From the NCBI RefSeq assembly GCF_900168015.1, contig NZ_FUYR01000002.1, forward strand, positions 888,932 to 952,931: a DNA stretch of 64,000 nt, in the 5' to 3' direction. Shown piece by piece: positions 1-64,000 of the stretch. This DNA is from Daejeonella lutea (GTDB lineage: Bacteria; Bacteroidota; Bacteroidia; Sphingobacteriales; Sphingobacteriaceae). The number at the start of each line of letters is the position of its first letter. Positions within the stretch are counted from its first letter, which is position 1. The translations under genes were made by a program, and so were the position numbers. A model generated the notes under the pieces. It had not been told where the DNA came from. It worked only from the letters and a program-made list of their open reading frames with translations, and did no database searches.

Positions 1-245
1 ATTTGCATAAAATTTCGTATTTTTGTCAAAGTTAAGCATTTCTATCTAGGCAGATAAACCGGTGATGGTTTTCACTGCCCTTTCCAGGCTTAGTATTTTA
101 TTTTCAGACGATTAAAGCTGCGGGTGTCAGGATGTGGAAAAATAATAACCAGAAGAATTAGTGATTAGCTTTAAATTGATTGAATAAATCCGGGGCTATT
201 TTTAGCAGAATATCCGGTGAACGTTCTTAATCGTACTATTTTAGG

Positions 246-1649
246 ATGGAAGAAGATTTTGAGTTTGATTTTTCCGAAGATCCCAGATTTTCGGTAGAAA
301 GATATGAAGAGATGATCCGTAACCAGGATCAGTATTTTTTCGATGCTCAGGCATTTGAAAATATAATTGAATACTATATTGAGAAAAACGATCCCATAAA
401 AGCATTACAGGTTACCGAGTATGCGATTAGCCAACACCCTTTCGCGGCAATTTTCTCGATTAAACAGGCCCAGTTGTATGTAGCTACAAACCAATTTGAT
501 CTTGCGTTTGAATCGCTGAGCAAAGCCGAAACACTTGAGCCTTCCGAAGCAGATATATATACTATCCGGGGTAATATTTTTGAAGGGCTGGAGCGCCACG
601 AAGAAGCCCTCGAAAACTATGAGAAAGCTCTAGGTCTGGCAGAAACAACGGACGAAATTCTACTTCATATTGCTTACGTCTACCAGAGCATGGGCGATTA
701 CGAGAGCTCTGTGAATTACCTCAAGCAATGTTTACAGCAAAACATGGAAAATCAGGATGCACTTTATGAACTTGCATTTTGTTACGATGTGCTTGATAAA
801 CAAGAAGAGAGCATCAAGTTTTATGAGCAGTACATCGACAACGAGCCATATTCGTATGCTGCCTGGTATAATTTAGGCAACGCATTCAACAAGATGGATC
901 TGTACGAAAAGTCTATTGATGCCTACGATTACGCTATCCTTATTAAGGACAATTTCGCGTCCGCGTATTTTAATAAGGGAAATGCATTGGTTCATTTGGA
1001 TCGCTATAACGAAGCAATCGAGGTATACAAGCAGACTTTCGAATATGAGCCACCAAGCGGCGACACCTACTGCGCAATCGGCGAATGTTACGAAAAGCTT
1101 GAACGTATGGACGAAGCACGATCTTATTACAAAAAGGCGGTAAAGCTTGATCCCGCCCAGTCAGATGCCTGGTTCGGTATTGGAGTAACGCTCGATTTTG
1201 AAGAGAGATACTTCGAATCACTTTATTTTTATAAGAAGGCACTGGATCTGGACGACAAAAATGCTGATTACTGGTTTGCGATTGCAGATGCGCAATATAA
1301 GCTTAAACAACTTGATGAGTCAGAAAAGGCCTATGAGAAGGTCCTGGAATTAAATCCGGTTGATATTGAAGCATGGTTGGATTATTCATCGATTCTTTTT
1401 GAGCAGGATAAACTTACGTCAGCAATAGAGATTATATCTGAAGGAATAAAAAATAATCCTGACGCTGCAGAACTGTACTACAGGATGGTGGCTTACCTTT
1501 TTGCGGCCAGCGAATACAGTGAAGCGCTGATTTACCTCGAGACGGCTTTGAACACTGATCCTGAGAAACACCATATTCTGTTCGAATATCTTCCTCAGCT
1601 TCACGAGAACAAGGTTATCGTGGACATAATAAATCGTTACACCCGTTAA
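246..1649 (+). CDS. TPR-repeat protein
   Basis: This 467-residue protein is built almost entirely of tetratricopeptide repeats. From about residue 80 to the end there are roughly ten 34-residue units with the TPR spacing of Trp/Leu, Gly/Ala-Tyr and Pro, for example the 'AWYNLGNAF', 'AYFNKGNAL' and 'AWFGIGVTL' segments. There is no signal peptide or membrane segment, so it should be a cytoplasmic scaffold. The acidic N-terminus (MEEDFEFDF) is seen in TPR proteins of this phylum. The partner is unknown. It lies alone, about 130 bp before the phosphosulfolactate synthase gene, and I see no clear promoter in the 245 bp upstream. The family is secure; the role is not. Confidence 0.85.
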   Translation: MEEDFEFDFSEDPRFSVERYEEMIRNQDQYFFDAQAFENIIEYYIEKNDPIKALQVTEYAISQHPFAAIFSIKQAQLYVATNQFDLAFESLSKAETLEPSEADIYTIRGNIFEGLERHEEALENYEKALGLAETTDEILLHIAYVYQSMGDYESSVNYLKQCLQQNMENQDALYELAFCYDVLDKQEESIKFYEQYIDNEPYSYAAWYNLGNAFNKMDLYEKSIDAYDYAILIKDNFASAYFNKGNALVHLDRYNEAIEVYKQTFEYEPPSGDTYCAIGECYEKLERMDEARSYYKKAVKLDPAQSDAWFGIGVTLDFEERYFESLYFYKKALDLDDKNADYWFAIADAQYKLKQLDESEKAYEKVLELNPVDIEAWLDYSSILFEQDKLTSAIEIISEGIKNNPDAAELYYRMVAYLFAASEYSEALIYLETALNTDPEKHHILFEYLPQLHENKVIVDIINRYTR

Positions 1650-1778
1650 AAAGCAATAAAAATATTCAGGCTTTAGGTTTTGATTTTTTTTTGGAGATTT
1701 GCAGTTAATTAAATGAGCAGTGATTCTTTAGAATTTAATTACAATGCAGGTCTCATTTAGCAATCCAAACCAAGATAA

Positions 1779-2540
1779 ATGAATTACATATTAAAGAATA
1801 TTCCTGAACGTACGCAAAAGCCCCGTGTAAACGGTCTTACGATGGTAATGGATAAAGGTTTAAGTGTGCGTGAAGTTGAAGATTTTCTTGAAGTTGCTGG
1901 TCCGCATGCCGATATAATTAAACTGGGATGGTCTACATCATACGTAACACCTAACCTTGAACGCAAATTAAAGGTATATAAAGATGCAGGTATCCCTGTT
2001 TATTTCGGTGGTACTTTATTTGAAGCCTTTATTATCAGGAACCAGTTTGACGATTATAGGCGTATACTTGATAAATACGGAATGGAACTTGCTGAAGTGT
2101 CTGATGGATCTATCGAGATCGGACATGAGGAAAAATGTGAATATATCAGGAAACTAAGCGAGCAGGTTACGGTAATATCAGAAGTAGGGTCAAAGGATGC
2201 AGCTAAAATTCTGGCTCCATACAAATGGATAAACCTCATGCAGGCCGAAATTCAAGCCGGTGCATGGAAAGTTATAGCAGAAGCAAGGGAAGCAGGAAAT
2301 GTTGGTATCTTCCGTGATTCAGGTGAGGTAAGGCAAGGTTTGATTGATGAGATATTGACTCAAATTCCAGCCGAAACAATAATTTGGGAAGCTCCGCAAA
2401 AAGCACAGCAAGTTTGGTTTATAAAACTGATAGGTTCGAATATAAATCTGGGCAACATTGCCCCATCAGACGTTATTCCTGTAGAAACACTAAGACTAGG
2501 ACTTAGAAGTGATACTTTCGATCACTTTTTGAATCTATAA
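1779..2540 (+). CDS. Phosphosulfolactate synthase (ComA family)
   Basis: This 253-residue protein resembles the ComA/phosphosulfolactate synthase family throughout. The N-terminal 'GLTMVMDKGLS' segment, 'IIKLGWSTSY', 'PVYFGGTLFE' and 'EVGSKD' fit its TIM-barrel fold. The family adds sulfite to phosphoenolpyruvate to give (R)-phosphosulfolactate, the first step of coenzyme M synthesis in methanogens; homologues in bacteria that make no coenzyme M are common. The product's fate here is unclear because no phosphatase (ComB) or dehydrogenase (ComC) lies alongside. A sulfonate or sulfonolipid role would be a guess. aroE follows 48 bp downstream in the same direction. Length is normal for the family. 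Confidence 0.82.
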   Translation: MNYILKNIPERTQKPRVNGLTMVMDKGLSVREVEDFLEVAGPHADIIKLGWSTSYVTPNLERKLKVYKDAGIPVYFGGTLFEAFIIRNQFDDYRRILDKYGMELAEVSDGSIEIGHEEKCEYIRKLSEQVTVISEVGSKDAAKILAPYKWINLMQAEIQAGAWKVIAEAREAGNVGIFRDSGEVRQGLIDEILTQIPAETIIWEAPQKAQQVWFIKLIGSNINLGNIAPSDVIPVETLRLGLRSDTFDHFLNL

Positions 2541-2588
2541 ACAGTATAGTCCCTCCCGCGTTAATATAACGTAACATAACAACCCCCA

Positions 2589-3368
2589 ATGAAGAAATAC
2601 GGACTGATCGGGTATCCTCTAACACACTCTTTTTCAAAAAAATACTTTTCCGAGAAATTTACAAAAGAGGGTTATGAGGATCGTGAGTATGAACTTTATC
2701 CACTCCAGAATTTAAGCGATCTTCCCGGTTTGATCAATGACACTCATGATTTGTGCGGACTGAATGTCACGGTTCCACACAAGATCGGCGTAATGTTTTA
2801 TTTGGATAAAATTGACCCGGCGGCGCGCGAAATAGATGCTGTTAATTGCATAAAGATTGTTAATCATCAGCCTGTAGAAGCCTTTTTTAGCGGGGAGCTT
2901 TCCTCAATGAAAGTTCGCCTCGAAGGTTATAATACCGATGCCTTTGCATTTGAAGAATCATTAAAACCACTGCTTAAAAAACATCATCAAAAGGCATTAG
3001 TTCTGGGAAATGGGGGAGCGGCGCGAGCAGTTGCTTATGTTCTGAATAAGCTTGACATTTCGTATAAGCTTGTTTCACGGAGAGCTATTGGAAAACAACT
3101 TAAATATGAGCAATTAACGGCGAACGTTATGAAGGAGCGCCTGCTCATTATTAACACGACCCCTTTAGGCACCGCACCTAATATCGAAGAATGCCCGGAG
3201 ATTCCATACGAGCTGTTGACCGCAAAGCATTTGCTGTACGATCTGGTATACAATCCGGAAGAAACAGAATTTTTGAAGCGTGGTAGAGAAAAAGGAGCTG
3301 CTATCAAGAACGGACTCGAAATGCTGCACCTGCAAGCTGAAAAGTCCTGGGAGATTTGGAATAAATAG
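2589..3368 (+). CDS. aroE: Shikimate dehydrogenase
   Basis: NADPH-dependent reduction of 3-dehydroshikimate to shikimate in aromatic amino acid synthesis. The N-terminal substrate domain shows 'GYPLTHSFSK' (the shikimate-binding Ser pair), 'NVTVPHK' with the catalytic Lys65, and 'YNTDAF' with Asp117. The Rossmann part follows with 'GNGGAARAV' near residue 140 and 'NTTPLG'. At 259 residues it is slightly shorter than the E. coli enzyme but complete. It carries a segment of about 20 residues between the 'NCIKI' strand and 'YNTDAF' (residues 91-111) that looks loop-like. It is followed 3 bp later by gldD, so the two are probably co-transcribed although unrelated in function. Confidence 0.93.
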   Translation: MKKYGLIGYPLTHSFSKKYFSEKFTKEGYEDREYELYPLQNLSDLPGLINDTHDLCGLNVTVPHKIGVMFYLDKIDPAAREIDAVNCIKIVNHQPVEAFFSGELSSMKVRLEGYNTDAFAFEESLKPLLKKHHQKALVLGNGGAARAVAYVLNKLDISYKLVSRRAIGKQLKYEQLTANVMKERLLIINTTPLGTAPNIEECPEIPYELLTAKHLLYDLVYNPEETEFLKRGREKGAAIKNGLEMLHLQAEKSWEIWNK

Positions 3369-3371
3369 AAA

Positions 3372-3956
3372 ATGAGAAAGCGAGGGATCTATAGTTTTGT
3401 AATTGTATTTCTGTTCTTTCTGAGTTGCTCACAAGATTATTCTCCCAAGCCCCGGGGATATTTTAATATTAAATTCCCTGAAAAGAAATACCAGTCGTTT
3501 ACTTCTGACTGTCCATATAGCTTTGAGTTTCCTGTATATGCCAAAGTAATACCCGATTCTAAAAAAGATGCAAAACCCTGCTGGCTGGATGTTTCCTACC
3601 CAGATTTCAATGGAAGAATTCATCTAAGTTACCAACCTGTTCATTCACCTTCAGAATTTAACCAACTTGTAGAGGATGCGCGTACTTTTGCTTTCAAACA
3701 TACTGTAAAGGCTACGGCGATAGACGAGGGGCTTATCTCATATCCTGAGAAAAATGTTTATGGGATATATTATTCCATTGACGGAAATACGGCATCATCT
3801 GTACAATTTTTTCTTACAGACAGTACCAAAAACTACCTTAGGGGTGCATTATACTTTAATGAACAGCCTCGTTTAGATTCCATCCAGCCAGTACTAGAGT
3901 TTATTAAAAAGGATATTGATGTAATGATTAAATCTTTCAAATGGAAAAATCAATAA
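3372..3956 (+). CDS. gldD: Gliding motility lipoprotein GldD
   Basis: A 194-residue lipoprotein. A short basic N-terminus and hydrophobic stretch end in a lipobox 'LFFLSC' with the lipidated Cys at residue 19, followed by the family's 'YSPKPRGYFNIKFPEKKY' segment. GldD is required for gliding and for the type IX secretion/gliding machinery in Flavobacterium, and homologues persist in non-gliding Bacteroidetes. It sits 3 bp after aroE and overlaps the M20 peptidase start by 16 bp, which indicates one transcript. In other Bacteroidetes gldD is often near gldE, ssb or mutY; none of these is here. Whether this organism glides cannot be judged from the window. Confidence 0.9.
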   Translation: MRKRGIYSFVIVFLFFLSCSQDYSPKPRGYFNIKFPEKKYQSFTSDCPYSFEFPVYAKVIPDSKKDAKPCWLDVSYPDFNGRIHLSYQPVHSPSEFNQLVEDARTFAFKHTVKATAIDEGLISYPEKNVYGIYYSIDGNTASSVQFFLTDSTKNYLRGALYFNEQPRLDSIQPVLEFIKKDIDVMIKSFKWKNQ

Positions 3957-5248
3957 AATTGCTCATTCTGTTGTGTTTCATCGCCAGCTCGACAATGGCT
4001 CAACTTAATTCTGATGAGAAGAAGATTGTCGAATTTATTAACGCTCATCTAAAAGATTCAGAGCAACTGCTTATTGAGTCGGTAAATGTTAACAGCGGCA
4101 CATTGAACGTCGAAGGCGTGAAGAAAGTTGGAGCGATTTATCGGAAAGAGCTTGATAAGATCGGGTTCACTACCGAATGGGTAGTTTTACCCGACTCCTT
4201 AAGACGGGCGGGCCATTTGGTTGCAACCGTAAAAGGAAATCAGGGTAAGAAATTATTTCTGATCGGCCACCTTGATACCGTATTCGAGTTGGATATGGCT
4301 TTTGCCCCTTATACAAAGTTGAATGATTCAACGGCAACCGGCCAGGGGGTTAATGATATGAAAGGTGGTAACGTGGTAATGATTGGTGCCTTGAGAGCAC
4401 TTTCTGAGTTAGGATTACTTAAAAATACACAAATCGTCGCTTATTTCACTGGTGATGAGGAGAGCTCAGGTTCACCACACCATGTAGCCAGGCAAGATTT
4501 TATTGAAAGGGCAAAAACTACAGACATTGCTTTAGGTTTTGAAGGTGCGCAAGGGCTTCACACGGTTGCCGTAGCACGCCGGGGCATTGGAGGCTGGGTA
4601 CTTAATGTTGAGGCAAAAACCGGACATTCTGCGGGAGTTTTCAGCGAAGGGGCAGGCTATGGTGCGATCTATGAAGCAGCAAGGATCATTAACGAATTTC
4701 GTACGCAACTTGCAAATGAGAAGTATTTAACCTTCAATCCAGGTTTAATAAGCGGAGGTTCCGAGATAAAAGTGGACCGTGCTGCCGCAAAATTAGAAGC
4801 CGTGGGCAAGACCAATATCATTTCACCGGCAGCATACGCAGCAGGGGATTTGCGTTATATTTCCGAAGCACAGCGTGAAAGTGCAAGAGAAAAGATGAGA
4901 TCAATTGTTGCGCAGAGTCTGAACGGTACGAAATCCCGCATTTCATTTTCAGATGGATTGCCAGCGATGGAACCTACAGAAGGAAATTACCGACTGGTGA
5001 AGTTTCTTGATGATGTTACAAGGGATATGGGCCTGGGAGAAACCGTAGCAGGTGATCCGGGTTCGAGAGGTGCAGGTGATATATCCGATATCGCAAAATA
5101 TGTAGATTCGCTAGATGGTATGGGCGCTTCTGGTTCAGGATCGCATAAGCCTGGGGAAACAATCAATCTGAAGGAATTTCCCTACCTCATTCAGCGGGCC
5201 GCGATCATGATTTACCGACTTACCAGGCAAGGAGCAACAGTCAATTAG
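3941..5248 (+). CDS. Secreted M20-family metallopeptidase (carboxypeptidase G2-like)
   Basis: A 435-residue zinc exopeptidase with an N-terminal signal peptide ending near 'SSTMAQ' (residue 20). The M20 metal ligands are visible: 'GHLDTVFE' (His and following Asp), 'GVNDMKGG' (bridging Asp), 'GDEESSG' (general-base Glu and metal Glu), and a C-terminal 'SGSHKPGE' His. The layout resembles glutamate carboxypeptidase/CPG2 proteins: a catalytic domain split by a dimerisation domain at about residues 205-315. It probably trims C-terminal residues from peptides or acyl-amino acids in the periplasm; the substrate cannot be read from sequence. The ATG at 3941 lies inside gldD, giving a 16-bp overlap. 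Confidence 0.88.
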   Translation: MEKSIKLLILLCFIASSTMAQLNSDEKKIVEFINAHLKDSEQLLIESVNVNSGTLNVEGVKKVGAIYRKELDKIGFTTEWVVLPDSLRRAGHLVATVKGNQGKKLFLIGHLDTVFELDMAFAPYTKLNDSTATGQGVNDMKGGNVVMIGALRALSELGLLKNTQIVAYFTGDEESSGSPHHVARQDFIERAKTTDIALGFEGAQGLHTVAVARRGIGGWVLNVEAKTGHSAGVFSEGAGYGAIYEAARIINEFRTQLANEKYLTFNPGLISGGSEIKVDRAAAKLEAVGKTNIISPAAYAAGDLRYISEAQRESAREKMRSIVAQSLNGTKSRISFSDGLPAMEPTEGNYRLVKFLDDVTRDMGLGETVAGDPGSRGAGDISDIAKYVDSLDGMGASGSGSHKPGETINLKEFPYLIQRAAIMIYRLTRQGATVN

Positions 5249-5298
5249 CAAAATGATGGGGTAAAACAATTCGACTGAAATTTGGTACTTTTATAGTA

Positions 5299-5937
5299 AT
5301 GATCAATATTAAAGTCTTCGTTTGTAATCCTTACCAGGAAAATACATACTTGCTGTACGACGACAGCCTGGAGTGCATAATTATTGATCCGGGAATGTAC
5401 GATGGCGACGAGCAGAATAGAATTCTAAAATTCATCGCGGAGCATAAACTAAAACCGGTGATGCTTTTAAATACCCATTGTCACATAGATCATGTTCTGG
5501 GCAATAAATTTATTTATGACACATTTGGTTTACTTCCACAGTTTCATAAGGGAGAACAAGCCGTATTGAATGCTGTAGTAGCATATGCACCTCAAATGGG
5601 GATTCGATATGAGGTTTCACCATTGCCCGAAAAATACTTACCAGAAAGTGGTACTATAAGTTTTGGTGAGAGCGAACTTGAAATATTATTTTGCCCTGGC
5701 CACTCACCTGCACATTTATGTTTCCACAATAAGGAGCACAAAATTCTGATAGGGGGTGATGTATTATTTTATCAAAGTATTGGGCGAACAGATCTTCCGG
5801 GTGGAAATTATAACCAACTGATCAGCAATATTCGTGAGAAAATTTTCACACTTGCAGATGACTGCCGTGTTTATCCAGGCCACGGACAATCGACCATGAT
5901 AGGATATGAAAAGCAGTTTAATCCTTTTTTAACCTAA
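5299..5937 (+). CDS. MBL-fold hydrolase (glyoxalase II-like)
   Basis: A 212-residue metallo-beta-lactamase-fold protein. The zinc motif HxHxDH is at residues 60-65 ('THCHIDH'), followed by 'CPGHSPAHL' (His), 'GGDVLF' (bridging Asp) and 'YPGHG' (last His). This is the complete two-metal set of the YcbL/glyoxalase II branch. Such proteins hydrolyse thioesters such as S-lactoylglutathione or bacillithiol analogues, or act as persulfide dioxygenases. The shortness and lack of a C-terminal glutathione-binding domain argue against canonical GloB. A -7-like TACTTTTA sits just upstream of the ATG. It precedes the LolE-type permease by 20 bp and may share its transcript. Confidence 0.87.
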   Translation: MINIKVFVCNPYQENTYLLYDDSLECIIIDPGMYDGDEQNRILKFIAEHKLKPVMLLNTHCHIDHVLGNKFIYDTFGLLPQFHKGEQAVLNAVVAYAPQMGIRYEVSPLPEKYLPESGTISFGESELEILFCPGHSPAHLCFHNKEHKILIGGDVLFYQSIGRTDLPGGNYNQLISNIREKIFTLADDCRVYPGHGQSTMIGYEKQFNPFLT

Positions 5938-5957
5938 GGATTAAGATCTTCGCGAAA

Positions 5958-7187
5958 TTGAACACATCCTATTACATAGCAAAGCGATACCTTTTTTCAA
6001 AAAAATCGGTCAATGCGATAAATTTTATATCGGGCATTTCGATGCTCGGGGTTTTTGTCGGGAGTGCCGCTCTTATCATCATTCTATCAGTGTTTAATGG
6101 ATTTGAAAACATTGTTCTTTCCATGTACAATACCTTTAGCCCCGAACTAAGGATTGAACTTGCAGAAGGCAAAGCATTTGAGCCATCCGACCCACGCTTT
6201 TCGAAATTTAAAAATGACGGACGTATCATAAACTACACCGAGGTGCTGCAGGAAAAAGCTCTTGTACGCTATGGGAAAAGTCAATCGATTGCCTTAGTAA
6301 AAGGTGTGAGCGATGAGTATATGAATGGGCAGGTTAGCCTGGATTCAGCGATCTCCAGCGGCAGTTTCATCCTGAAGGAGAAAGGAGAAAATTTTGCGGT
6401 AATTGGTTCTGCCATACAGAACTATCTTTCGGTAAATTTAAATGATGATTTCAGACACCTCGACATTTATTCTCCGAGAAAAAATGCTGCTAATTCATTG
6501 AATCCGGCCGACGAATTTAATGTAATGTCAATTCATCCATCAGGAGTGTTTTCTGTGCAACAAGAGTTCGATAATATGATGATCGTGCCAATCGGATTTG
6601 CCCGAGAATTACTAGGAGAGGAAAGCAAGGTCTCTTTAATAGAAATTAACACCAGAGATGACGTATCTGTGGATGACCTGCAGGAGGAGATTTCCGAAAA
6701 TCTTGGGAAGGATTTTGTAGTAAAAAACAGAAGCCAGCAAAACCAACTACTTTATAAAATTTTAAACTCAGAAAAGTGGGCAATCTTCATGATCCTTACG
6801 TTCGTCCTGATCATCGCCATTTTTAACATTATCGGTTCCTTGACCATGCTGGTTATTGATAAGAAAAAAGATATAGCTATTCTTAGTAGCCTGGGCGCTG
6901 ATAATGGACTAATTCGTGGTATTTTTTTCATTGAGGGAATGATGATCTCCATGGTTGGCTGCGGTCTTGGCATGTTTGCAGGCCTTATGTTCTGCCTGCT
7001 TCAGCAGCACTTTGGTTTCATCAAAATGGCCGGCGCCAGCCTGTTGATTGATTCATACCCCGTTGGGATAAAAGGTACCGATTTCATCCTTGTCTTTGGA
7101 ACGGTACTACTCGTCTCCCTGGTTGCATCAGCGATCTCTTCAAGACTAAGTGTAAAAAATACCGGAAGTCTTCGCGAAGAACTCTAG
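5958..7187 (+). CDS. ABC transporter permease, LolC/LolE-FtsX type
   Basis: A 409-residue permease of the FtsX/MacB superfamily: one N-terminal membrane helix (about residues 20-45), a periplasmic domain of about 220 residues, then three C-terminal helices (about 270-295, 315-345, 375-395). The N-terminus 'YYIAKRYLFSKKS' and 'GSAALIIILSVFNGFE' are typical of LolC/LolE-like proteins that extract lipoproteins from the inner membrane. The start is a TTG at 5958; no ATG lies nearby and the reading begins exactly where family members begin. No ATP-binding subunit (LolD) is adjacent, so it must be encoded elsewhere, as is usual in this phylum. The gene converges with hldD, with 21 bp between the stop codons. 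Confidence 0.87.
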   Translation: MNTSYYIAKRYLFSKKSVNAINFISGISMLGVFVGSAALIIILSVFNGFENIVLSMYNTFSPELRIELAEGKAFEPSDPRFSKFKNDGRIINYTEVLQEKALVRYGKSQSIALVKGVSDEYMNGQVSLDSAISSGSFILKEKGENFAVIGSAIQNYLSVNLNDDFRHLDIYSPRKNAANSLNPADEFNVMSIHPSGVFSVQQEFDNMMIVPIGFARELLGEESKVSLIEINTRDDVSVDDLQEEISENLGKDFVVKNRSQQNQLLYKILNSEKWAIFMILTFVLIIAIFNIIGSLTMLVIDKKKDIAILSSLGADNGLIRGIFFIEGMMISMVGCGLGMFAGLMFCLLQQHFGFIKMAGASLLIDSYPVGIKGTDFILVFGTVLLVSLVASAISSRLSVKNTGSLREEL

Positions 7188-7208
7188 CTTTCTCAGTACA
7201 ATCTTCAT

Positions 7209-8174
7209 TTAAAAATAAGCATTTTTAGAGAGGTAGTTTTTTACATAATCCTCAACTCCATCTTCAAGGGTATAAAAGTCTTTTGGATAACCTAAAGATT
7301 TCAACTTTTCCATGGTCGCTTCTGTGAAGTATTGGTATTTATCCCGGATATCTTCCGGGGTTGGAACAAATTGAATATTAATCGGCTCTCCCAAAGCTTT
7401 GAAGGTATTTGTCGCGAGATCAAGGAAAGTTCTTGCCTTGCCTGAGCCCAGATTATAGATCCCGGAATCCTTCCGATGATGCATCAAAAAATATAAAACG
7501 TCAATTACATCCTTAACATAAACGAAGTCCCGCATTTGCTCCCCATCCCGGAAGTCCGGATGGTGAGATTGAAAAAGCTTCATTTCTCCAGTCTTCTTTA
7601 TCTGATTGTATGTGTGAAATATCACGGAAGCCATTCTTCCTTTATGATATTCATTAGGACCGTAAACGTTAAAGAATTTTAAGCCTGCCCAAAAGTAAGG
7701 TGCTCTTTCCTGAGCTAAAGCCCATTTGTCGAAATCATTTTTCGAATCGCCATAAGGATTTAAAGGCTGAAGCAAAGGGATTTTCGACTCATCATCTTCG
7801 TAACCGTTTTCACCAAGTCCGTAGGTAGCGGCAGAAGAAGCATATACAAGCGGCAGCCCAAACTCGACGCATATATTCCATATGTTTTTAGTGTAATCGA
7901 GGTTGAGGCGGTCGAAAATATCACGATCAAATTCTGTGGTATCTGTTCGCGCTCCGAGGTGGAATACAAATTGCACAAGCAGCTGGTTCTCTCTTAGCCA
8001 TTCCGGAAAGATGTCACGTTCCACCTGCTGTGAAAAACGCTTACCTTCGAAGTTTTTGTTTTTTTGGTCATTCGAAAAATGATCTACTAATACCAGGTCG
8101 TAAAACCCTTCGTCATTTAGCTTCTGGACCAAACAACTTCCAATAAATCCCGCTGCGCCCGTTATAATGATCAT
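7209..8174 (-). CDS. hldD: ADP-L-glycero-D-manno-heptose 6-epimerase
   Basis: A 321-residue extended short-chain dehydrogenase that epimerises ADP-D-glycero-D-manno-heptose to the L-glycero form for the lipopolysaccharide inner core. The N-terminal 'ITGAAGFIGS' is the NADP-binding Gly motif; 'SSAATYGLGENG' and 'NPYGDSKNDFD' supply the catalytic Ser/Thr and YxxxK. 'FNVYGPNEYHKGRMASV' is the epimerase substrate segment shared with RfaD/HldD. Length fits the family. It reads leftward, 19 bp after mqnD, so mqnB-mqnD-hldD probably form one transcript. The other heptose genes (hldE, gmhA, gmhB) are not in the window. Confidence 0.9.
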   Translation of the reverse strand: MIIITGAAGFIGSCLVQKLNDEGFYDLVLVDHFSNDQKNKNFEGKRFSQQVERDIFPEWLRENQLLVQFVFHLGARTDTTEFDRDIFDRLNLDYTKNIWNICVEFGLPLVYASSAATYGLGENGYEDDESKIPLLQPLNPYGDSKNDFDKWALAQERAPYFWAGLKFFNVYGPNEYHKGRMASVIFHTYNQIKKTGEMKLFQSHHPDFRDGEQMRDFVYVKDVIDVLYFLMHHRKDSGIYNLGSGKARTFLDLATNTFKALGEPINIQFVPTPEDIRDKYQYFTEATMEKLKSLGYPKDFYTLEDGVEDYVKNYLSKNAYF

Positions 8175-8193
8175 CTCTTATAATTTGGTTTGA

Positions 8194-9045
8194 TTATAAA
8201 AATAGGTTTTGTTTAATGTCAGGTATTATCCCCTTTTTCAAAGCTTCATCGAAAAATATATTCACTGCTCTGCGGCCCTCATCGCCAAGATCAACAGAAT
8301 ACTTATTGACATATAGTTCTATATGTTTATACATCACGTCCGTACTCATCTCCTGGGCATGGGACCTTATAAAATCCAAGCCAGAAAGTGGGTTTTTGAT
8401 TGCAAACATCACACTGCGTTGAATTATGCGATTTACTTTTTGTTTGACTTCTTCCGGCAGACTACGCTTTATCATAATTCCACCCAATGGAATCGGACAA
8501 GATGTAAGTTTCTCCCAATATTCACCAAGGTCCATAACTTTCAACAGGCCCTTATCTTCGTATGTAAAACGATTTTCGTGGATTATTACTCCAAGATCGA
8601 TGCGATTGTTTAGCAATGCAGGCTCGATTTCCGAAAATTTCATTTCAACCTTATTTTCAGCTTCGGGGAAAGCAAGAGATAAAAGGAAATTTGCTGTAGT
8701 ATTTTTGCCGGGTATTCCAACTTTGAGATTACCGATGCGTGAGGTAAGACTTTCAATTCCTTCACGGAGGATTGAAGGGTCGTTGCAAATCAATAAGGGT
8801 CCGACACCGAAGCCAAGTGCACTACCCGAGTGCAATAAGACATAATTTTCTGTTAGATAAGCATAGGCGTGGTAACTCAGCTTTGTAATATCCAGATCAG
8901 CGTTAAACGCCCTTTGATTAAGAGTTTCCACATCCTGATATGAAACATCAAAGGTCAACCCTTCGGTATCTACTTTCTGATGGATCATAGCATCGAAAAT
9001 AAAGGTGTCATTCGGACATGGTGAGAAGCCCAGGCTCAATTTCAT
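8194..9045 (-). CDS. mqnD: 1,4-dihydroxy-6-naphthoate synthase
   Basis: A 283-residue protein of the MqnA/MqnD periplasmic-binding-protein fold. The N-terminal 'LGFSPCPNDTFIFDAM' is the MqnD signature, followed by 'DVETLNQRAF' and 'DITKLSYHAY', which line the active site. MqnD converts cyclic dehypoxanthine futalosine to 1,4-dihydroxy-6-naphthoate in the futalosine route to menaquinone. It overlaps mqnB by 4 bp (ATGA), the next enzyme-coding gene of the same pathway, which strengthens both calls. mqnA, mqnC and the late genes are elsewhere. No signal peptide, as expected for a cytosolic enzyme. Confidence 0.93.
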   Translation of the reverse strand: MKLSLGFSPCPNDTFIFDAMIHQKVDTEGLTFDVSYQDVETLNQRAFNADLDITKLSYHAYAYLTENYVLLHSGSALGFGVGPLLICNDPSILREGIESLTSRIGNLKVGIPGKNTTANFLLSLAFPEAENKVEMKFSEIEPALLNNRIDLGVIIHENRFTYEDKGLLKVMDLGEYWEKLTSCPIPLGGIMIKRSLPEEVKQKVNRIIQRSVMFAIKNPLSGLDFIRSHAQEMSTDVMYKHIELYVNKYSVDLGDEGRRAVNIFFDEALKKGIIPDIKQNLFL

Positions 9046-9680
9046 TCTTCAAGCAGATTAATAAGAGTTTTGTTTAGGTTCTTCACTGCGAGTTCGATAT
9101 CCCATTTCTCACGGTTTCTGCGCTCGACATAATTTGAAATAGCACGAATTTGAATGTATGGTACAGCAGCCTGATTACATGCATAAAAAAACGCTGCGCC
9201 TTCCATGCTTTCAATCTGGGGATTGAACCGGGCAATGGCATTTGCGATGGATAGTTCATGTCCATGAACCTTGTTCACCGTTATTGCGCTTACTTCTTTT
9301 AATTGATTAGTCCGAAATGCCGGATTCGGACGATGTGAAAGTGATGTCAAACCTAATCCCAGGGAATCAAGAGATAAAAATTCGTCTCCGTCTTCTGCTC
9401 CAAGTTCTGCAAACGTATCCTCTTTCACTAAACACACTTCACCGAGCTCTATATCAAAGTCAAAGCTACCAGCGATGCCCGCATTTATTGCCAGGTCGCA
9501 AGAAGATTTAGCAAAATGCCTGCCCAATGAATAAGCCGTTGGAACCATCCCGGCACCCGTTACCAATACTTTCACTGAATGAAGGCCAATGTAATGTTCC
9601 TCAGAGCTGCCTTCAATAGAATATGCAGAAAGAAAGGGCTGAATCTCCGGAAGAGTAGCGGCAACAAGGAGTAGCTTCAT
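9042..9680 (-). CDS. mqnB: Futalosine hydrolase
   Basis: A 212-residue nucleosidase of the PNP/UDP phosphorylase fold. 'NAGIAGSF' near residue 86 and 'ESMEGAAFFYAC' (the Glu-Met-Glu ribose-binding motif) are those of futalosine hydrolase and the related MTA/SAH nucleosidase. It splits futalosine into dehypoxanthine futalosine and hypoxanthine. MTA nucleosidase is the alternative, but the 4-bp overlap with mqnD makes MqnB far more likely. The start faces queD across 80 bp, and a leftward -7 element, TAACTTTG, lies just upstream of the ATG, so this is probably the first gene of an mqnB-mqnD-hldD transcript. Confidence 0.92.
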   Translation of the reverse strand: MKLLLVAATLPEIQPFLSAYSIEGSSEEHYIGLHSVKVLVTGAGMVPTAYSLGRHFAKSSCDLAINAGIAGSFDFDIELGEVCLVKEDTFAELGAEDGDEFLSLDSLGLGLTSLSHRPNPAFRTNQLKEVSAITVNKVHGHELSIANAIARFNPQIESMEGAAFFYACNQAAVPYIQIRAISNYVERRNREKWDIELAVKNLNKTLINLLEE

Positions 9681-9684
9681 TAAG

Positions 9685-9692
9685 CAAAGTTA
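9685..9692 (-). promoter_or_regulatory. -7 promoter element for mqnB
   Basis: Read leftward the sequence is TAACTTTG, a perfect match to the Bacteroidetes -7 consensus TAnnTTTG. It lies 5 bp from the mqnB ATG, so the transcript would be nearly leaderless. No good -33 TTTG lies at the usual 19-20 bp, so the call is tentative. Confidence 0.35.
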
Positions 9693-9735
9693 CGCAAATG
9701 AGTTAATTTGTACTTAAGGCAAGTTTTACTTTAAG

Positions 9736-9743
9736 TATATTTG
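9736..9743 (+). promoter_or_regulatory. -7 promoter element for queD
   Basis: TATATTTG matches the Bacteroidetes -7 consensus TAnnTTTG exactly and lies 17 bp before the queD ATG. The nearest -33-like TTTG (9707-9710) is 25 bp away, longer than the usual spacing. It forms a divergent promoter pair with mqnB. Confidence 0.45.
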
Positions 9744-9760
9744 CATTTTAATTTTTTAAC

Positions 9761-10174
9761 ATGATTTATATTACCAGGAGAGAGAGATTTAATGCAGCCC
9801 ACAAGCTGTTTCGTGAAGAGTGGAGTGACGAAAAAAATTTAGAAACATTTGGAAAATGCTCGAATCCGAATTGGCATGGGCACAATTACGAATTATTTGT
9901 GACCGTAAAGGGGGAAATTAACCCTGAAACAGGTTTTGTAGTCGATTTGAAAGAGTTAAAGGCTATAATTACATCCTATGTAACGAGCGAGCTGGATCAT
10001 AAGAATATAAACCTTGATGTAGACTTCATGAAGGGAAAATTAGCCTCAACCGAAATACTGGCAGTAACAATATTTGAAAGGCTTAAACCATATATCGAAG
10101 AACAGGGTGCACAATTGCATAGTGTTAAACTTTTTGAGACAGAAAACAATTCTGTAGAATACTTTGGATCATAA
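9761..10174 (+). CDS. queD: 6-carboxytetrahydropterin synthase / PTPS family
   Basis: A 137-residue T-fold enzyme. Zinc ligands are visible in 'FNAAHKL' and 'WHGHNYE' (two His), the catalytic Cys in '[11 protein letters not shown]', and the Asp-His pair in 'SELDHKNIN'. Family members convert 7,8-dihydroneopterin triphosphate to 6-carboxytetrahydropterin for queuosine (QueD) or to 6-pyruvoyl-tetrahydropterin. It is directly upstream of folE, whose product is its substrate, and the genes lie 10 bp apart. QueD is the most likely role; I see no QueC or QueE nearby to confirm it. Confidence 0.87.
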
Positions 10175-10184
10175 GCTTAAGACT

Positions 10185-10817
10185 ATGGATCAGAAACAAG
10201 ACATCAATGAAGAACAGATCGACGGATACGTTAAGATCGACAGATATGATCAGGCAAGAATTGATCGTATTGCATCTCACTACGAAGCAATTTTGGCCGA
10301 CCTCGGAGAAGATCCATCGCGCGAAGGTCTTTTAAAAACTCCTGAACGGGTTGCAAAAGCTTTGCAGTACCTTACCCACGGCTATGATTCCAAGCCTGAT
10401 GAGATTCTACGTTCTGCGATGTTTAAAGAGGATTATAGCCAGATGGTTGTAGTTAAGGATATAGAGGTATTCTCGATGTGTGAGCACCATATGCTTCCCT
10501 TTTTCGGTAAGGCGCATATTGCGTATATCCCAAACGGGTATATTGTTGGTTTGAGCAAGATTCCCCGGGTAGTAGATTCTTTTGCCCGCCGCCTCCAGGT
10601 TCAGGAGCGGCTAACTAATGAGATCCGCGATTGCATTCAGGATACTTTGAACCCTGCTGGTGTTGCAGTCGTGATTGAATGTAAGCACCTGTGTATGTCA
10701 ATGCGGGGGGTGCAGAAGCAAAATTCAGTGACCACAACGTCCGCGTTTACAGGCGAGTTTGCCAACGAAACCACGCGCGGTGAATTTTTGAAACTTATCA
10801 CATCAAATCTCAGCTAA
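10185..10817 (+). CDS. folE: GTP cyclohydrolase I
   Basis: This enzyme opens the GTP ring to 7,8-dihydroneopterin triphosphate for folate and pterins. The zinc site shows in '[13 protein letters not shown]' (Cys and His) and '[11 protein letters not shown]' (second Cys); '[17 protein letters not shown]' and '[10 protein letters not shown]' are conserved core segments. I start at the ATG at 10185; the frame also opens with a TTG at 10164 that would overlap queD, but the ATG gives 210 residues, normal for the family, and no overlap. The residues before about 40 are variable and probably disordered. It sits between queD and fabD in one direction. Confidence 0.93.
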
Positions 10818-10833
10818 TCAGTAATTCTGCTAT

Positions 10834-11718
10834 ATGAAATCATATTTGTTTCCGGGACAGGGAGCCCAGTTTGTGGGAATGGGAAAAGATCTTTACGACC
10901 ATTCACAAAGAGCAAAAAGTTTATTTGAAAATGCTAATGAGATACTAGGCTTCAGGATTACAGACATAATGTTTTCTGGAACTGAAGAGGATCTGAAGCA
11001 AACCAATGTTACCCAGCCTGCAATCTTTCTACATTCTGTGATCCTGGCCAAGGAACTTGGAAACGATTTTCAGCCGGATATGGTTGCCGGACATTCATTA
11101 GGTGAATTTTCCGCGCTCGTAGCCGCAAATGCTATCACTTTTGAGGATGGGTTGCGCCTGGTAAGTGCCCGGGCGAATGCAATGCAAAAGGCCTGCGAAA
11201 TAAGGCCGTCTACCATGGCCGCAATACTTGGCCTGGACGATTTTACCGTTGAAGATGTCTGTCAGAGGATAAGCGACATTGTGGTTCCTGCTAATTATAA
11301 CTGCCCTGGCCAGTTGGTAATTTCCGGAACAATTGAGGGCATCGATAAGGCTTGCGAATTGCTAACTGCGGCTGGAGCGAAACGTGCGTTAAAACTTAAT
11401 GTTGGTGGGGCCTTTCATTCACCGCTGATGGAAGCAGCTCGGGTGGAACTTCAGGCAGCAATCGAAGCCACTGAGTTGAAAGAGCCGATTTGCCCTGTGT
11501 ATCAGAATATTGATGCTAAGCCTTACAAAGATGTTTCAAGTATAAAACATAATCTTATTGCACAGCTGACAGGTGCAGTACGCTGGACTCAAACCATTGA
11601 AAAGATGTTAGAACATGGTGCGGACTCTTTTACAGAAGTCGGCCCCGGAAGTGTTTTACAAGGGCTTGTAAAGAAAGTCAACCGTGCTGTTGAAACCAGC
11701 AGTGCTTCTCTGAGTTAG
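10834..11718 (+). CDS. fabD: Malonyl-CoA:ACP transacylase
   Basis: A 294-residue enzyme that moves malonyl from CoA to acyl carrier protein for fatty acid synthesis. 'FPGQGAQFVGMG' at the N-terminus is the family signature; the nucleophile elbow 'GHSLGEF' puts the catalytic Ser at residue 88; 'FHSPLM' near residue 196 supplies the catalytic His, and 'VSGTIEGI' is the usual downstream strand. Length is typical. The gene follows folE by 16 bp. It is not in a fab cluster, which is common in this phylum. Confidence 0.94.
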   Translation: MKSYLFPGQGAQFVGMGKDLYDHSQRAKSLFENANEILGFRITDIMFSGTEEDLKQTNVTQPAIFLHSVILAKELGNDFQPDMVAGHSLGEFSALVAANAITFEDGLRLVSARANAMQKACEIRPSTMAAILGLDDFTVEDVCQRISDIVVPANYNCPGQLVISGTIEGIDKACELLTAAGAKRALKLNVGGAFHSPLMEAARVELQAAIEATELKEPICPVYQNIDAKPYKDVSSIKHNLIAQLTGAVRWTQTIEKMLEHGADSFTEVGPGSVLQGLVKKVNRAVETSSASLS

Positions 11719-11750
11719 ATAAGCCAAAATACCGAAAGGGCATAATCTTT

Positions 11751-14700
11751 GTGCATTTTCGGCTTTTTATAGCATTACCTAAACTATCATTTTTGAGCGG
11801 AAATTTTAAGATTCGGTTACTCTTATTGATGCTTGCCATTGGCTTTGCATGCACCGCTTTGACGATCAATCTTACTATTAATAAGCTGGAAGTTCTCCAT
11901 CTTGATGGTCAGAAGATTGAGCGACGCCTCCATCGAAAAGAAGTGTTCGTCAGGGAATTTCTGAACAATCCTGCGAACCTTGATTCACTTCGGAAAATAA
12001 CCAATAATGAGGTCTGGTCACAATATCTGATTAAGGAATTAAGCGAAAAAAGAAACATTTATGTACAAACCTTTGAAGATGGAAAGCAGAAATTTTGGAG
12101 CGGGATTAAAATCATCCTTGAAAGCGACGTCCAGCTAAAAGAAGGTTCAACATTTATTCCCTGGGAAAACGGCTATTATGAAGCGATAAAGAAGTCTGAG
12201 GGAAAATTTTCAGTCATTTGTTTTATTCCAATTAAGGCAAGATATCCTTACCAAAACGAATATCTCAAAAATGAATTTGCAAAGGAGCTTATCTCTTCGG
12301 ACAATCTGGATATAGCCGGTTTGAATGATAAAGACGTATTTAATATACGGAATATTGAGGGTAAATACCTTTTCTCAGTTAAGTTAAAACCAATTGTAAA
12401 AGATACATTCTATACATCGCTTGAGCTGTGGATGTGGATTTTGTCAATGCTATTTTCGTTCATATTTGTGACTCACCTGTGTACGGGTATTGCAAATAGG
12501 GGACAAGCACGGGTTGCGACTTTAATACTAGCAGTTTTTATTCTTTCCTTCCGGCTGATGGATCTGGAGTTCAGATGGTTTGCTAATCACTTTGACATTG
12601 AAATATTAGATCCGAAATATTATGCTTCAAACTATTTTTTCCCCTCACTAGGAGAATTCCTTGTAAATGTGTTGTCATTCACCTGGATATTGGCCTTTAT
12701 ACATTCCTATCGTTTCCAGATTCTTCAAACGAAAAAGCCATTTGGAAAACTGTTAAGCTGCATAATATTCATTCTGTTAGGTTTTCTGGTGTGCACCGTC
12801 GGCTTTGCTACAAATGATCTGTTTTATGGACTTGTCACAAATTCCAATATCAGTTTCGATGTAACAAACGTCTTAAATTCAAACTGGCTGAGTTGGATCG
12901 GAATTTTAATTTTCTGCTTCTCTAGCTTGAATCTCTATCTCTTAATTGATTCAGCTCTTGCCTTGTCAGATTCACTTCCATTATCCAATAAAGAGCGTTT
13001 GTTGATCTTCATGGGTGGATTTTTACTGGTGTTGATCGACCGTGTTTTCTTCTCAAATTTCAATATCTTCTTTTTCCTTTTTGCACTGATACTGCTCATT
13101 TCCGGGTGGTCCTATTACCGATACAATGGTAAGTTCAATCCTGGTGCCTTCGTAATTTGCCTGCTCATATTTGCAGTTATCGGTTCGTTGAAACTGTCAC
13201 GGTTTCAGTTTCTGAAGGAACGCGAAAGTCGTAAACTTTTGGCCACAAAACTCGAATCATCAGGAGATCCTAATGCGGTTCTGCTTTTTTTCAATATTGA
13301 AAAAGAGATCCTTGAGGATAAGTTTGTGATCGATTACTTTAAAAATCCGCTTGCCAGTCAGGGTGCATTAAATAACCGTTTGGTAAAATTGTATATGGCG
13401 GGATATTTATCACGATATGATTTCGCAGCGTACGAGTACGACGAACGTGATATGTTTTTTAAAGGTGATGGGGGTATTGCGTTGTCAAGCTTTAAAAATC
13501 TGGTGCTTAAAGGTTCTGTAAAAGTATCTGAATATTTTTATCGCAAGAACAACACGTTCGGATTTCAGCATTATTTTGCTCTCCTACCTGTTCGGGATAG
13601 TACGAGCGTTTTGGGGACACTCGTGCTCGAATTGACCTCAAAGCGTCACGATCAAATGGGTGCTTTTCCGGAATTATTGGTCGACGGTAAAATTAAAGAG
13701 GATCTGCAACTTAAAGATTATTCCTACGCCTATTATAATGATGGATTGTTGTTGAATCAGCATGGTAAATATGTTTACAACCTTAAAAGTTCCGACTTCA
13801 AAGGAAAGGTGAAGGACTTTGTATTTGTAAACAATGTTGATGATGGGAAGAGGTATAATCATTTGATTTATCAGGCGAATCAACGCAAACTAATTGTGAT
13901 AAGCCGGGAAGTAAACAACCTCCTTGCTCAGCTTGCATCAGCATCTTTCATCTTTTTGGTACTGCTATTTTTTGCCATGCTTGTATACCTTCTTCAATGG
14001 CTATGGTACAGTGTGCAAAATTACGATATCAGGTTTAGAAACTTCCGCTGGAATTACCTGATAACTACAAACAGAATGCTTTACAAGACCAGGATTCAGT
14101 TCTCTATGGTGTCTGCGGTAGTTATTACTTTGCTCATTACAGGACTTATAACCTATTATAATATAAGTAAGCAATACCGGCAGCAACAGGAAGAAACCGT
14201 TTTAGATAAGATTACTAAAATTTCCGCAGGTTTTAATAAGCAACTTATCGACAATGATATCCTAGCCGGAAGTGAGCAGGCAGAATTAGCTTTTAATACC
14301 TATGCGGACATTAATGGCGCCGATCTAAATCTCTTCGATCTCGAAGGAAAATTGATTCATTCTACACAACCTAAAATCTATGAAAATGGCCTGATAGCCA
14401 GAAAAATGAACTCCCTGTCTTATTTATATCTCAATAGGTTGCAAAAATCGGAATACATTAATACGGAGCAAATCGGTGACCTTTCATTCCTCGCAGCATA
14501 TGTACCTCTAAAAAATAGCAAGAACGAGCCGATAGCCTACCTTGGACTTCCTTATTTTTCTAATGTCAAAGATTATGAGGACAGAATCGGACTATTTTTA
14601 AATGCGCTGCTGAATGTTTATGCGCTTGTGTTTGTGGCCATAGGTTTCTTCGCTGTATTCGTGGCCAATCGGATTACTACGCCGCTTACAATGATTCAGC

Positions 14701-15524
14701 AGAGTTTGAGTGAAACTAAGATAGGCCGTAAGAATGAACCCATTTCCTGGAAGAGAAACGATGAAATCGGAAACCTGATTAAGGAGTATAATACGATGAT
14801 CGCTGCCCTGGAAGAAAGCGCTCAAAAGCTTGCCAGGTCTGAACGGGAGAATGCCTGGAGAGAAATGGCTAAGCAGGTCGCTCACGAAATCAAAAACCCT
14901 TTAACGCCACTTAAGCTGGGAGTTCAATTGCTTGACAGATCCTGGAAGGAAAAGGATCCAAATTTCGACGCGAAATTTGAGAAGTTTAGTAAATCATTTA
15001 TTGAGCAAATTGAGAGTCTTTCACACATCGCCTCAGAGTTTTCAAACTTCGCGAAAATGCCCGAAATCGTTCTCAACAATGTTGATTTGAAAGAGGTACT
15101 TGCCCAGTCTGTTGAACTATATGTTCAATCAGAACATACTACGATAAAATTTGAAGATAATTGTGAACGCGAGGTGAACGTGCGGGCAGACCGGGATCAG
15201 TTGCTACGATGCTTTAACAATCTGATAAAAAATGCAATCGAGGCACGGTTGGATAATGTCGATAGCATTGTTGATGTAGTAATGTATTGTAAAGAAAATC
15301 TGGTTCTCGTGGAGATCCGCGATAACGGTTCGGGTATCCCTGAAGCACTTGGACAAAGTATATTTACTCCTAATTTCACTACCAAAAGCTCAGGAACCGG
15401 TCTGGGTCTTGCATTCGTTAAGCAAGCCATTGAGAATATAGATGGAGTGATTACCTTCAACACTTTCCCAGGAAAGGGAACGACATTCTTTATTCGAATT
15501 CCCATGGTTGATGTGCAGGCCTAG
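11751..15524 (+). CDS. Large membrane sensor histidine kinase (NtrY-like)
   Basis: A 1257-residue kinase with an unusual front end. One membrane helix at about residues 20-42 is followed by a periplasmic stretch, then a block of about eight hydrophobic helices between about 225 and 480, an extracytoplasmic stretch, helices near 726-745 and 783-800, a second sensor domain (about 800-945), a helix near 955 and a HAMP linker. The kinase core has the phospho-acceptor His1045 in 'QVAHEIKNP', the N-box near 1156 ('NNLIKNAIEA'), the G1 box near 1191 ('DNGSGIP') and the G2 box near 1216 ('GTGLGLAF'). The core resembles NtrY. No response regulator is adjacent. The start is a GTG at 11751, 32 bp after fabD; a later start is possible. 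Confidence 0.85.
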   Translation: MHFRLFIALPKLSFLSGNFKIRLLLLMLAIGFACTALTINLTINKLEVLHLDGQKIERRLHRKEVFVREFLNNPANLDSLRKITNNEVWSQYLIKELSEKRNIYVQTFEDGKQKFWSGIKIILESDVQLKEGSTFIPWENGYYEAIKKSEGKFSVICFIPIKARYPYQNEYLKNEFAKELISSDNLDIAGLNDKDVFNIRNIEGKYLFSVKLKPIVKDTFYTSLELWMWILSMLFSFIFVTHLCTGIANRGQARVATLILAVFILSFRLMDLEFRWFANHFDIEILDPKYYASNYFFPSLGEFLVNVLSFTWILAFIHSYRFQILQTKKPFGKLLSCIIFILLGFLVCTVGFATNDLFYGLVTNSNISFDVTNVLNSNWLSWIGILIFCFSSLNLYLLIDSALALSDSLPLSNKERLLIFMGGFLLVLIDRVFFSNFNIFFFLFALILLISGWSYYRYNGKFNPGAFVICLLIFAVIGSLKLSRFQFLKERESRKLLATKLESSGDPNAVLLFFNIEKEILEDKFVIDYFKNPLASQGALNNRLVKLYMAGYLSRYDFAAYEYDERDMFFKGDGGIALSSFKNLVLKGSVKVSEYFYRKNNTFGFQHYFALLPVRDSTSVLGTLVLELTSKRHDQMGAFPELLVDGKIKEDLQLKDYSYAYYNDGLLLNQHGKYVYNLKSSDFKGKVKDFVFVNNVDDGKRYNHLIYQANQRKLIVISREVNNLLAQLASASFIFLVLLFFAMLVYLLQWLWYSVQNYDIRFRNFRWNYLITTNRMLYKTRIQFSMVSAVVITLLITGLITYYNISKQYRQQQEETVLDKITKISAGFNKQLIDNDILAGSEQAELAFNTYADINGADLNLFDLEGKLIHSTQPKIYENGLIARKMNSLSYLYLNRLQKSEYINTEQIGDLSFLAAYVPLKNSKNEPIAYLGLPYFSNVKDYEDRIGLFLNALLNVYALVFVAIGFFAVFVANRITTPLTMIQQSLSETKIGRKNEPISWKRNDEIGNLIKEYNTMIAALEESAQKLARSERENAWREMAKQVAHEIKNPLTPLKLGVQLLDRSWKEKDPNFDAKFEKFSKSFIEQIESLSHIASEFSNFAKMPEIVLNNVDLKEVLAQSVELYVQSEHTTIKFEDNCEREVNVRADRDQLLRCFNNLIKNAIEARLDNVDSIVDVVMYCKENLVLVEIRDNGSGIPEALGQSIFTPNFTTKSSGTGLGLAFVKQAIENIDGVITFNTFPGKGTTFFIRIPMVDVQA

Positions 15525-15611
15525 TTCAAGATAGTACCTGGTAAACTGATTGTAACTATCCAATTTTGCTATGCGGATCTTATACCTGGAGGCGCCCTGT
15601 AAAAACAAGTA

Positions 15612-15950
15612 TCAGTCCAGGCCGGGAGCTAACAAATCGGGGTCTACATAACCTTTGTTGGGATCAGTGATTTTGCTAAGGTTATATTTAATACTGCTGC
15701 CTTCTTTATTACCTTTTAACAGGCCTTTTTCATAGAGAGTAAATAAATACTGCTTAATAAATTTGATCGTGACCTCCTTAATCCCAGGTTCGTATTCACG
15801 GATTTTTTCAAAGACTTCATCTCCATTTGCTTCGCCAAGGCTTGCCAGTGCAAATATTGCCCTGTTTTCGAGCGAATCGCTTAGGTCGTAAGATGATGGA
15901 ATAACTATCGGTTTAAATTCTTCCCGGAACTGCTGATCTGATAAAGTCAT
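15612..15950 (-). CDS. Small hypothetical protein
   Basis: A 112-residue soluble protein with no signal peptide and no motif I recognise. The pattern is mainly helical, and the segment around residues 55-95 ('VTIKFIKQYLFTLYEKGLL' followed by a short charged turn and 'IKYNL') looks like a winged-helix end piece, but that is only an impression. It converges with the large histidine kinase (87 bp between stops) and is read in the same direction as the coiled-coil protein upstream. ATG start and clean composition support a real gene. No function is proposed. Confidence 0.62.
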   Translation of the reverse strand: MTLSDQQFREEFKPIVIPSSYDLSDSLENRAIFALASLGEANGDEVFEKIREYEPGIKEVTIKFIKQYLFTLYEKGLLKGNKEGSSIKYNLSKITDPNKGYVDPDLLAPGLD

Positions 15951-16059
15951 ATAATAATGTATTGATCAGCTATAATACAATCACACTCAGCGATAGTTTT
16001 ATAGTGCTGTTGAAATTCAAAATATCTTACAGTTCTGTCTTAATTCAAATAATTACCAC

Positions 16060-16974
16060 TTACCTCAAGGTAACTGCACCCTTACCCATAGTATACCCAT
16101 CTGCATAAAGCATGACTGTGTAAGTCCCTTTAGTGAATTTTCCAGGGTTTGCCCAGTCTATCGAATAGGCTTTCCCGTCGTTTGCAAATTCAATTGCAGT
16201 TTTATAGGTATATTGAAGTTCTTCGTCATCGGCTGTAAACATTCCACCCGAATTTGATATGATCAGGTTGCCACTTGGGTCGATAACCCTGATGTAAATA
16301 TCATGAAGGCCTTTTTCCGCAATTGAATTATTTACGGCAGAGAAATTAATTCTTATCTTCTCGGCGGTGTTTGCGCGGGTAACGCCGTTTTCCTTGCCAT
16401 TATTTCTAATTTCGAAGGCGCTGACAGACACGTTCCCCGTTTTTAACGCTGCCGCGGCCAGAACTTTTGTATTTAGTTCCTGATTTTGACGCTCTAAATC
16501 ACTCGCTTTTGAACTGACCGAATCGACAGCACTTTTAAGTACATCCCGCTCACTGGTAAGTGTGATATTCTGTTTTCTGAGAACCTCAATATCCGCAGTA
16601 TACTTAGTGACGAAGTAGCGCAATTGCTTTATATCTGTTTGAGCCTTCTCCAGCTGCCCCTGAGTCAGTTCCCCTTTCCTTAATGCCGTACGAAGCTCCT
16701 GAATTTTTTCTCGCGCTAAGGACTGATCATTCTGCATTTGTTCAGAAAGCTTAATATTGTTTGCTGAGGCATTATCCAGTTCCGCTTCAATTTTATCAAT
16801 TTCGGTTTGCATTACCGATTTCTCGTCGCTTATTGTGACTATGCGGTCGTTCGCTTTTTTGTCTTTGAAAAAAAGATATGCGTTGGTTCCGAGAAGGGCA
16901 AGTATTACTACGACTAAGAAATATATCTTATTTGAGTCTTTACGGATAGGTTGTTCCTGGTTTTGGTTCTCCAT
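16060..16974 (-). CDS. Membrane-anchored coiled-coil protein
   Basis: About 304 residues from the ATG at 16974; a TTG two codons earlier is possible but less likely. A short charged N-terminus precedes one membrane helix (about residues 18-35), then a long coiled coil (about 45-170) rich in Glu, Lys, Gln and Leu, and a beta-rich C-terminal domain of about 120 residues. The C-terminal domain resembles an Ig-like fold with 'YIRVIDPSGNLI' and 'YTVMLYADGY'. It should sit in the inner membrane with the coil and the C-domain outside the cytoplasm. I recognise it as a conserved Bacteroidetes type without a known role. It is not an SMC protein: no ATPase motifs are present. Confidence 0.72.
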   Translation of the reverse strand: MENQNQEQPIRKDSNKIYFLVVVILALLGTNAYLFFKDKKANDRIVTISDEKSVMQTEIDKIEAELDNASANNIKLSEQMQNDQSLAREKIQELRTALRKGELTQGQLEKAQTDIKQLRYFVTKYTADIEVLRKQNITLTSERDVLKSAVDSVSSKASDLERQNQELNTKVLAAAALKTGNVSVSAFEIRNNGKENGVTRANTAEKIRINFSAVNNSIAEKGLHDIYIRVIDPSGNLIISNSGGMFTADDEELQYTYKTAIEFANDGKAYSIDWANPGKFTKGTYTVMLYADGYTMGKGAVTLR

Positions 16975-17198
16975 GTTCAATCGTCTGTCTATTAATTAAA
17001 TGTCCATGTAAAATCGTTACTATTTAAACTTTACAAAGGGCAAATTTATTGTCCTAATGAACACGAAGTTAACATTCCTGAATTGATTGTCATTATTTGC
17101 TGATGTTAATTTAGAGCTGGCTGGCGCAATTTTTTTCATGAAAGTGCGTATGAGATGTATTAGTTTAGAAAAATCCGGATAGCCATAATCAGTTTAAT

Positions 17199-17206
17199 TA
17201 TCTTTG
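17199..17206 (+). promoter_or_regulatory. -7 promoter element for the GH10-like gene
   Basis: TATCTTTG matches the -7 consensus TAnnTTTG and lies 22 bp before the ATG at 17229. A -33 TTTG at the usual distance is missing. Confidence 0.4.
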
Positions 17207-17228
17207 ACATTCATTCCTGGCCAATTTT

Positions 17229-18782
17229 ATGATTCAAAAGCCCATCTTTTTCCTGCTACTGCTCTGTAGTTTTTCATTATCCGTGTGTTCCCAAGTCAAA
17301 ACTGTTAAAACCGATGGAAATTATGCTCCTAAACGTGAGTTCAGGGGTGCATGGGTTGCAACTGTAGCAAACATAGACTGGCCATCAAAACCTGGACTAA
17401 GCACAGAGATCCAAAAAGATGAATTGATCCGGATTCTCGACGATCATAAAAAGACGGGGATAAATGCAATTATGTTTCAAATCAGACCTGCAGCCGACGC
17501 ATTTTATGGTAAAGGACGGGAAATGTGGAGCCGCTATTTAAACGGTGTTCAGGGAAAGGCTCCTGCACCTTATTATGATCCGCTGGAGTTCGCTATTGTT
17601 GAAGCTCATAAACGAGGTATGGAGTTGCATGCCTGGTTTAATCCATATAGAGCTACCTTAAATCTCGTTGATTCACATACAAGTCCGAATCATATCACAA
17701 AGCAAAAACCACAATGGTTTTTCACCTATGGAGGGAAAAAGCTATTTAATCCAGGCTTGCCCGAAGTAAGAGAGTACATTGTCCAGGTAGTGTTGGATGT
17801 TGTGAAGAACTATGATATTGACGGTGTGCACTTCGATGACTATTTCTATCCATATCCGGAAGACAACCAGGTAATTCGCGATAGCGAAGCATATTATAAG
17901 TATGGCTCAAAATTCAAGAATGTTGCTGACTGGCGTCGAAATAATGTTGATACATTAATCCATGTATTGTCAGACAGCATTCACGCCACGAAGAAATATG
18001 TGAAATTCGGTATTAGCCCTTTTGGTATCTGGAGAAATCTCAGCCAGGATCCTGAGGGTTCTGAAAGCAATGGTTTTGACGGGTATGGAAAGTTGTATGC
18101 AGACGCAAGAAAATGGGTACAAGAAGGCTGGCTCGACTATATAAATCCGCAGATTTATTTCCCGTTTGGGTACAAAGTAGCTCCCTATGATAAGCTTGTA
18201 GACTGGTGGACAGCAAATTCATTTGGCAAACATGTTTACATTGGGCAGGGTGTTTACCGCTCGATGGAAAATCGTCAGGGGTGGAGTGACCGCAGGCAAA
18301 TCCCTGATCAGATCCGTTATCTTCGAAGTAATCCCAGAGCTCAGGGTAGTGTATTCTTTAGCTCGAAATCTGTTACCAATAATATGGCAGGAGTTAAAGA
18401 TTCCTTGCGTAATGACTTTTACCGGTACCCCGCTCTTCAACCTGTAATGCTTTGGTTGGACGTAGTGTCTCCAAATCCGCCCTTTGAACTCACAGCAAAA
18501 ACAGTTGCAAAAGGAGTGCAGCTAAGCTGGAAACCAGGAACTATTTCTGAGGATGGAGAAAAAGCGTACGGGTTTGTAGTATACAGAATAAAGAAGGGGC
18601 AAACGTTAGATATAAATAATCCAGCGAATATCGTGAATATCAGCTTTAATGGTGCTCAAACAACCTTTACCGACAACTCAGTCAGTGCGAACAACATTTA
18701 TGTATATGCAGTAACTACTTTAGACCGTTTAAAGAATGAGAGCGCGGTATCCAATACTGCAGAAGCAAGAGTTGCCCAGTAA
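17229..18782 (+). CDS. Secreted GH10-like (DUF187/YngK-type) glycosyl hydrolase
   Basis: A 517-residue exported protein: signal peptide ending near 'SLSVCSQ', then a TIM-barrel of the glycosyl-hydrolase-like 10 family. Typical segments are 'FRGAWVATVANIDWPS', 'INAIMFQIRPAADAFY', 'LHAWFNPYRA', 'GVHFDDYFYPYP' and 'DYINPQIYFPFG'. About 95 residues at the C-terminus (from residue 420) look like a fibronectin type III domain. The related E. coli YddW/DigH cuts denuded peptidoglycan glycan strands; many Bacteroidetes members are uncharacterised. A role in cell-wall turnover is therefore plausible but inferred. The 'SVCSQ' stretch could also be read as a lipobox, which would make it a lipoprotein. 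It converges with the MTHFR-like gene. Confidence 0.87.
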   Translation: MIQKPIFFLLLLCSFSLSVCSQVKTVKTDGNYAPKREFRGAWVATVANIDWPSKPGLSTEIQKDELIRILDDHKKTGINAIMFQIRPAADAFYGKGREMWSRYLNGVQGKAPAPYYDPLEFAIVEAHKRGMELHAWFNPYRATLNLVDSHTSPNHITKQKPQWFFTYGGKKLFNPGLPEVREYIVQVVLDVVKNYDIDGVHFDDYFYPYPEDNQVIRDSEAYYKYGSKFKNVADWRRNNVDTLIHVLSDSIHATKKYVKFGISPFGIWRNLSQDPEGSESNGFDGYGKLYADARKWVQEGWLDYINPQIYFPFGYKVAPYDKLVDWWTANSFGKHVYIGQGVYRSMENRQGWSDRRQIPDQIRYLRSNPRAQGSVFFSSKSVTNNMAGVKDSLRNDFYRYPALQPVMLWLDVVSPNPPFELTAKTVAKGVQLSWKPGTISEDGEKAYGFVVYRIKKGQTLDINNPANIVNISFNGAQTTFTDNSVSANNIYVYAVTTLDRLKNESAVSNTAEARVAQ

Positions 18783-18802
18783 TTTCCAGCCTGTAAAGTC
18801 TG

Positions 18803-19765
18803 TCACTCAGCTATTTCCGCCTGTATTTGTTTCGACGAACGCAGGCCTCTTTCCTTCAGCATTTCGGAAATTTTATTGACCATGTCGACAGACGCTTCGA
18901 TTTCTTCCTTTCTTATCGCAACGCTTTCAATGTTGAATCCAAATGGGATATCCCTTTCTGCACAAAAGTTAGCGAGTTCTGATGCGATCTCCAGACAAAT
19001 ATTGACAGATTTTTCCAGAATATTTTCTGAGGTTTTAAGGTCTTCCTTCAACTCTTCAGGGAGGTGGATCCCAAGCCATTCCATAAAATGAAGTGTTTTA
19101 GCCGAACCGCACGCTGTTAAAGTAAAAATAATAGTTGGAAGCTTCCTGTTCTCGTTTTTGCAAGTACAGCTTAGGTCTTCGATAATCTGTTTTGCGTATC
19201 CAACATTAAACACACATTGGGAGATGAAATAGGACACTCCGCAATTTACTTTGTCGAGGATGCGCTTATCCTCATCTTTTAAAAGTTCATGTCGTTCAGG
19301 AATCGTGACCGCCCCAATTACGGAAGTATCGGCATGCCTACTCCAGATTTTATATGCTTCGGGCAAACTTGTTTTTACAGGATAATCAGGAGCGGGAATC
19401 CCCACAAAAACGGGGTAGAAGTTGTGGTTGTGAAGATCTTCAAGCCATTCGGATAATTCCTCGCCAGAAAATTTCCCGGCAGGCCGATATATTATTTTCG
19501 GTATATGAAGATCCTGCAGGAATTCTTTGGCAAAGGTTAATGGATCCAGGGCTTTGAGGAACGGAAAGGGTCTTTCCTCGGAAGTACGGGCGGATTCATC
19601 CTGCACATCATATACTACAAGGGCGTCTAGATCTAAAGGAACAAGCCTCGTAAGCGTTTTTTCAGCAATTTCCGCAATCCGCTCGGGTGAAGTCTCTGAT
19701 TTAGGAGGGGTTATACCGTAAAGCAAAATTCCAGATTCTTCGGATTTAATTTTATTTAAGAACAT
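18803..19765 (-). CDS. MTHFR-like flavoprotein, divergent
   Basis: A 320-residue protein resembling the methylenetetrahydrofolate reductase barrel: 'ILLYGITPPK' occupies the place of the MetF 'SFEFFPP' strand and 'SYFISQCVFNVGYAKQII' matches the MetF 'FFFD' strand region. It is clearly divergent. At the position of the catalytic Glu28 of E. coli MetF it has Gly17, and the 'RGD' motif is replaced by 'VFVGIP'. It is therefore unlikely to be the housekeeping MetF and may be a paralogue with another substrate or a corrinoid/C1 role. Cytosolic, no signal. The gene converges with the GH10-like gene, 20 bp apart. The superfamily is likely; the function is unknown. Confidence 0.62.
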   Translation of the reverse strand: MFLNKIKSEESGILLYGITPPKSETSPERIAEIAEKTLTRLVPLDLDALVVYDVQDESARTSEERPFPFLKALDPLTFAKEFLQDLHIPKIIYRPAGKFSGEELSEWLEDLHNHNFYPVFVGIPAPDYPVKTSLPEAYKIWSRHADTSVIGAVTIPERHELLKDEDKRILDKVNCGVSYFISQCVFNVGYAKQIIEDLSCTCKNENRKLPTIIFTLTACGSAKTLHFMEWLGIHLPEELKEDLKTSENILEKSVNICLEIASELANFCAERDIPFGFNIESVAIRKEEIEASVDMVNKISEMLKERGLRSSKQIQAEIAE

Positions 19766-19916
19766 AGCTTGTAAAATGATTCATTAGCGAGTTTGATACT
19801 CACATTAACGATTTAAAGATATTACATATCAATGGAATTTTTCTACGTGGTAAGCCATTAGTTGGGAAATGGGTGCGGATCCGAATATGTAAGGTCAATG
19901 CTAGTCCGAACTGGTT

Positions 19917-19947
19917 AAAAAAAAGCCCGGCATTTTGGGTGCCGGGC
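19917..19947 (-). terminator. Intrinsic terminator after the M16 peptidase
   Basis: GCCCGGCA (19925-19932) pairs perfectly with TGCCGGGC (19940-19947) around a 7-nt loop. Read leftward, the stem is followed by eight T. It lies 13 bp past the M16 peptidase stop codon and is the clearest Rho-independent terminator in this part of the window. Confidence 0.88.
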
Positions 19948-19959
19948 CATGGAAAAAAG

Positions 19960-22791
19960 TTATTTGCTTTCAGGAAGTAAAACCAGGCGAATAAAGTTAT
20001 TACCGCTTAGATAGGTATTCGCAGCTGTTTTTAAGGCTGCTGGTGTTAGTTCCTTTAATGAATTCAGATATGTCAATACCTGTTTTGGGTCTTCCTCATT
20101 TTGTAGCTGACTGCTGATATAGTTAAGCCAGAAGCCATTCTCTTTTAATTGAGTTTCGGTAGTTCTTGTTTCTTCTGCTATGAATTTCTCCAGATCTATT
20201 GGCTGTGCACCATTTTGTCTGATCTTGTTGATTTCATCAAGTGTTGATGCAATAAGTTTTTCGACATTTTCCGGGGCGCTGCCAAATGTTATCGTCATAG
20301 TATATCTTCCCTGTGGAAGCTTTGAATATGATGCCCGTGCACCAACACCATAAACGCCGCCCTCATCTTCTCTCAGGCGTTCGATGAGCTTTATAGACAA
20401 TACTTCTGCAAGTGCCTCAAGCTGATTGTTGTTTTTCTCATTGTAAACATGGTCTCCGCTAAACACAAGTCTTACACTCGCTTTAGGTTCTTTTCCTTTA
20501 TAGACCTTCTTATCTAATTTTCCAGCTGGGATTTTTATTCCCAAATCCTTTGCACTTTCTTTTCTGTTTGTTGACGGAAGTGATCCCAGATACTGCTCAA
20601 GCATTGGCTTTATTTTTTCAGTTTCGAAATTTCCGACGAATGTGAATGTAAAATCGCTAGCATCCGCAAAGCGGTCTTTATAAATTTCAATTGCGCGGTC
20701 AAGATTTATTTGGTCTACTTTTTCAATGGAAGGGCCGGTCCGTCGAACATTATACCCACCTAAAATCGCAGAAACAGAATCAGCAAAAACTAAATTGGGA
20801 TCATTCTCACGGTTCGCAAGACCGCCTTTACTTTGGGTAATAAGACCTTTAAAAATCTCCGCGTCCTTGCGCGGCTGTGTGAAGTACAGGTAAGTTAGTT
20901 GGAGAGCAGTTTCCAAATCTTTTGGTGCGGCAGATCCGGAAATTCCTTCAAACCGTTCACCTATGTAAGGACTTACAGACACGATTTTCCCAGTAAGCAT
21001 TTTCGGTAGTTGCACTGAATTGAATTCAGCAATTCCGCCGCTTCTGACAATTGCTGTCGCAGCACTAGCCGATTGGTAATCAGCGTCGCTATATAGGGAG
21101 CTCCCGCCCGGACTGAATGCTGTGAAATTGATCTCATCATTCTTAAAATCCGTTGGTTTTAAAAATACCCGAACCCCGTTGCTCAATTTTAATTCCGTTA
21201 TCCCTAACTCGGCGATCTTCTTTTCAGAGGTTATCTTCCCACCAGCAAGTTGGGTGCCCAGCAATGGCTTATCGGAAACCTGATCCACAAAGGCAGTAAT
21301 TTTCTCCTGTTTTACATTATTGATCCAACCATTAACAGTGGCTTCACCAGGTAGAGTTGCTTTGTCTTTCTCAGGCCCCATGATTATAACATCACGATTT
21401 ACATCCGTGATGTACTGCTTCGATAATTGATTTACATCCTGAAGAGTAATGCCTGACGTAAAGGTTTTTGCTAATTCGTATTCATATGCTATCCCCGGAC
21501 TTGCCTCCTGTTCGAGGAAATTCCTGACATACTCATTTACAAGTTGATCTGATGATGTTTTATCTTTCTCCTTCAATGATGACTCCATATTGGTCATGTA
21601 GGATTGTTTCGCACGGTCTAATTCCGTTTGGGTAAAGCCGAATTTTTGAACCCGCTCTGTCTCGGTGAGCACCGCTTTGAATCCACGCTCCAATTCGCCT
21701 GGTTTAGCCACTACAAAAGCGTTGTAAACATCGAGGCCGGCCAAAAAACCGCCAATATTTGCACCGGCTTGCAGGAAAGGAGGATCGGCCTGCTTAGTCA
21801 GCTCACCAAAGCGGGCACCAATCATTTGATTAAAAAGTGATCTTACAATACTATTTCTGTAGTCTGTTTTAGTAATTAATTTGGACTCCGGGTGCTTGAT
21901 CAGGATTTGTGCTACTGTTACAGGGAACTCATTGTCCGTTACAACCATGAACTGATTTTTGTTGATCAGCGGAATGGCGTAGTTTGTTCTCGCTCTGGGC
22001 TTCGCAGGGTTCTTCAGATCTGAGAATTTGGCTTTTATCATCGCTTCCATTGCGTTTACATCAATGTCTCCGACGACAATAAGTGCCTGCATATCCGGTC
22101 GGTACCAGTCCTTGTAAAATTGCTGAATGGTAGCGGGAGTAAAGTTTTTCAAAACTTCTTCAGTACCTATTGGTAAGCGGTTCGAATATCTGGAATTATT
22201 GAATATCATCGGAAGGTATTTGTCCTGCAGGCGCTGTTGTGCACCTTTACCCAACCTCTTTTCTTCAAGAACAACACCTCTTTCTTTATCAATTTCTGCT
22301 GGATCAAGCGTCGCATCCTGAGCCCAGTCGCGCATAATCTGTATGCCATTCTTCAAAACTTCCGGATCATCAGAAGGAATTGGGAGCTGGTAAACCGTTT
22401 CATCAAAACTAGTGTATGCATTCAAATCTGCTCCAAATCTCACTCCGGCTTTTTGAAGGTAGTTCACAAGATCATTTTTGGGAAAATTCTTCGTGCCGTT
22501 GAATCCCATGTGTTCCATAAAATGCGCAAGACCCTGCTGATCGTCATTCTCCAATATAGACCCAACTTTATTGGCCAAATAAAGCTGGACCCGATTCTTT
22601 GGCTCTACGTTTTTGCGGATATAGTACGTAAAACCATTTGGAAGTTTTCCCACTTTGATCGCAGGATCGAGAGGTATGATTTCACTTGCAGTTTGTTGGA
22701 CTGTCTTAGAAGTAGTTTGAGCAGTAACACTACTCTCAATTGAAATCAATATCGCGACAGCGCTAATATAGATTTTGAATATATTTCTCAT
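19960..22791 (-). CDS. Secreted M16 zinc metalloprotease
   Basis: A 943-residue inverzincin with a signal peptide ending near 'SSVTAQ'. The HxxEH zinc motif is at residues 90-94 ('HFMEH') with the downstream Glu in the 'RGVVLEEKR' segment. The protein has two M16 halves: the catalytic N-terminal pair and a C-terminal inactive pair with 'DFTFTFVGNFE' and 'GGVYGVGARASYS', as in pitrilysin-like enzymes. It should degrade peptides in the periplasm. It follows the NagX-like gene by 25 bp and probably shares its transcript, ending at the strong terminator downstream. Length is usual for Bacteroidetes M16 proteins. Confidence 0.92.
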   Translation of the reverse strand: MRNIFKIYISAVAILISIESSVTAQTTSKTVQQTASEIIPLDPAIKVGKLPNGFTYYIRKNVEPKNRVQLYLANKVGSILENDDQQGLAHFMEHMGFNGTKNFPKNDLVNYLQKAGVRFGADLNAYTSFDETVYQLPIPSDDPEVLKNGIQIMRDWAQDATLDPAEIDKERGVVLEEKRLGKGAQQRLQDKYLPMIFNNSRYSNRLPIGTEEVLKNFTPATIQQFYKDWYRPDMQALIVVGDIDVNAMEAMIKAKFSDLKNPAKPRARTNYAIPLINKNQFMVVTDNEFPVTVAQILIKHPESKLITKTDYRNSIVRSLFNQMIGARFGELTKQADPPFLQAGANIGGFLAGLDVYNAFVVAKPGELERGFKAVLTETERVQKFGFTQTELDRAKQSYMTNMESSLKEKDKTSSDQLVNEYVRNFLEQEASPGIAYEYELAKTFTSGITLQDVNQLSKQYITDVNRDVIIMGPEKDKATLPGEATVNGWINNVKQEKITAFVDQVSDKPLLGTQLAGGKITSEKKIAELGITELKLSNGVRVFLKPTDFKNDEINFTAFSPGGSSLYSDADYQSASAATAIVRSGGIAEFNSVQLPKMLTGKIVSVSPYIGERFEGISGSAAPKDLETALQLTYLYFTQPRKDAEIFKGLITQSKGGLANRENDPNLVFADSVSAILGGYNVRRTGPSIEKVDQINLDRAIEIYKDRFADASDFTFTFVGNFETEKIKPMLEQYLGSLPSTNRKESAKDLGIKIPAGKLDKKVYKGKEPKASVRLVFSGDHVYNEKNNNQLEALAEVLSIKLIERLREDEGGVYGVGARASYSKLPQGRYTMTITFGSAPENVEKLIASTLDEINKIRQNGAQPIDLEKFIAEETRTTETQLKENGFWLNYISSQLQNEEDPKQVLTYLNSLKELTPAALKTAANTYLSGNNFIRLVLLPESK

Positions 22792-22816
22792 TTTTTAAAT
22801 AATTGGATGTTTTCTT

Positions 22817-23974
22817 TTAAACTTTAATAATAATTTTTTTGCTGTACATCCACCAAAGGATACCAAGCCAAATCAAAATGAACGTAATTGCTCCTGCCAA
22901 TGATGCATTTATTGGAGAAAAGTAAGGTGTGAAAAATGTCTGATACATCCATTCTTTAGCCCCCGCCTGCGATCCGTCAGGCATTTCAACTTTAATCATA
23001 TTAAGAATCCTTGGTATTAATCCGGATAAGAAGAATACTGTAATTGCATTTACACCATACACAACGAAGGGAGTAGTACCTTTCTTATAACCCTGAACGT
23101 CTATAAGCCAGTAGGATAATGCCAGTCCAAGTGTCGCCAGGCCGCCGGTATATAAAACAAATGAGCTGGTCCACAGGGCTTTATTTATAGGAAAGAAAAG
23201 ATCCCAAATTAGCCCCATGATAACTGCGAGTAAACCAATTGAAAACATCCATGATATTTTTACTGCGTCGGGTTTATCTTTCCTCCTAAGCCATGATCCA
23301 ATCATAACACCAAATAACCCGGTTGCAATTGCTGGAAGGGTGCTTAATATTCCTTCGGGATCCCAGGTTCTCGCTGAACGCCAGAGATGCGCTTCTGTTA
23401 AAAGCGTTCTGTCCAGCCATGCTCCAAGATTAGTCTCCTTTTCTAAATTGGCATAACCAACTCCTGGAACTGGGATTACCGTCATTAGCAACCAGTAGCC
23501 AACAAGCAAAATAATGAAGGTTCTTAATTGAGTTTTTTGGGATGTTTTGATGAATATTACAGCTGACACAAAAAATACCACCGCGATTCTTTGCAATACA
23601 CCAGGAATGCGGACGACTTTCAGGGCTTCAATAGGTTCAGTAAATACGCGTGGAAAAAGGGAGAGAAACAGGCCCAGAGCAAATAAGATCAATGCTCTTT
23701 TCAATGCGGTAACGATAAGGGTAGAATGTTTTACCTGCTCTTTTTTTGACCCCAGAGCAAAGCTTATCGAAACTCCGACGATGAACAGGAAAAAAGGAAA
23801 GATAAGGTCTGTAGGTGTACAGCCATGCCATTCGGCGTGCTCAAGGGGGGCATAAATATGGCCCCAGCTTCCCGGGTTATTTACCAGGATCATCGCAGCT
23901 ACGGTCAATCCACGAAAAAAATCCAGAGATAATAATCTTGGAGGTGAAGTTTGTAAAATTGCAGGTTTCGCCAT
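22817..23974 (-). CDS. NagX-like membrane acyltransferase (DUF5009/HGSNAT family)
   Basis: A 385-residue protein with about ten membrane helices. The N-terminus 'RLLSLDFFRGLTVAAMILVNNPGSW' (residues 13-37) is the signature of heparan-alpha-glucosaminide N-acetyltransferase/NagX proteins, followed by 'CTPTDLIFPFFLFIVGVSI'. The human relative acetylates terminal glucosamine across the lysosomal membrane; bacterial NagX lies with GlcNAc utilisation genes. Here it neighbours a sulfatase and the NagB fusion, which agrees with a role in amino-sugar metabolism. The substrate and direction of acetyl transfer are inferred. It is read leftward, 205 bp after the sulfatase stop and 25 bp before the M16 peptidase. 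Confidence 0.85.
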   Translation of the reverse strand: MAKPAILQTSPPRLLSLDFFRGLTVAAMILVNNPGSWGHIYAPLEHAEWHGCTPTDLIFPFFLFIVGVSISFALGSKKEQVKHSTLIVTALKRALILFALGLFLSLFPRVFTEPIEALKVVRIPGVLQRIAVVFFVSAVIFIKTSQKTQLRTFIILLVGYWLLMTVIPVPGVGYANLEKETNLGAWLDRTLLTEAHLWRSARTWDPEGILSTLPAIATGLFGVMIGSWLRRKDKPDAVKISWMFSIGLLAVIMGLIWDLFFPINKALWTSSFVLYTGGLATLGLALSYWLIDVQGYKKGTTPFVVYGVNAITVFFLSGLIPRILNMIKVEMPDGSQAGAKEWMYQTFFTPYFSPINASLAGAITFILIWLGILWWMYSKKIIIKV

Positions 23975-24063
23975 TTTGGTCGCGCTAATTGAATACTAAA
24001 TCTGCATTTTTTTTGGCGAATAAAAAAGGGGGGAGTTAAATATTTGGCTAAGAACTTTGTGTC

Positions 24064-24158
24064 ATGAGCCTTGAATTTTCGGCACACGAAAGCATTAAAA
24101 GAAAGACTATTTAGATCTAATTGGTATAACCCGTTCTCGTTTGCTGCTCAAGGCTCAT
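24064..24158. repeat. 11-bp inverted repeat between nagX-like and sulfatase genes
   Basis: ATGAGCCTTGA (24064-24074) returns as its exact complement TCAAGGCTCAT (24148-24158), with 73 bp between. The arms extend imperfectly inward. It sits in the 205-bp gap between two leftward genes. It could form a long hairpin in the transcript or be the remnant of a small palindromic element; no T-run follows, so it is not a standard terminator. Confidence 0.6.
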
Positions 24159-24179
24159 TTCTCGCAGCTCATTGCCCGA

Positions 24180-25697
24180 TTATTCCAACCACTTCAACGC
24201 TTCTTCATCCTTGTTGTCCACACATAACTGTTTCAGCTGTTTCTTCAGGTCGAGCGTGATGGCTTGATATTTTTGTTGTCCATACAGATTTTTCATCTCA
24301 TGAGGATCTGTTTGGAGATCATAAAGCTCCCAAAAGTTTTTATGATCATAGAAACGTATGAGTTTATAACGGCTGGTTCGAATTCCGAAATGCTTCAATA
24401 CACTATGCTCGCCAGGATATTCATAAAAATGATAGTATGCCGAACTTCTGATGATGGCCTTCGGATTTTTCAGTAATGGCATCATAGACCTACCCTGAAT
24501 GGGCGTAGGGATAGCTACGCCGGCTGCTTCCAGGAAGGTAGGTGCGAAATCTACATTTGATACCATCTGATTAGAAACCGTACCCGGCTTAATAACTCCC
24601 GGGTATCTAATTATAAAGGGAGTTCGCATTGATTCTTCATACATAAATCGTTTGTCGAACCAGCCATGCTCACCTAAATAAAAGCCTTGGTCTGAGGTAT
24701 AAACAACGATTGTGTTTTTCGCCAGGTTGTTTTGATCAAGAAAATCAAGAATTTTTCCAATATTACGGTCGAGCGAAAGTGTGGTACTGTAATAATCCCT
24801 CATATAACGCTGAAATTTCCATTCTGTCAGCGCTTTTCCAGTAAGTTTTTGTTTCAAAAAATCTTCCTCGATGCGATCATAATATGCATTCCATTTCTGC
24901 TTTTGATCCGGATTCATCCTTGCCAGAAATGCTGATGCAAGATTGTCAGGATCACTTTTCATTTTCAAATCGTATCCAATCTTCATGGTTTTTTCTACCG
25001 ACATATCCTGCATGGCCGCTGCAATGCGATTATTATAGCTGTCATAAAAATTGGCGGGAAGTGGAAAATTCACATCATCGAACTTTCCCAGGTCCTGGAT
25101 ATCTGGCATCCACGTCCGGTGGGGTGCTTTTTCACCTACGACCATAAAGAACGGCCGGGACTCGTCACGCTTGCTCAGCCAACTCAATGCGATGTCGGTG
25201 GTAACATCGGTACAATACCCCTCGACACGACTAGTGTCACCTTTCATACTTATGAAAGAAGGGTTGTAATACTGGCCCTGTCCAGGCAAGATGTTCCAAT
25301 AATCAAACCCTTGAGGATACGACAAAAGGTGCCACTTTCCTACCCATGCGGTTTGAAAACCGGCTGCCTGCAATCTTTTTGGAAATACATCCTGTGAAGC
25401 ATCAAACTTATCGTGATTGTCTTTAAAACCATTTATGTGGCTGTATTTACCTGTTAACAGAATTGCCCTGCTTGGGCCACAAATGGAATTTGCAACGAAA
25501 GCCTTATTGAAGACAGCCCCCTGTTTGGCCAGTCGGTCCAAATTTGGAGTTGCACCGTACTTTGAGCCATATGCACCGATAGACTGCACTGCATGGTCAT
25601 CAGTAAGAATGACAATAATATTCGGTTTACTGTTATGCTGAGCCAGGACATTCAGCCCCAGAACAAAAAGTATTAAAAAAGACAGCGCTTTTTTCAT
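24180..25697 (-). CDS. Exported sulfatase (formylglycine type)
   Basis: A 505-residue sulfatase with a signal peptide ending near 'LNVLAQ'. 'NIIVILTDDH' (residues 26-35) supplies metal-binding Asp residues. The CxPSR motif 'CGPSR' starts at Cys73, the residue converted to formylglycine, followed by 'LLTGKYSH'. 'YTSDQGFYLGEHGW' is the second metal/substrate segment. The sequence resembles N-acetylglucosamine-6-sulfatase and related Bacteroidetes enzymes that act on sulfated glycans. With NagB, NagX and GH18 nearby, sulfated GlcNAc-containing chains are a reasonable substrate, but sulfated sugars of other kinds are possible. No maturase (anSME or FGE) is encoded in the window. Confidence 0.9.
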   Translation of the reverse strand: MKKALSFLILFVLGLNVLAQHNSKPNIIVILTDDHAVQSIGAYGSKYGATPNLDRLAKQGAVFNKAFVANSICGPSRAILLTGKYSHINGFKDNHDKFDASQDVFPKRLQAAGFQTAWVGKWHLLSYPQGFDYWNILPGQGQYYNPSFISMKGDTSRVEGYCTDVTTDIALSWLSKRDESRPFFMVVGEKAPHRTWMPDIQDLGKFDDVNFPLPANFYDSYNNRIAAAMQDMSVEKTMKIGYDLKMKSDPDNLASAFLARMNPDQKQKWNAYYDRIEEDFLKQKLTGKALTEWKFQRYMRDYYSTTLSLDRNIGKILDFLDQNNLAKNTIVVYTSDQGFYLGEHGWFDKRFMYEESMRTPFIIRYPGVIKPGTVSNQMVSNVDFAPTFLEAAGVAIPTPIQGRSMMPLLKNPKAIIRSSAYYHFYEYPGEHSVLKHFGIRTSRYKLIRFYDHKNFWELYDLQTDPHEMKNLYGQQKYQAITLDLKKQLKQLCVDNKDEEALKWLE

Positions 25698-25817
25698 CGT
25701 TGTTAATATTTTTTGCTGTTGACGATTGCTTTGGCAGCGAAATAAATCAAACTGATTATTATGTTAGGCTATTCCGGTGTCTTTTCGAAGTCTGACGTAT
25801 TGAACAGAACTGATCGT

Positions 25818-27734
25818 CTAATAAATCCAGCGAACAAATGCTTCCATCGCCTCGTATTCAGCCAGACCTAGTTTGTCGTAAGATTTTGCAGTTTCTCTGG
25901 TGCGATCTTCTGCACGAACCCAGAATTCTCGCGCATCGTCACCTGGAAATACCGGCCGATCTTTCTGAGACTGATGTTTGAATATGGCAAACCTTTTTCT
26001 TTCAACCTCCTGAGGAGAAAGTGGTACCGCCATCTGAATTTCGTGAGTTTCAAATTCATGCCATGCACCCCGATACATCCAAAGCCAGCAGTCTTTCACC
26101 CATGATTCATTTTTCAAACGGTCAAGTGCAGCAACAATAATATCAAAACAAACTTTGTGTGTTCCGTGAGGATCAGCAAAATCTCCGGCAGCAAAAATCT
26201 GGTGGGGTTTCACTTTTTGGAGAAGCTCCATAGTGATCTCTACGTCGTCCTCAGACACTGGATTTCGCTCGGTTTTTCCACGGTCATAGAATGGCAGCGC
26301 CATAAAGTGTATATGATCATCAGGCAATCCCGCAAAGCGTGCGCCGCTGATTGCTTCTCCCTTACGAATTAAACCTTTTAGCGTTTGAATCTCACTAGTA
26401 TCAGCCTGATTTGGCTGCTTAGTTTCCAGGAATTTACGCATGGATAGGTATAGGTCGTCTAATTTCGCGGTATCAAGGTTAATAGACTTGCTGAAATCAC
26501 GCGCAAACTCCACGAAGCGAAGTGCATCATCGTCCCAAACAGCCGTATTGCCGGATGTCTGGTATGCAACATGCACATCATGACCCTGATCTACTAGACG
26601 GATAAAAGTCCCACCCATAGAGATAACATCATCGTCTGGATGCGGGGAAAAAATGATAACCCGTTTTTTATCGGGAGTAGCTCGTTCTGGCCGTTGGCTG
26701 TCGTCTGCATTGGGTTTCCCTCCCGGCCAGCCTGTAATAGTATGTTGTATCTTATTGAAGATGTCGATATTGATATTGTATACAGGGCCTTTTTCAGTTG
26801 CCAGCTCTGCCATACCATTATTATTATAATCTTCTTCAGTCAGTTTTAGAATAGGTTTTTCCAGATGATTTGCGAGCCAAATAACAGCCTTTTTGATCAG
26901 CGGCCCGTCCCAAACGCAATCCTTAACAAGCCACGGGGTGTTAAACCGTGTAAGCTCAGATGCAGCATCCTGGTCAAGAACGAATTCAACATTTTCTGAA
27001 AGCTGAAGATATGTCGCTGGAACATCAGAGGAGATCTCGCCCTCAACTGCTTTTTTAATGATGGAAGCTTTTTTCCTGTTCCATGCCATCAGAATAATTT
27101 CGCGAGCTTTGAATATCGTACCGATACCCATTGTAATCGCTTTTGTTGGAACGTTTTCTTTACCTCCGAAATCTCTGGAAGCATCTCTGCGGGTTAGATC
27201 ATCAAGAGTTACAAGACGGGTACCCGAGTTAGGGGCGGAACCCGGTTCGTTGAAACCAATGTGGCCGGTACGTCCAATACCAAGAATTTGGAGGTCTAGA
27301 CCACCCAGCTCAGTAATTTTTTTCTCGTATTCAAGGCAAAAGGCAGGGATTTTTTCAATGTCCAATGTCCCGTCTGGGATATGAACATTCGCCATGTCTA
27401 TATCGATGTGATCAAATAAATTTTCCTTCATGAAACTAACATAACTCTGAGGAGAGGTCGGCTTCATCGGATAGTATTCATCCAGGTTAAAGGAGATCAC
27501 ATTTTTGAAACTTATATTTTCTTCTTTATGAATTCTTACAAGCTCTTTATAAACTCCAATAGGGGTTACACCGGTTGCAAGGCCCAGAATAGCATATTCG
27601 CCATTCTTACTCTTTTTTTGAATTAAATCAGTAATTCTTCGGGCAACCTTGCGTGAAGCGATGTCAGTATTTTGGTAAACGGTAACGGGTAGTTTTTCGA
27701 AACGGGTTTCTTCCAGTAAATTTAATCTAGCCAT
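25818..27734 (-). CDS. nagB: Glucosamine-6-phosphate deaminase fused to LmbE/PIG-L-like domain
   Basis: A 638-residue two-domain protein. Residues 1-270 are NagB: 'GLATGVTPIG' (51-60), 'SFNLDEYYPM' (81-90, catalytic Asp85) and 'GIGRTGHIGFNEPG' (152-165, His158 and Glu163). It deaminates glucosamine-6-phosphate to fructose-6-phosphate. From about residue 355 a PIG-L/LmbE-like zinc deacetylase domain follows, with 'HPDDD' at 365-369 and 'HGTH' at 523-526. The fusion is known in Bacteroidetes; what the second domain deacetylates is not established, though an N-acetylated amino sugar would be logical. The gene reads leftward and has its own -7 element upstream. It is divergent from susC1 across a 447-bp gap. 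Confidence 0.92.
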   Translation of the reverse strand: MARLNLLEETRFEKLPVTVYQNTDIASRKVARRITDLIQKKSKNGEYAILGLATGVTPIGVYKELVRIHKEENISFKNVISFNLDEYYPMKPTSPQSYVSFMKENLFDHIDIDMANVHIPDGTLDIEKIPAFCLEYEKKITELGGLDLQILGIGRTGHIGFNEPGSAPNSGTRLVTLDDLTRRDASRDFGGKENVPTKAITMGIGTIFKAREIILMAWNRKKASIIKKAVEGEISSDVPATYLQLSENVEFVLDQDAASELTRFNTPWLVKDCVWDGPLIKKAVIWLANHLEKPILKLTEEDYNNNGMAELATEKGPVYNINIDIFNKIQHTITGWPGGKPNADDSQRPERATPDKKRVIIFSPHPDDDVISMGGTFIRLVDQGHDVHVAYQTSGNTAVWDDDALRFVEFARDFSKSINLDTAKLDDLYLSMRKFLETKQPNQADTSEIQTLKGLIRKGEAISGARFAGLPDDHIHFMALPFYDRGKTERNPVSEDDVEITMELLQKVKPHQIFAAGDFADPHGTHKVCFDIIVAALDRLKNESWVKDCWLWMYRGAWHEFETHEIQMAVPLSPQEVERKRFAIFKHQSQKDRPVFPGDDAREFWVRAEDRTRETAKSYDKLGLAEYEAMEAFVRWIY

Positions 27735-27762
27735 TCGGGAACAGACTTTATTAGGTGAGACG

Positions 27763-27770
27763 CAAATATA
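27763..27770 (-). promoter_or_regulatory. -7 promoter element for nagB
   Basis: Leftward reading gives TATATTTG, a perfect -7 consensus, 28 bp before the nagB ATG. No convincing -33 element is visible. Confidence 0.45.
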
Positions 27771-27913
27771 AAAAAATTAAACTTTGGCGGCCGGACATCA
27801 ATTGCTTTTCAGATCAACAAGAATTTCTTGCGTTTTTTTGCAGCCTTTTTCGTGCAATGGCGTTCAGCACCAAAGCTTAATTTTTCAACAAGTAACATGC
27901 AAATTACACACTT

Positions 27914-27930
27914 AGTGTATTAATTACACT
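27914..27930. promoter_or_regulatory. Putative operator, copy 1 (AGTGTA-N5-TACACT)
   Basis: AGTGTA (27914-27919) and TACACT (27925-27930) are exact inverted half-sites 5 bp apart, followed by TTTTT. The same 17-bp pattern recurs upstream of susC2 and upstream of the MFS gene. Here it lies 252 bp before the susC1 ATG and 180 bp before nagB, so it could serve either or both. The binding protein is unknown; the DeoR-type regulator encoded nearby is one candidate. Confidence 0.65.
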
Positions 27931-28181
27931 TTTTAGTGGCCCCGTTCTTTCCAATTTGTTATTGGATTTTTAAAATTAATTTGGCAAATAACCGCAAATA
28001 GGCTTAGTTTTACAATGCGGTATCAAAAATTCCTGCAAGAAACCGAAAATTGATTTGTGTATTTAGTCAACTGAATTTGCAAGTGTGATTTCTACGAAAA
28101 CGCTTAACTACCATATGAAAAGCAGCCAGTATTTTTCATCAAAAACATTCCATTATTCTAATCACAATTAACTTAATTTAA

Positions 28182-31100
28182 ATGAGAAAAATTTACTCTT
28201 CCGGATGGTCAAAACCTGTTTTGGCATTCGGCCTAATCCTTTTGTTAGTTACAATGTGGGGGCAGCTCGAGGCTCAAACCCGCAGGTACGTAATTGCCGG
28301 AAAGGTAACGGACGCAAAAACTAAGGAAACCCTGCCAGGGGTCGCTGTCAGACTAACTTCAACAGCAAACGGTGTTTCAACGAATGGAGATGGAAATTAT
28401 TCACTTACAGCAGAATTAAATCCAGGGCAATACACCATTTCATTTACTTACATTGGTTATCAGACGATTTCTAAAACCGTCCAACTTGGAACCGAATCTT
28501 CGGTCGTCTTGAATGCAGAAATTAGTCAGGATGCTGTCGGTCTTGATGAAGTTATTGTAACAGGTACTTCCGAAGGTACCACACGGCGACAGTTGGGAAA
28601 TTATGTGGGATCGGTTAGTGGCGAAGACTTAAATAAAGGTGCTGCCGGAAACGTTCTGACCGGGCTCCAGGGTAAAGTGGCAGGAGCTCAGGTTACACAG
28701 AATCAAGGTGATCCTGCAGGAGGTATGTCTGTGCGTTTACGCGGAATCAGTTCCGTCAACTCATCTTCAGATCCACTATACATCATTGATGGTGTAATTG
28801 CCAATAATGGAACATCAGGAGTTACCGATAATCAGCAAAACCGCTTGGTTGATATCAATCCGGCCGATATCGAAAGAATTGAGGTTCTTAATGGAGCTGC
28901 AGCTGCCGCAATCTACGGATCTCGTGCGAATGCAGGTGTTGTCCAGATTTTCACAAAACGGGGTAGCACGGGCGAGCCGCAGGTAACTTTTTCGTCTACC
29001 TATACAAATAGCGAGCTTCGCAAAAAGCTTCGTGTAAATATGGCCCCGGTTAAATTCGGTGGACCAACTGACGGACCAGGAGCGTTAACTCAGGATATTA
29101 TCAGCCTTGTGGGAGGCGTCCTGCCAACTAATACTACACCGGTAACAAGATATGATTATCAGGATTACATTTTCAGAAATGCAAGCGGTGTAGATAATAA
29201 TTTTTCTGTTAGTGGCGGAAGTGATAAAACAAAGTTCTACACCTCAGCTTCGTATTTCACAAACCAGGGGATTGTTAAAAACACCGATTATACACGTTTC
29301 GGTCTTAGAGCAAATGTCGACCAGACACTCGCTAAATGGGCGACATTCAGAGCCGGATTGAACTTCGTAAGAAGCGATGCGAATGAGAAACCTTATGGAA
29401 ACGGTCTGATAGTTCCTGTCGGCATTCAATGGATCATTGCCAACTTCCATGATATATGGACAAGAGATGCTTTGGGCAACCTGCAAGCTGTCGGTGAGCG
29501 TGGTCGTGTTAATCCGGTATCGATTATTGAAGATATAAAGCAACGGCAATTTACAAACAGAATTCTTGCCAACGCGGGCGTTAAATTGTTTCCCGTTAAA
29601 AATCTTACTGTTGACTATAATATAGGTGTTGATAATTCGGCTCAGGAAGGGACTCTTTTCGTGCCACCTTATACCTACAACGTAAGCACAGCGGATGGTT
29701 CATATGGCGGCGGCCCAACACTTGACCCTGCCCAGAATGGTTTTGCGAGCAAACGTAATGCTGGTCAGTATCTTTTTAATCATGATATAAATCTTACGTA
29801 TGATTTTCCGATCACCAGTAAAATTAGCTCCACTAGTCAGGTTGGCTATTCGTATCAGTATCAAAGCGGATCAAGTAGTCAGGTGCAGGGCCGAGGTTTA
29901 GCGCCTTTCGTGGAAACTGTTGGAGGCGCCAGCACACAGGGTGTATTTGGAGATGGACGCAGTGAATTTGCTGTTGAAGGAGCTTATCTTCAGCAGAACT
30001 TCAAAGTGAACAATAATTTCTTTATAACCGGCGCTGTCCGAGTTGACGGATCCAGCGTATTTGGTGAAGATCAACGTAATCAAACTTATCTAAAAGGTAG
30101 CGGTAGCTACGTGGTCTCTTCTACCAAATTCTGGCAAGGCTTGGGACTTTCTTCCTGGTGGGATGTCCTGAAAGTGCGCGCTGCTTACGGTGAGTCAGGT
30201 AACCTGACTGGTATTGGTGCTTATGAAAGGCTCAACTCATACAGTACATCTTCTTACCTGGGAAGAACTTCTTTTACATCAAGTGCTCAACAGGCGAATG
30301 AAGATGTAAAGCCAGAACGGCAGAATGAGTTCGAGATTGGTACCGACTTGTTTTTCCTGAAAAACAGATTAGGTGTTACGTTTAACTATTACAATAAGAA
30401 GGTAAGTGATCTCTTATTATCCCGACAAATTGCTCCAACAACTGGCTTCACCAGTAAACTCGACAACTTTGGATCGTTAGAAAATAAGGGTATCGAGTTG
30501 ATGCTGACTGGTACACCTGTAAAAGCAACAAATTTTTCATGGGATGCAACAGTGATCTTTAACCGGAATAGGAATAAAGCTACGAATGTCGGCGCAGGTG
30601 TTACTGCATTTACCAATAGCTCTTCAGGCCCTGTATCTTTGATTAACGGTCAGCCTATTGGTCTATACTACGGCTCATACTTTGCAAGGGATGCTCAAGG
30701 CAATTTATTGCTCACCCCCGCTGGTCTTCCTCAAACAGAAAGAGGTGTTCAAAATGACCCGATCAATCCAACACCACAACGTGATGCTGCAGGCCAGCCT
30801 ACCGGTACTGTATTGCGCAAGGTAATTGGAAATCCTAATCCCGACTGGAACGGATCAATCATAAATGAACTTGCCTACAAAAGATTAGGTTTTAGAGTTC
30901 AGTTGGATACAGAGCAGGGTGGAGAACGATGGGCAGCGGACTGGAGAACAGCACAAGGTGTTGGTGCCGGCCTGGTTGCAGAAGCAGAGCATTTAGGCAA
31001 AGTTCCACGTGGTTATGTGAATGCCAATTACAACATTGAAGAGTGGCGTTCTCATCCGGGTCATTGGGTAAAATTAAGAGATGTATCATTAACGTACAGA

Positions 31101-31295
31101 CTTGGTGCAATTAAATATCTCAAAGATCTGACGCTTACTGTTGGAGGCAGAAACCTGATTTCATGGGATGACTTTGAGGGTGGTTATGATCCTGAAGTAA
31201 ACTCTGGGGGACAAAGCTCCATTGTAAGAGGTATTGATTTCGGGGCAGTCCCTGTTCCAAGATCATTTAATTTTGGTTTACAGGCTAAATTTTAA
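28182..31295 (+). CDS. SusC/RagA TonB-dependent outer-membrane transporter (pair 1)
   Basis: A 1037-residue outer-membrane receptor. After a signal peptide (to about residue 32) comes a carboxypeptidase-regulatory-like domain ('GKVTDAKTKETLPGVAV', residues 40-56), the SusC segment 'LDEVIVTG' (121-128), a plug with 'SVRLRGISSVNSSSDPLYI', and a long beta-barrel ending in Phe ('FGLQAKF'). It forms the pore that, with its SusD partner 11 bp downstream, imports oligosaccharides or peptides across the outer membrane. Context (NagB, sulfatase, GH18) suggests an amino-sugar-containing glycan. There is no N-terminal FecR-contact domain, so regulation by an anti-sigma system is unlikely; the upstream palindrome is the better candidate. 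Confidence 0.93.
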   Translation: MRKIYSSGWSKPVLAFGLILLLVTMWGQLEAQTRRYVIAGKVTDAKTKETLPGVAVRLTSTANGVSTNGDGNYSLTAELNPGQYTISFTYIGYQTISKTVQLGTESSVVLNAEISQDAVGLDEVIVTGTSEGTTRRQLGNYVGSVSGEDLNKGAAGNVLTGLQGKVAGAQVTQNQGDPAGGMSVRLRGISSVNSSSDPLYIIDGVIANNGTSGVTDNQQNRLVDINPADIERIEVLNGAAAAAIYGSRANAGVVQIFTKRGSTGEPQVTFSSTYTNSELRKKLRVNMAPVKFGGPTDGPGALTQDIISLVGGVLPTNTTPVTRYDYQDYIFRNASGVDNNFSVSGGSDKTKFYTSASYFTNQGIVKNTDYTRFGLRANVDQTLAKWATFRAGLNFVRSDANEKPYGNGLIVPVGIQWIIANFHDIWTRDALGNLQAVGERGRVNPVSIIEDIKQRQFTNRILANAGVKLFPVKNLTVDYNIGVDNSAQEGTLFVPPYTYNVSTADGSYGGGPTLDPAQNGFASKRNAGQYLFNHDINLTYDFPITSKISSTSQVGYSYQYQSGSSSQVQGRGLAPFVETVGGASTQGVFGDGRSEFAVEGAYLQQNFKVNNNFFITGAVRVDGSSVFGEDQRNQTYLKGSGSYVVSSTKFWQGLGLSSWWDVLKVRAAYGESGNLTGIGAYERLNSYSTSSYLGRTSFTSSAQQANEDVKPERQNEFEIGTDLFFLKNRLGVTFNYYNKKVSDLLLSRQIAPTTGFTSKLDNFGSLENKGIELMLTGTPVKATNFSWDATVIFNRNRNKATNVGAGVTAFTNSSSGPVSLINGQPIGLYYGSYFARDAQGNLLLTPAGLPQTERGVQNDPINPTPQRDAAGQPTGTVLRKVIGNPNPDWNGSIINELAYKRLGFRVQLDTEQGGERWAADWRTAQGVGAGLVAEAEHLGKVPRGYVNANYNIEEWRSHPGHWVKLRDVSLTYRLGAIKYLKDLTLTVGGRNLISWDDFEGGYDPEVNSGGQSSIVRGIDFGAVPVPRSFNFGLQAKF

Positions 31296-31306
31296 TTAGA
31301 AATAAA

Positions 31307-32608
31307 ATGAGAAAGAAAATATATATATCGTGCTCAATTCTGGCGATGCTTGCAATGACCTTTGCCGGATGTGTGAAGAATTATTCTGATCCAGCGCGCG
31401 CAACCCAGGATGACGTTAACACAAGTACTAAGGGGCTGACCGGCGTTGCCGTATCGCTGCAGTCGCGTTATGCAGCTGGTCGTGGCAACATTTATAACAC
31501 AATCACTATGAGTGGCTTCCTTGCTAACGAGCTTGTGCTTTTGAACCAGGGTAACACAGCAGAGCTGCAGTTAAGCCTGGGTGGCACTTCATTAGATGGT
31601 GGAAACACCGTTATTGGCGGCTTATGGTCAAACAGCAACAAACTTATTTTTGATGCTAACCTTGTCATTAATAATTCAGCAGCAATATCTGACAAGGCAC
31701 TTGTCAGTGGCTTGGTGGGATACGCTACGATCTTTAAAGCCCTTGCCTTGGGTGATCTCGCTGCATTTTGGGAAAAAGTTCCGTCTGGAACAGGTGAGAA
31801 TGTCACTTTTATTACGCGTGCAGAAGCTTATACGAAGATCATTGCTGATATCGATCTTGCCCTGGCGGCAATAAGTCAAAATCCCATAAGCTCTGCGTTT
31901 TTAGGAACCATCCCTGCTGGAATTGACATTCCTAACACTTTGCGCGCATTAAAGGCACGATATGCTTTGTATAATGCTAATTACACACTCGCTTTGGCTA
32001 CAGCGAATACAGTCGATTTGACGAAAAAATCCGGGTTCCAGCATAATGCAACCGTTAATCAAAATGGTATCTACGTTGCCGTTACGGGTACAAATAACCT
32101 TTGGCAGCCAATTAGCAATACGCTTGGTCTTCCAACCGGTCTAACTCCAGATCCGGCGGATAAACGTCTGCCATTTTACTTAACTGAAAATTTAACGATC
32201 GCTCCAAGGTGGCGTATGAATGGATTTGCATCGGCTCTTACTTCAGAATGGCCAGTATATCTTCCGGGTGAAATCACGCTCATAAAAGCTGAGGCTTATG
32301 CACGTCAGGCTAATCCTGATCCAGCGCTTGCTTTAATCGAATTAAATAAAATAATAACAAAGAAGCCTGCCGCTGATCCATATGGAGTAGGTGCAGACCT
32401 TCCTGCACTGGTAGGTCCTTTAACGCCTGCGCAAATCCTGACGGAAGTGTATAAACAACGCTCTATCGAGTTGTTCCTTTCAGGACAAAGGCTTGAAGAT
32501 TCGCGCCGTTTAGGCAGGCCTCAGTCCGAGCGTAAGCGTAATTTTGTTAACTATCCTTTCCGCGAGAGAGATCAGAACCCGAATACTCCGGCTGATCCAG
32601 CTTTTTAA
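31307..32608 (+). CDS. SusD/RagB surface lipoprotein (pair 1)
   Basis: A 433-residue lipoprotein with lipobox 'TFAGC' (Cys22). It shows SusD features: helical TPR-like segments in the first two thirds, and the C-terminal 'ILTEVYKQRSIELFLSGQRLEDSRRLGRP' region (about residues 377-405) typical of RagB/SusD proteins. It is shorter than most SusD proteins (500-600 residues), which suggests smaller loops around the binding face. It caps the SusC pore and delivers bound glycan. It is 11 bp downstream of susC1 and followed by a strong terminator, so the pair forms a complete operon. Confidence 0.9.
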   Translation: MRKKIYISCSILAMLAMTFAGCVKNYSDPARATQDDVNTSTKGLTGVAVSLQSRYAAGRGNIYNTITMSGFLANELVLLNQGNTAELQLSLGGTSLDGGNTVIGGLWSNSNKLIFDANLVINNSAAISDKALVSGLVGYATIFKALALGDLAAFWEKVPSGTGENVTFITRAEAYTKIIADIDLALAAISQNPISSAFLGTIPAGIDIPNTLRALKARYALYNANYTLALATANTVDLTKKSGFQHNATVNQNGIYVAVTGTNNLWQPISNTLGLPTGLTPDPADKRLPFYLTENLTIAPRWRMNGFASALTSEWPVYLPGEITLIKAEAYARQANPDPALALIELNKIITKKPAADPYGVGADLPALVGPLTPAQILTEVYKQRSIELFLSGQRLEDSRRLGRPQSERKRNFVNYPFRERDQNPNTPADPAF

Positions 32609-32625
32609 ATAATTTAACGTTGTAT

Positions 32626-32653
32626 AAAAGGGGGCTTCGGTTCCCTTTTTTTT
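32626..32653 (+). terminator. Intrinsic terminator after susD1
   Basis: AAAAGGGGGC (32626-32635) pairs with GTTCCCTTTT (32640-32649), including two G-T pairs, around a TTCG tetraloop closed by C-G, and runs into eight T. It ends the susC1-susD1 operon just before the next gene. Confidence 0.88.
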
Positions 32654-32660
32654 ATTTATC

Positions 32661-33440
32661 ATGAGATCGTATACTTTAATTCTTATTCCTTTTCTACTCG
32701 CCTTAAACGGATCAAAGGCTCAAACCCTGCAAGTTATGTCCTACAACATTCACGTCGGACAAGACGCTGCAAACATGGATCAGCTAAAAAACATGGCCAG
32801 GTTTATAAAAATGTCTAAAGCAGATATTGTTGGATTGCAGGAAGTCGATAGTGTTTGCAGGAGATCCGGTAATGTCGATCAAATGAAGTTTCTAGCAGAA
32901 GCTACAGGGATGTACTATGCTTATGCAAGGCACTTTGCCTTTGACGGAGGGTCATATGGTATAGGTATTCTTTCCAAGTTCCCGCTTTCCGACGTTAAGG
33001 ATCATAGAATTATACTTACCAGTGATGGTAAATCGGCTGCAGCGACAAGAGCATTGTTAACAGCAAAAATAGCCAGGGGAAAAGCAGAAATTCTTTTCGC
33101 GACCGTCCATATGGATTATAGAGATTCCAATTCGCGCTTAGCTCAGTCGGGGGAATTAGTCAAGCTATTAGGTGCTGTCAAATCTCCCGTGATTTTAACT
33201 GGCGATTTTAATGCAGAACCCGGTACAGCAGAGATTATTGCTTTAAAAAGTATACTTATTGATACAGGAAAAGACGATGATCTTTCTTTTCCCGCGGTAA
33301 AGCCTGTAAAGAAAATTGATTATGTGATGGTTAGCAAAGCGGATTTGGTGAAAGCAAAGGGTACGCGAGTCTATCCAGTAGTGTTTTCCGATCATCTGCC
33401 GCTGATGTCCCATGTCAAAATAAAAAGCCGGGATCGGTGA
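32661..33440 (+). CDS. Secreted endonuclease/exonuclease/phosphatase-family hydrolase
   Basis: A 259-residue EEP-fold protein with a signal peptide ending near 'NGSKAQ'. The catalytic set is intact: 'MSYNIHVG' (Asn), 'GLQEVD' (metal-binding Glu), 'LTGDFNAEPG' (Asp-x-Asn) and 'SDHLPLM' (Asp-His at the C-terminus). Such exported EEP proteins in glycan loci are usually annotated as endonuclease/phosphatase; they may remove phosphate from sugars or lipids or cut nucleic acids. The substrate here is not readable. It starts 8 bp after the susD1 terminator, so it depends on read-through or its own promoter. Confidence 0.87.
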   Translation: MRSYTLILIPFLLALNGSKAQTLQVMSYNIHVGQDAANMDQLKNMARFIKMSKADIVGLQEVDSVCRRSGNVDQMKFLAEATGMYYAYARHFAFDGGSYGIGILSKFPLSDVKDHRIILTSDGKSAAATRALLTAKIARGKAEILFATVHMDYRDSNSRLAQSGELVKLLGAVKSPVILTGDFNAEPGTAEIIALKSILIDTGKDDDLSFPAVKPVKKIDYVMVSKADLVKAKGTRVYPVVFSDHLPLMSHVKIKSRDR

Positions 33441-34012
33441 AACCGACTTGGATTATTTCTTATTTTTTTGAATAATTAACACAATTTCCCTAAATTCTTT
33501 AAAAGAAATTCCGGCCGGAAATCTTCTATTCTATTGCATTCGAACTTTTGTTAATTCAATCGGTTGCTTGCCGCAACAGGAAGTGGCCTAGTCCTTACCT
33601 CCTTCTTTCCAGAACTGAGAAACATCCGCGAAAGATCCGGGATGGTTCCGGCAATTTCCCGAAGCTGTCTCGGAACTGTCCCGAAGCTGTCCCGGAACTG
33701 TCTTGAATCTTTTACGAAGCAGGTACAAACGATTACCCTACCGTTCCCGACGAAGGTAAGATTAAAATAAAGTCTATGAAATTGGCGTAAAAACCGGCAG
33801 GGTGGTATTTCTTAAAAGTTAAATGGCTTTAAGATCGTGCCGGAAATTAGTGAAGAACTATGTGATAGTTGGTTTATTAAAAATAGGAAATCCCGAGGAA
33901 AATTGCAAATTAAAAGTGCGGAGGTTCATGCCTTGAATTCATCCAGGGCATGCTCTTGGATTCAAAGTGTTCTTTCTTTTAATTCCCTGGTGTTGGCGTT
34001 TAAAACTATGAC
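33441..34012. other. 572-bp gap with repeats, no credible gene
   Basis: Between the EEP gene and the DeoR-type gene (reading leftward) I find no supported coding sequence. Two short open frames (33564-33770 and 33837-34085) have no recognisable product, and the first is made partly of the 11-bp repeat. The gap holds that repeat array (33625-33723) and a hairpin, CATGCCTTG / CAGGGCATG at 33927-33952, which lies downstream of the regulator gene but has no T-run. Confidence 0.55.
33625..33723. repeat. 11-bp tandem repeat array
   Basis: About nine 11-bp units in tandem. Four are well kept: CCCGAAGCTGT (33658), CTCGGAACTGT (33669), CCCGAAGCTGT (33680) and CCCGGAACTGT (33691). Flanking units are decayed, for example TCCGGGATGGT (33636), TCCGGCAATTT (33647), CTTGAATCTTT (33702) and TACGAAGCAGG (33713). 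Units alternate in pairs, giving a 22-bp higher-order repeat. There are no spacers, so it is not a CRISPR. An 11-bp period is about one DNA turn. Confidence 0.75.
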
Positions 34013-34756
34013 TCAAATTACCTTGGTATGTGCTTCATACGACTGCAGTTTCGGATCATTGGATGCCAGGTCCGTAATAAGGTAGTCGATCGTATTCAGG
34101 GAACACACCTTCATTTTTTTAACGGAATTAAGTTTTTCTCCAATACACATAATCGCAATCCTCGCAGATGCACCAATCATCGCTTTTTTTACTTGAAGGA
34201 CTTCCCACTCGGAATCCGTAATTCCTTCTTTTAGGTCTATCCCATTGGTACCTAAAAAACAGAGATCCACTCCGATTTCAGATAGATCTGCAATAGTTTT
34301 GGAGCCCATATTCACCTGAGCATTTTTGTTGAGGGTCCCGCCAATTAGGATTACAGTTAACATTTTTTTCTCAGAAAGCTCCAGTGCGACGACGGGACTA
34401 ATTGTAAAAAAAGTTGCTTCAAGATCATCAGGAACCAATCTGGCCATCTCGAGCATCGTAGTTCCACCCCCTGTTAGTACTGTCATTCCTTCAGATACCA
34501 GGCCTATTGCTTTTCGGGCAACCTCCTTTTTGGAATCCTGAGCATAGACGTCTTTTTGCTCGTAGGGGAAATGGAACGATTTAGAAAGAGCACCCCCATG
34601 GACTTTTATGATCTTACCACTTTCCGATAATTCATTTAAATCTCTTCTGACAGTATCTTCGGAAACCTGCAGCTGTAACCCAAGATCTGAGGATAACACC
34701 TTATTGTGTAGGTTAATTTGGCGGATTATAAAGGCATGTCGCTCTTTCTTAAGCAT
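34013..34756 (-). CDS. DeoR/GlpR-family transcriptional regulator
   Basis: A 247-residue regulator. The N-terminal winged helix shows 'MLKKERHAFIIRQINLHN' and the recognition part 'LQVSEDTVRRDLNELSESG' with the 'VHGGAL' wing, the DeoR signature. The C-terminal sugar-phosphate-sensing domain has 'VLTGGGTTMLEMARL' and 'LIGGTLNKNAQV'. I start at the ATG at 34756 because family members begin 'MLKKER'; the frame stays open upstream to 34849 but that extension is unlike the family. DeoR proteins usually repress sugar genes and respond to a phosphosugar. It lies between two susCD operons and reads opposite to both, so it may control them. Confidence 0.9.
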   Translation of the reverse strand: MLKKERHAFIIRQINLHNKVLSSDLGLQLQVSEDTVRRDLNELSESGKIIKVHGGALSKSFHFPYEQKDVYAQDSKKEVARKAIGLVSEGMTVLTGGGTTMLEMARLVPDDLEATFFTISPVVALELSEKKMLTVILIGGTLNKNAQVNMGSKTIADLSEIGVDLCFLGTNGIDLKEGITDSEWEVLQVKKAMIGASARIAIMCIGEKLNSVKKMKVCSLNTIDYLITDLASNDPKLQSYEAHTKVI

Positions 34757-35219
34757 ACCAGTTGTAATTATCTTCATTAATCGATCAATTCTAGCATTAT
34801 AAAGTTGCGGTTTTTTTCGGGAATTCAAAATTTTAGGAATATTAATCACTTAAGTCATTCACTTTAAATTAAAAAATTATCAACAAAGCACCACTTTACA
34901 CAGGAAATTGCAAATTTCTGCGGTTTTTTTTAATTCACTTAATTACACTAACCTCAACATTGCTGTTAGAACCACAAGGATAAAATGATGAATAAAACGC
35001 AATGAATAGCGTATTTAATAATTTTTAATATTGGAAAGTGTAGTTTTTACACTTTTTAATTGTACACTAGAGTTCCGTTTTGTTGCGTATTTCTTCACTT
35101 TTTTTCCGTTTTTGTTGCAGAGTTCTGCAATTAATCCAAACTTTAGACTGTAAAATCGTCTGTAACAGGATGATGATAATTTTTTTTTAACAACCTCAAT
35201 TTTAATTAATTAACTAAGT
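34757..35219. other. Divergent intergenic region deoR-type / susC2
   Basis: A 463-bp AT-rich region without a gene. It contains operator copy 2 (35035-35055), further TTACAC-like half-sites at about 34893 and 34945, and a GTACAC at about 35062. A long susC2 leader is implied. No clear -33/-7 promoter pair is visible. The half-sites near the regulator's own start would fit autoregulation, which is inference. Confidence 0.5.
35035..35055. promoter_or_regulatory. Putative operator, copy 2 (AGTGTA-N5-TACACT)
   Basis: AAAGTGTA (35035-35042) and TACACTTT (35048-35055) form a perfect 8-bp inverted repeat with a 5-bp centre, 165 bp before the susC2 ATG. The core and the spacing equal those of copies 1 and 3. 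Confidence 0.68.
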
Positions 35220-38200
35220 ATGAAAAAAACATTACTAATGTTGTTAGGGGTATGTTTATTTGTAATCAGCGCTGTAGCACAGGAAAAGACTGTTACCGGC
35301 CGCGTTACGGATAACAGCGGCCCGCTTCCTGGAGTATCTGTTAAGGTAAAGGGAACAAGCACCGGAACAACTACAGGAACTGATGGAAATTATACTATCA
35401 GAGTAAATCAGGGCGCTGTTTTACAGTTTTCATTTATCGGTAGTACCACACAGGAACGCACGGTAGGTGCTGAAAATACTATCAATGTAACACTTGGTGC
35501 CGATACAAAGGCACTAGACGAAATAGTGGTTGTTGGGTACGGAACTCAAAGAAAGGGAAACCTGACCGGAGCTATTTCTACAATTGATGTGAAAAAGACA
35601 CTTGAGGGTCGGCCAGTGGCTGATGCGGGACGGGCGCTGCAAGGGGCTGCTCCGGGTTTAAGTGTTGTTCTTCCGAGTGGTGAGGTAGGATCTGATCCAA
35701 TTATCAAAATCCGTGGTCAGATAGGTTCTTTCTCAGGCGGATCCTCTCCATTAATATTGTTGGACAACGTTGAAATTCCAAGCATACAACTCGTAAATTC
35801 AGCGGACATTGAATCCATAACTATATTAAAGGATGCGGCTGCTTCTTCTATTTACGGTGCAAAAGCGGCGTTCGGGGTAGTTTTAATCACGACTAAAAAA
35901 GGTACAGGGTCTGATAAACCACAGGTTACCTATTCAAGTAACCTATCGTTCCAAAATCCATGGAAAGAACTTGAAATGGGACGTGTTAATGCTCTTAAAT
36001 ATACTGTTGATGCATTTGAACGCACCGGTGGAACAGTTGCAGGAGCTTTTTATATTACTAGTCGTGAAAGCTACGAAAGAGCTGTTGCCTGGGAGCAGAA
36101 ATACGGTTCAACGGTTAAAAACACTGACCCAACAGTTTACGGACGTGACTGGTATTATGATGCTGCACGTAACTATAAACATGGTGTTCGGACGTATGAT
36201 CCTTATGAATCAATGGTTGAAGAATGGGCTCCAACCCAGCTGCATAATTTATCACTAGGTGGTACCACCGGGAAAACGTCATATAACCTCGGATTGGCTG
36301 CATTAGACCAGAGTGGGATGATGAAAGCTGCCAAGGTTGATCAATTCACTCGTTATAACGCTTCACTAAGAGTAACAAGTGAGATCAATAAATATTTCAC
36401 TGCCCGTGGTGGTGCAATTTACTCACGAAGAAATAAGGAATACCCGTATATAACTAGTTCAACAACAGCCGATCCATGGCTGTACATGTACAGATGGAGT
36501 TCACTATATCCATATGGGAAAGCAGAGACTGGTGAGGATATTCGAAGCCCGGCAAGTGAGGCAGCTGCCGCAAATACTGCGAACATCCTGCAAAACTATT
36601 TGAACTTCAATCTTGGAGGTACATTTAATATCGCTTCAAACTGGACTGCTGATTTCGATTATTCGTTTTCGAATCAGGAAGGAAGAACCAGACGTCCGGG
36701 TACTAAATATACTGCAAGGGATTCATGGGTTGCGCCGATTGCGCGTGTTGATGGAAGCGGTAATCCGGTTTTCGTAAATGCTGAAGGAGCAGTTGTCCCA
36801 TCTACTACAGCTGGTGCAATTCGTGCATATGATCTGCCATTAGCAACTTATACTTCGACAGGAGCTAACCCTGATCATTTGTATAAATCAGCAGAGAATT
36901 TCTACAGACACACTATTAATGCGATTACTACTTATAATTTAACTTTTAAAGAAGACCACCAGTTCAAGTTAATGGGCGGTTTGAACCGTGTGACTGATAA
37001 TCGCGCAAACCAATTCACCCAAATAACAAATCTTACCAACCTTGATAATCCACAGTTTGGAAATGCAATCGGTATTGTAACCGGGGGTGGTGACGAATTT
37101 TGGGAAGCTCAGCTAGGTTATTTCAGCCGGTTGAACTACGCCTTCAAAAACAAATATTTACTTGAAGGTAATATACGTTATGATGGGTCTTCCAAATTTC
37201 CGTCTGATCTTAAGTGGAGATGGTTCCCATCTTTCTCTGCTGGCTGGGTTGCCAGTGAGGAAAGCTTCATGAAGTGGACACAACCTGTTCTGAATACATT
37301 GAAGTTCAGAGGATCATATGGTTCGATCGGAGATCAGTCGGTTCCGAACAATTTGTATGTTCCGACAATGAACAGCGGTCAGACTACTTGGATCAACGCG
37401 AGCAACGCAAGGGAAGTAGCGGTTGGTAGTCCGGGTGCAGTTGCTGCCGATATTACATGGCAGGATATCAGAACCCTGAACCTTGGGGTAGATGCAGGTT
37501 TGCTTGACAACAGGATCAACATCGGTTTTGATATATTCAGAAGAAACACTGATAATATGATTATTGGGGTTGAAGGGATTCCAGCAACATTTGGAACTAC
37601 CGCTCCTCGTGGAAATTATGGCGACTTGAAGACTGAAGGTTGGGAGTTGTCTATTGACTTCAATCATCGCTTTACAAATGGGTTGGGGATCAATTTGAGA
37701 GGAAACCTTTCGGATGCTAAAACAACCATTATCAATGCTGGATCGACTCAAACGGTTACGGGTAATTATAAAGGAAAAACCTATGGCGAAATTTGGGGAT
37801 ACCGTACTGATAGATTATATCAAAACGACGACTTTGAGCTTGATGCATCAGGCAAACCTCAGCTAATAACTCTTACTGCCGCAGAAAGCGCATTGCACGC
37901 TGGAAAACAAGCTTATAAATTGAAAACTGTAAATGGTCAAAAACCAGTTTATCAACCGTTTGTACAAAACAGCGCGACATTCAGATTTGGACCTGGTGAC
38001 GTTAAATTTGTGGATCTGAACGGCGACGGTGAAATTAGTAATGGAAGCAACCTGTTAAGCAACTATGGTGACCTTGAAGTAATAGGGAACTTTACACCAC
38101 GTTATGAGTATGGTTTCAGATTGGGCGGAGATTTCAAAGGAATTGATATCGGTGCATTTTTCCAGGGTGTTGGCAGTCGTCAAATCTGGGGTGAGGGTTT

Positions 38201-38630
38201 CTTAGCTATTCCTGGCTTTAACTCTGCGGATGGGGCTATGCCTGCAGCTATCGCTGACGATTACTGGACTCCAACAAATACGAATGCGTTTTATCCTGCT
38301 GCCTTCAATAATGGCGGTAGCGGCACAACCAACAACATGCAGGTTCAATCCAGGTACTTGTTAGATATGTCGTATTTGAGGTTGAAAAGCTTAACTCTTG
38401 GATATGCCTTACCTAAAACTATGTTGAATAAAGTTGGAATAAATTCGCTGCGGTTTTATGTCGCAGGAGAAAACCTTATCACATGGGATAAGTTGGGAAG
38501 ATTGCCTATTGATCCTGAGCAAATTAACGGATATTCAATGTTTAATACCGACAATTATAATTCAGGCCGTACCGGAGTTTCAATCCCAACATTTAAAAGC
38601 TTCTCATTTGGTGCCCAATTAAATTTCTAA
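35220..38630 (+). CDS. SusC/RagA TonB-dependent outer-membrane transporter (pair 2)
   Basis: An 1136-residue receptor. Signal peptide to about residue 21 ('SAVAQ'), carboxypeptidase-regulatory-like domain ('GRVTDNSGPLPGVSVKVKG', 27-45), 'LDEIVVVGYG' (99-108) as the SusC segment, plug with 'DAAASSIYGAKAAFGVVLI' and a barrel ending in Phe ('FGAQLNF'). It should import an oligosaccharide together with the SusD protein 10 bp downstream and, by position, the GH18 lipoprotein after that. It is clearly different from pair 1 in length and sequence, so the two loci probably take different ligands. Confidence 0.93.
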   Translation: MKKTLLMLLGVCLFVISAVAQEKTVTGRVTDNSGPLPGVSVKVKGTSTGTTTGTDGNYTIRVNQGAVLQFSFIGSTTQERTVGAENTINVTLGADTKALDEIVVVGYGTQRKGNLTGAISTIDVKKTLEGRPVADAGRALQGAAPGLSVVLPSGEVGSDPIIKIRGQIGSFSGGSSPLILLDNVEIPSIQLVNSADIESITILKDAAASSIYGAKAAFGVVLITTKKGTGSDKPQVTYSSNLSFQNPWKELEMGRVNALKYTVDAFERTGGTVAGAFYITSRESYERAVAWEQKYGSTVKNTDPTVYGRDWYYDAARNYKHGVRTYDPYESMVEEWAPTQLHNLSLGGTTGKTSYNLGLAALDQSGMMKAAKVDQFTRYNASLRVTSEINKYFTARGGAIYSRRNKEYPYITSSTTADPWLYMYRWSSLYPYGKAETGEDIRSPASEAAAANTANILQNYLNFNLGGTFNIASNWTADFDYSFSNQEGRTRRPGTKYTARDSWVAPIARVDGSGNPVFVNAEGAVVPSTTAGAIRAYDLPLATYTSTGANPDHLYKSAENFYRHTINAITTYNLTFKEDHQFKLMGGLNRVTDNRANQFTQITNLTNLDNPQFGNAIGIVTGGGDEFWEAQLGYFSRLNYAFKNKYLLEGNIRYDGSSKFPSDLKWRWFPSFSAGWVASEESFMKWTQPVLNTLKFRGSYGSIGDQSVPNNLYVPTMNSGQTTWINASNAREVAVGSPGAVAADITWQDIRTLNLGVDAGLLDNRINIGFDIFRRNTDNMIIGVEGIPATFGTTAPRGNYGDLKTEGWELSIDFNHRFTNGLGINLRGNLSDAKTTIINAGSTQTVTGNYKGKTYGEIWGYRTDRLYQNDDFELDASGKPQLITLTAAESALHAGKQAYKLKTVNGQKPVYQPFVQNSATFRFGPGDVKFVDLNGDGEISNGSNLLSNYGDLEVIGNFTPRYEYGFRLGGDFKGIDIGAFFQGVGSRQIWGEGFLAIPGFNSADGAMPAAIADDYWTPTNTNAFYPAAFNNGGSGTTNNMQVQSRYLLDMSYLRLKSLTLGYALPKTMLNKVGINSLRFYVAGENLITWDKLGRLPIDPEQINGYSMFNTDNYNSGRTGVSIPTFKSFSFGAQLNF

Positions 38631-38640
38631 ACTCAAAAAG

Positions 38641-40482
38641 ATGAAATATCAATTAAGATTTATATACGGTGTCGTTGCGGCATTAATCCTTGTTTCATCC
38701 TGTAATAAGGATGTACTGGACCGACCGCAATTAAATGATCCTACGGATGACACATTCTGGCAAAATGAAACGGATATCCGTCTTTTTGCAAACGGTTACT
38801 ATACAAATTATTTTAACGGTTACTCGTCAGGATTCGGCGTTGACTATGTTCCAGTAAGAGGATATACTTTTTCAGATGATCTTACAAGCAGAAATCAACA
38901 AGCAGCTTTTGAAAATGCTGTTCCTGCAAGCCGTTCGTCTACATCCGAAACTGCTGCCTGGTTAGGATCACAATTTGCCGGTCCAACCTGGAACTTTTCT
39001 TGGGTGCGTAAAACCAATGTTTTTCTGGATCGTTTAGAAACAGTAACCAAGCCAAAGCTTACGCCCGAAGCATACAATCACTGGAGTGGTGTAGCACGTT
39101 TTTTCAGAGGTTATGAATACAGCCGTTTGGTTAGTGTTTTTGGCGATGTGCCATATTTTGACAAGGTAGTAAAGGAGACAGAACTGGAAATCCTTTTCAA
39201 AGACCGTGATAACCGCGGTGTAGTAATGGATAAAGTCTATGACGACTTTAAATACGCCCTGGCTAATATCCGTATAAATGATGGCAAGCAATATCTGAAC
39301 AGGTACATTGCTGCAGGTTTCATTTCAAGGTTCATGCTTTTTGAAGGTACTTTCCAGCATTATCACAATTTGGATGCTGCTCGTGCGAAGAAATATCTTG
39401 AGCTTGCGGCTGAAGCAGCGCAGTTAGTCATCAACAGCAATGCATATAATTTCGGAAGCGACTTCAAGGCTATATTCTCTTCAGACAACCTTAATGGTAA
39501 CCCAGAAGTTATGTTATACAGAACTTATGATGCGGCACTTGGTGTTACACATAGTATTGGTTCTTATAACAATGGAACAGAAGTTAATGGTGGTGATGCG
39601 AATCTTGACCTGGTTAAATCTTTTATCGTAAATGACGGTAAGCCTTGGCAGAATTCAACTGTTGCAAAAGCAAACAGTTTTTCAATTCCAGATCTGGCAT
39701 TAACACGCGATCCACGATTCGAAGCAACCTTTATTGATCGGGCTCATACACCGGCCACAACCTTGCTTTATGGTTACAAGTTTGCATCACGCGAAGCTAT
39801 CACTTTTATAGGTAAGGCTTACCCTGCAATGTGGGGCAGTAGTACAAACACCAGTGATGCGCCTGTAATGCGTTTGGCGGAGGTTGTGTTAAACTGGATC
39901 GAAGCGAAAGCAGTTCTTGCGCAGCACTTTGCTGGTCCGGCGATCACCCAGGGCGATATTGACAAGTCTATTAATGCGATCCGTAGTCGCCCACTTGACG
40001 CGGCGGCAATTGCTAAGGGAGTGAAAAAAACTTCTCCATTATTGCTTGCAGCTCTTCCTGTAGATCCTGCGCGGGACACTGATGTTCCCGCCCTTATCTG
40101 GGAAATACGTCGCGAAAGACGGATGGAATTTGTATACGAGCACACACGCCTGTTAGATTTGAAACGCTGGAAGAAACTTCGTTATATGGATTACAGCACC
40201 AAGAATGATTATCTGATGGGTCCATGGGTAAATATTCCGGTTGAGGCTCCAGCATTACTGGGAACGTCGTTTATAAACAGAACGAGGGTTAGAAAAGAAG
40301 ATGGAACTGTGGTTACCTTCAACGGGACAAATCAGAGCGCAATGGTAGGGTACTTTATGGTTGAGGGTGCCACAAACCGGAACGCCTTCACTGATAAGTC
40401 TTATACTGCCCCTGTTGGTCAGGCCCAAATTGCAGAATACCAATCTAACGGGTTTAAGCTTACACAGACAACTGGTTGGTAA
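38641..40482 (+). CDS. SusD/RagB surface lipoprotein (pair 2)
   Basis: A 613-residue lipoprotein with lipobox 'LVSSC' (Cys21). The SusD pattern is clear: 'DDTFWQNETDIRLFANGYY' near the N-terminus, the 'VARFFRGYEYSRLVSVFGDVPYF' segment (about residues 151-173), 'MRLAEVVLNWIEAKAVLA', and 'IWEIRRERRMEFVYEHTRLLDLKRW' at the C-terminal third. It binds glycan at the surface and works with susC2. It is longer than pair 1 SusD by 180 residues, which suggests a larger binding face. A terminator follows after about 40 bp. Confidence 0.92.
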   Translation: MKYQLRFIYGVVAALILVSSCNKDVLDRPQLNDPTDDTFWQNETDIRLFANGYYTNYFNGYSSGFGVDYVPVRGYTFSDDLTSRNQQAAFENAVPASRSSTSETAAWLGSQFAGPTWNFSWVRKTNVFLDRLETVTKPKLTPEAYNHWSGVARFFRGYEYSRLVSVFGDVPYFDKVVKETELEILFKDRDNRGVVMDKVYDDFKYALANIRINDGKQYLNRYIAAGFISRFMLFEGTFQHYHNLDAARAKKYLELAAEAAQLVINSNAYNFGSDFKAIFSSDNLNGNPEVMLYRTYDAALGVTHSIGSYNNGTEVNGGDANLDLVKSFIVNDGKPWQNSTVAKANSFSIPDLALTRDPRFEATFIDRAHTPATTLLYGYKFASREAITFIGKAYPAMWGSSTNTSDAPVMRLAEVVLNWIEAKAVLAQHFAGPAITQGDIDKSINAIRSRPLDAAAIAKGVKKTSPLLLAALPVDPARDTDVPALIWEIRRERRMEFVYEHTRLLDLKRWKKLRYMDYSTKNDYLMGPWVNIPVEAPALLGTSFINRTRVRKEDGTVVTFNGTNQSAMVGYFMVEGATNRNAFTDKSYTAPVGQAQIAEYQSNGFKLTQTTGW

Positions 40483-40520
40483 TCCGATTGAGATCGAATT
40501 AACATGTTACCTATTAAATG

Positions 40521-40552
40521 CAACCCGGTTCAAAAAACCGGGTTGTTTTTTT
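40521..40552 (+). terminator. Intrinsic terminator after susD2
   Basis: CAACCCGGTT (40521-40530) pairs with AACCGGGTTG (40536-40545), a perfect 10-bp stem with loop CAAAA, followed by seven T. It lies between susD2 and the GH18 gene and should reduce, though not necessarily stop, transcription into GH18. Confidence 0.9.
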
Positions 40553-40573
40553 ATCAGACATAACCGAATTTAA

Positions 40574-41590
40574 ATGTTCAGAATATTATTTCCCCTTATG
40601 GTAATTTTATTACTGCTTAACGCCTGTAAAAAGGGCACAATACCTGCCCCCACCCCGCCACCGGTTCAAAAGACCTATGTTTCTGAAAATAGTTTTAAAA
40701 TAGTTGCCTACTTCCCTTCTTATCAAAATCCTGATTCGGTGGATGTTAGTAAGTATAAAATGATTACTCATCTCTTCTATGCTTTTCTCACACCGAATGC
40801 TAATGGTTCGTTAAATGCCCTTCCCCAAATTGCCCGATTTAATCAGGTAATAAATACTGCCCGAAGCAAAGGAGTTAAAGTCGGGATATCCATTTCCGGA
40901 CCCAGTGATATATTCGTCTCTCTGGCAGGAAGCGCTAGTTCCAGGTCTAACCTGGTAAAGAATGTGTTAGCGTTTGTAAAACAGAATAATCTGGATGGGG
41001 TTGATCTTGACTGGGAATATCCCCGCACGACCGACGGCAGTGATGTAACTTACACTCTCCTTGTGAAAGAGCTTTCTGACACTCTTCATAACAATAATAA
41101 ATATTTAAGTGCAGCCGTAACTCCGGGTGTTTATGCCGGAGGCGTGAGAGATGGTTTTAAGCCTGAAAATTTCGCTTATCTCGATTTCCTGAATATAATG
41201 ATGTATGATGGCGTAGGGTGGGATAAAACAGCTCCCAAACAACATGCTTCATATAATATGTCAGTTGCAAGTTTCGACATTTGGCTCAACTCCAAAGGCC
41301 TTATAAAAGAGAAAGCAATTATGGGCATCCCATCATACGGAAGGAATACTAACAATGGATCTGCTGGCTATAGGACTCTAATTTCCAATGGAGCGAAGTC
41401 GTACCTGGATTCAGCTGCCTATAATGGTGCCATTTATTATTACAACGGGACGAAAACTGTTAAGGAAAAGGCTATGTTGGCTAAGCAAAGAGGCAATGGA
41501 ATAATGTTCTGGGAATTCTACTTTGATACCAACGGTTCTAATTCTTTGTTAAAAGCAGCAAATGATACCCTTGGCAGGTCCTATAATTGA
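40574..41590 (+). CDS. GH18 lipoprotein (chitinase/endo-N-acetylglucosaminidase-like)
   Basis: A 338-residue glycoside hydrolase family 18 protein. Lipobox 'LLNAC' (Cys18) and a proline-rich linker (residues 24-32) place it on a membrane, probably on the cell surface. The GH18 active site DxxDxDxE is intact: 'DGVDLDWEYP' at 141-150, with catalytic Glu148. 'KVGISISGP' and 'LDFLNIMMYDGVGW' are further barrel strands. The enzyme cuts beta-1,4 bonds next to GlcNAc by substrate-assisted catalysis; chitin, chito-oligosaccharides or N-glycan cores are candidates. It sits downstream of susCD pair 2, and the region also encodes NagB, which would use the released amino sugar. Confidence 0.92.
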   Translation: MFRILFPLMVILLLLNACKKGTIPAPTPPPVQKTYVSENSFKIVAYFPSYQNPDSVDVSKYKMITHLFYAFLTPNANGSLNALPQIARFNQVINTARSKGVKVGISISGPSDIFVSLAGSASSRSNLVKNVLAFVKQNNLDGVDLDWEYPRTTDGSDVTYTLLVKELSDTLHNNNKYLSAAVTPGVYAGGVRDGFKPENFAYLDFLNIMMYDGVGWDKTAPKQHASYNMSVASFDIWLNSKGLIKEKAIMGIPSYGRNTNNGSAGYRTLISNGAKSYLDSAAYNGAIYYYNGTKTVKEKAMLAKQRGNGIMFWEFYFDTNGSNSLLKAANDTLGRSYN

Positions 41591-41614
41591 CGTCAAAATC
41601 ATCAAACCTCATAT

Positions 41615-41650
41615 AAAAAGCCCCTTACCAGAATGGCTAAGGGGCTCTTT
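41615..41650. terminator. Bidirectional intrinsic terminator
   Basis: AGCCCCTTA (41619-41627) pairs with TAAGGGGCT (41638-41646); CCA/TGG extends the stem inside. A-run before and T-rich sequence after let it work for GH18 rightward and, more strongly, for the leftward beta-barrel gene ending at 41791. Confidence 0.85.
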
Positions 41651-41790
41651 AGTTGACGGTACCACCATGGAATAAATTACAGCCGCGTTAAAATCTCATA
41701 GGGTTGGGCTTTATTTATCGGTGGGGGCATGAAAATCGCTGAAGCACAATTCATTGTATAAAATGCTAAAGGCCCGGGTCTTATCTCCGC

Positions 41791-42387
41791 TTAAAAAATT
41801 TTATAACCAAGACTCAGGTGCCACAAATTTGTCTTTTGGTCGTACTTGTCCGTTTTATTAATATTGCTGATTCCGGTTTCATAACGTACATCAAATGTTA
41901 ATTTTGATACATCGATGCCAGCACCAGCCTGTAAGCCTAAAGCCTGATCCTTGTAATTCCGGAAGTCTTTCACATCCTGTGAAGCAGAAGCCACTGGTTC
42001 TTCTTTATCTAGCAGGAATGAAACAACAGGCCCGGCCATAAACCTGACATTAAAAGCACCTGGCCCTACCTTAGTACCGATAAGTAAGGGAAGGTCCAGT
42101 GTGGTAAAATTAATTTTCTCATCACCACTATATACCTGAGCTGCTGTGGGATAACTGCTTCCTTTGCTGCCAAGATATAGCTCTGGCTGAAAATATAAGC
42201 CAGCCCCGCCAAAACGAGCAAATACGCCGGCTTGGAAGCCTGTGAGGTTGTCTTCAGCTGCAACATCTGATTTTAACTTAGAAACATTTAAGCCTGCCTT
42301 AATTCCCAGGTCAAAGGAAGGTAATTGCGCCATAGCGGTTGCTCCTGCGAAAAGCATCACGCCCATAAATAAAATGATCTTCTTCAT
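41791..42387 (-). CDS. Outer-membrane beta-barrel protein (PorT-like)
   Basis: A 198-residue protein with signal peptide 'MKKIILFMGVMLFAG..AMAQ' and an eight-strand-like pattern beginning 'FDLGIKAGLNVSKL', typical of the outer-membrane beta-barrel (PorT/OmpW-like) family in Bacteroidetes. Strands end in alternating residues such as 'GLYFQPELYLGSKG', and the final residue is Phe, as expected for assembly by Bam. I start at the ATG at 42387, which gives a proper signal peptide; the open frame continues further upstream but that part is not signal-like. Its ligand or role is unknown. It is divergent from the CsbD-like gene. Confidence 0.85.
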   Translation of the reverse strand: MKKIILFMGVMLFAGATAMAQLPSFDLGIKAGLNVSKLKSDVAAEDNLTGFQAGVFARFGGAGLYFQPELYLGSKGSSYPTAAQVYSGDEKINFTTLDLPLLIGTKVGPGAFNVRFMAGPVVSFLLDKEEPVASASQDVKDFRNYKDQALGLQAGAGIDVSKLTFDVRYETGISNINKTDKYDQKTNLWHLSLGYKIF

Positions 42388-42483
42388 AATTATAAGGTTT
42401 AATTCACACGAGATCAACTCCCGTACCACAAAGACGAATTTTTTAAGAAAAAGTTGCATTGGATGGGTAAACTGTAAATGAAA

Positions 42484-42514
42484 TTGGCATTTGTCGCGAT
42501 AAAACTTAATTTTG
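42484..42514 (+). promoter_or_regulatory. Promoter for the CsbD-like gene
   Basis: TTG (42484-42486), 20 bp, then TAATTTTG (42507-42514), a perfect -7 TAnnTTTG. The ATG is 15 bp further on, so the leader is very short. Confidence 0.5.
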
Positions 42515-42528
42515 TACAAATTAGAATC

Positions 42529-42744
42529 ATGGCAGAGATTAGTATCAGTAATTCGGATTGGGATCGTTTAAAGTTAAAGATCAAGCGAAAATACAATCAC
42601 TTGAGTGAAGAAGATCTTGCTTATCAGGAAGGCCAGGAGGAAGATTTGATTACCCGTTTAATGACCAGGATAAAGCGAAACCGCGAGTATGTGGTGTTTA
42701 CGCTAAAAAAAGGAATGGTTCATCTCGAAACCAACAGGTTGTAA
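42529..42744 (+). CDS. CsbD-like small stress protein
   Basis: A 71-residue soluble protein. 'WDRLKLKIKRKYNHLSEEDL' followed by 'YQEGQEEDLITRL' resembles the CsbD/general-stress family, in which a short helical hairpin has the pattern W-x-x-x-K-x-K-x-x-y-x-x-L-t-x-x-D-L-x-Y-x-x-G. The C-terminal 20 residues differ from the family. Homologues are induced by stress in several bacteria, with no known mechanism. The ATG at 42529 is chosen because the promoter overlaps the upstream part of the open frame. The S41 protease gene follows about 100 bp downstream. Confidence 0.7.
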   Translation: MAEISISNSDWDRLKLKIKRKYNHLSEEDLAYQEGQEEDLITRLMTRIKRNREYVVFTLKKGMVHLETNRL

Positions 42745-42841
42745 TTCCTTTATTACAAACCGCTTACGACAAAGTTTTTCTGACACTTGCTATACTAATA
42801 GTTCGGCTTTTTCGTACTTTTAAGTACCATAATTGTCTAGT

Positions 42842-44572
42842 ATGAAGAATGCCGTCGACTCTAAACCGAAGAAATCAGCGTTAAGGAGAAAAATCCTTAT
42901 TGGTTCTATAGCCATTTCTCTCTTCTCCTTATCATTTGTTGAAGATCTTTTTCAGGTTTCCAAGAATCTGGACATCTTCGCATCCGTATACAAAAATCTA
43001 AGTATCAATTACGTGGATAATGTTAATTCGTCGGAGATGATGAAGACAGGGATTGATGCAATGCTGGAGGAACTCGATCCGTACACTGAATACATCCCTG
43101 AATCCGATATTGAAGATTACAAATTAAAATACGTAAGTACTCAATATGGTGGCATTGGTGCAACAATTTCCAATCGTGATGGAAAAGTAATAGTTGCTGA
43201 ACCATATGAAGGTTTTCCAGCTCAAAAGGCTGATATCCGGGCCGGGGATGAAATTTTGGAGATCAATGGTGTTTCGCTGAAAGGCAAGGCTAATGATCAG
43301 GTAAGTTCTATGCTTAAAGGTTCTAAAGGAACCCCCGTGAAGCTGTTATTGTTGAGACCTGGATCTGCAAAACCAACGGAGATCAATCTGCAGCGCGAAG
43401 AGATCCGGCAGGATAACGTTCCTTATTACGGTATGCTGGAGGGCAACGTAGGCTATATAAAACTGGATAAATTCCTTGAAAATTCAGGACAGGAGGTTAA
43501 GAATGCGCTAATTGATCTTAAAAAGAATGATTTGAAAGGCCTTGTTCTTGATTTGAGATATAATGGCGGGGGAATTCTGCAGGAAGCTGTTAAGATTGTA
43601 AACCTGTTTGTTGAAAAAGGCGTTACGGTAGTTATCCAGAAAGGCAGGAACCGTGAGAAATCAATAACATACAACACTTTTAACACTCCGGAAGAACCTA
43701 CTCTTCCTTTAGTTGTCCTGGTGAACAACCGCGCTGCCTCTGCTTCAGAGATCGTTGCAGGCTCATTGCAGGATTTGGATAGGGCAGTGGTGATCGGTCA
43801 AAGGAGCTTTGGAAAAGGCCTTGTGCAGCAAACATTTAACCTTCCCTACAACAGTTTGGTGAAAGTAACCGTTGCTAAATATTACACCCCATCAGGAAGG
43901 TGTATCCAGGCACTGGATTACACTCATCGCGACAGCGAAGGCAGCGTGGTTAAAGTTGCCGATTCGCTTATTACAGAATACAAAACCAAAGCCGGAAGGT
44001 CTGTATATGACGGCAGCGGTATTTATCCTGATGTCTTTGTCAAGCCGGTCAAGTATAATATGATCACCCAAACCCTGGCGTCTAAATATCACATATTCGA
44101 CTATGCCACAGTTTATCGAGCAGAGCGTCCAACGATCCCTGATGCAAAGACTTTTAAACTAACCGATACCGAGTACGCTAAATTTGTCAGTTACCTCTCC
44201 AACCGGGACTATAATTACAATACCCGAACAGAGCGCATCTTGAATGACCTTCGTGACGAGGCAGAGAAGGAAAGTAAAATGACCGATATCAAGACTGAGT
44301 TTGACGCCCTGAAGGCAAAGGTATCTCACAGTAAAAAGAATGACTTAACTCAATTTAAAGATGAGATAAGGAAAGTGCTGGAAGCTGAAATAGTATCCAG
44401 GTATTTCTTCGAAAAGGGAAGACTTGAGCAGGGATTTAAATACGACGCTGATCTTAATGAATCTTTAAAGATTCTCAACAATAAAGCGGTGCTGGCCTCA
44501 ATTCTTAGCGGCGAAGGAAACTACAAATCGATTGGAAAGCCGGGAGTTAACTTCTCGGCGAATGCACAATAG
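42842..44572 (+). CDS. C-terminal processing protease, S41 family
   Basis: About 576 residues from the ATG at 42842 (a TTG 9 bp earlier is less likely). An N-terminal membrane anchor (about residues 20-36) is followed by a helical segment, a PDZ domain (about 90-180, 'YGGIGATISNRDGKVIV' to 'LLRPG'), and the S41 catalytic core with 'LDLRYNGGG', 'NNRAASASEIVAGSLQD' (nucleophile Ser) and 'FGKGLVQQ' (general-base Lys), the Ser-Lys dyad. A C-terminal helical region of about 150 residues completes it. It should cut C-termini of exported proteins in the periplasm. A hairpin lies between it and the converging prolyl oligopeptidase gene. Confidence 0.92.
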   Translation: MKNAVDSKPKKSALRRKILIGSIAISLFSLSFVEDLFQVSKNLDIFASVYKNLSINYVDNVNSSEMMKTGIDAMLEELDPYTEYIPESDIEDYKLKYVSTQYGGIGATISNRDGKVIVAEPYEGFPAQKADIRAGDEILEINGVSLKGKANDQVSSMLKGSKGTPVKLLLLRPGSAKPTEINLQREEIRQDNVPYYGMLEGNVGYIKLDKFLENSGQEVKNALIDLKKNDLKGLVLDLRYNGGGILQEAVKIVNLFVEKGVTVVIQKGRNREKSITYNTFNTPEEPTLPLVVLVNNRAASASEIVAGSLQDLDRAVVIGQRSFGKGLVQQTFNLPYNSLVKVTVAKYYTPSGRCIQALDYTHRDSEGSVVKVADSLITEYKTKAGRSVYDGSGIYPDVFVKPVKYNMITQTLASKYHIFDYATVYRAERPTIPDAKTFKLTDTEYAKFVSYLSNRDYNYNTRTERILNDLRDEAEKESKMTDIKTEFDALKAKVSHSKKNDLTQFKDEIRKVLEAEIVSRYFFEKGRLEQGFKYDADLNESLKILNNKAVLASILSGEGNYKSIGKPGVNFSANAQ

Positions 44573-44579
44573 GATGTTA

Positions 44580-44610
44580 GGAAGCCTAATACCAAATACT
44601 TAGGGCTTCC
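44580..44610. terminator. Hairpin between converging genes
   Basis: GGAAGCCTAA (44580-44589) pairs with TTAGGGCTTCC (44600-44610) with one bulged G, and includes the stop codon of the leftward gene. There is no T-run, so termination is only possible, not certain. Confidence 0.45.
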
Positions 44611-46738
44611 AGCTCAATCCCATATTATACAGCATAAATGCCCACTTGTCGACTTGTTCTTCAATTACCTTTGCCGTGGGCTTTCCTGCCCCATGACCTG
44701 CGTTAGTTTCTATACGGATCAGGGCAGGGCTTGCACCTTTATGATATTCCTGCAGGCGTGCAGCAAACTTAAAGGAGTGAGCTGGTACTACCCTGTCGTC
44801 GTGATCTGCTGTTGTGATTAATGTCGCAGGATATGATACTCCAGGTTTCAAAGCATGGTATGGCGAATATTTAAGCATATATTCAAACATTTCTTTCGAT
44901 TCCTCTGCTGTTCCGTAATCATAAGCCCACCCGGCGCCAGCGGTAAATTTATTATAGCGAAGCATATCAAGTACGCCAACTGCTGGCAGGGCTACTTTGA
45001 AAAGCTCCGGCCTTTGGCTCATCACGGCGCCTACAAGTAATCCGCCGTTTGATCCGCCAGAAATGGCCAGGTAGTCCTTTGAAGTATATTTGTTGCTGAT
45101 CAGATATTCCGCTGCTGCTATAAAATCATCAAAAACGTTCTGCTTGTTCATTTTGGTGCCTGCCAGGTGCCATTTCTCACCATATTCGCCACCGCCGCGT
45201 AGGTTCGGCACAGCATAGACGCCGCCCTGCTCCAGCAAGACAATGTTCGACGTGCTGAATGCTGGTGTCAGGCTAACACTGAACCCTCCGTAGCCATAAA
45301 GCAAGGTCGGATTTTTACCATTGAGCTCGATTCCCTTTTTATGGGTGATGATCATCGGGATTTTCGTTCCGTCTTTTGAGTTATAAAACACTTGCTTGGA
45401 AACATAAAGCGACGGATCGAAAGAAACACCTGATTTTTTGTACTCCACGGACTGGCCCGACGCAATTATATATTTAAAGATGGTTGGTGGATAGATGTAT
45501 GAAGTGAATGTATAATATAATTCTTTCTCGCTTTTCTTCGCGCTGAATCCGCTTGCTGATCCCACACCGGGTAATGTCACGGTGCGCTCCAGTTTACCAT
45601 CCATATCATATTGCATGACAAGTGACGTAGCATCTTTGAGGTAATTAGCAAAGATTTTTCCGCCAGCAGTACTTACGTTCAAAACATTTTCGGTTTCCGG
45701 AACAAGATCCTTCCAGTTTGACGGCGATGGATTTGATGCATCAACCGTCACCACCCGATAGTTAGGTGCATTCAGATTAGTGTAGATGTAAAGTTTACTG
45801 TCTACATTATCGATTACATAATGTTCGTTATCAAAATTGTCAACCACTTTCATGATCTCGCTGCCGGGTTTCGAGAGGTCCTGAATATAGAGCTCATTCC
45901 CTGTAGTGGATTTTGCTGCCGTGATGACCAGGAAACGATCGTCTTCACTTACACTTCCGCCGATATATCTTCTTGGAGTTTTATCCCCTCCAAATACGAG
46001 GATATCTTCCGATTGTTTGGTGCCGATCCGGTGGAAGAATAGTTTGTGATATTGTGTTAGCCCGGAAAGCTGACTTCCTTCTTTCGGCTTGTCGTAGCTG
46101 CTATAATAGAAACCCTCTTTTCCTTTCCAGGATAATCCGGAAAACTTAACATCGGTCATTGTATCACCAACTTGTTTCAGGTCACTCGTATTGCGAATGA
46201 TCACCTTACGCCAGTCAGATCCGCCTTCAGAAAGCTGGTATGCTGCCATACTTCCATCCTTGGTAAATTCTATACCCGCGAGTGACGTACTAGCATCTTT
46301 AGAGAATTTGTTCGGATCTAAAAATACTTCGGGAGTTCCTTTATCTTTTTGTCTGTAGAGAACATATTGATTTTGCAGTCCATCATTTTTATAGAAATAC
46401 GTGTAGGATCCTTCTTTAAATGGTGCAGTGAACTTTTCATAATTCCACAAAGTTTCAAGTCGTTTCTTGATGTCATCACGGAAAGGAATTTTTGACAAGT
46501 AGCTTTGCGTAACCTTGTTTTCAGCCTCAACCCATGCTTTCGTATTTTCGGCACGGTCATCTTCCAGCCATCGGTATGGGTCTTTAACAGTAGTACCAAA
46601 ATAAGTATCAGATACTTCAACTTTGTTTGTTCTAGGGTAGTTCATCGTATTGGGATTCGGGCTTGTATGCTGTGCGTTGGCCATTTCAGAATTGATCAAA
46701 GCCACACTTAACAGGCTGAAAATGATAATTGGTTTCAT
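44600..46738 (-). CDS. Prolyl oligopeptidase (S9A)
   Basis: About 712 residues from the ATG at 46738, which begins a signal peptide ('MKPIIIFSLLSVALINS..ANAQ'). The open frame runs further to 46879, overlapping the LpxH-type gene, but that extension is not signal-like. The N-terminal 'DPYRWLEDD' helix and a seven-blade propeller are followed by the alpha/beta hydrolase domain: 'ISGGSNGGLLVGAV' with nucleophile Ser, 'TTADHDDRVVP' with the acid Asp, and 'ETNAGHGAG' with the His. The enzyme cuts short peptides after proline in the periplasm. Length and layout are standard for the family. Confidence 0.92.
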   Translation of the reverse strand: MKPIIIFSLLSVALINSEMANAQHTSPNPNTMNYPRTNKVEVSDTYFGTTVKDPYRWLEDDRAENTKAWVEAENKVTQSYLSKIPFRDDIKKRLETLWNYEKFTAPFKEGSYTYFYKNDGLQNQYVLYRQKDKGTPEVFLDPNKFSKDASTSLAGIEFTKDGSMAAYQLSEGGSDWRKVIIRNTSDLKQVGDTMTDVKFSGLSWKGKEGFYYSSYDKPKEGSQLSGLTQYHKLFFHRIGTKQSEDILVFGGDKTPRRYIGGSVSEDDRFLVITAAKSTTGNELYIQDLSKPGSEIMKVVDNFDNEHYVIDNVDSKLYIYTNLNAPNYRVVTVDASNPSPSNWKDLVPETENVLNVSTAGGKIFANYLKDATSLVMQYDMDGKLERTVTLPGVGSASGFSAKKSEKELYYTFTSYIYPPTIFKYIIASGQSVEYKKSGVSFDPSLYVSKQVFYNSKDGTKIPMIITHKKGIELNGKNPTLLYGYGGFSVSLTPAFSTSNIVLLEQGGVYAVPNLRGGGEYGEKWHLAGTKMNKQNVFDDFIAAAEYLISNKYTSKDYLAISGGSNGGLLVGAVMSQRPELFKVALPAVGVLDMLRYNKFTAGAGWAYDYGTAEESKEMFEYMLKYSPYHALKPGVSYPATLITTADHDDRVVPAHSFKFAARLQEYHKGASPALIRIETNAGHGAGKPTAKVIEEQVDKWAFMLYNMGLSWKP

Positions 46739-46838
46739 AGCAATCGGTTTGAGAATTTCTAAAATTACGAAAAGCATGGAAATAAGTGAGAACCTTGTGA
46801 TTACAGCGAGTTGGTTTATACCGAATGTAAAAATTATG

Positions 46839-46846
46839 TACTTTTG
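46839..46846 (+). promoter_or_regulatory. -7 promoter element for the LpxH-type gene
   Basis: TACTTTTG fits TAnnTTTG and lies 5 bp before the ATG; TTTA at 46815-46818, 20 bp upstream, is a weak -33. Transcripts would be almost leaderless. Confidence 0.4.
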
Positions 46847-46851
46847 AGGCC

Positions 46852-47604
46852 ATGCCGGGCACAAAAATTTACTTTGCATCTGATTTTCATTTGGGCGTCC
46901 CTACCCGGGATGCTAGCCGCGAAAGGGAAGATCGCATCGTGAGGTGGCTCGATCACATTAAATCTGACGCCGCTGAGATTTTCCTTATGGGAGATATCTT
47001 CGACTTCTGGTTTGAATATGCAACTGTGATCCCCAGAGGGTTCATCCGTTTTCAGGGTAAGCTTGCAGAACTCAGTGACTCAGGAGTAAAAATCACATTC
47101 TTCAAGGGTAATCATGATATGTGGATGTTTGATTATTTCGGACAGGAAATGGGCATAGAAATCGTCTCTGATGAACTGATTCTTGAAAGGAATGGTAAGA
47201 AATTCTATCTCCACCATGGTGATGGTTTAGGCCCCGGAGACAACATGTACAAAATCCTGAAAAAGATATTCAGAAGTAAAATCTGCCAATGGCTATTTGC
47301 ACGACTGCATCCAAACTTGGGTGTGGGTATTGCTCAAAGGTGGTCACGCAGTAGCCGGGCTCAGAATGCAAAAGAAGAAATTTTTGAGAATGCTGAGGAA
47401 GAATGGTTATATCTGTACTCAAGAGACTTACTTAAAGCAAATTATTACGACTTTTTGATATTTGGTCACCGTCACCTTCCGCTTGATCTCAACCTAGGAG
47501 AAAGCCGATACATCAATCTTGGAGAGTGGATAAAATTCAATTCTTACGCTGTTTTTGATGGTGAGAGTTTAGAATTAAAATATTTTGAACAAGACCAGAC
47601 CTAG
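46852..47604 (+). CDS. lpxH: UDP-2,3-diacylglucosamine diphosphatase (LpxH type)
   Basis: A 250-residue calcineurin-like phosphoesterase. The five metal motifs are present in order: 'SDFHLG' (about residues 10-15), 'GDIFDFW', 'GNHD', 'HHGDG' and 'FGHRH'. The extended 'DIFDFWFEY' and 'GNHDMWMFDYF' match LpxH and its Bacteroidetes relatives, which hydrolyse UDP-2,3-diacylglucosamine to lipid X in lipid A synthesis. Soluble, peripheral to the inner membrane. It stands alone, divergent from the prolyl oligopeptidase gene. A general metallophosphatase is the alternative, but the motif detail favours LpxH. Confidence 0.87.
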   Translation: MPGTKIYFASDFHLGVPTRDASREREDRIVRWLDHIKSDAAEIFLMGDIFDFWFEYATVIPRGFIRFQGKLAELSDSGVKITFFKGNHDMWMFDYFGQEMGIEIVSDELILERNGKKFYLHHGDGLGPGDNMYKILKKIFRSKICQWLFARLHPNLGVGIAQRWSRSSRAQNAKEEIFENAEEEWLYLYSRDLLKANYYDFLIFGHRHLPLDLNLGESRYINLGEWIKFNSYAVFDGESLELKYFEQDQT

Positions 47605-47664
47605 CACTATCGTCATAGAATCTTCCTGTTCTTGACCAGATTAACTTATTATATAGAAAAGCCG

Positions 47665-47672
47665 TATTTTTG
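47665..47672 (+). promoter_or_regulatory. -7 promoter element for prfA
   Basis: TATTTTTG matches TAnnTTTG, 51 bp before the prfA ATG. No -33 TTTG lies at the normal distance. Confidence 0.38.
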
Positions 47673-47723
47673 TAAAATATTAGCAATACCTGTCGATATG
47701 GGTGTTTGCAATCGCAATTAAAG

Positions 47724-48797
47724 ATGTTAGACAAATTAGAATTAATTAAAGAGCGCTGGCAAGATGTTGAGCGGGAGTTAAGTAACCCCGCAACAATGAG
47801 TGATATGAAGCGTTTCGCTCAGCTTAACAAAGAATATAAGGATCTCACCAAGATTGTAGATGAATATAAGGTCTACAGCCTGGTAGTAAGCAATATTGAA
47901 GCGAATAAAGGTCTTCTTGCTACTGAAAAAGACGAGGAGATGCGCGAAATGGCTAAAATGGAGTTGGAAGAACTGATCCCGCAACAGGAAGAACTGGAAG
48001 AGAGAATACGTATGATGCTCATACCGCAAGACCCCGAGGATGGTAAAAATGCCATAGTTGAAATCCGCGGCGGTACCGGTGGGGATGAGGCTGCTTTATT
48101 TGCCGGTGATCTTTACCGGATGTATACTCGCTTTTGTGAACGTAAAGGCTGGAGAATGGAAGTTGTTGATGTAACAGAAGGGACAGCAGGCGGATATAAA
48201 GAAGTCGTATTTAATGTTAACGGCGAGGACGCTTATGGACAACTGAAATATGAGTCAGGGGTACACCGGGTACAGCGCGTGCCTGATACTGAAACAGCAG
48301 GACGGGTGCATACATCGGCAGCATCTGTTGTTGTTTTGCCTGAGGCAGATGAATTCGATGTTCAGATCAGCATGAATGATGTGCGGAAAGATCTGTTCTG
48401 TTCCTCAGGCCCAGGCGGTCAGTCGGTAAATACGACGTATTCAGCAGTACGTTTAACTCACCTTCCTACTGGTATAGTTGCCCAATGTCAGGATCAAAAA
48501 TCCCAACTTAAGAATTTCGATAAAGCATTTGCAGTTTTAAGAAGCCGGGTTTATGAGCTTGAGCACGCAAAGATGCTGGAAGAAACTTCTAAAAAACGTA
48601 AGACAATGGTCGCTACTGGCGATCGTTCGGCTAAGATCAGAACCTATAATTATCCTCAGGGTAGAGTTACCGAGCATCGGATTGGCTTGACTATATATAA
48701 TCTTCCAAATGTCATGAATGGCGATATACAGGAAGTAATAGACCAATTACAGCTTGCGGAGAATGCTGAAAAGATGAAAGAAGGATCATTTGCCTGA
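47724..48797 (+). CDS. prfA: Peptide chain release factor 1
   Basis: A 357-residue class I release factor. The GGQ motif at residues 231-233 ('GPGGQSVN') hydrolyses peptidyl-tRNA, and the tripeptide anticodon is PDT at 187-189, the PxT form of RF1 (UAA/UAG) rather than the SPF of RF2. There is no RF2-type programmed frameshift. I use the ATG at 47724 ('[12 protein letters not shown]'); a TTG 18 bp earlier is in frame but unneeded. Domain 1 (residues 1-110) is helical and acidic as usual. No prmC methyltransferase gene, which often adjoins prfA, is present. Confidence 0.95.
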
Positions 48798-48897
48798 TAA
48801 ATAGGGAGGCAATAATTCCAAAACTAACTTTCAAATTCATTGTTTTCAATTGAATATTAGGAGGTTAAGTGCTCATTATAAATTAAGGTTTTTATTA

Positions 48898-48929
48898 TTT
48901 GCACTGTAAGGGTTATTGCCGTATATTTG
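48898..48929 (+). promoter_or_regulatory. Promoter for tRNA-Lys
   Basis: TTTG (48898-48901), 20 bp, then TATATTTG (48922-48929): both elements match the Bacteroidetes sigma-ABfr consensus with the right spacing. The tRNA begins about 44 bp downstream. This is the best promoter in the window and may also serve the tRNA-Asp genes. Confidence 0.75.
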
Positions 48930-48972
48930 CCTCACTTTTAAGAAAAACGATCTCGAAAGTAGTTCTAATAAT

Positions 48973-49045
48973 GATTCCGTAGCTCAGCTGGTAGAGCATT
49001 ACACTTTTAATGTAGTGGTCCTGGGTTCGAATCCCAGCGGGATCA
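48973..49045 (+). tRNA. tRNA-Lys (UUU)
   Basis: A complete cloverleaf of 73 nt. Acceptor GATTCCG pairs with CGGGATC (one T-G pair), discriminator A; D-arm GCTC/GAGC; anticodon stem TTACA/TGTAG with loop CTTTTAA, so the anticodon is TTT; T-arm CTGGG/CCCAG around TTCGAAT. CCA is not encoded. A consensus promoter lies just upstream. Confidence 0.95.
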
Positions 49046-49114
49046 CAAAAATAAATTGTATCTTTCCTGAGCATATCAGGAATTAGCCCTCGGGCAGATA
49101 TATTGAAAGCAAAC

Positions 49115-49188
49115 GGACCGGTAGTTCAGTTGGTTAGAATGCCGCCCTGTCATCCCGACCTTTGGTTGGGACGGGTTTGAGTCCAGGG
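49115..49188 (+). pseudogene. Broken tRNA-Asp copy with hairpin insert
   Basis: Bases 49115-49152 are identical to the first 38 nt of the intact tRNA-Asp, up to CTGTCA in the anticodon loop. There the sequence switches to a hairpin, TCCCGACC-TTT-GGTTGGGA (49153-49171), then a decayed T-arm (CGGGTTTGAGTCC). The 3' anticodon stem and 3' acceptor strand are missing, so no functional tRNA can form. Confidence 0.85.
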
Positions 49189-49241
49189 ATTTAGTTGCTG
49201 TGAGTTATGGCAACCAAATAAAGAAATTAAAACGAAACTAC

Positions 49242-49315
49242 GGACCGGTAGTTCAGTTGGTTAGAATGCCGCCCTGTCACGGCGGAGGTCGCGGGTTCGA
49301 GTCCCGTCCGGTCCG
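49242..49315 (+). tRNA. tRNA-Asp (GUC)
   Basis: A complete 74-nt tRNA. Acceptor GGACCGG pairs with CCGGTCC, discriminator G; anticodon stem CCGCC/GGCGG with loop CTGTCAC, anticodon GTC; T-arm GCGGG/CCCGT-type stem around TTCGAGT. CCA is not encoded. It is flanked on both sides by broken partial copies of itself and followed by a terminator. Confidence 0.95.
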
Positions 49316-49323
49316 CAGAGTAT

Positions 49324-49354
49324 AAACCCTTGCAATGAAAATTGCGAGGGTTTT
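49324..49354 (+). terminator. Intrinsic terminator after tRNA-Asp
   Basis: AAACCCTTGCAAT (49324-49336) pairs with ATTGCGAGGGTTT (49341-49353), with one T-G pair and a GAAA loop, ending in TTTT. It closes the tRNA transcript. Confidence 0.88.
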
Positions 49355-49383
49355 CTGTTTTACAGCTAATTGAGGCGTCGCCT

Positions 49384-49428
49384 TTGGTAGAATGCCTCGC
49401 TGTCATCCCGACCTGTGGTTGGGACGGA
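49384..49428 (+). pseudogene. Second broken tRNA-Asp fragment with the same hairpin
   Basis: TTGGTAGAATGCCTCGCTGTCA resembles the D-arm to anticodon-loop part of tRNA-Asp with several changes; it is followed by the same hairpin (TCCCGACC-TGT-GGTTGGGA) and then non-tRNA sequence. The junction is again immediately after CTGTCA. It touches the stop codon of the LuxR-type gene. Confidence 0.72.
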
Positions 49429-49430
49429 TT

Positions 49431-50111
49431 TTAGATCAAATCAAAAGCACGCGCATATTCACACAGATCATAATAGGAGTTAGTGTCTAACTTCTTCCTG
49501 ATATTCTTTATGTGAGTTTGCACCGTATGGATGGAAATGAAAAGTTCTTCAGCAGATTCAGGAGCTGATTTACCCAAAGCGAGTAGTTTCAATATCTCTC
49601 GTTCCCGTTTGCTTAGTTTTGCATATGAAGGCAGATTCTTGCGCAGGAAATTATTTTCTTTTAATAAACGCGAAGCTTTAAGGGTCATTGCATGCATTGG
49701 ATCGATGGGAAAGGCTATAGTGATAGACAGCAAAGGCTTACCCTTAGGATCATGAGCCAAAATCTTCATTGCTGTCATATGCCACATCCAATCCGATTTC
49801 CCACTGAACCTGACTTGCTGAAAGAAGGCTACCATATCGTCAAAACTGTTTTTCTCCATTAGCTGGAAAACTTTTGGGGCATAGTCCTTCGCATCCTGCT
49901 CATTAAAGAAACGTGCGTGATATTCCTCTGTTGTCAGATTTACAATTTCTTCTAAACAAATTCCCAGTTCTTTTATTCCCCGGTCTGACATCCAGGCCAC
50001 TGACCAGTCCCGCAGGTCATGAATTATAGTTACTCCAGGAAGCAGTTCGGCGAAAGAAGCTACCTTAGCAATATGATCATCAATGAGATTTTGAATATCC
50101 TGCTCAACCAT
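49431..50111 (-). CDS. LuxR-type transcriptional regulator with PAS-like domain
   Basis: A 226-residue regulator. The C-terminal 60 residues form a LuxR helix-turn-helix: 'LSKREREILKLLALGKSAPE' then 'ELFISIHTVQTHIKNIRKKL'. The N-terminal 150 residues resemble a PAS-type fold ('GVTIIHDLRDWSVAWMSDRG', 'FSGKSDWMWHMTAMKI'), common in Bacteroidetes one-component regulators. The signal is unknown. It lies downstream of two amidohydrolase genes, about 50 bp after them, and may be co-transcribed with them and control them. Its stop codon abuts a broken tRNA fragment. Confidence 0.85.
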   Translation of the reverse strand: MVEQDIQNLIDDHIAKVASFAELLPGVTIIHDLRDWSVAWMSDRGIKELGICLEEIVNLTTEEYHARFFNEQDAKDYAPKVFQLMEKNSFDDMVAFFQQVRFSGKSDWMWHMTAMKILAHDPKGKPLLSITIAFPIDPMHAMTLKASRLLKENNFLRKNLPSYAKLSKREREILKLLALGKSAPESAEELFISIHTVQTHIKNIRKKLDTNSYYDLCEYARAFDLI

Positions 50112-50163
50112 GGGTGCGAGGTTAGACTACATTAAGCTGATCAATGCGACCAGGAACTGACTT

Positions 50164-50949
50164 TTAAAGGTTTAGAAACGACCTTAAATTTCCGGACCTT
50201 AGCATCTCTTTTGTTTGTTCATTTGCTTCATCATTTCTAAGTGACTCAATCCGCAATAATCCTGTGCAGTAATCCAGGACGGGAGAGTGGGTTCCGAAAC
50301 AAAATTTATCTGTTCCAAAAGTCTTAAGCAAGCTTCCGAGATCTAAAAGATTTCGACCAGAGGTATCCATGATCACTTTTGATTTTTTTAACAAAGCTGT
50401 GTCTTTTTCATCCAGAACCAAACTATTAGCAAGATTTACGATCATATATTTTGCATCTGGCACAGCGCGCACGATTGGCATTACATTCGCCAGAGTCCAT
50501 TCCTTTTCAACGTCAAGCCATGAACTTGGACGGCTATCCACCATTCTCAATGATAATGCTACTGGTATATCCCGGTCGCGCGCCATTTTTACGAGTTCAA
50601 TACAGGCTGGATTATCCAATTCATAACCGTGATAAATAGGATGAAGACGAATGCCTTTCATCCCTAATTTGTTAACACTCGTTTCGAAATCCTCACGCCA
50701 ACCATTATAAATTGGATTGATTACGGCGAAGGGAATAAAACGGCTTTGATAAGCTTTTTTAGACCGTATCTCTTCGGATAACTCCTCATTGGCGAATTGG
50801 GTATTCTTATAAAAAATCCCGTTCAGGCTGCTCACTACAGAAATATCTGTTCCGAACTCCTGCATTCTTTCAGATAAGGCAGGAAAATTATTATATTTTA
50901 ATTGCAAAAAAGGCCAGTGACCTATGTATGCATTGCTATCAATCAACAT
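50164..50949 (-). CDS. Amidohydrolase-family protein (cytosolic)
   Basis: A 261-residue TIM-barrel of the amidohydrolase 2 (COG2159-like) type. 'MLIDSNAYIGHWPFLQL' stands where family members have the HxH-type first strand; here that strand reads 'DSNAYIGHW', with Asn in place of the first His. 'GIRLHPIYHGYE' gives the barrel His, and 'CFGTHSPVLDYC' is the C-terminal strand. The absence of the first His makes the metal site incomplete or different. It overlaps the preceding amidohydrolase gene by 11 bp, so the two are translated together and may form a heteromeric or sequential pair. The substrate is unknown. Confidence 0.8.
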   Translation of the reverse strand: MLIDSNAYIGHWPFLQLKYNNFPALSERMQEFGTDISVVSSLNGIFYKNTQFANEELSEEIRSKKAYQSRFIPFAVINPIYNGWREDFETSVNKLGMKGIRLHPIYHGYELDNPACIELVKMARDRDIPVALSLRMVDSRPSSWLDVEKEWTLANVMPIVRAVPDAKYMIVNLANSLVLDEKDTALLKKSKVIMDTSGRNLLDLGSLLKTFGTDKFCFGTHSPVLDYCTGLLRIESLRNDEANEQTKEMLRSGNLRSFLNL

Positions 50950-51871
50950 TTTTCCCTGCCTTTCTTAATATGTTATTATAATTATCAAAAAATATCTTCT
51001 TTCGTTGTGCCTCAGTCATCTTAGCTGAGATAATATGTCCCACACCCTGATAGAAGCTATTATCACAGCCAAAGAAAAGTCGATCCTCTCCAATATATCT
51101 TAGGGCAAATTCAACCATATTTGCGATATTATTACTGCCTGAAAGATCAACATACACGTTAGGCGAGTGCTGAAGGGCTTTGCAAGCATCTTCCCAATCA
51201 ATTCCGCCGGCCGTGTGCGCAAACTGAAACATCGCTTCCGGATAGCGTTTGGCAATATCAACGAAATCCTCAGGAATAGAGATATTTTTTGGTTCCCTCG
51301 CGTTATACTTTATCCGCGCTTTGCCTATGGGTGAGTGCATTAGGATAATCAACTTAAGATCGATGAACTTCTCAATTATTGGATAGAATAGCGGATCATT
51401 TATCTTGACATGATTATACAGCTTCATACCGGTAAATCCCAGGTCGGTACAGCGTTTGATTTCTTCCATGGATTCTTTTTTATAGGTAGGATTCAATGTT
51501 AACTGACCCATGAAACGGTCCGGATGTGCTTTAACGGCACCGATAATAGCATCGTTGCATGCCCTGAATTCTTCTGGCAGACCCGGACTTCCCGGAGCCA
51601 TGGGTTTTGAAATCACGAGTTTATCAATACCCAGCCGATCAGCGTAGCTTAGGTTCGACGCATTCGTAGCTCCTGCAAGACCGAAATGAGCGTGCGAATC
51701 AATCTTTCGATATTTTCTAACTTCTGCCATCAGATCTACTTTTTTGATGGGCGCTGCCGCGGTTTCACTGTCTTCCTTATCAGTAAATCCTGATAAGGTA
51801 TTTCCAAGCAAGATCCCGGCTGCAGAAGCAGCAGTGGTTCCGACAAAAGTACGGCGGTTGAATTTAAACAT
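50939..51871 (-). CDS. Exported amidohydrolase-family protein
   Basis: A 310-residue amidohydrolase with a Tat-like N-terminus 'FNRRTFVGTTAASAAGILLG' that should export the folded enzyme. 'KIDSHAHFGLAG' carries the HxH metal motif on the first strand, 'GMKLYNHVKI' and 'LIILMHSPIGKA' (His) the middle, 'FQFAHTAGG' the next His, and 'LFFGCDNSFYQG' the Asp. The set is complete, unlike its partner gene downstream. It probably hydrolyses a lactone or decarboxylates a carboxylic acid; the ligand cannot be inferred. It starts 150 bp from the divergent RibD_C-like gene. Confidence 0.82.
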   Translation of the reverse strand: MFKFNRRTFVGTTAASAAGILLGNTLSGFTDKEDSETAAAPIKKVDLMAEVRKYRKIDSHAHFGLAGATNASNLSYADRLGIDKLVISKPMAPGSPGLPEEFRACNDAIIGAVKAHPDRFMGQLTLNPTYKKESMEEIKRCTDLGFTGMKLYNHVKINDPLFYPIIEKFIDLKLIILMHSPIGKARIKYNAREPKNISIPEDFVDIAKRYPEAMFQFAHTAGGIDWEDACKALQHSPNVYVDLSGSNNIANMVEFALRYIGEDRLFFGCDNSFYQGVGHIISAKMTEAQRKKIFFDNYNNILRKAGKNVD

Positions 51872-52020
51872 AGGTTAGGAAATTAGGTCTCCGAAAAAAC
51901 GCGTGATACATTGCGTGTACCTACCCGTTTGTAAGCACAATATAGAAGTTTCTTTCACGAATTAAAAACACCTTGAAAACAGTACAGTAACTAAGGTGTT
52001 AATAACCCTATATAATTTAT

Positions 52021-52596
52021 ATGCGAAAACTGATTATCCAGGAGTGGATCTCTATCGATGGTTTTGCTGCTGACAGGAATGGCAGAATTGATTTTTTCAA
52101 CAACCCGAAATTTAATTTAGGTTGGGAAGTTGACGAATTAGTTTTTATGGACTCAATCGATACAATCATTCTTGGAGCAACTACGTACAAAATGTTTGCT
52201 GCTTATTGGCCAGAAGCCGATACAGCAAAAGAGCTCGTAGCTGACAAACTGAATTCGACAACTAAGATTGTCTTTTCTCAAACTCTTGACAAAGCACCCT
52301 GGGGTAATTGGGAACCCGCGCAGATAAAAGCTGATCCCATTCAAACAATTACTGCGATGAAAATGCAGGAAGGAAAAGATATTGTTCTTTGGGGCAGCCT
52401 TACGATCGCTAGATCCCTGATATCCGCGAATTTGGTTGATGAATATCAATTGGCCGTGACACCTGCATTTCTCGGAAGCGGCCTATCTTTTATTCCCGAG
52501 AATTATATTATGACTGCCGACCTGGTAAAGGTAAAATCATATGAAAGTGGAATAGTTAAACTGACCTATGTGGCGGCGTCCCCCGATGATGAATAA
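52021..52596 (+). CDS. Dihydrofolate reductase-like (RibD C-terminal) protein
   Basis: A 191-residue protein of the DHFR/RibD_C family. 'LIIQEWISIDGFAADRNGRI' at the N-terminus and 'DIVLWGSLTIARSLISANLVDEYQLAVTPAFLGSG' (about residues 120-154) are the nucleotide-binding segments typical of YyaP/YwjB-like reductases. It is neither a true DHFR nor the riboflavin enzyme, since the deaminase domain is missing. It presumably reduces a small substrate with NADPH. It stands alone between genes of opposite direction and converges with the GH95 gene. Confidence 0.85.
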   Translation: MRKLIIQEWISIDGFAADRNGRIDFFNNPKFNLGWEVDELVFMDSIDTIILGATTYKMFAAYWPEADTAKELVADKLNSTTKIVFSQTLDKAPWGNWEPAQIKADPIQTITAMKMQEGKDIVLWGSLTIARSLISANLVDEYQLAVTPAFLGSGLSFIPENYIMTADLVKVKSYESGIVKLTYVAASPDDE

Positions 52597-52630
52597 GGCT
52601 ACAAACGGTGATGAAGGGCAAGATTGTGAC

Positions 52631-54958
52631 TTACAATAGTTTATAAGTCTGTCCGGCTTTTGTTCTTAAATCGATCGCTTTGCCGTTGACGTTTATTTTC
52701 AGGCGATTGCCTTGCTTAGAAGTCACAGAGCACTCACTTACTTTACCATTCTGCCATTTCATATTTACTTCAAATCCCCCGCGAGCACACAGTCCTTTAA
52801 CCGATCCATTTGCCCAGACTTGGGGCATAGCTGGTAAAAGTTTTATATAATCTTGATGCGACTGGATCATCATTTCGGCAATTCCCGCGGTGCCACCAAA
52901 ATTTCCATCTATTTGAAAAGGAGGGTGATTGTCAAATAAATTGCTCAACGTAGATTTTTGTAAAAGTGCTACGACGTTTTCATAGGCTTTTTCTCCATCT
53001 AGCAGTCGGGCGTAAAAATTTATAATCCAGGCCCGGCTCCAGCCCGTATGTCCCCCGCCGTTGGCAAGCCTCCGTTCAAGCGTCTTTGCCGCAGCAGCAA
53101 AGAGCTCAGGCTGGTCGGGAGTAATGAGATCTGCGGGATATAATGCAAGTAAATGCGAAATGTGTCGATGTCCAGGCTCGGCCTCATCATAATCCTCGAT
53201 CCATTCCTGTATACCCCCTGTTTTCGGGCTGACCTTTATTGCTGGAAGTCTGGTTAAGGTTTTTTTCAGGCCGGCGGCAAAATGTTGATCAGATTTTAGG
53301 ATTTCTGCCGACTCAATACAGGCATTGTATAATGCCATGATAATCTCAATATCTATTGTTGGTGCATAGGTAATCTGGTGTTTCTCTCCGTTAGCCAGCT
53401 TAAATGCATTTTCCGGAGACATTGACGGTGCAGTTACAAGACGGCCGTGTTTGTCCTCTATCAGGAATGTTTGAACAAATTCTGCAGCCTCCTTCATGAT
53501 TGGGTAAGCTCTTTCCTTAAGGAATTTCTTGTCTCCCGTAAATTGATAATGTTCCCATAGATGCAAGGTTAACCATGCCGCGGCGAGAGGAGACACACCA
53601 TATTGGATAGCTGCATTAATTCCCGTCTTACCAAATATATCTGTTGCATGGTGCATTGTCCAGCCTTTCGCATTATACATCCCTTTGGCTGTTTCTCGTC
53701 CGGGTAGCCGATAAGCATCAATGAAATTGAAAAGTGATTCGTTAGTTTCTGAAAGATTTGTGACCTCCGAAGGCCAGTAATTCATTTGAAGGTTAATGTT
53801 CGTGTGGTAATCAGAATCCCATGGTGCGTCATAATGGTCGTTCCAAACGCCCTGTAGGTTAGCCGGCAGAACTCCCGGCGAAGTTGAACTGGCGATTAGC
53901 AGGTATCTTCCATATTGAAAGTATAGCTGAATGAGCTGGGGGTCGGCGCTGCCATTTTTTACGGCGTTAAGGCGCTTGTCGGTCGGTATCCGCGAAAGGT
54001 CATTTCCACCAAGATCAAGCGTAACCCTGTCAAATAATTCGCGATGTTTATCAACGGACGATTTTTTAATTTCCTCGTACTGCTTAGCTGATGCGTTCGC
54101 AATAATCTTATCACACGCAGCTTTCACGTCTATAGATCGATCAAAATCAAGCTTTGGGAGACTATAATCCGAGGCACTTGTAAGGAGTATGGTCAGGTTA
54201 CTTGCACTTTTAACCAGAATGCTGTTATTCGCAGATTGTATAGTGCCATCGGCAGAACTAGCCTTTAGTATAGCCCCGAACTTCATATTTAATCCGCCCT
54301 CACCATTTGAATCATCGACGTCAACTATTTGGCCGTTCATTAAAAGGCTGTTCTGGCCATAACTATTAACTGTTGCGTCGCGCTCACGACTTAAATTGAT
54401 TTTACAGTTGATCGAATTTGGCTTATCAGATGTGATACGCACCACAATGCAATCATGAGGACCTGAAGCAAAGACTTCCCGTTTGAATTTTATCCCATCT
54501 ATAACGTAGGTAGTCGTTGCTACTCCTGTTGATAGGTCGAGATTTCGTTCGTATTCCTTGGGAGAACCCTGAAGTCCGAAGTCTATAAAAATATCACCCA
54601 GAGTTTGGTGAGAGCGAAATCGATTAGGAATTGCCAGCATAAACTTCGTGCTCAGTTCGTGCGCCTTGGCGTTTTCCCCATTTAAAAGCAATTGCTGAAT
54701 CTCTTTCAGGTGACTTGCCGACCCTGGATTATCTATGCTGATTTTTTTTCCAGCCCAAATACTTTCTTCGTTTAGCTGGATACGTTCATATTGTACATTC
54801 CCGAAAACCATTGCTCCCATTCGTCCATTTCCAACAGGTAATGCTTCTACCCATGTTGTTGCAGGCTGCTGATACCATAGTTTTAGGTCCTTCTCCTGTG
54901 ATTTCGACACGAACGGGGCAGAGGTGATTAACAGGTAAAATGCAAACTTCTTAATCAT
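52631..54958 (-). CDS. GH95 alpha-L-fucosidase (or related)
   Basis: A 775-residue exported glycoside hydrolase with a signal peptide ending near 'FVSKSQ'. GH95 landmarks are clear: 'ALPVGNGRMGAMVFGN' in the N-terminal beta domain, 'HTNINLQMNYWPSEVTNL' (the Asn pair of the catalytic centre), 'APSMSPENAF' (likely acid Glu), and 'QIDGNFGGTAGIAEMM' (Asp). The (alpha/alpha)6 barrel and C-terminal beta domain follow the family order and length. Members remove alpha-1,2-linked L-fucose, some alpha-L-galactose. It is 3 bp after the Dabb gene in one transcript. No other fucose genes are adjacent. Confidence 0.93.
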   Translation of the reverse strand: MIKKFAFYLLITSAPFVSKSQEKDLKLWYQQPATTWVEALPVGNGRMGAMVFGNVQYERIQLNEESIWAGKKISIDNPGSASHLKEIQQLLLNGENAKAHELSTKFMLAIPNRFRSHQTLGDIFIDFGLQGSPKEYERNLDLSTGVATTTYVIDGIKFKREVFASGPHDCIVVRITSDKPNSINCKINLSRERDATVNSYGQNSLLMNGQIVDVDDSNGEGGLNMKFGAILKASSADGTIQSANNSILVKSASNLTILLTSASDYSLPKLDFDRSIDVKAACDKIIANASAKQYEEIKKSSVDKHRELFDRVTLDLGGNDLSRIPTDKRLNAVKNGSADPQLIQLYFQYGRYLLIASSTSPGVLPANLQGVWNDHYDAPWDSDYHTNINLQMNYWPSEVTNLSETNESLFNFIDAYRLPGRETAKGMYNAKGWTMHHATDIFGKTGINAAIQYGVSPLAAAWLTLHLWEHYQFTGDKKFLKERAYPIMKEAAEFVQTFLIEDKHGRLVTAPSMSPENAFKLANGEKHQITYAPTIDIEIIMALYNACIESAEILKSDQHFAAGLKKTLTRLPAIKVSPKTGGIQEWIEDYDEAEPGHRHISHLLALYPADLITPDQPELFAAAAKTLERRLANGGGHTGWSRAWIINFYARLLDGEKAYENVVALLQKSTLSNLFDNHPPFQIDGNFGGTAGIAEMMIQSHQDYIKLLPAMPQVWANGSVKGLCARGGFEVNMKWQNGKVSECSVTSKQGNRLKINVNGKAIDLRTKAGQTYKLL

Positions 54959-54961
54959 AAA

Positions 54962-55366
54962 CTAGACTTCAAGTGAGTCGTAAATCACTACTTTCGACCA
55001 TAGGTGGCTATAGTTCTTCACAAAATCAAGATGTATGGGGTGTATTTGGTAAGCCGCCTGGCCAGCGAGGTCTTTGAACAAAGCCAATTCTGAAACTCCC
55101 CAGCTATCATCGATTACCGATCTTTTTTCCGTAGCTGCAACAATGCCTATTGTAAGCTTCTGTACCGAATCAATCTGCCTGAGGGTTTTTATTCCCTTTA
55201 TTAATAGTTCCCTGTCTTCTTCCGAGCCAGGATTTTTGAGCCAGAAATAAACCTGGTGAGCGATATTTCCTTTTTCCGTATCCATATTTGGAGTCCCATT
55301 GACAACCGTGGTCGCCGCGAGGCCTGCAGCCGTTACGATGAATTTTCTTCTGTTAGATTTGACCAT
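54962..55366 (-). CDS. Exported Dabb-domain protein
   Basis: A 134-residue protein. The N-terminus 'SNRRKFIVTAAGLAATTVVNG' looks like a Tat signal, followed by a stress-responsive A/B barrel (Dabb) domain: 'IAHQVYFWLKNPGSEEDREL', 'VQKLTIGIVAAT', 'SELALFKDLAGQAAYQIHPIHLDF'. Dabb dimers occur in enzymes such as olivetolic acid cyclase and in many uncharacterised proteins. It directly precedes the GH95 gene with 3 bp between them, a pairing that suggests a shared role in glycan use, though what the Dabb protein does is unknown. Confidence 0.82.
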   Translation of the reverse strand: MVKSNRRKFIVTAAGLAATTVVNGTPNMDTEKGNIAHQVYFWLKNPGSEEDRELLIKGIKTLRQIDSVQKLTIGIVAATEKRSVIDDSWGVSELALFKDLAGQAAYQIHPIHLDFVKNYSHLWSKVVIYDSLEV

Positions 55367-55422
55367 AATAGATTTAAATGCTTCTTAAACCTAGATTATT
55401 TTTTTGACAAAGCAAAGTGCTA

Positions 55423-55441
55423 ACACCCTGAAGATGGGTGT
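55423..55441 (-). terminator. Weak hairpin after the Kai-operon kinase
   Basis: ACACCC (55423-55428) and GGGTGT (55436-55441) form a 6-bp stem with a 7-nt loop about 30 bp past the kinase stop. The T-run lies only further on, so termination is doubtful. Confidence 0.32.
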
Positions 55442-55469
55442 ATAAAGAAGATCGCGAATAGGTTGAGAA

Positions 55470-57188
55470 TTATTCTGTCGGCAAAGTAAACCAGAAGGTA
55501 CTACCCTCACCTTCAACTGAATCAACACCAATTTTGCCGCCATGCCTTTCGATAATTTCGGCTGAGATGTATAAACCAAGCCCTAAACCTGAAAATTGTA
55601 TACCTGATGGGTCTACCCGGTAATATCTATCAAATAAGTGCGGGAGTTTTTCCGGGGAAATTCCAATTCCGAAATCCTGAACCGATACTTTCGCTACCCC
55701 ATCTTGTCGGCTAATGTCTAGTCTAATAGTTTTTGATTCCGGAGCATATTTAATAGCATTGTTTACAAGATTTACTACAACCTGATCAATTCGCTGAAAA
55801 TCTGCAAGGATTTCCACACCTTTTTCGCCTTCAATGATGAAGTTATAGCTGTCATCAGCTTTGACATGGCTGCAGCAATCAGATATCAATTTCGTAAGGT
55901 TAAATCTTGTTTTATTAAGCGGAAGCTGGCCGTGCTGGATTTTCGAAACATTCATCAGGTCCTCTGTCAGATAAAGCACCTTAGACAAGTTTTTGTTAGC
56001 TTTTTCAACAAATTCCGGGATCTTGTCCGAAGTCTTATTTGACTGCATCAGCCTGGTAAGAATCTGCATAGATGCTTTCAGAGATGTAAGGGGTGTTTTT
56101 AATTCGTGGCTTGCAACACTAATAAATTCATCTTTTTGTTGGGAAATCTTCCGCCGGTTTGTTACATCCATAAATGTAACCACACCGCCGGTCAACGTAC
56201 CGTTTTGATCGCGAATAGGAGCCGCATTTACAGAAATATAAAAGCGTTCGCCATTAATTGGCTGAATAGCAATTTCATGATCATAAACTTCTTTTTCAGT
56301 AGACAACATCAACGCTAATGGATGGTCTTTGTGTGTAAGTGGTTCGCCGCTTACTTTCAAATTTTGCCATTTATCCGTACCGTAAATACTACTCAAACTT
56401 TCTTGATTGTTAATAAAAAAGATCTTCTGCGCCATTGGATTCGCATAGGTCAGATTACCCGAAACATCAACTATTACAACCCCCTCAGCCATCGTTTCAA
56501 GAATGCGTGTGAGTCGATCCTGATTTGCCCGCAGATCATCTTCTGCTCTGGTTTTTTTAACTATGGTGATTTCCAGTTCCTTTGTTCTTTCTTTTACCGT
56601 ATTCTCCAGATTGGCGTTTAATTCCTGGGCAATCTTTTGTGCATCCTCAAGTTGTAAATTCTTCTGACGTAAAAGTTGCTGGGTTTCTTTTTGACTGCTT
56701 AAATCCGTTAAGATGATGCTCATGGAGCTTCCTTCGTCAAGTTCGAGGGTTTTAAGGGAAAGCAGTACAGGCGGATTTAATCCATTTCTGCTTTTCAGCT
56801 TTAGTTCTCCCTTGACGTTTTCGTTCCATGCTTTTGATATCAGAAACTTGAACGAACCCTGGTATTGCTGCGGAAGAAATTTTTCGAAGGGTTGCCCGAT
56901 GACCTTTTCAAGAGGTATATCAATCATTTTAGCAAACTGGCTGTTTGAATACAGAATGGTATTGGACTGATTTAGAGTTACAGCACCTTCTGTCATCTGC
57001 TCGATAAAAATGCGGTATGTGTGATCTGCACTTTTGAGCGTAAAAATTTGATGGCCCTCTTTATCTTTAACAACTAAAGCATCAATTTCACCCGAACGAA
57101 TTGCTTCAATGGTATCATTAGATTCCTCCAATTGAATGCGAAGTTCATTCAGCTCAGCAAGTAACTTGATATGTGATGAATTCTCCAA
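55470..57188 (-). CDS. PAS histidine kinase of the Kai operon
   Basis: A 572-residue soluble kinase without membrane helices. Order: a helix with 'ELRIQLEESNDTIEAIRSGEIDALVV' (residues 15-40), PAS 1 (about 55-165), coiled coil (165-222), PAS 2 (222-345), HisKA with phospho-acceptor His361 ('SVASHELKTPLTSL'), and the ATPase domain ending 'GLGLGLYISAEIIERHGG'. It starts with TTG at 57188, 7 bp after kaiB2. It lacks the KaiB-like domain of cyanobacterial SasA, so any coupling to KaiC must differ. The N-terminal helix recurs in kinases near Bacteroidetes kaiC genes, as far as I recall. It is the last gene of the operon; no response regulator is adjacent. Confidence 0.9.
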   Translation of the reverse strand: MENSSHIKLLAELNELRIQLEESNDTIEAIRSGEIDALVVKDKEGHQIFTLKSADHTYRIFIEQMTEGAVTLNQSNTILYSNSQFAKMIDIPLEKVIGQPFEKFLPQQYQGSFKFLISKAWNENVKGELKLKSRNGLNPPVLLSLKTLELDEGSSMSIILTDLSSQKETQQLLRQKNLQLEDAQKIAQELNANLENTVKERTKELEITIVKKTRAEDDLRANQDRLTRILETMAEGVVIVDVSGNLTYANPMAQKIFFINNQESLSSIYGTDKWQNLKVSGEPLTHKDHPLALMLSTEKEVYDHEIAIQPINGERFYISVNAAPIRDQNGTLTGGVVTFMDVTNRRKISQQKDEFISVASHELKTPLTSLKASMQILTRLMQSNKTSDKIPEFVEKANKNLSKVLYLTEDLMNVSKIQHGQLPLNKTRFNLTKLISDCCSHVKADDSYNFIIEGEKGVEILADFQRIDQVVVNLVNNAIKYAPESKTIRLDISRQDGVAKVSVQDFGIGISPEKLPHLFDRYYRVDPSGIQFSGLGLGLYISAEIIERHGGKIGVDSVEGEGSTFWFTLPTE

Positions 57189-57195
57189 ATTAATT

Positions 57196-57501
57196 TTACA
57201 CTAATCCCAATCCTTTTAAAACTTTATCTTTTTCAGACATATCACCAACTAATCGCCTTTTTGGCAAAGGTGATTTTTTTATTAGCATAGGAACAGCAGT
57301 GACATCTTCATTACGCACCAACAAGGGCTGTTGATGAATGTCTATTATTTCAAGTTCATGTCGGCCTTTCAGATGATTTTCGCAAATAATCTTTAGGTTG
57401 TTAATGGCCCGAACCGAATTTGGCGAAGTACCACTCACAAACAATCTAAGAATGTAAAACTCTTCGTCTGTTTGGTTCTCACCGTTACTGCTGTCGCTCA
57501 T
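57196..57501 (-). CDS. kaiB: KaiB-family protein, second copy, divergent
   Basis: A 101-residue KaiB homologue with a polar N-terminal extension (residues 1-13). 'YILRLFVSGTSPNSVRAINNLK' gives the first strand and helix. The segment corresponding to the cyanobacterial 'NPQLAEEDKI' is replaced by 'QQPLLVRNEDV', and the 'GLD' near the C-terminus has become 'GLG' (97-99), so the position of S. elongatus Asp90 is Gly. KaiB binds the KaiC CI ring only in its thioredoxin-like fold-switched form; changes at this position alter that equilibrium in the cyanobacterial protein. It lies 8 bp after kaiB1 and 7 bp before the kinase gene. It may bind a different partner, including the kinase. Confidence 0.9.
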   Translation of the reverse strand: MSDSSNGENQTDEEFYILRLFVSGTSPNSVRAINNLKIICENHLKGRHELEIIDIHQQPLLVRNEDVTAVPMLIKKSPLPKRRLVGDMSEKDKVLKGLGLV

Positions 57502-57509
57502 GAGCTTAT

Positions 57510-57788
57510 TTATAATTGCTTGATGTCAAGCCCAACCAATACCTTTTCCTGGTTAGAGAGGTCGCCAATAATTTTTCTTACAGGTTCTGGTACTTTTTTT
57601 ACAAGCGTTGGAATGGCCAGGATCTGGTCTCCTTCAGCAAGCTGCGGGTTAATCAGTAAGTCAATAACCTCAATCGAATATTGTCCCTTTAAATGCTCTT
57701 CACAATATTTCTTCAAATTGTTCAGGGCAGTAATGGACCGGGACGTCTTTCCCGCTATATAAAGTCTTAATTGATATTGCTTCTCCAC
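57510..57788 (-). CDS. kaiB: KaiB, first copy, canonical
   Basis: A 92-residue KaiB very close to the cyanobacterial protein: '[21 protein letters not shown]', '[16 protein letters not shown]' (48-62), 'VRKIIGDLS' and 'KVLVGLD' (82-88). Gly86 and Asp88 match Gly88 and Asp90 of S. elongatus KaiB, residues that hold the ground-state fold. It should be able to undergo the fold switch and bind the KaiC CI ring. The GTG start overlaps the kaiC stop codon by one base (TAGTG), indicating translational coupling. Confidence 0.94.
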
Positions 57789-59533
57789 TATTTTCTATTT
57801 TTTTTAGTCGGCAAAATATCTCTGGCATTCCCTTTTCGTAATTCCGTCATCTTTTTACGATTCTCTTCCATAACAGCCTTTTTAATATCTTCCTCAACAT
57901 AAACTTTATTTAGTTCTTCCTCTGCTGATTCAAATTCACTTCTAAGGCTTTCTATTTTTGCCTCAAGCATGGTGCGTTTTCTTATAATCTCCCGATCTTT
58001 TCGTGATAATGCATGAGTATGAAGCACCGCTCCCGTTTCCTCCTGCAGCATTTGTTGCATACGGGCAGAACCAGTCAAAACTCCTTCAGGGCCTAAATAA
58101 ACATCTACAAGATCTAAACCGTTTTCACTGATCACAAATTCCCTTACCTGATTGGAATGTGGCATACCACGAGACTTCATGATATATAAACCTTTGTTTC
58201 TTTCCCCGTTGGATTCAATATCCCTGATCAAAATCCACGCATCTACGAGCGATGACACACCTTCATCGGTCTGTTCATTCACAATGGTGTTGAGGCTTAG
58301 GGCGGTGAACATAACCGTGATCTGCTCGGACTGGAAGAAGTCAATAAGGCGTACGAGCATAGATTTAACCTCACTCACCGAGCCTACAGTTATTAAATTA
58401 GTAATGGGGTCCAACACGACAATCTTAGGCTTGAATTTGCGGATAGCTTTATGGATTGCCACAAGGTGCATTTCCAAGCCATACAGTGTTGGTCTTGAAG
58501 CATAAAATTGCAGCATACCCTTGTCAAGGTGCTTCTGAAGGTCCATACCTATGGACTTCATATTCCGTATGATTTGTTGAGGCGATTCTTCGAAAGCAAA
58601 AAACAAACATTTTTCCTTTCGTTCACAGGCAGCATTTACAAAACTCGCTGCAACACTTGTCTTACCAGTTCCTGCAGTTCCTGAAACGAGCACACTGCTG
58701 CCTTTATAAAAGCCTCCCTCAGTTAACATAGTATCCAGGGAACGAATACCGGAAGAAATTCTTTGGGTAGAGACCGGTTTGTCTAGATTCAGCGAGGTAA
58801 CGGGCAAAACTGAAATGCCGTCCTCATCGATAAGAAATGGGTATTCATTTGTGCCATGTAGAGACCCTCTATATTTAACTACTCTCAGACGCCTGGTGGA
58901 AATCTGATCAATTACCCGGTGATCTAAGAGGATGACACAGTCTGAAACATATTCTTCAAGTCCTTGTCTTGTCAAACTTGGTCCGTCCCGTTCGCCTGTA
59001 ATCACGGCAGTTACACCTTTTTCTTTAAGCCATTGGAAAAGACGACGAATCTCAGCTCGTAGGATTCCCTGATTGGAGAGGCCGGAGAACAAGTTTTCTA
59101 TTGTATCTAACACCACGCGCTTTGCACCAATGCTGTCAATAGCATATCCAAGCCTAATAAAAAGGCCATCGAGATTATACTCGCCTGTTTCTGCAATTTC
59201 GCTTTTATCTATATGGACATAATCGAGTTTTATCAGTTTTTGCTCTTCCAGTGTTCTTAAATCAAACCCAAGGGAAGCGACATTCGTTGCTAATTCATGC
59301 GCTTTCTCCTCAAACGCCATAAAAACGCCGGGCTCGTTATAATCCATTGCACCTCTGATTATAAATTCGAGTGAGAACAGAGTTTTACCGCATCCCGCTG
59401 TTCCGCACACCAAGGTGGGCCTTCCAGTTGGTAAGCCACCAAATGTTATTTCATCCAAACCGCTGATTCCAGTTGGTGTTTTGGCCAATTTGGGAGTCCG
59501 CGGTATTTTTGGAATTTTAGTGTTTTTTGCCAT
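57788..59533 (-). CDS. kaiC: KaiC two-domain ATPase/kinase with extended C-terminal tail
   Basis: A 581-residue double-domain RecA-like ATPase. CI: Walker A 'GTAGCGKT' (44-51), catalytic Glu pair 75-76. CII: Walker A 'GTAGTGKT' (285-292), Glu pair 315-316. The autophosphorylation region reads 'QTDEGVSS', so Thr422, Ser427 and Ser428 match S. elongatus Thr426, Ser431 and Thr432; the last is Ser instead of Thr. After CII a Lys/Glu-rich coiled coil (about 515-575) replaces the cyanobacterial KaiA-binding tail. No kaiA is present. The protein probably forms hexamers with ATP-dependent phosphorylation; whether it keeps time is unknown. It is first in a tight kaiC-kaiB-kaiB-kinase operon. Confidence 0.95.
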
Positions 59534-59592
59534 TCACTTCAATTTCGATATTTCCTGAAATATCCTTTATAACACAATGATTTGATTATCAA

Positions 59593-59600
59593 CAAAAATA
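59593..59600 (-). promoter_or_regulatory. Possible -7 element for the kai operon
   Basis: Leftward reading gives TATTTTTG (TAnnTTTG), 59 bp before the kaiC ATG. No -33 TTTG is visible upstream of it. Confidence 0.32.
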
Positions 59601-59761
59601 GGCTGCTAGTGTTTGTCAGGGTCCCTATTTCGTGACCGAGCAATTATATTAATTAACTTCGATTCTAGAAAAAATACTGGCGGATAGGTTTGTCCTGATT
59701 TGTGTCCTTATTTCCAGACTAGTGTGTACATTTAATTAGGCCACTGTCTAATTTTTTAAAC

Positions 59762-59793
59762 AAAAAAAAATCCCGTGGGGACGGGATTCTTTT
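59762..59793. terminator. Terminator-like hairpin in a divergent region
   Basis: AATCCCGT (59769-59776) pairs with ACGGGATT (59781-59788) around GGGG. A nine-base A-run precedes it and TTCTTTT follows, so it could terminate transcription in either direction. No gene ends here. Confidence 0.75.
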
Positions 59794-59931
59794 GTTGTTT
59801 AACTTTTAACTGAGGAAAAAGAACGATCTTATGGTTTAGAGGAATAAGATATACTAGTAATACAAAAAGTCTGCCATTCTCGGTTCAGGTTTAAATTGTC
59901 TTGATTACCTTTCGCTCTATAAACCTCGCAA

Positions 59932-60891
59932 ATGAAAATTGTAGTTTTAGATGGGTATACGCTTAACCCTGGCGATCTAAGCTGGATTGGACTCAAAATG
60001 CTTGGGCACCTTACAGTTTATGACCGGACACCAGCCAATCTTATTTTAGAGCGTTGTGAAGGGGCTGAAATAGTTTTTACCAATAAGACACCACTTGGTG
60101 CAGAGGTAATTCACCAGCTTTCCAACCTGCAGTTTATAGGTGTTTTAGCAACAGGTTATAATGTTGTTGACGTGGCTGCTGCTACAGCCAGTCAGATCAT
60201 CGTGTCTAATGTTCCCGGTTATGGGACGGCTTCAGTAGCACAGTTCACAATAGCCCTTCTTTTGGAATTGTGCCACCGCGTTCAAAGGCATAGCGACAGC
60301 GTGCTTTCCGGAAAGTGGTCTCGAAGCCCGGATTTCAGTTATTGGGATTCTCCTCTGGTAGAGCTACAGGGGAAAACAATAGGTATCATTGGCTTCGGCG
60401 ATATCGGCTCAAAACTTGGCGATCTCGCTACTGCATTTGGAATGAACATTATTGCGACAGGCAGACGTCGAACCGGTCAGGGGAACCGCAAAAATTTCGC
60501 ATGGGCTGATCTTAACACACTGCTTGCTGAGTCAGATGTGGTGAGTTTACATTGCCCGCTGTATCCTGAGACGCAGGGGCTAATAAATGCTGACCGGCTA
60601 CAACGGATGAAGCACTCGGCATTTTTGCTAAATACATCCCGTGGACCTCTTGTAGTTGAAGAAGATCTTGCAATTGCCCTTAATACCGGTCAAATAGCGG
60701 GTGCGGCTATTGATGTACTTTCAACTGAGCCTCCCTCACTGGGAAACCCTTTATTTACAGCCAAAAATTGCATTATTACTCCACATATAGCCTGGGCAAC
60801 CCGGGAAGCCAGGGAAAGGCTTATGGGAATTGCTGTTGAAAATTTATCAGCGTTTATCAAAGGAACACCGATAAATATTGTTAAATCTTAG
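59932..60891 (+). CDS. D-2-hydroxyacid dehydrogenase
   Basis: A 319-residue NAD-dependent dehydrogenase. The Rossmann motif 'GIIGFGDIGSKLGDLA' lies near residue 150. The catalytic Arg is in 'LNTSRGPLVVEEDLA', the Glu in 'DVLSTEPPS', and the His in 'ITPHIAWATREARERL'. The N-terminal 'NLQFIGVLATGYNVVDVAAA' matches glycerate/hydroxypyruvate reductases (HprA/GyaR), the likely activity. Its stop codon overlaps operator copy 3. It is in line with the MFS and oxidoreductase genes; together they could handle a sugar acid, which is inference. Confidence 0.9.
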   Translation: MKIVVLDGYTLNPGDLSWIGLKMLGHLTVYDRTPANLILERCEGAEIVFTNKTPLGAEVIHQLSNLQFIGVLATGYNVVDVAAATASQIIVSNVPGYGTASVAQFTIALLLELCHRVQRHSDSVLSGKWSRSPDFSYWDSPLVELQGKTIGIIGFGDIGSKLGDLATAFGMNIIATGRRRTGQGNRKNFAWADLNTLLAESDVVSLHCPLYPETQGLINADRLQRMKHSAFLLNTSRGPLVVEEDLAIALNTGQIAGAAIDVLSTEPPSLGNPLFTAKNCIITPHIAWATREARERLMGIAVENLSAFIKGTPINIVKS

Positions 60892-60906
60892 TGTAGATTC
60901 TACACT
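60890..60906. promoter_or_regulatory. Putative operator, copy 3 (AGTGTA-N5-TACACT)
   Basis: AGTGTAGA (60890-60897), T, TCTACACT (60899-60906): a perfect 8-bp inverted repeat and the most symmetric of the three copies, followed by TT. It overlaps the dehydrogenase stop codon and lies 95 bp before the MFS gene start. The two outer hexamers and 5-bp spacing equal the copies upstream of both susC genes. Confidence 0.68.
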
Positions 60907-61000
60907 TTAATTTCCGATATTGCTCTAAGGCCAGCCCTATTGCAGTTGCCGAAGAAGATCTGAACAAAAGTATTATTAAGTCAAATTTAAGCACAAAAAG

Positions 61001-62305
61001 ATGAAGCCAATGACAAATTACCGTTGGACAATTTGTTCCCTGGTATTTTTTGCGACTACTATTAATTATCTGGACAGACAGGTGATTAGTTTATTAAAGC
61101 CTGTTCTCGAAAAGGAATTTCAATGGACTGAATCGGACTACGCGAACATTGTTGCTGCCTTCCAGTTAGCTTATGCTCTGGGAATGGTTGGAATTGGGAG
61201 TGTCATCGACAAAATAGGAACTAAACTAGGCTATGCGATTTCTTTATTCCTTTGGAGTATAGCATCGATCATGCATGCATTTGCAACCAGCACTTTTGGC
61301 TTTGGCGTATTCAGGGCATTTCTCGGTGTGACCGAAGCAGGAAATTTTCCGGCTGCAATTAAGGTTGTTGCGGAATGGTTTCCAAAAAAAGAGCGGGCAC
61401 TTGCAACCGGAATTTTCAACTGTGGAACTAACATCGGGGCGGTTATTGCACCACTTGTTGTTCCATGGCTAGCTGTGACATATGGGTGGCAAATGGCCTT
61501 TATTGCCACTGGTGCAGTTGGCTTCTTATGGCTTGCATTTTGGTTTTCGATGTATAAGTTACCGGCACAACATAAACGCGTTTCTGAAGCTGAATTGGCA
61601 TATATACACAGTGATCCTGATATGAATGAAACAGGATCTGAAGACACAAAAACTACAATTCCATGGACTAAACTCTTGACCTACAAACAGACCTGGGCGT
61701 TTGCAGTAGGTAAATTTCTTTCCGATGGAGTTTGGTGGTTTTTCCTTTTCTGGTTACCAGCATTCTTAATTGCCGAATACGGACTGGTAGGAATGGAAGT
61801 TAGTATTCCTGTTGCAGTAGTTTATATAATGGCTGGTGTAGGCAGCATACTGGGCGGGTGGCTTCCAATGTGGTTTGTAAGAAGCAAAGGGTGGAGTATG
61901 GTAAGAGCCAGAAAAACATCCATGCTTATTTACGCAATCTTTCCACTGATGGTAATGTTTTCGCAGGAAGCAGGATCTTATAATATGTGGTATGCGGTAA
62001 TAATTATTGGAATTGCAGCCTCTGCACATCAGGCCTGGTCGGCCAATATATTTACAACTGTGTCAGATATGTTTCCCAAAAGATCCATCGGTGCTGTAAT
62101 AGGAATAGGAGGAATGTTTGGCGGCTTTGGTGCAATACTAATTGCAAAAACCGCCGGTGCACTATTGGATCATTATCGATCAATAGGCCAGATCGAAACC
62201 GGTTATTATATTTTATTCTTGTTTTGTGGTACTGCCTATTTAATTGCATGGTTTTTAATGTTCCGGGTTCTGGTGCCCAAGATGACACCAATTTCTGAAC
62301 TGTAG
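61001..62305 (+). CDS. MFS transporter, hexuronate/ACS type
   Basis: A 434-residue carrier with 12 predicted membrane helices. 'TTINYLDRQVISLLKPVLEKE' at helix 1, 'GSVIDKIGTKLGYAISLFLWS' with the MFS loop motif, and 'GVTEAGNFPAAIKVVAEWFPKKERA' are signatures of the anion:cation symporter family that includes ExuT. It probably imports a hexuronate or similar sugar acid with protons. It is flanked by a hydroxyacid dehydrogenase and an exported Gfo/Idh/MocA oxidoreductase, and preceded by operator copy 3, so it is likely sugar-regulated. The exact substrate is not readable. Confidence 0.9.
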   Translation: MKPMTNYRWTICSLVFFATTINYLDRQVISLLKPVLEKEFQWTESDYANIVAAFQLAYALGMVGIGSVIDKIGTKLGYAISLFLWSIASIMHAFATSTFGFGVFRAFLGVTEAGNFPAAIKVVAEWFPKKERALATGIFNCGTNIGAVIAPLVVPWLAVTYGWQMAFIATGAVGFLWLAFWFSMYKLPAQHKRVSEAELAYIHSDPDMNETGSEDTKTTIPWTKLLTYKQTWAFAVGKFLSDGVWWFFLFWLPAFLIAEYGLVGMEVSIPVAVVYIMAGVGSILGGWLPMWFVRSKGWSMVRARKTSMLIYAIFPLMVMFSQEAGSYNMWYAVIIIGIAASAHQAWSANIFTTVSDMFPKRSIGAVIGIGGMFGGFGAILIAKTAGALLDHYRSIGQIETGYYILFLFCGTAYLIAWFLMFRVLVPKMTPISEL

Positions 62306-62460
62306 TTTCGGCCAATGTGATTTTTTGTGCTAATTTTAAAATATGAAAACATCAATTCAGGGGTAGGATATTGTGCCACCTGAAATGCGACTCGCGGTTA
62401 TTATTGCAGTGAACATTTATAAACAGAAATATCACGGCTTGCGCCAAAAAACAATTTGCT

Positions 62461-63813
62461 ATGGTTAAAACATCAGAATCCCGTCGGGATTTTATTAAGA
62501 AAACTGTCACCGGTGCTGCCGCCTTGTCTTTTGGTGGTATTTTACCAGGATTTAGCGCGAGCAGTTATGCCCGGATTTTAGGGGCGAACGAACGGTTGAA
62601 GATTGCTGTCATGGGAGTGAATTCCCGTGGACTTGCTCTTTCCAATAATTTTGCAGCTCAGAAGAATTGTGAAGTTTATAATGTTTGTGACGTAGACAGC
62701 CGGGCTGCTCAGGTTTGTATTGACAGTGTTCGGAAGATACAAGGCACCTCACCAACTGCAGTACCTGATTTCAGAAAAGCACTAGAAGATAAAGATGTTG
62801 ATGCACTCGTAGTTGCCGCTCCAGACCATTGGCATGCACCAGCCGCTCTCCTGGCTTCGGCTGCCGGCAAGCACGTCTATCTTGAAAAGCCCTGCAGCCA
62901 CAATCCCCATGAGGGAGAAATGCTGGTTGCTGCGGCACAGAAGTATAAAAATGTAATTCAAATGGGCAACCAGCGCCGCTCATGGCCAAATGTTGTTAAA
63001 GGTATTGAAGAACTCCATGCTGGTGTCATCGGGCGCCCGTACTTTGCCAAAACCTGGTATACAAATAATCGCCCTTCAATTGGGATAGGTAAGCCTGCCC
63101 CTGTACCTGCATGGCTCAATTACGATTTGTGGCAGGGACCAGCACCGCGGATGGCTTATAAGGATAATCTTATTCATTATAACTGGCATTGGCACTGGCA
63201 CTGGGGTACTGGCGAAGCACTAAATAATGGTACTCACATGGTTGATTTAGCTCGCTGGGGCCTTGGTGTTGATTATCCGACCAAGGTTACTTCAGCAGGC
63301 GGTCGTTATCGTTTTCAAGATGATTGGGAGACTCCAGATACTCAGGTAATAACCATGGAATTCCCTAACCGGACAACTATAACCTGGGAAGGAAGAAGCT
63401 GTAACCCTCATCAAATCGAAGGTGATAGCGTGGGCGTTATCTTTTACGGCGACAATGGCTCGATGGTAATTACCGGAGGTAATGCTTACACGATATATGA
63501 TCTCAAAAACAAGATCGTTAAACAGGTTAAGGCAGATTCTGTTGTTAATACCGGCAGTCTCACGAGCCCTTCCCAGCAACTGGATGCATTCCACCTCCAG
63601 AATTTCTTTGATGCAATAAAAAATGGCAAAGCATTAAATGCAGATATTTTTGGCGGACATAAAAGTACATTGTTAGTTCAGCTTGGAAATATTGCCCAAC
63701 GCTCTGGAAAGACTTTGAATATTGATCCGACCAACGGGCATATAAAAAATGACAGGGATGCTATGAAATTTTGGAAGCGGGAATATCAAAGAGGATGGGA
63801 ACCCAAAGTATAA
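62461..63813 (+). CDS. Exported Gfo/Idh/MocA oxidoreductase
   Basis: A 450-residue NAD(P)-dependent oxidoreductase with a Tat signal 'SRRDFIKKTVTGAAALSFGG'. The Rossmann part shows 'IAVMGVNSRGLALSNNF', and the EKP motif with catalytic Lys is 'YLEKPCSHNPHEGEM'. 'WHWHWHWGTGEALNNGTHMVDLARWGLG' (from about residue 241) carries the His-rich active-site segment of exported Bacteroidetes members. Export as a folded, cofactor-loaded protein is the reason for the Tat signal. It likely oxidises or rearranges a sugar in the periplasm. It follows the MFS gene by about 155 bp and ends in a strong terminator. Confidence 0.9.
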   Translation: MVKTSESRRDFIKKTVTGAAALSFGGILPGFSASSYARILGANERLKIAVMGVNSRGLALSNNFAAQKNCEVYNVCDVDSRAAQVCIDSVRKIQGTSPTAVPDFRKALEDKDVDALVVAAPDHWHAPAALLASAAGKHVYLEKPCSHNPHEGEMLVAAAQKYKNVIQMGNQRRSWPNVVKGIEELHAGVIGRPYFAKTWYTNNRPSIGIGKPAPVPAWLNYDLWQGPAPRMAYKDNLIHYNWHWHWHWGTGEALNNGTHMVDLARWGLGVDYPTKVTSAGGRYRFQDDWETPDTQVITMEFPNRTTITWEGRSCNPHQIEGDSVGVIFYGDNGSMVITGGNAYTIYDLKNKIVKQVKADSVVNTGSLTSPSQQLDAFHLQNFFDAIKNGKALNADIFGGHKSTLLVQLGNIAQRSGKTLNIDPTNGHIKNDRDAMKFWKREYQRGWEPKV

Positions 63814-63843
63814 TAGGTTGTTTTAAAATACAGCCATAAAACC

Positions 63844-63879
63844 GATCCTGACCGACTAATGGTCAGGATCTCTTTTTTT
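63844..63879. terminator. Intrinsic terminator after the oxidoreductase
   Basis: GATCCTGACC (63844-63853) pairs perfectly with GGTCAGGATC (63861-63870), 7-nt loop, followed by TCTTTTTTT. It closes the MFS-oxidoreductase transcript rightward. Confidence 0.9.
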
Positions 63880-63895
63880 AAAGCGCAATACGTTT

Positions 63896-64000
63896 TCATT
63901 TGATGGATCCTTTTTTTCTATAATAAGCCATCGAAAGCTTAATCATTCGGTTGTAGGTCTTCAATCCCCCCGGCTGTTTATTTACTTTCAAATAATTATC
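63896..64000 (-). CDS. C-terminal end of a leftward gene (partial)
   Basis: The last 105 bp read leftward as an open frame of 34 codons ending in TGA at 63896. The deduced tail contains 'NRMIKLSMAYYRKK' and is basic. It begins outside the window, so the product cannot be identified. The position just past a strong terminator and the codon use fit a real convergent gene, but the piece is short. Confidence 0.45.
   Translation of the reverse strand, partial: DNYLKVNKQPGGLKTYNRMIKLSMAYYRKKGSIK

Follow-up and report, generated by a model that had tools for sequence, protein, structure and literature searches.

Whether a kaiC gene followed by two kaiB genes and a histidine kinase, with no kaiA, can constitute a timing module of its own, and through which component such a module would deliver its output, are the questions raised by a locus of Daejeonella lutea, a heterotrophic member of the Bacteroidota. 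In the window, i.e., the whole 64,000-nucleotide stretch that was analysed, the initial annotation had described these four genes as tightly packed, and this packing was confirmed. The kaiC, kaiB1, kaiB2 and PAS histidine kinase frames are open and follow one another head to tail on the minus strand; the TAG stop of kaiC ends at 57788, the same base on which the GTG of kaiB1 starts (a 1-nt overlap), and gaps of 8 bp and 7 bp separate kaiB1 from kaiB2 and kaiB2 from the kinase, respectively.

59764..59793, minus strand: terminator-like hairpin (13 pairs and a T run) upstream of kaiC
57788..59533, minus strand: kaiC, 581 aa, KaiC2 type, with CI and CII ATPase domains
57510..57788, minus strand: kaiB1 (first-position class), 92 aa, GTG start
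57196..57501, minus strand: kaiB2 (second-position class), 101 aa, predicted thioredoxin-like (fold-switched) KaiB fold
55470..57188, minus strand: histidine kinase, 572 aa, TTG start, in the order N-terminal box, PAS1, long helix, PAS2, HisKA, HATPase_c
57036..57188, minus strand: kai-linked box of the kinase (residues 1-51)

Pfam analysis recovered KaiC in two stretches of the first protein (E 1.3e-109), PAS, HisKA and HATPase_c in the kinase, and a KaiB domain in each of the two small proteins (E 2e-27 for kaiB1 and 8.8e-24 for kaiB2; 95.2 and 83.5 bits for the two, against a cut-off of 27). Both kaiB copies are intact, as had been proposed. The hairpin, a consensus match, may form the 5' boundary of the operon; 7 such sites were found in the region versus 4.2 expected from shuffles, and promoter-like sites were no commoner than chance (11 found, 11.2 expected).

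In the genome (4.03 Mb, 99.98% complete), the KaiC domain is matched twice in one gene (234.7 and 138.7 bits) and once, more weakly, at each of three places elsewhere (51, 30.1 and 27.2 bits). There are two KaiBs, both in the operon, and one kinase of this type, the next match having an E of 0.03. The reported absence of kaiA was also borne out: no KaiA, a defining component of the cyanobacterial KaiABC oscillator, scored above the cut-off of 22.2 bits in the genome, the best match being one of 11.4 bits in a broken frame.

Conservation of the four-gene unit

The same gene order, which the initial annotation had suggested seeking in other Bacteroidetes, recurred in 26 of the 29 host-family loci that were retrieved, and in 15 of 32 retrieved around a kaiB elsewhere in the Bacteroidota. 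It was also present in 71 of 80 named loci retrieved through the N-terminal box of the kinase, covering 11 bacterial phyla and one archaeon; these are the best 80 of 288 relatives, and the sample therefore leans towards the query. In 79 of the 80, kaiB adjoins the kinase, and kaiC is also seen in 73; several of the loci without a visible kaiC are short contigs. A kinase unlinked to kaiC in related genomes had been named as an argument against a functional module. The linkage held, with the kinase kept directly downstream on the same strand in relatives, as in the kaiC-kaiB-PAS/HK type of operon, and thus strongly supports a self-contained module within these best 80 of 288 relatives.

The order occurs in Pseudomonadota, Verrucomicrobiota, Chloroflexota, Nitrospirota and an archaeal genome, and because the layout recurs across phyla it is not a product of chance. 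The placement of the module in a heterotrophic Bacteroidetes host is not in itself remarkable, since the same order is found in these other groups. Overall, the four-gene module is a conserved unit in many bacterial groups. It is to be noted that the sets of loci overlap to some extent, as L084 and L177 are identical over the same stretch; no such twin was found for 21 others that were checked. Single-KaiB operons also exist among the fetched loci. Within the genus, KaiC of this type is patchy, being present in 5 of 20 genomes, and the module is therefore dispensable. A single scan, reaching close relatives only, found no viral relative of KaiB1.

KaiC and the paired KaiB proteins

KaiC scored 739 bits on the NCBIfam model NF006799 (cut-off 408). 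Its closest PDB match was the KaiC of Rhodobacter (Cereibacter) sphaeroides (8dba, 645 bits; the next other KaiC, 347), and this match extended into the C-terminal tail. The catalytic motifs, which had been described as kept, are all in place, namely the Walker residues K50/T51 and K291/T292 and the glutamates E75/E76 and E315/E316, as are the serines S427/S428. In an alignment of up to 130 KaiCs from the fetched loci, the Walker lysines and paired glutamates were invariant, the Walker threonines were either Thr or Ser (Ser in 4 of 128 and 27 of 130), and the Ser-Ser phosphosite pair was retained in 123 of 130. Two fused ATPase domains with Walker A and paired glutamates, together with the Ser-Ser pair, characterize the KaiC2 or R. 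sphaeroides type, and both features are found here. The C-terminal extension of that type (about 50 residues, coiled coil) is matched in length and pattern by a tail of about 90 residues (91 from R491 on) with a heptad-like character; in the best of seven registers, hydrophobics occupied 12 of 19 a/d positions versus 10 of 46 others.

Judged by sequence, this KaiC is closest to that of R. sphaeroides, whose KaiBC system has been studied as a KaiA-free hourglass in which ATP/ADP is the input, KaiC phosphorylates itself and KaiB binds the CI ring (PMC10076222). Moreover, the kaiC-B-PAS/HK operon has already been named in print (PMC4794148, PMC3164672), and Rhodopseudomonas palustris, which has such an operon, is reported as a KaiC-dependent proto-circadian timekeeper (PMC4794148). 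The earlier view that the function of this arrangement is not established is, in the light of these reports, partly outdated.

The R. sphaeroides operon (kaiC-kaiB-HWE kinase; PDB 8DBA, 8FWI, 8FWJ) shares with ours the KaiC2 type, the Ser-Ser sites, the C-terminal tail, the lack of KaiA, a KaiB that groups with the first class, and a downstream kinase with the same N-terminal box; it differs in having one KaiB rather than two, and a kinase annotated as HWE rather than HisKA type. The R. palustris operon follows the same gene logic, with a PAS histidine kinase downstream, but a single kaiB is named in it (PMC4794148). On a plasmid of Pararhizobium qamdonense (NZ_CP119568.1, publicly annotated) the same four-gene order is found, with the box on the fourth gene and a KaiC 56.5% identical to ours; unlike the present locus, it is plasmid-borne and its fourth gene ('response regulator') carries a receiver.

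On NF006798, the clock KaiB equivalog model, KaiB1 scored 114.6 bits and KaiB2 81.3 against a cut-off of 110, which is a poor divider, since R. sphaeroides KaiB itself falls below it (94.2 bits). A tree was made of 126 of the 264 KaiB domains, thinned at 78% identity and leaving out two long-branch singles (L095 and L107); KaiB1 and R. sphaeroides KaiB fell together in one set of 37 rows (SH-aLRT 97). Gene position changed once on this tree among 33 first- and 77 second-position sequences, a count made without single KaiBs; if the singles are added as a group of their own, 12 label changes are required. Within a locus, KaiB1 and KaiB2 were 46% identical on average and 65% at the highest (106 loci). 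From this mean identity and the single position change, a recent kaiB duplication was rejected. The same two observations make it very improbable that the two genes are redundant copies with no division of labour, even though both encode intact KaiB-family proteins and operons with a single KaiB exist. Rather, the two KaiBs seem to be distinct ancient paralogues, which appears to be new, as no prior description of paired KaiBs in a kai operon was found in the literature searched. On the tree, some operons keep the first class only and others the second only, and thus neither class is strictly needed beside a box kinase.

The kinase and its N-terminal box

The locus resembles the cyanobacterial KaiABC-SasA-RpaA system in combining a KaiC and KaiBs with a histidine kinase of output type, and the kinase core matches the SasA profile (NF006800, 128.7 bits, residues 350-570). 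Unlike that system, it has no KaiA, its KaiC reaches 344 bits on the circ_KaiC model (TIGR02655), short of the cut-off of 546, and its kinase has a different N-terminus. Neither Pfam nor the predicted fold revealed on the kinase the KaiB-like thioredoxin domain that is fused to SasA, in agreement with the initial annotation, which had noted PAS domains in its stead. According to a 2017 survey, clocks outside cyanobacteria must differ from that of Synechococcus in output, because SasA homologues there are described as having no KaiB-like domain (PMC5520375).

It could be argued that KaiB2 is the detached KaiB-like domain, so that kaiB2 and the kinase make up a split SasA. After KaiB itself, the KaiB2 model resembles the SasA N-domain (6x61, TM 0.61-0.67 by query length), there is a weak sequence match to 6x61_B (E 0.008), and KaiB2 scores 31.0 bits on the SasA profile versus 26.2 for KaiB1. 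At other loci, however, five KaiB2s scored 19.5-29.1 bits and three of four KaiB1s 19.7-29.0, the fourth having no match at E 0.01, and R. sphaeroides KaiB scored 26.7; since the profile scores both KaiB classes alike across loci, it lends KaiB2 no such identity. In a four-way partial Mantel test, co-variation was 0.51 for KaiC-KaiB1, 0.45 for KaiB2-box, as a split SasA would have it, and 0.12-0.24 for the other pairs. With the KaiC tail as a separate variable, however, KaiB2-box fell to 0.32 (0.19 and 0.24 in two subsets), and box-tail was then 0.37, 0.24 and 0.48; the tests drew on 80 and 76 of the 106 loci, after thinning at 85% KaiC identity. On balance, we regard a split SasA as improbable. 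As the pattern weakened with the tail separated and in the two subsets, co-evolution was dropped as a guide to partners. Docking of the box on the tail was also set aside: the two co-vary, yet 8 of 122 full KaiCs adjoining box genes are without most of the tail.

The box is predicted to consist of a helix (residues 6-32) bearing an AIRxGE.DA motif, followed by a hairpin of strands 37-42 and 45-50. A profile search of the PDB gave weak matches, the best of which, a Rho-kinase fragment (E 0.0036), is taken for a coiled coil. In 694 genomes, all 37 full-length box matches lay beside a kaiB: 395 Bacteroidota genomes gave 28, each no farther than about 275 bp from a KaiB match, and 299 genomes of a second phylum gave 9, each adjoining a KaiB match. 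The 356 Bacteroidota genomes without a KaiB match had no full-length box match. Of the genomes with a KaiB over the cut-off, 9 of 37 sampled Bacteroidota and 26 of 35 from the second phylum yielded no box match. Over all loci, the box gene adjoins kaiB in 137 of 138 (131 within 100 bp), 57 of the 138 being in the window or in loci picked for their kai genes. Because the profile was derived from kai-linked kinases and extends into the beginning of the PAS domain, and because scoring covered only some of the initial candidates in certain genomes (among the rows listed, 13 of up to 26 in Bacteroidota and 18 of up to 45 in the second phylum), distant unlinked boxes may have escaped it. In one genome (G542), two box genes lack a kai gene in the adjoining DNA examined, and a further one is linked. 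What follows the box varies, i.e., HisKA kinases, annotated-HWE kinases, receivers, HD domains or nothing beyond PAS, and the box is thus the conserved part. No prior description of it was found in the literature searched, and this kai-linked, non-KaiB-like box seems to be new. Neither the kai linkage of this N-terminus nor the old paralogy of the two KaiBs had been recognized in the initial annotation.

In principle the kinase could be an input, its PAS domains sensing redox or light and signalling to KaiC-KaiB. The presence of two PAS domains would agree with this, as would the suggestion that the R. sphaeroides operon kinase relays a redox signal to KaiBC (PMC5520375), and the box-PAS proteins of some operons, too short for a kinase core, fit a sensor or adaptor. 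Nonetheless, such a role is unlikely. HATPase_c was found in 38 of 41 longer box proteins scanned (picked by length from the 138, and also used for structure alignment), and a receiver is fused to or adjoins 44 of 137 box genes: a lone receiver directly follows 25, 14 are receiver fusions, and a longer receiver protein is next in 5 more. These transmitter ends and receivers indicate phosphotransfer away from KaiC, and KaiC of this type is reported to phosphorylate itself (PMC10076222). A further 83 box genes have no fused or adjoining receiver though the contig runs on, and 10 without one are at contig ends; within the window, no receiver was found.

A candidate hourglass and its output

Starting from what was observed here, namely the order of the genes, the classes of their proteins, the retained catalytic and phosphorylation residues, the ancient division of KaiB and the kai-linked box, we consider that the cassette is probably a KaiA-free KaiBC hourglass that senses ATP/ADP and has an output kinase of its own instead of SasA. 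By analogy with R. sphaeroides, KaiC would autophosphorylate on Ser427/Ser428 at high ATP without KaiA, because its A-loop would stay extended, and its C-terminal tail would join two hexamers. KaiB1 would bind the ADP-state CI ring, raise ATP hydrolysis and favour dephosphorylated KaiC, and through this action KaiC phosphorylation would track the ATP/ADP history of the cell, as in an hourglass and not a free-running clock. The kinase may read the state of KaiC by docking its box on KaiC or the KaiC-KaiB complex, much as cyanobacterial SasA does with its unrelated KaiB-like domain; the HisKA core of the kinase would then phosphorylate a receiver, putatively the one encoded next door in part of the relatives. 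For KaiB2, the likeliest role is that of a second ligand of the KaiC ring, linking or gating the kinase.

The same molecular parts may serve another use, namely a clock-independent stress or energy sensor in which KaiC-KaiB is a metabolic switch unrelated to day length and the kinase sets off a general stress response. In its favour, the R. sphaeroides system takes ATP/ADP as its input (PMC10076222); against it, KaiC here is of the type studied as an hourglass timer, and R. palustris, with its kaiC-B-PAS/HK operon, is the reported proto-circadian timekeeper (PMC4794148). We hold this to be a substantial possibility short of an even chance, and as it differs from the hourglass in use and not in parts, the likelihoods of the two overlap.

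A broader and more tentative reading is that the box marks a common, ancestral output family of KaiC2-type KaiBC timers: box-PAS would dock on KaiC-KaiB via KaiB2 or the tail and feed interchangeable transmitters, many bacteria and some archaea would share this 'pre-SasA' output, and KaiB would have split into timer and output copies. It is held lower because kinases without the box occur near kai genes in other arrangements (L095, L109, L111, L115).

As for what these findings mean, KaiB split early and stayed split in most operons seen here, and the kinase box points to a specific candidate for how clock-like systems outside cyanobacteria deliver their output. A single motif thereby names a candidate output that also covers the operon kinase of R. 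sphaeroides, whose KaiC-KaiB structure is solved.

The operon in the window and its KaiC

The initial annotation had read four adjacent genes of the window as a kaiC-kaiB-kaiB-histidine kinase operon without kaiA. The layout was confirmed in its open frames, coordinates and spacings, and family scans named the four products accordingly:

57788-59533, minus strand: kaiC
57510-57788, minus strand: kaiB1, its GTG overlapped by the kaiC stop
57196-57501, minus strand: kaiB2, after 8 bp
55470-57188, minus strand: PAS histidine kinase, after 7 bp

It is to be noted that 'KaiB1' and 'KaiB2' denote the first and second gene position here, and are not the Synechocystis names. The genome contains one gene with two KaiC-domain matches, plus three weaker single matches, exactly two KaiBs and only one kinase of the window type; no KaiA match in it exceeded the cut-off, which fits the claimed absence of kaiA. 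Two tRNA genes lie on the plus strand (48973-49045 and 49242-49315), about 6 kb from the operon.

The best solved relative of the window KaiC was that of R. sphaeroides (8dba; 645 bits), with an alignment reaching into the C-terminal tail and the other solved KaiCs far behind (347 bits and less). When 130 KaiCs from the fetched loci were aligned, the Walker lysines and paired glutamates were invariant, the Walker threonines were Thr or Ser, and the Ser-Ser site pair was found in 123. Judged by its sequence, the window KaiC is of the KaiC2 type, which is described in sections of PMC10076222 as having two serines, a longer tail and autophosphorylation without KaiA. A Bacteroidetes group with only KaiB2/KaiC2-like proteins has been known since a 2017 survey, as stated in a portion of that article (PMC5520375).

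Distribution of the gene order

The window KaiC was found in 5 of 20 genomes of the genus. In the family sample, KaiB was present in 29 of 151 genomes, with two copies side by side in 26 of the 29. The family set comprised 29 fetched loci, i.e., 28 of these KaiB genomes (the 29th being that of the window) and one further genus member, G011. A search for the same order in other Bacteroidetes, as the initial annotation had proposed, did recover it: kaiC-kaiB-kaiB-kinase was present in 26 of the 29 family loci, the rest being two loci of one genus without the first kaiB and one cut by a contig end. Among 395 sampled Bacteroidota genomes, 39 matched KaiB, 37 of them above the cut-off, and 32 further loci were fetched from these, of which 15 had the four-gene order, eight had kaiC-kaiB-kinase, five had kaiB and kaiC without a kinase bearing the box (the short N-terminal helix-hairpin, residues 1-51 in the window kinase), and four had kaiB but showed no kaiC within the fetched DNA. 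One fetched stretch, from a family genome, is letter-identical to a stretch of Mucilaginibacter oryzae.

The full order was also found in 71 of 80 named loci, which were the best 80 of 288 relatives of the kinase N-terminus and hence lean towards the window kinase. Many of them are metagenome-binned genomes. The 71 belong to Bacteroidota (42), Pseudomonadota (8), Verrucomicrobiota (7), Chloroflexota (3), and one each to Balneolota, Bdellovibrionota, Fidelibacterota, Myxococcota, Nitrospirota, Planctomycetota and Thermodesulfobacteriota; three are in genomes without a phylum name. The remaining one is archaeal: a full cassette on a 350-kb contig of Methanoculleus sp. (L188), which suggests transfer from bacteria. 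Annotated plasmids carry the four-gene form in Pararhizobium and the three-gene form in R. sphaeroides; the latter form is also on plasmids of Rhizobium, Falsirhodobacter and Sinorhizobium, the last with its kinase region split into two annotated genes. The presence of the operon stands, and far from being peculiar to a single Bacteroidetes genome, it is one copy of a widespread cassette.

Excerpts of earlier work state that almost all kaiC-kaiB clusters outside cyanobacteria are followed immediately by a gene for a histidine kinase or a GGDEF/EAL protein (PMC3164672), name a kaiC-B-PAS/HK operon (PMC4794148), and hold that non-cyanobacterial output must differ from that of Synechococcus (PMC5520375). 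Among the open-licence papers listed by the literature searches, none was found to describe kaiB paralogues in pairs or the kinase box.

Two classes of KaiB

First- and second-position KaiBs differ in consensus sequence (117 of each), and within a locus they share a mean identity of 46% (106 loci). A phylogeny of 126 KaiBs kept after thinning needed a single switch of the position label across its 33 first-position and 77 second-position rows, and the 33 first-position KaiBs and four singles formed one set (SH-aLRT 97). Only this main split is trustworthy, since few other forks were resolved (8 of 123 starred). The R. sphaeroides KaiB, which is bound to the CI ring in a solved complex according to part of PMC10076222, falls in the first-position set. 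Loci with one KaiB keep either class, the second in L087 and the first in L118 and L094.

L087 and L088 (genomes G039 and G072), from one genus of the window's family, retain the second kaiB and lack the first; their KaiC is more diverged, yet keeps Ser-Ser. They offer a natural test of how far KaiB2 can act by itself. In its predicted structure, the window KaiB2 had the thioredoxin-like strand/helix order (mean pLDDT 80.7). The closest structures were Legionella KaiB and KaiB in complex with KaiC; the S. elongatus KaiB crystal 4kso, which has the ground-state fold, was distant (TM 0.40). Since predictors may favor the thioredoxin-like fold, the model is weak evidence on the free protein. Co-variation analyses were not robust as a guide to the KaiB2 role and were set aside.

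Two other arrangements were seen. L105 (genome G528, 552252-562488) has a third KaiB, which resembles the second class most closely, and the 10 kb fetched around it contained no kaiC; G528 also has a full cassette. Several genomes of a second-phylum sample (e.g., G643:C26, G619:C1, G723:C73) have two KaiB matches separated by about 2 kb, one strong and one weaker; this could represent a different kind of arrangement, kaiB-kaiC-KaiB-like.

The kinase box and a putative output

Kinases in kaiC-kaiB(-kaiB)-kinase loci start with an AIRxGE.DALVV stretch, followed by a hairpin and then PAS, while the remainder varies; the motif pattern was matched by 135 of 138 box genes. The window kinase model shows the box, at moderate confidence (block pLDDT 60-81), as a helix (6-32) followed by a hairpin (37-50), and not as a thioredoxin fold.

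The box profile gave 28 full-length matches in the 395 Bacteroidota genomes, one per genome and each adjoining a KaiB match by coordinates, and two more, of the PAS part only, in genomes without KaiB. The second-phylum sample, 299 genomes from the phylum of a Pseudohoeflea (Pseudomonadota), gave nine, each adjoining a KaiB; 26 of its 35 KaiB genomes had no box match. Thus, nearly every box has kai genes beside it, but kai genes often occur with no box. Unlinked boxes may have been missed, since in some genomes only some of the first-look candidates were scored; those known are L173 and one more in the same genome, which also has a linked box. Differently arranged kai genes seem to use other kinases, and the box was not found in the following ones near them:

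L095: upstream of kaiB-kaiC
L111: downstream of kaiB-kaiC
L109 and L115: both sides of a lone kaiB

HisKA was found in 37 and HATPase_c in 38 of 41 box proteins scanned, a set chosen for length; the R. sphaeroides box kinase is annotated as HWE type. Short box genes (232-246 amino acids) consist of box and PAS alone, with no kinase core, and their box may act as an adaptor in trans; they lie directly 3' of kaiC-kaiB-kaiB at L138, L143, L144, L145, L147 and L163. Two frames share the box kinase at L066 (4589-5644 and 5714-6322) and likewise at L087 (5040-5978 and 4318-5091); the gene may be decaying, or the break may be an assembly error. A receiver was fused or next door for 44 of 137 box genes and absent for 83 though the contig had room, with ten more at contig ends; the same profile found none in the window. 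Among the nearest family relatives of the window kinase, L076 has a lone 119-residue receiver after the kinase (3572-3931), likely a phosphotransfer partner without a counterpart in the window.

By analogy with R. sphaeroides, ATP would drive KaiC autophosphorylation, KaiB1 binding to the ADP-state CI ring would raise ATP hydrolysis, and, as ATP/ADP falls, KaiB1 would keep KaiC dephosphorylated. The kinase would be the output, reading KaiC or KaiC-KaiB; this reading fits the constant linkage, the conservation of the N-terminal element across varying outputs, and the presence of nearby receivers in a third of cases. Within this mechanism, what KaiB2 does is least certain. Overall, KaiBC-timer signaling outside cyanobacteria becomes directly testable through the kinase box and the stable KaiB pair.
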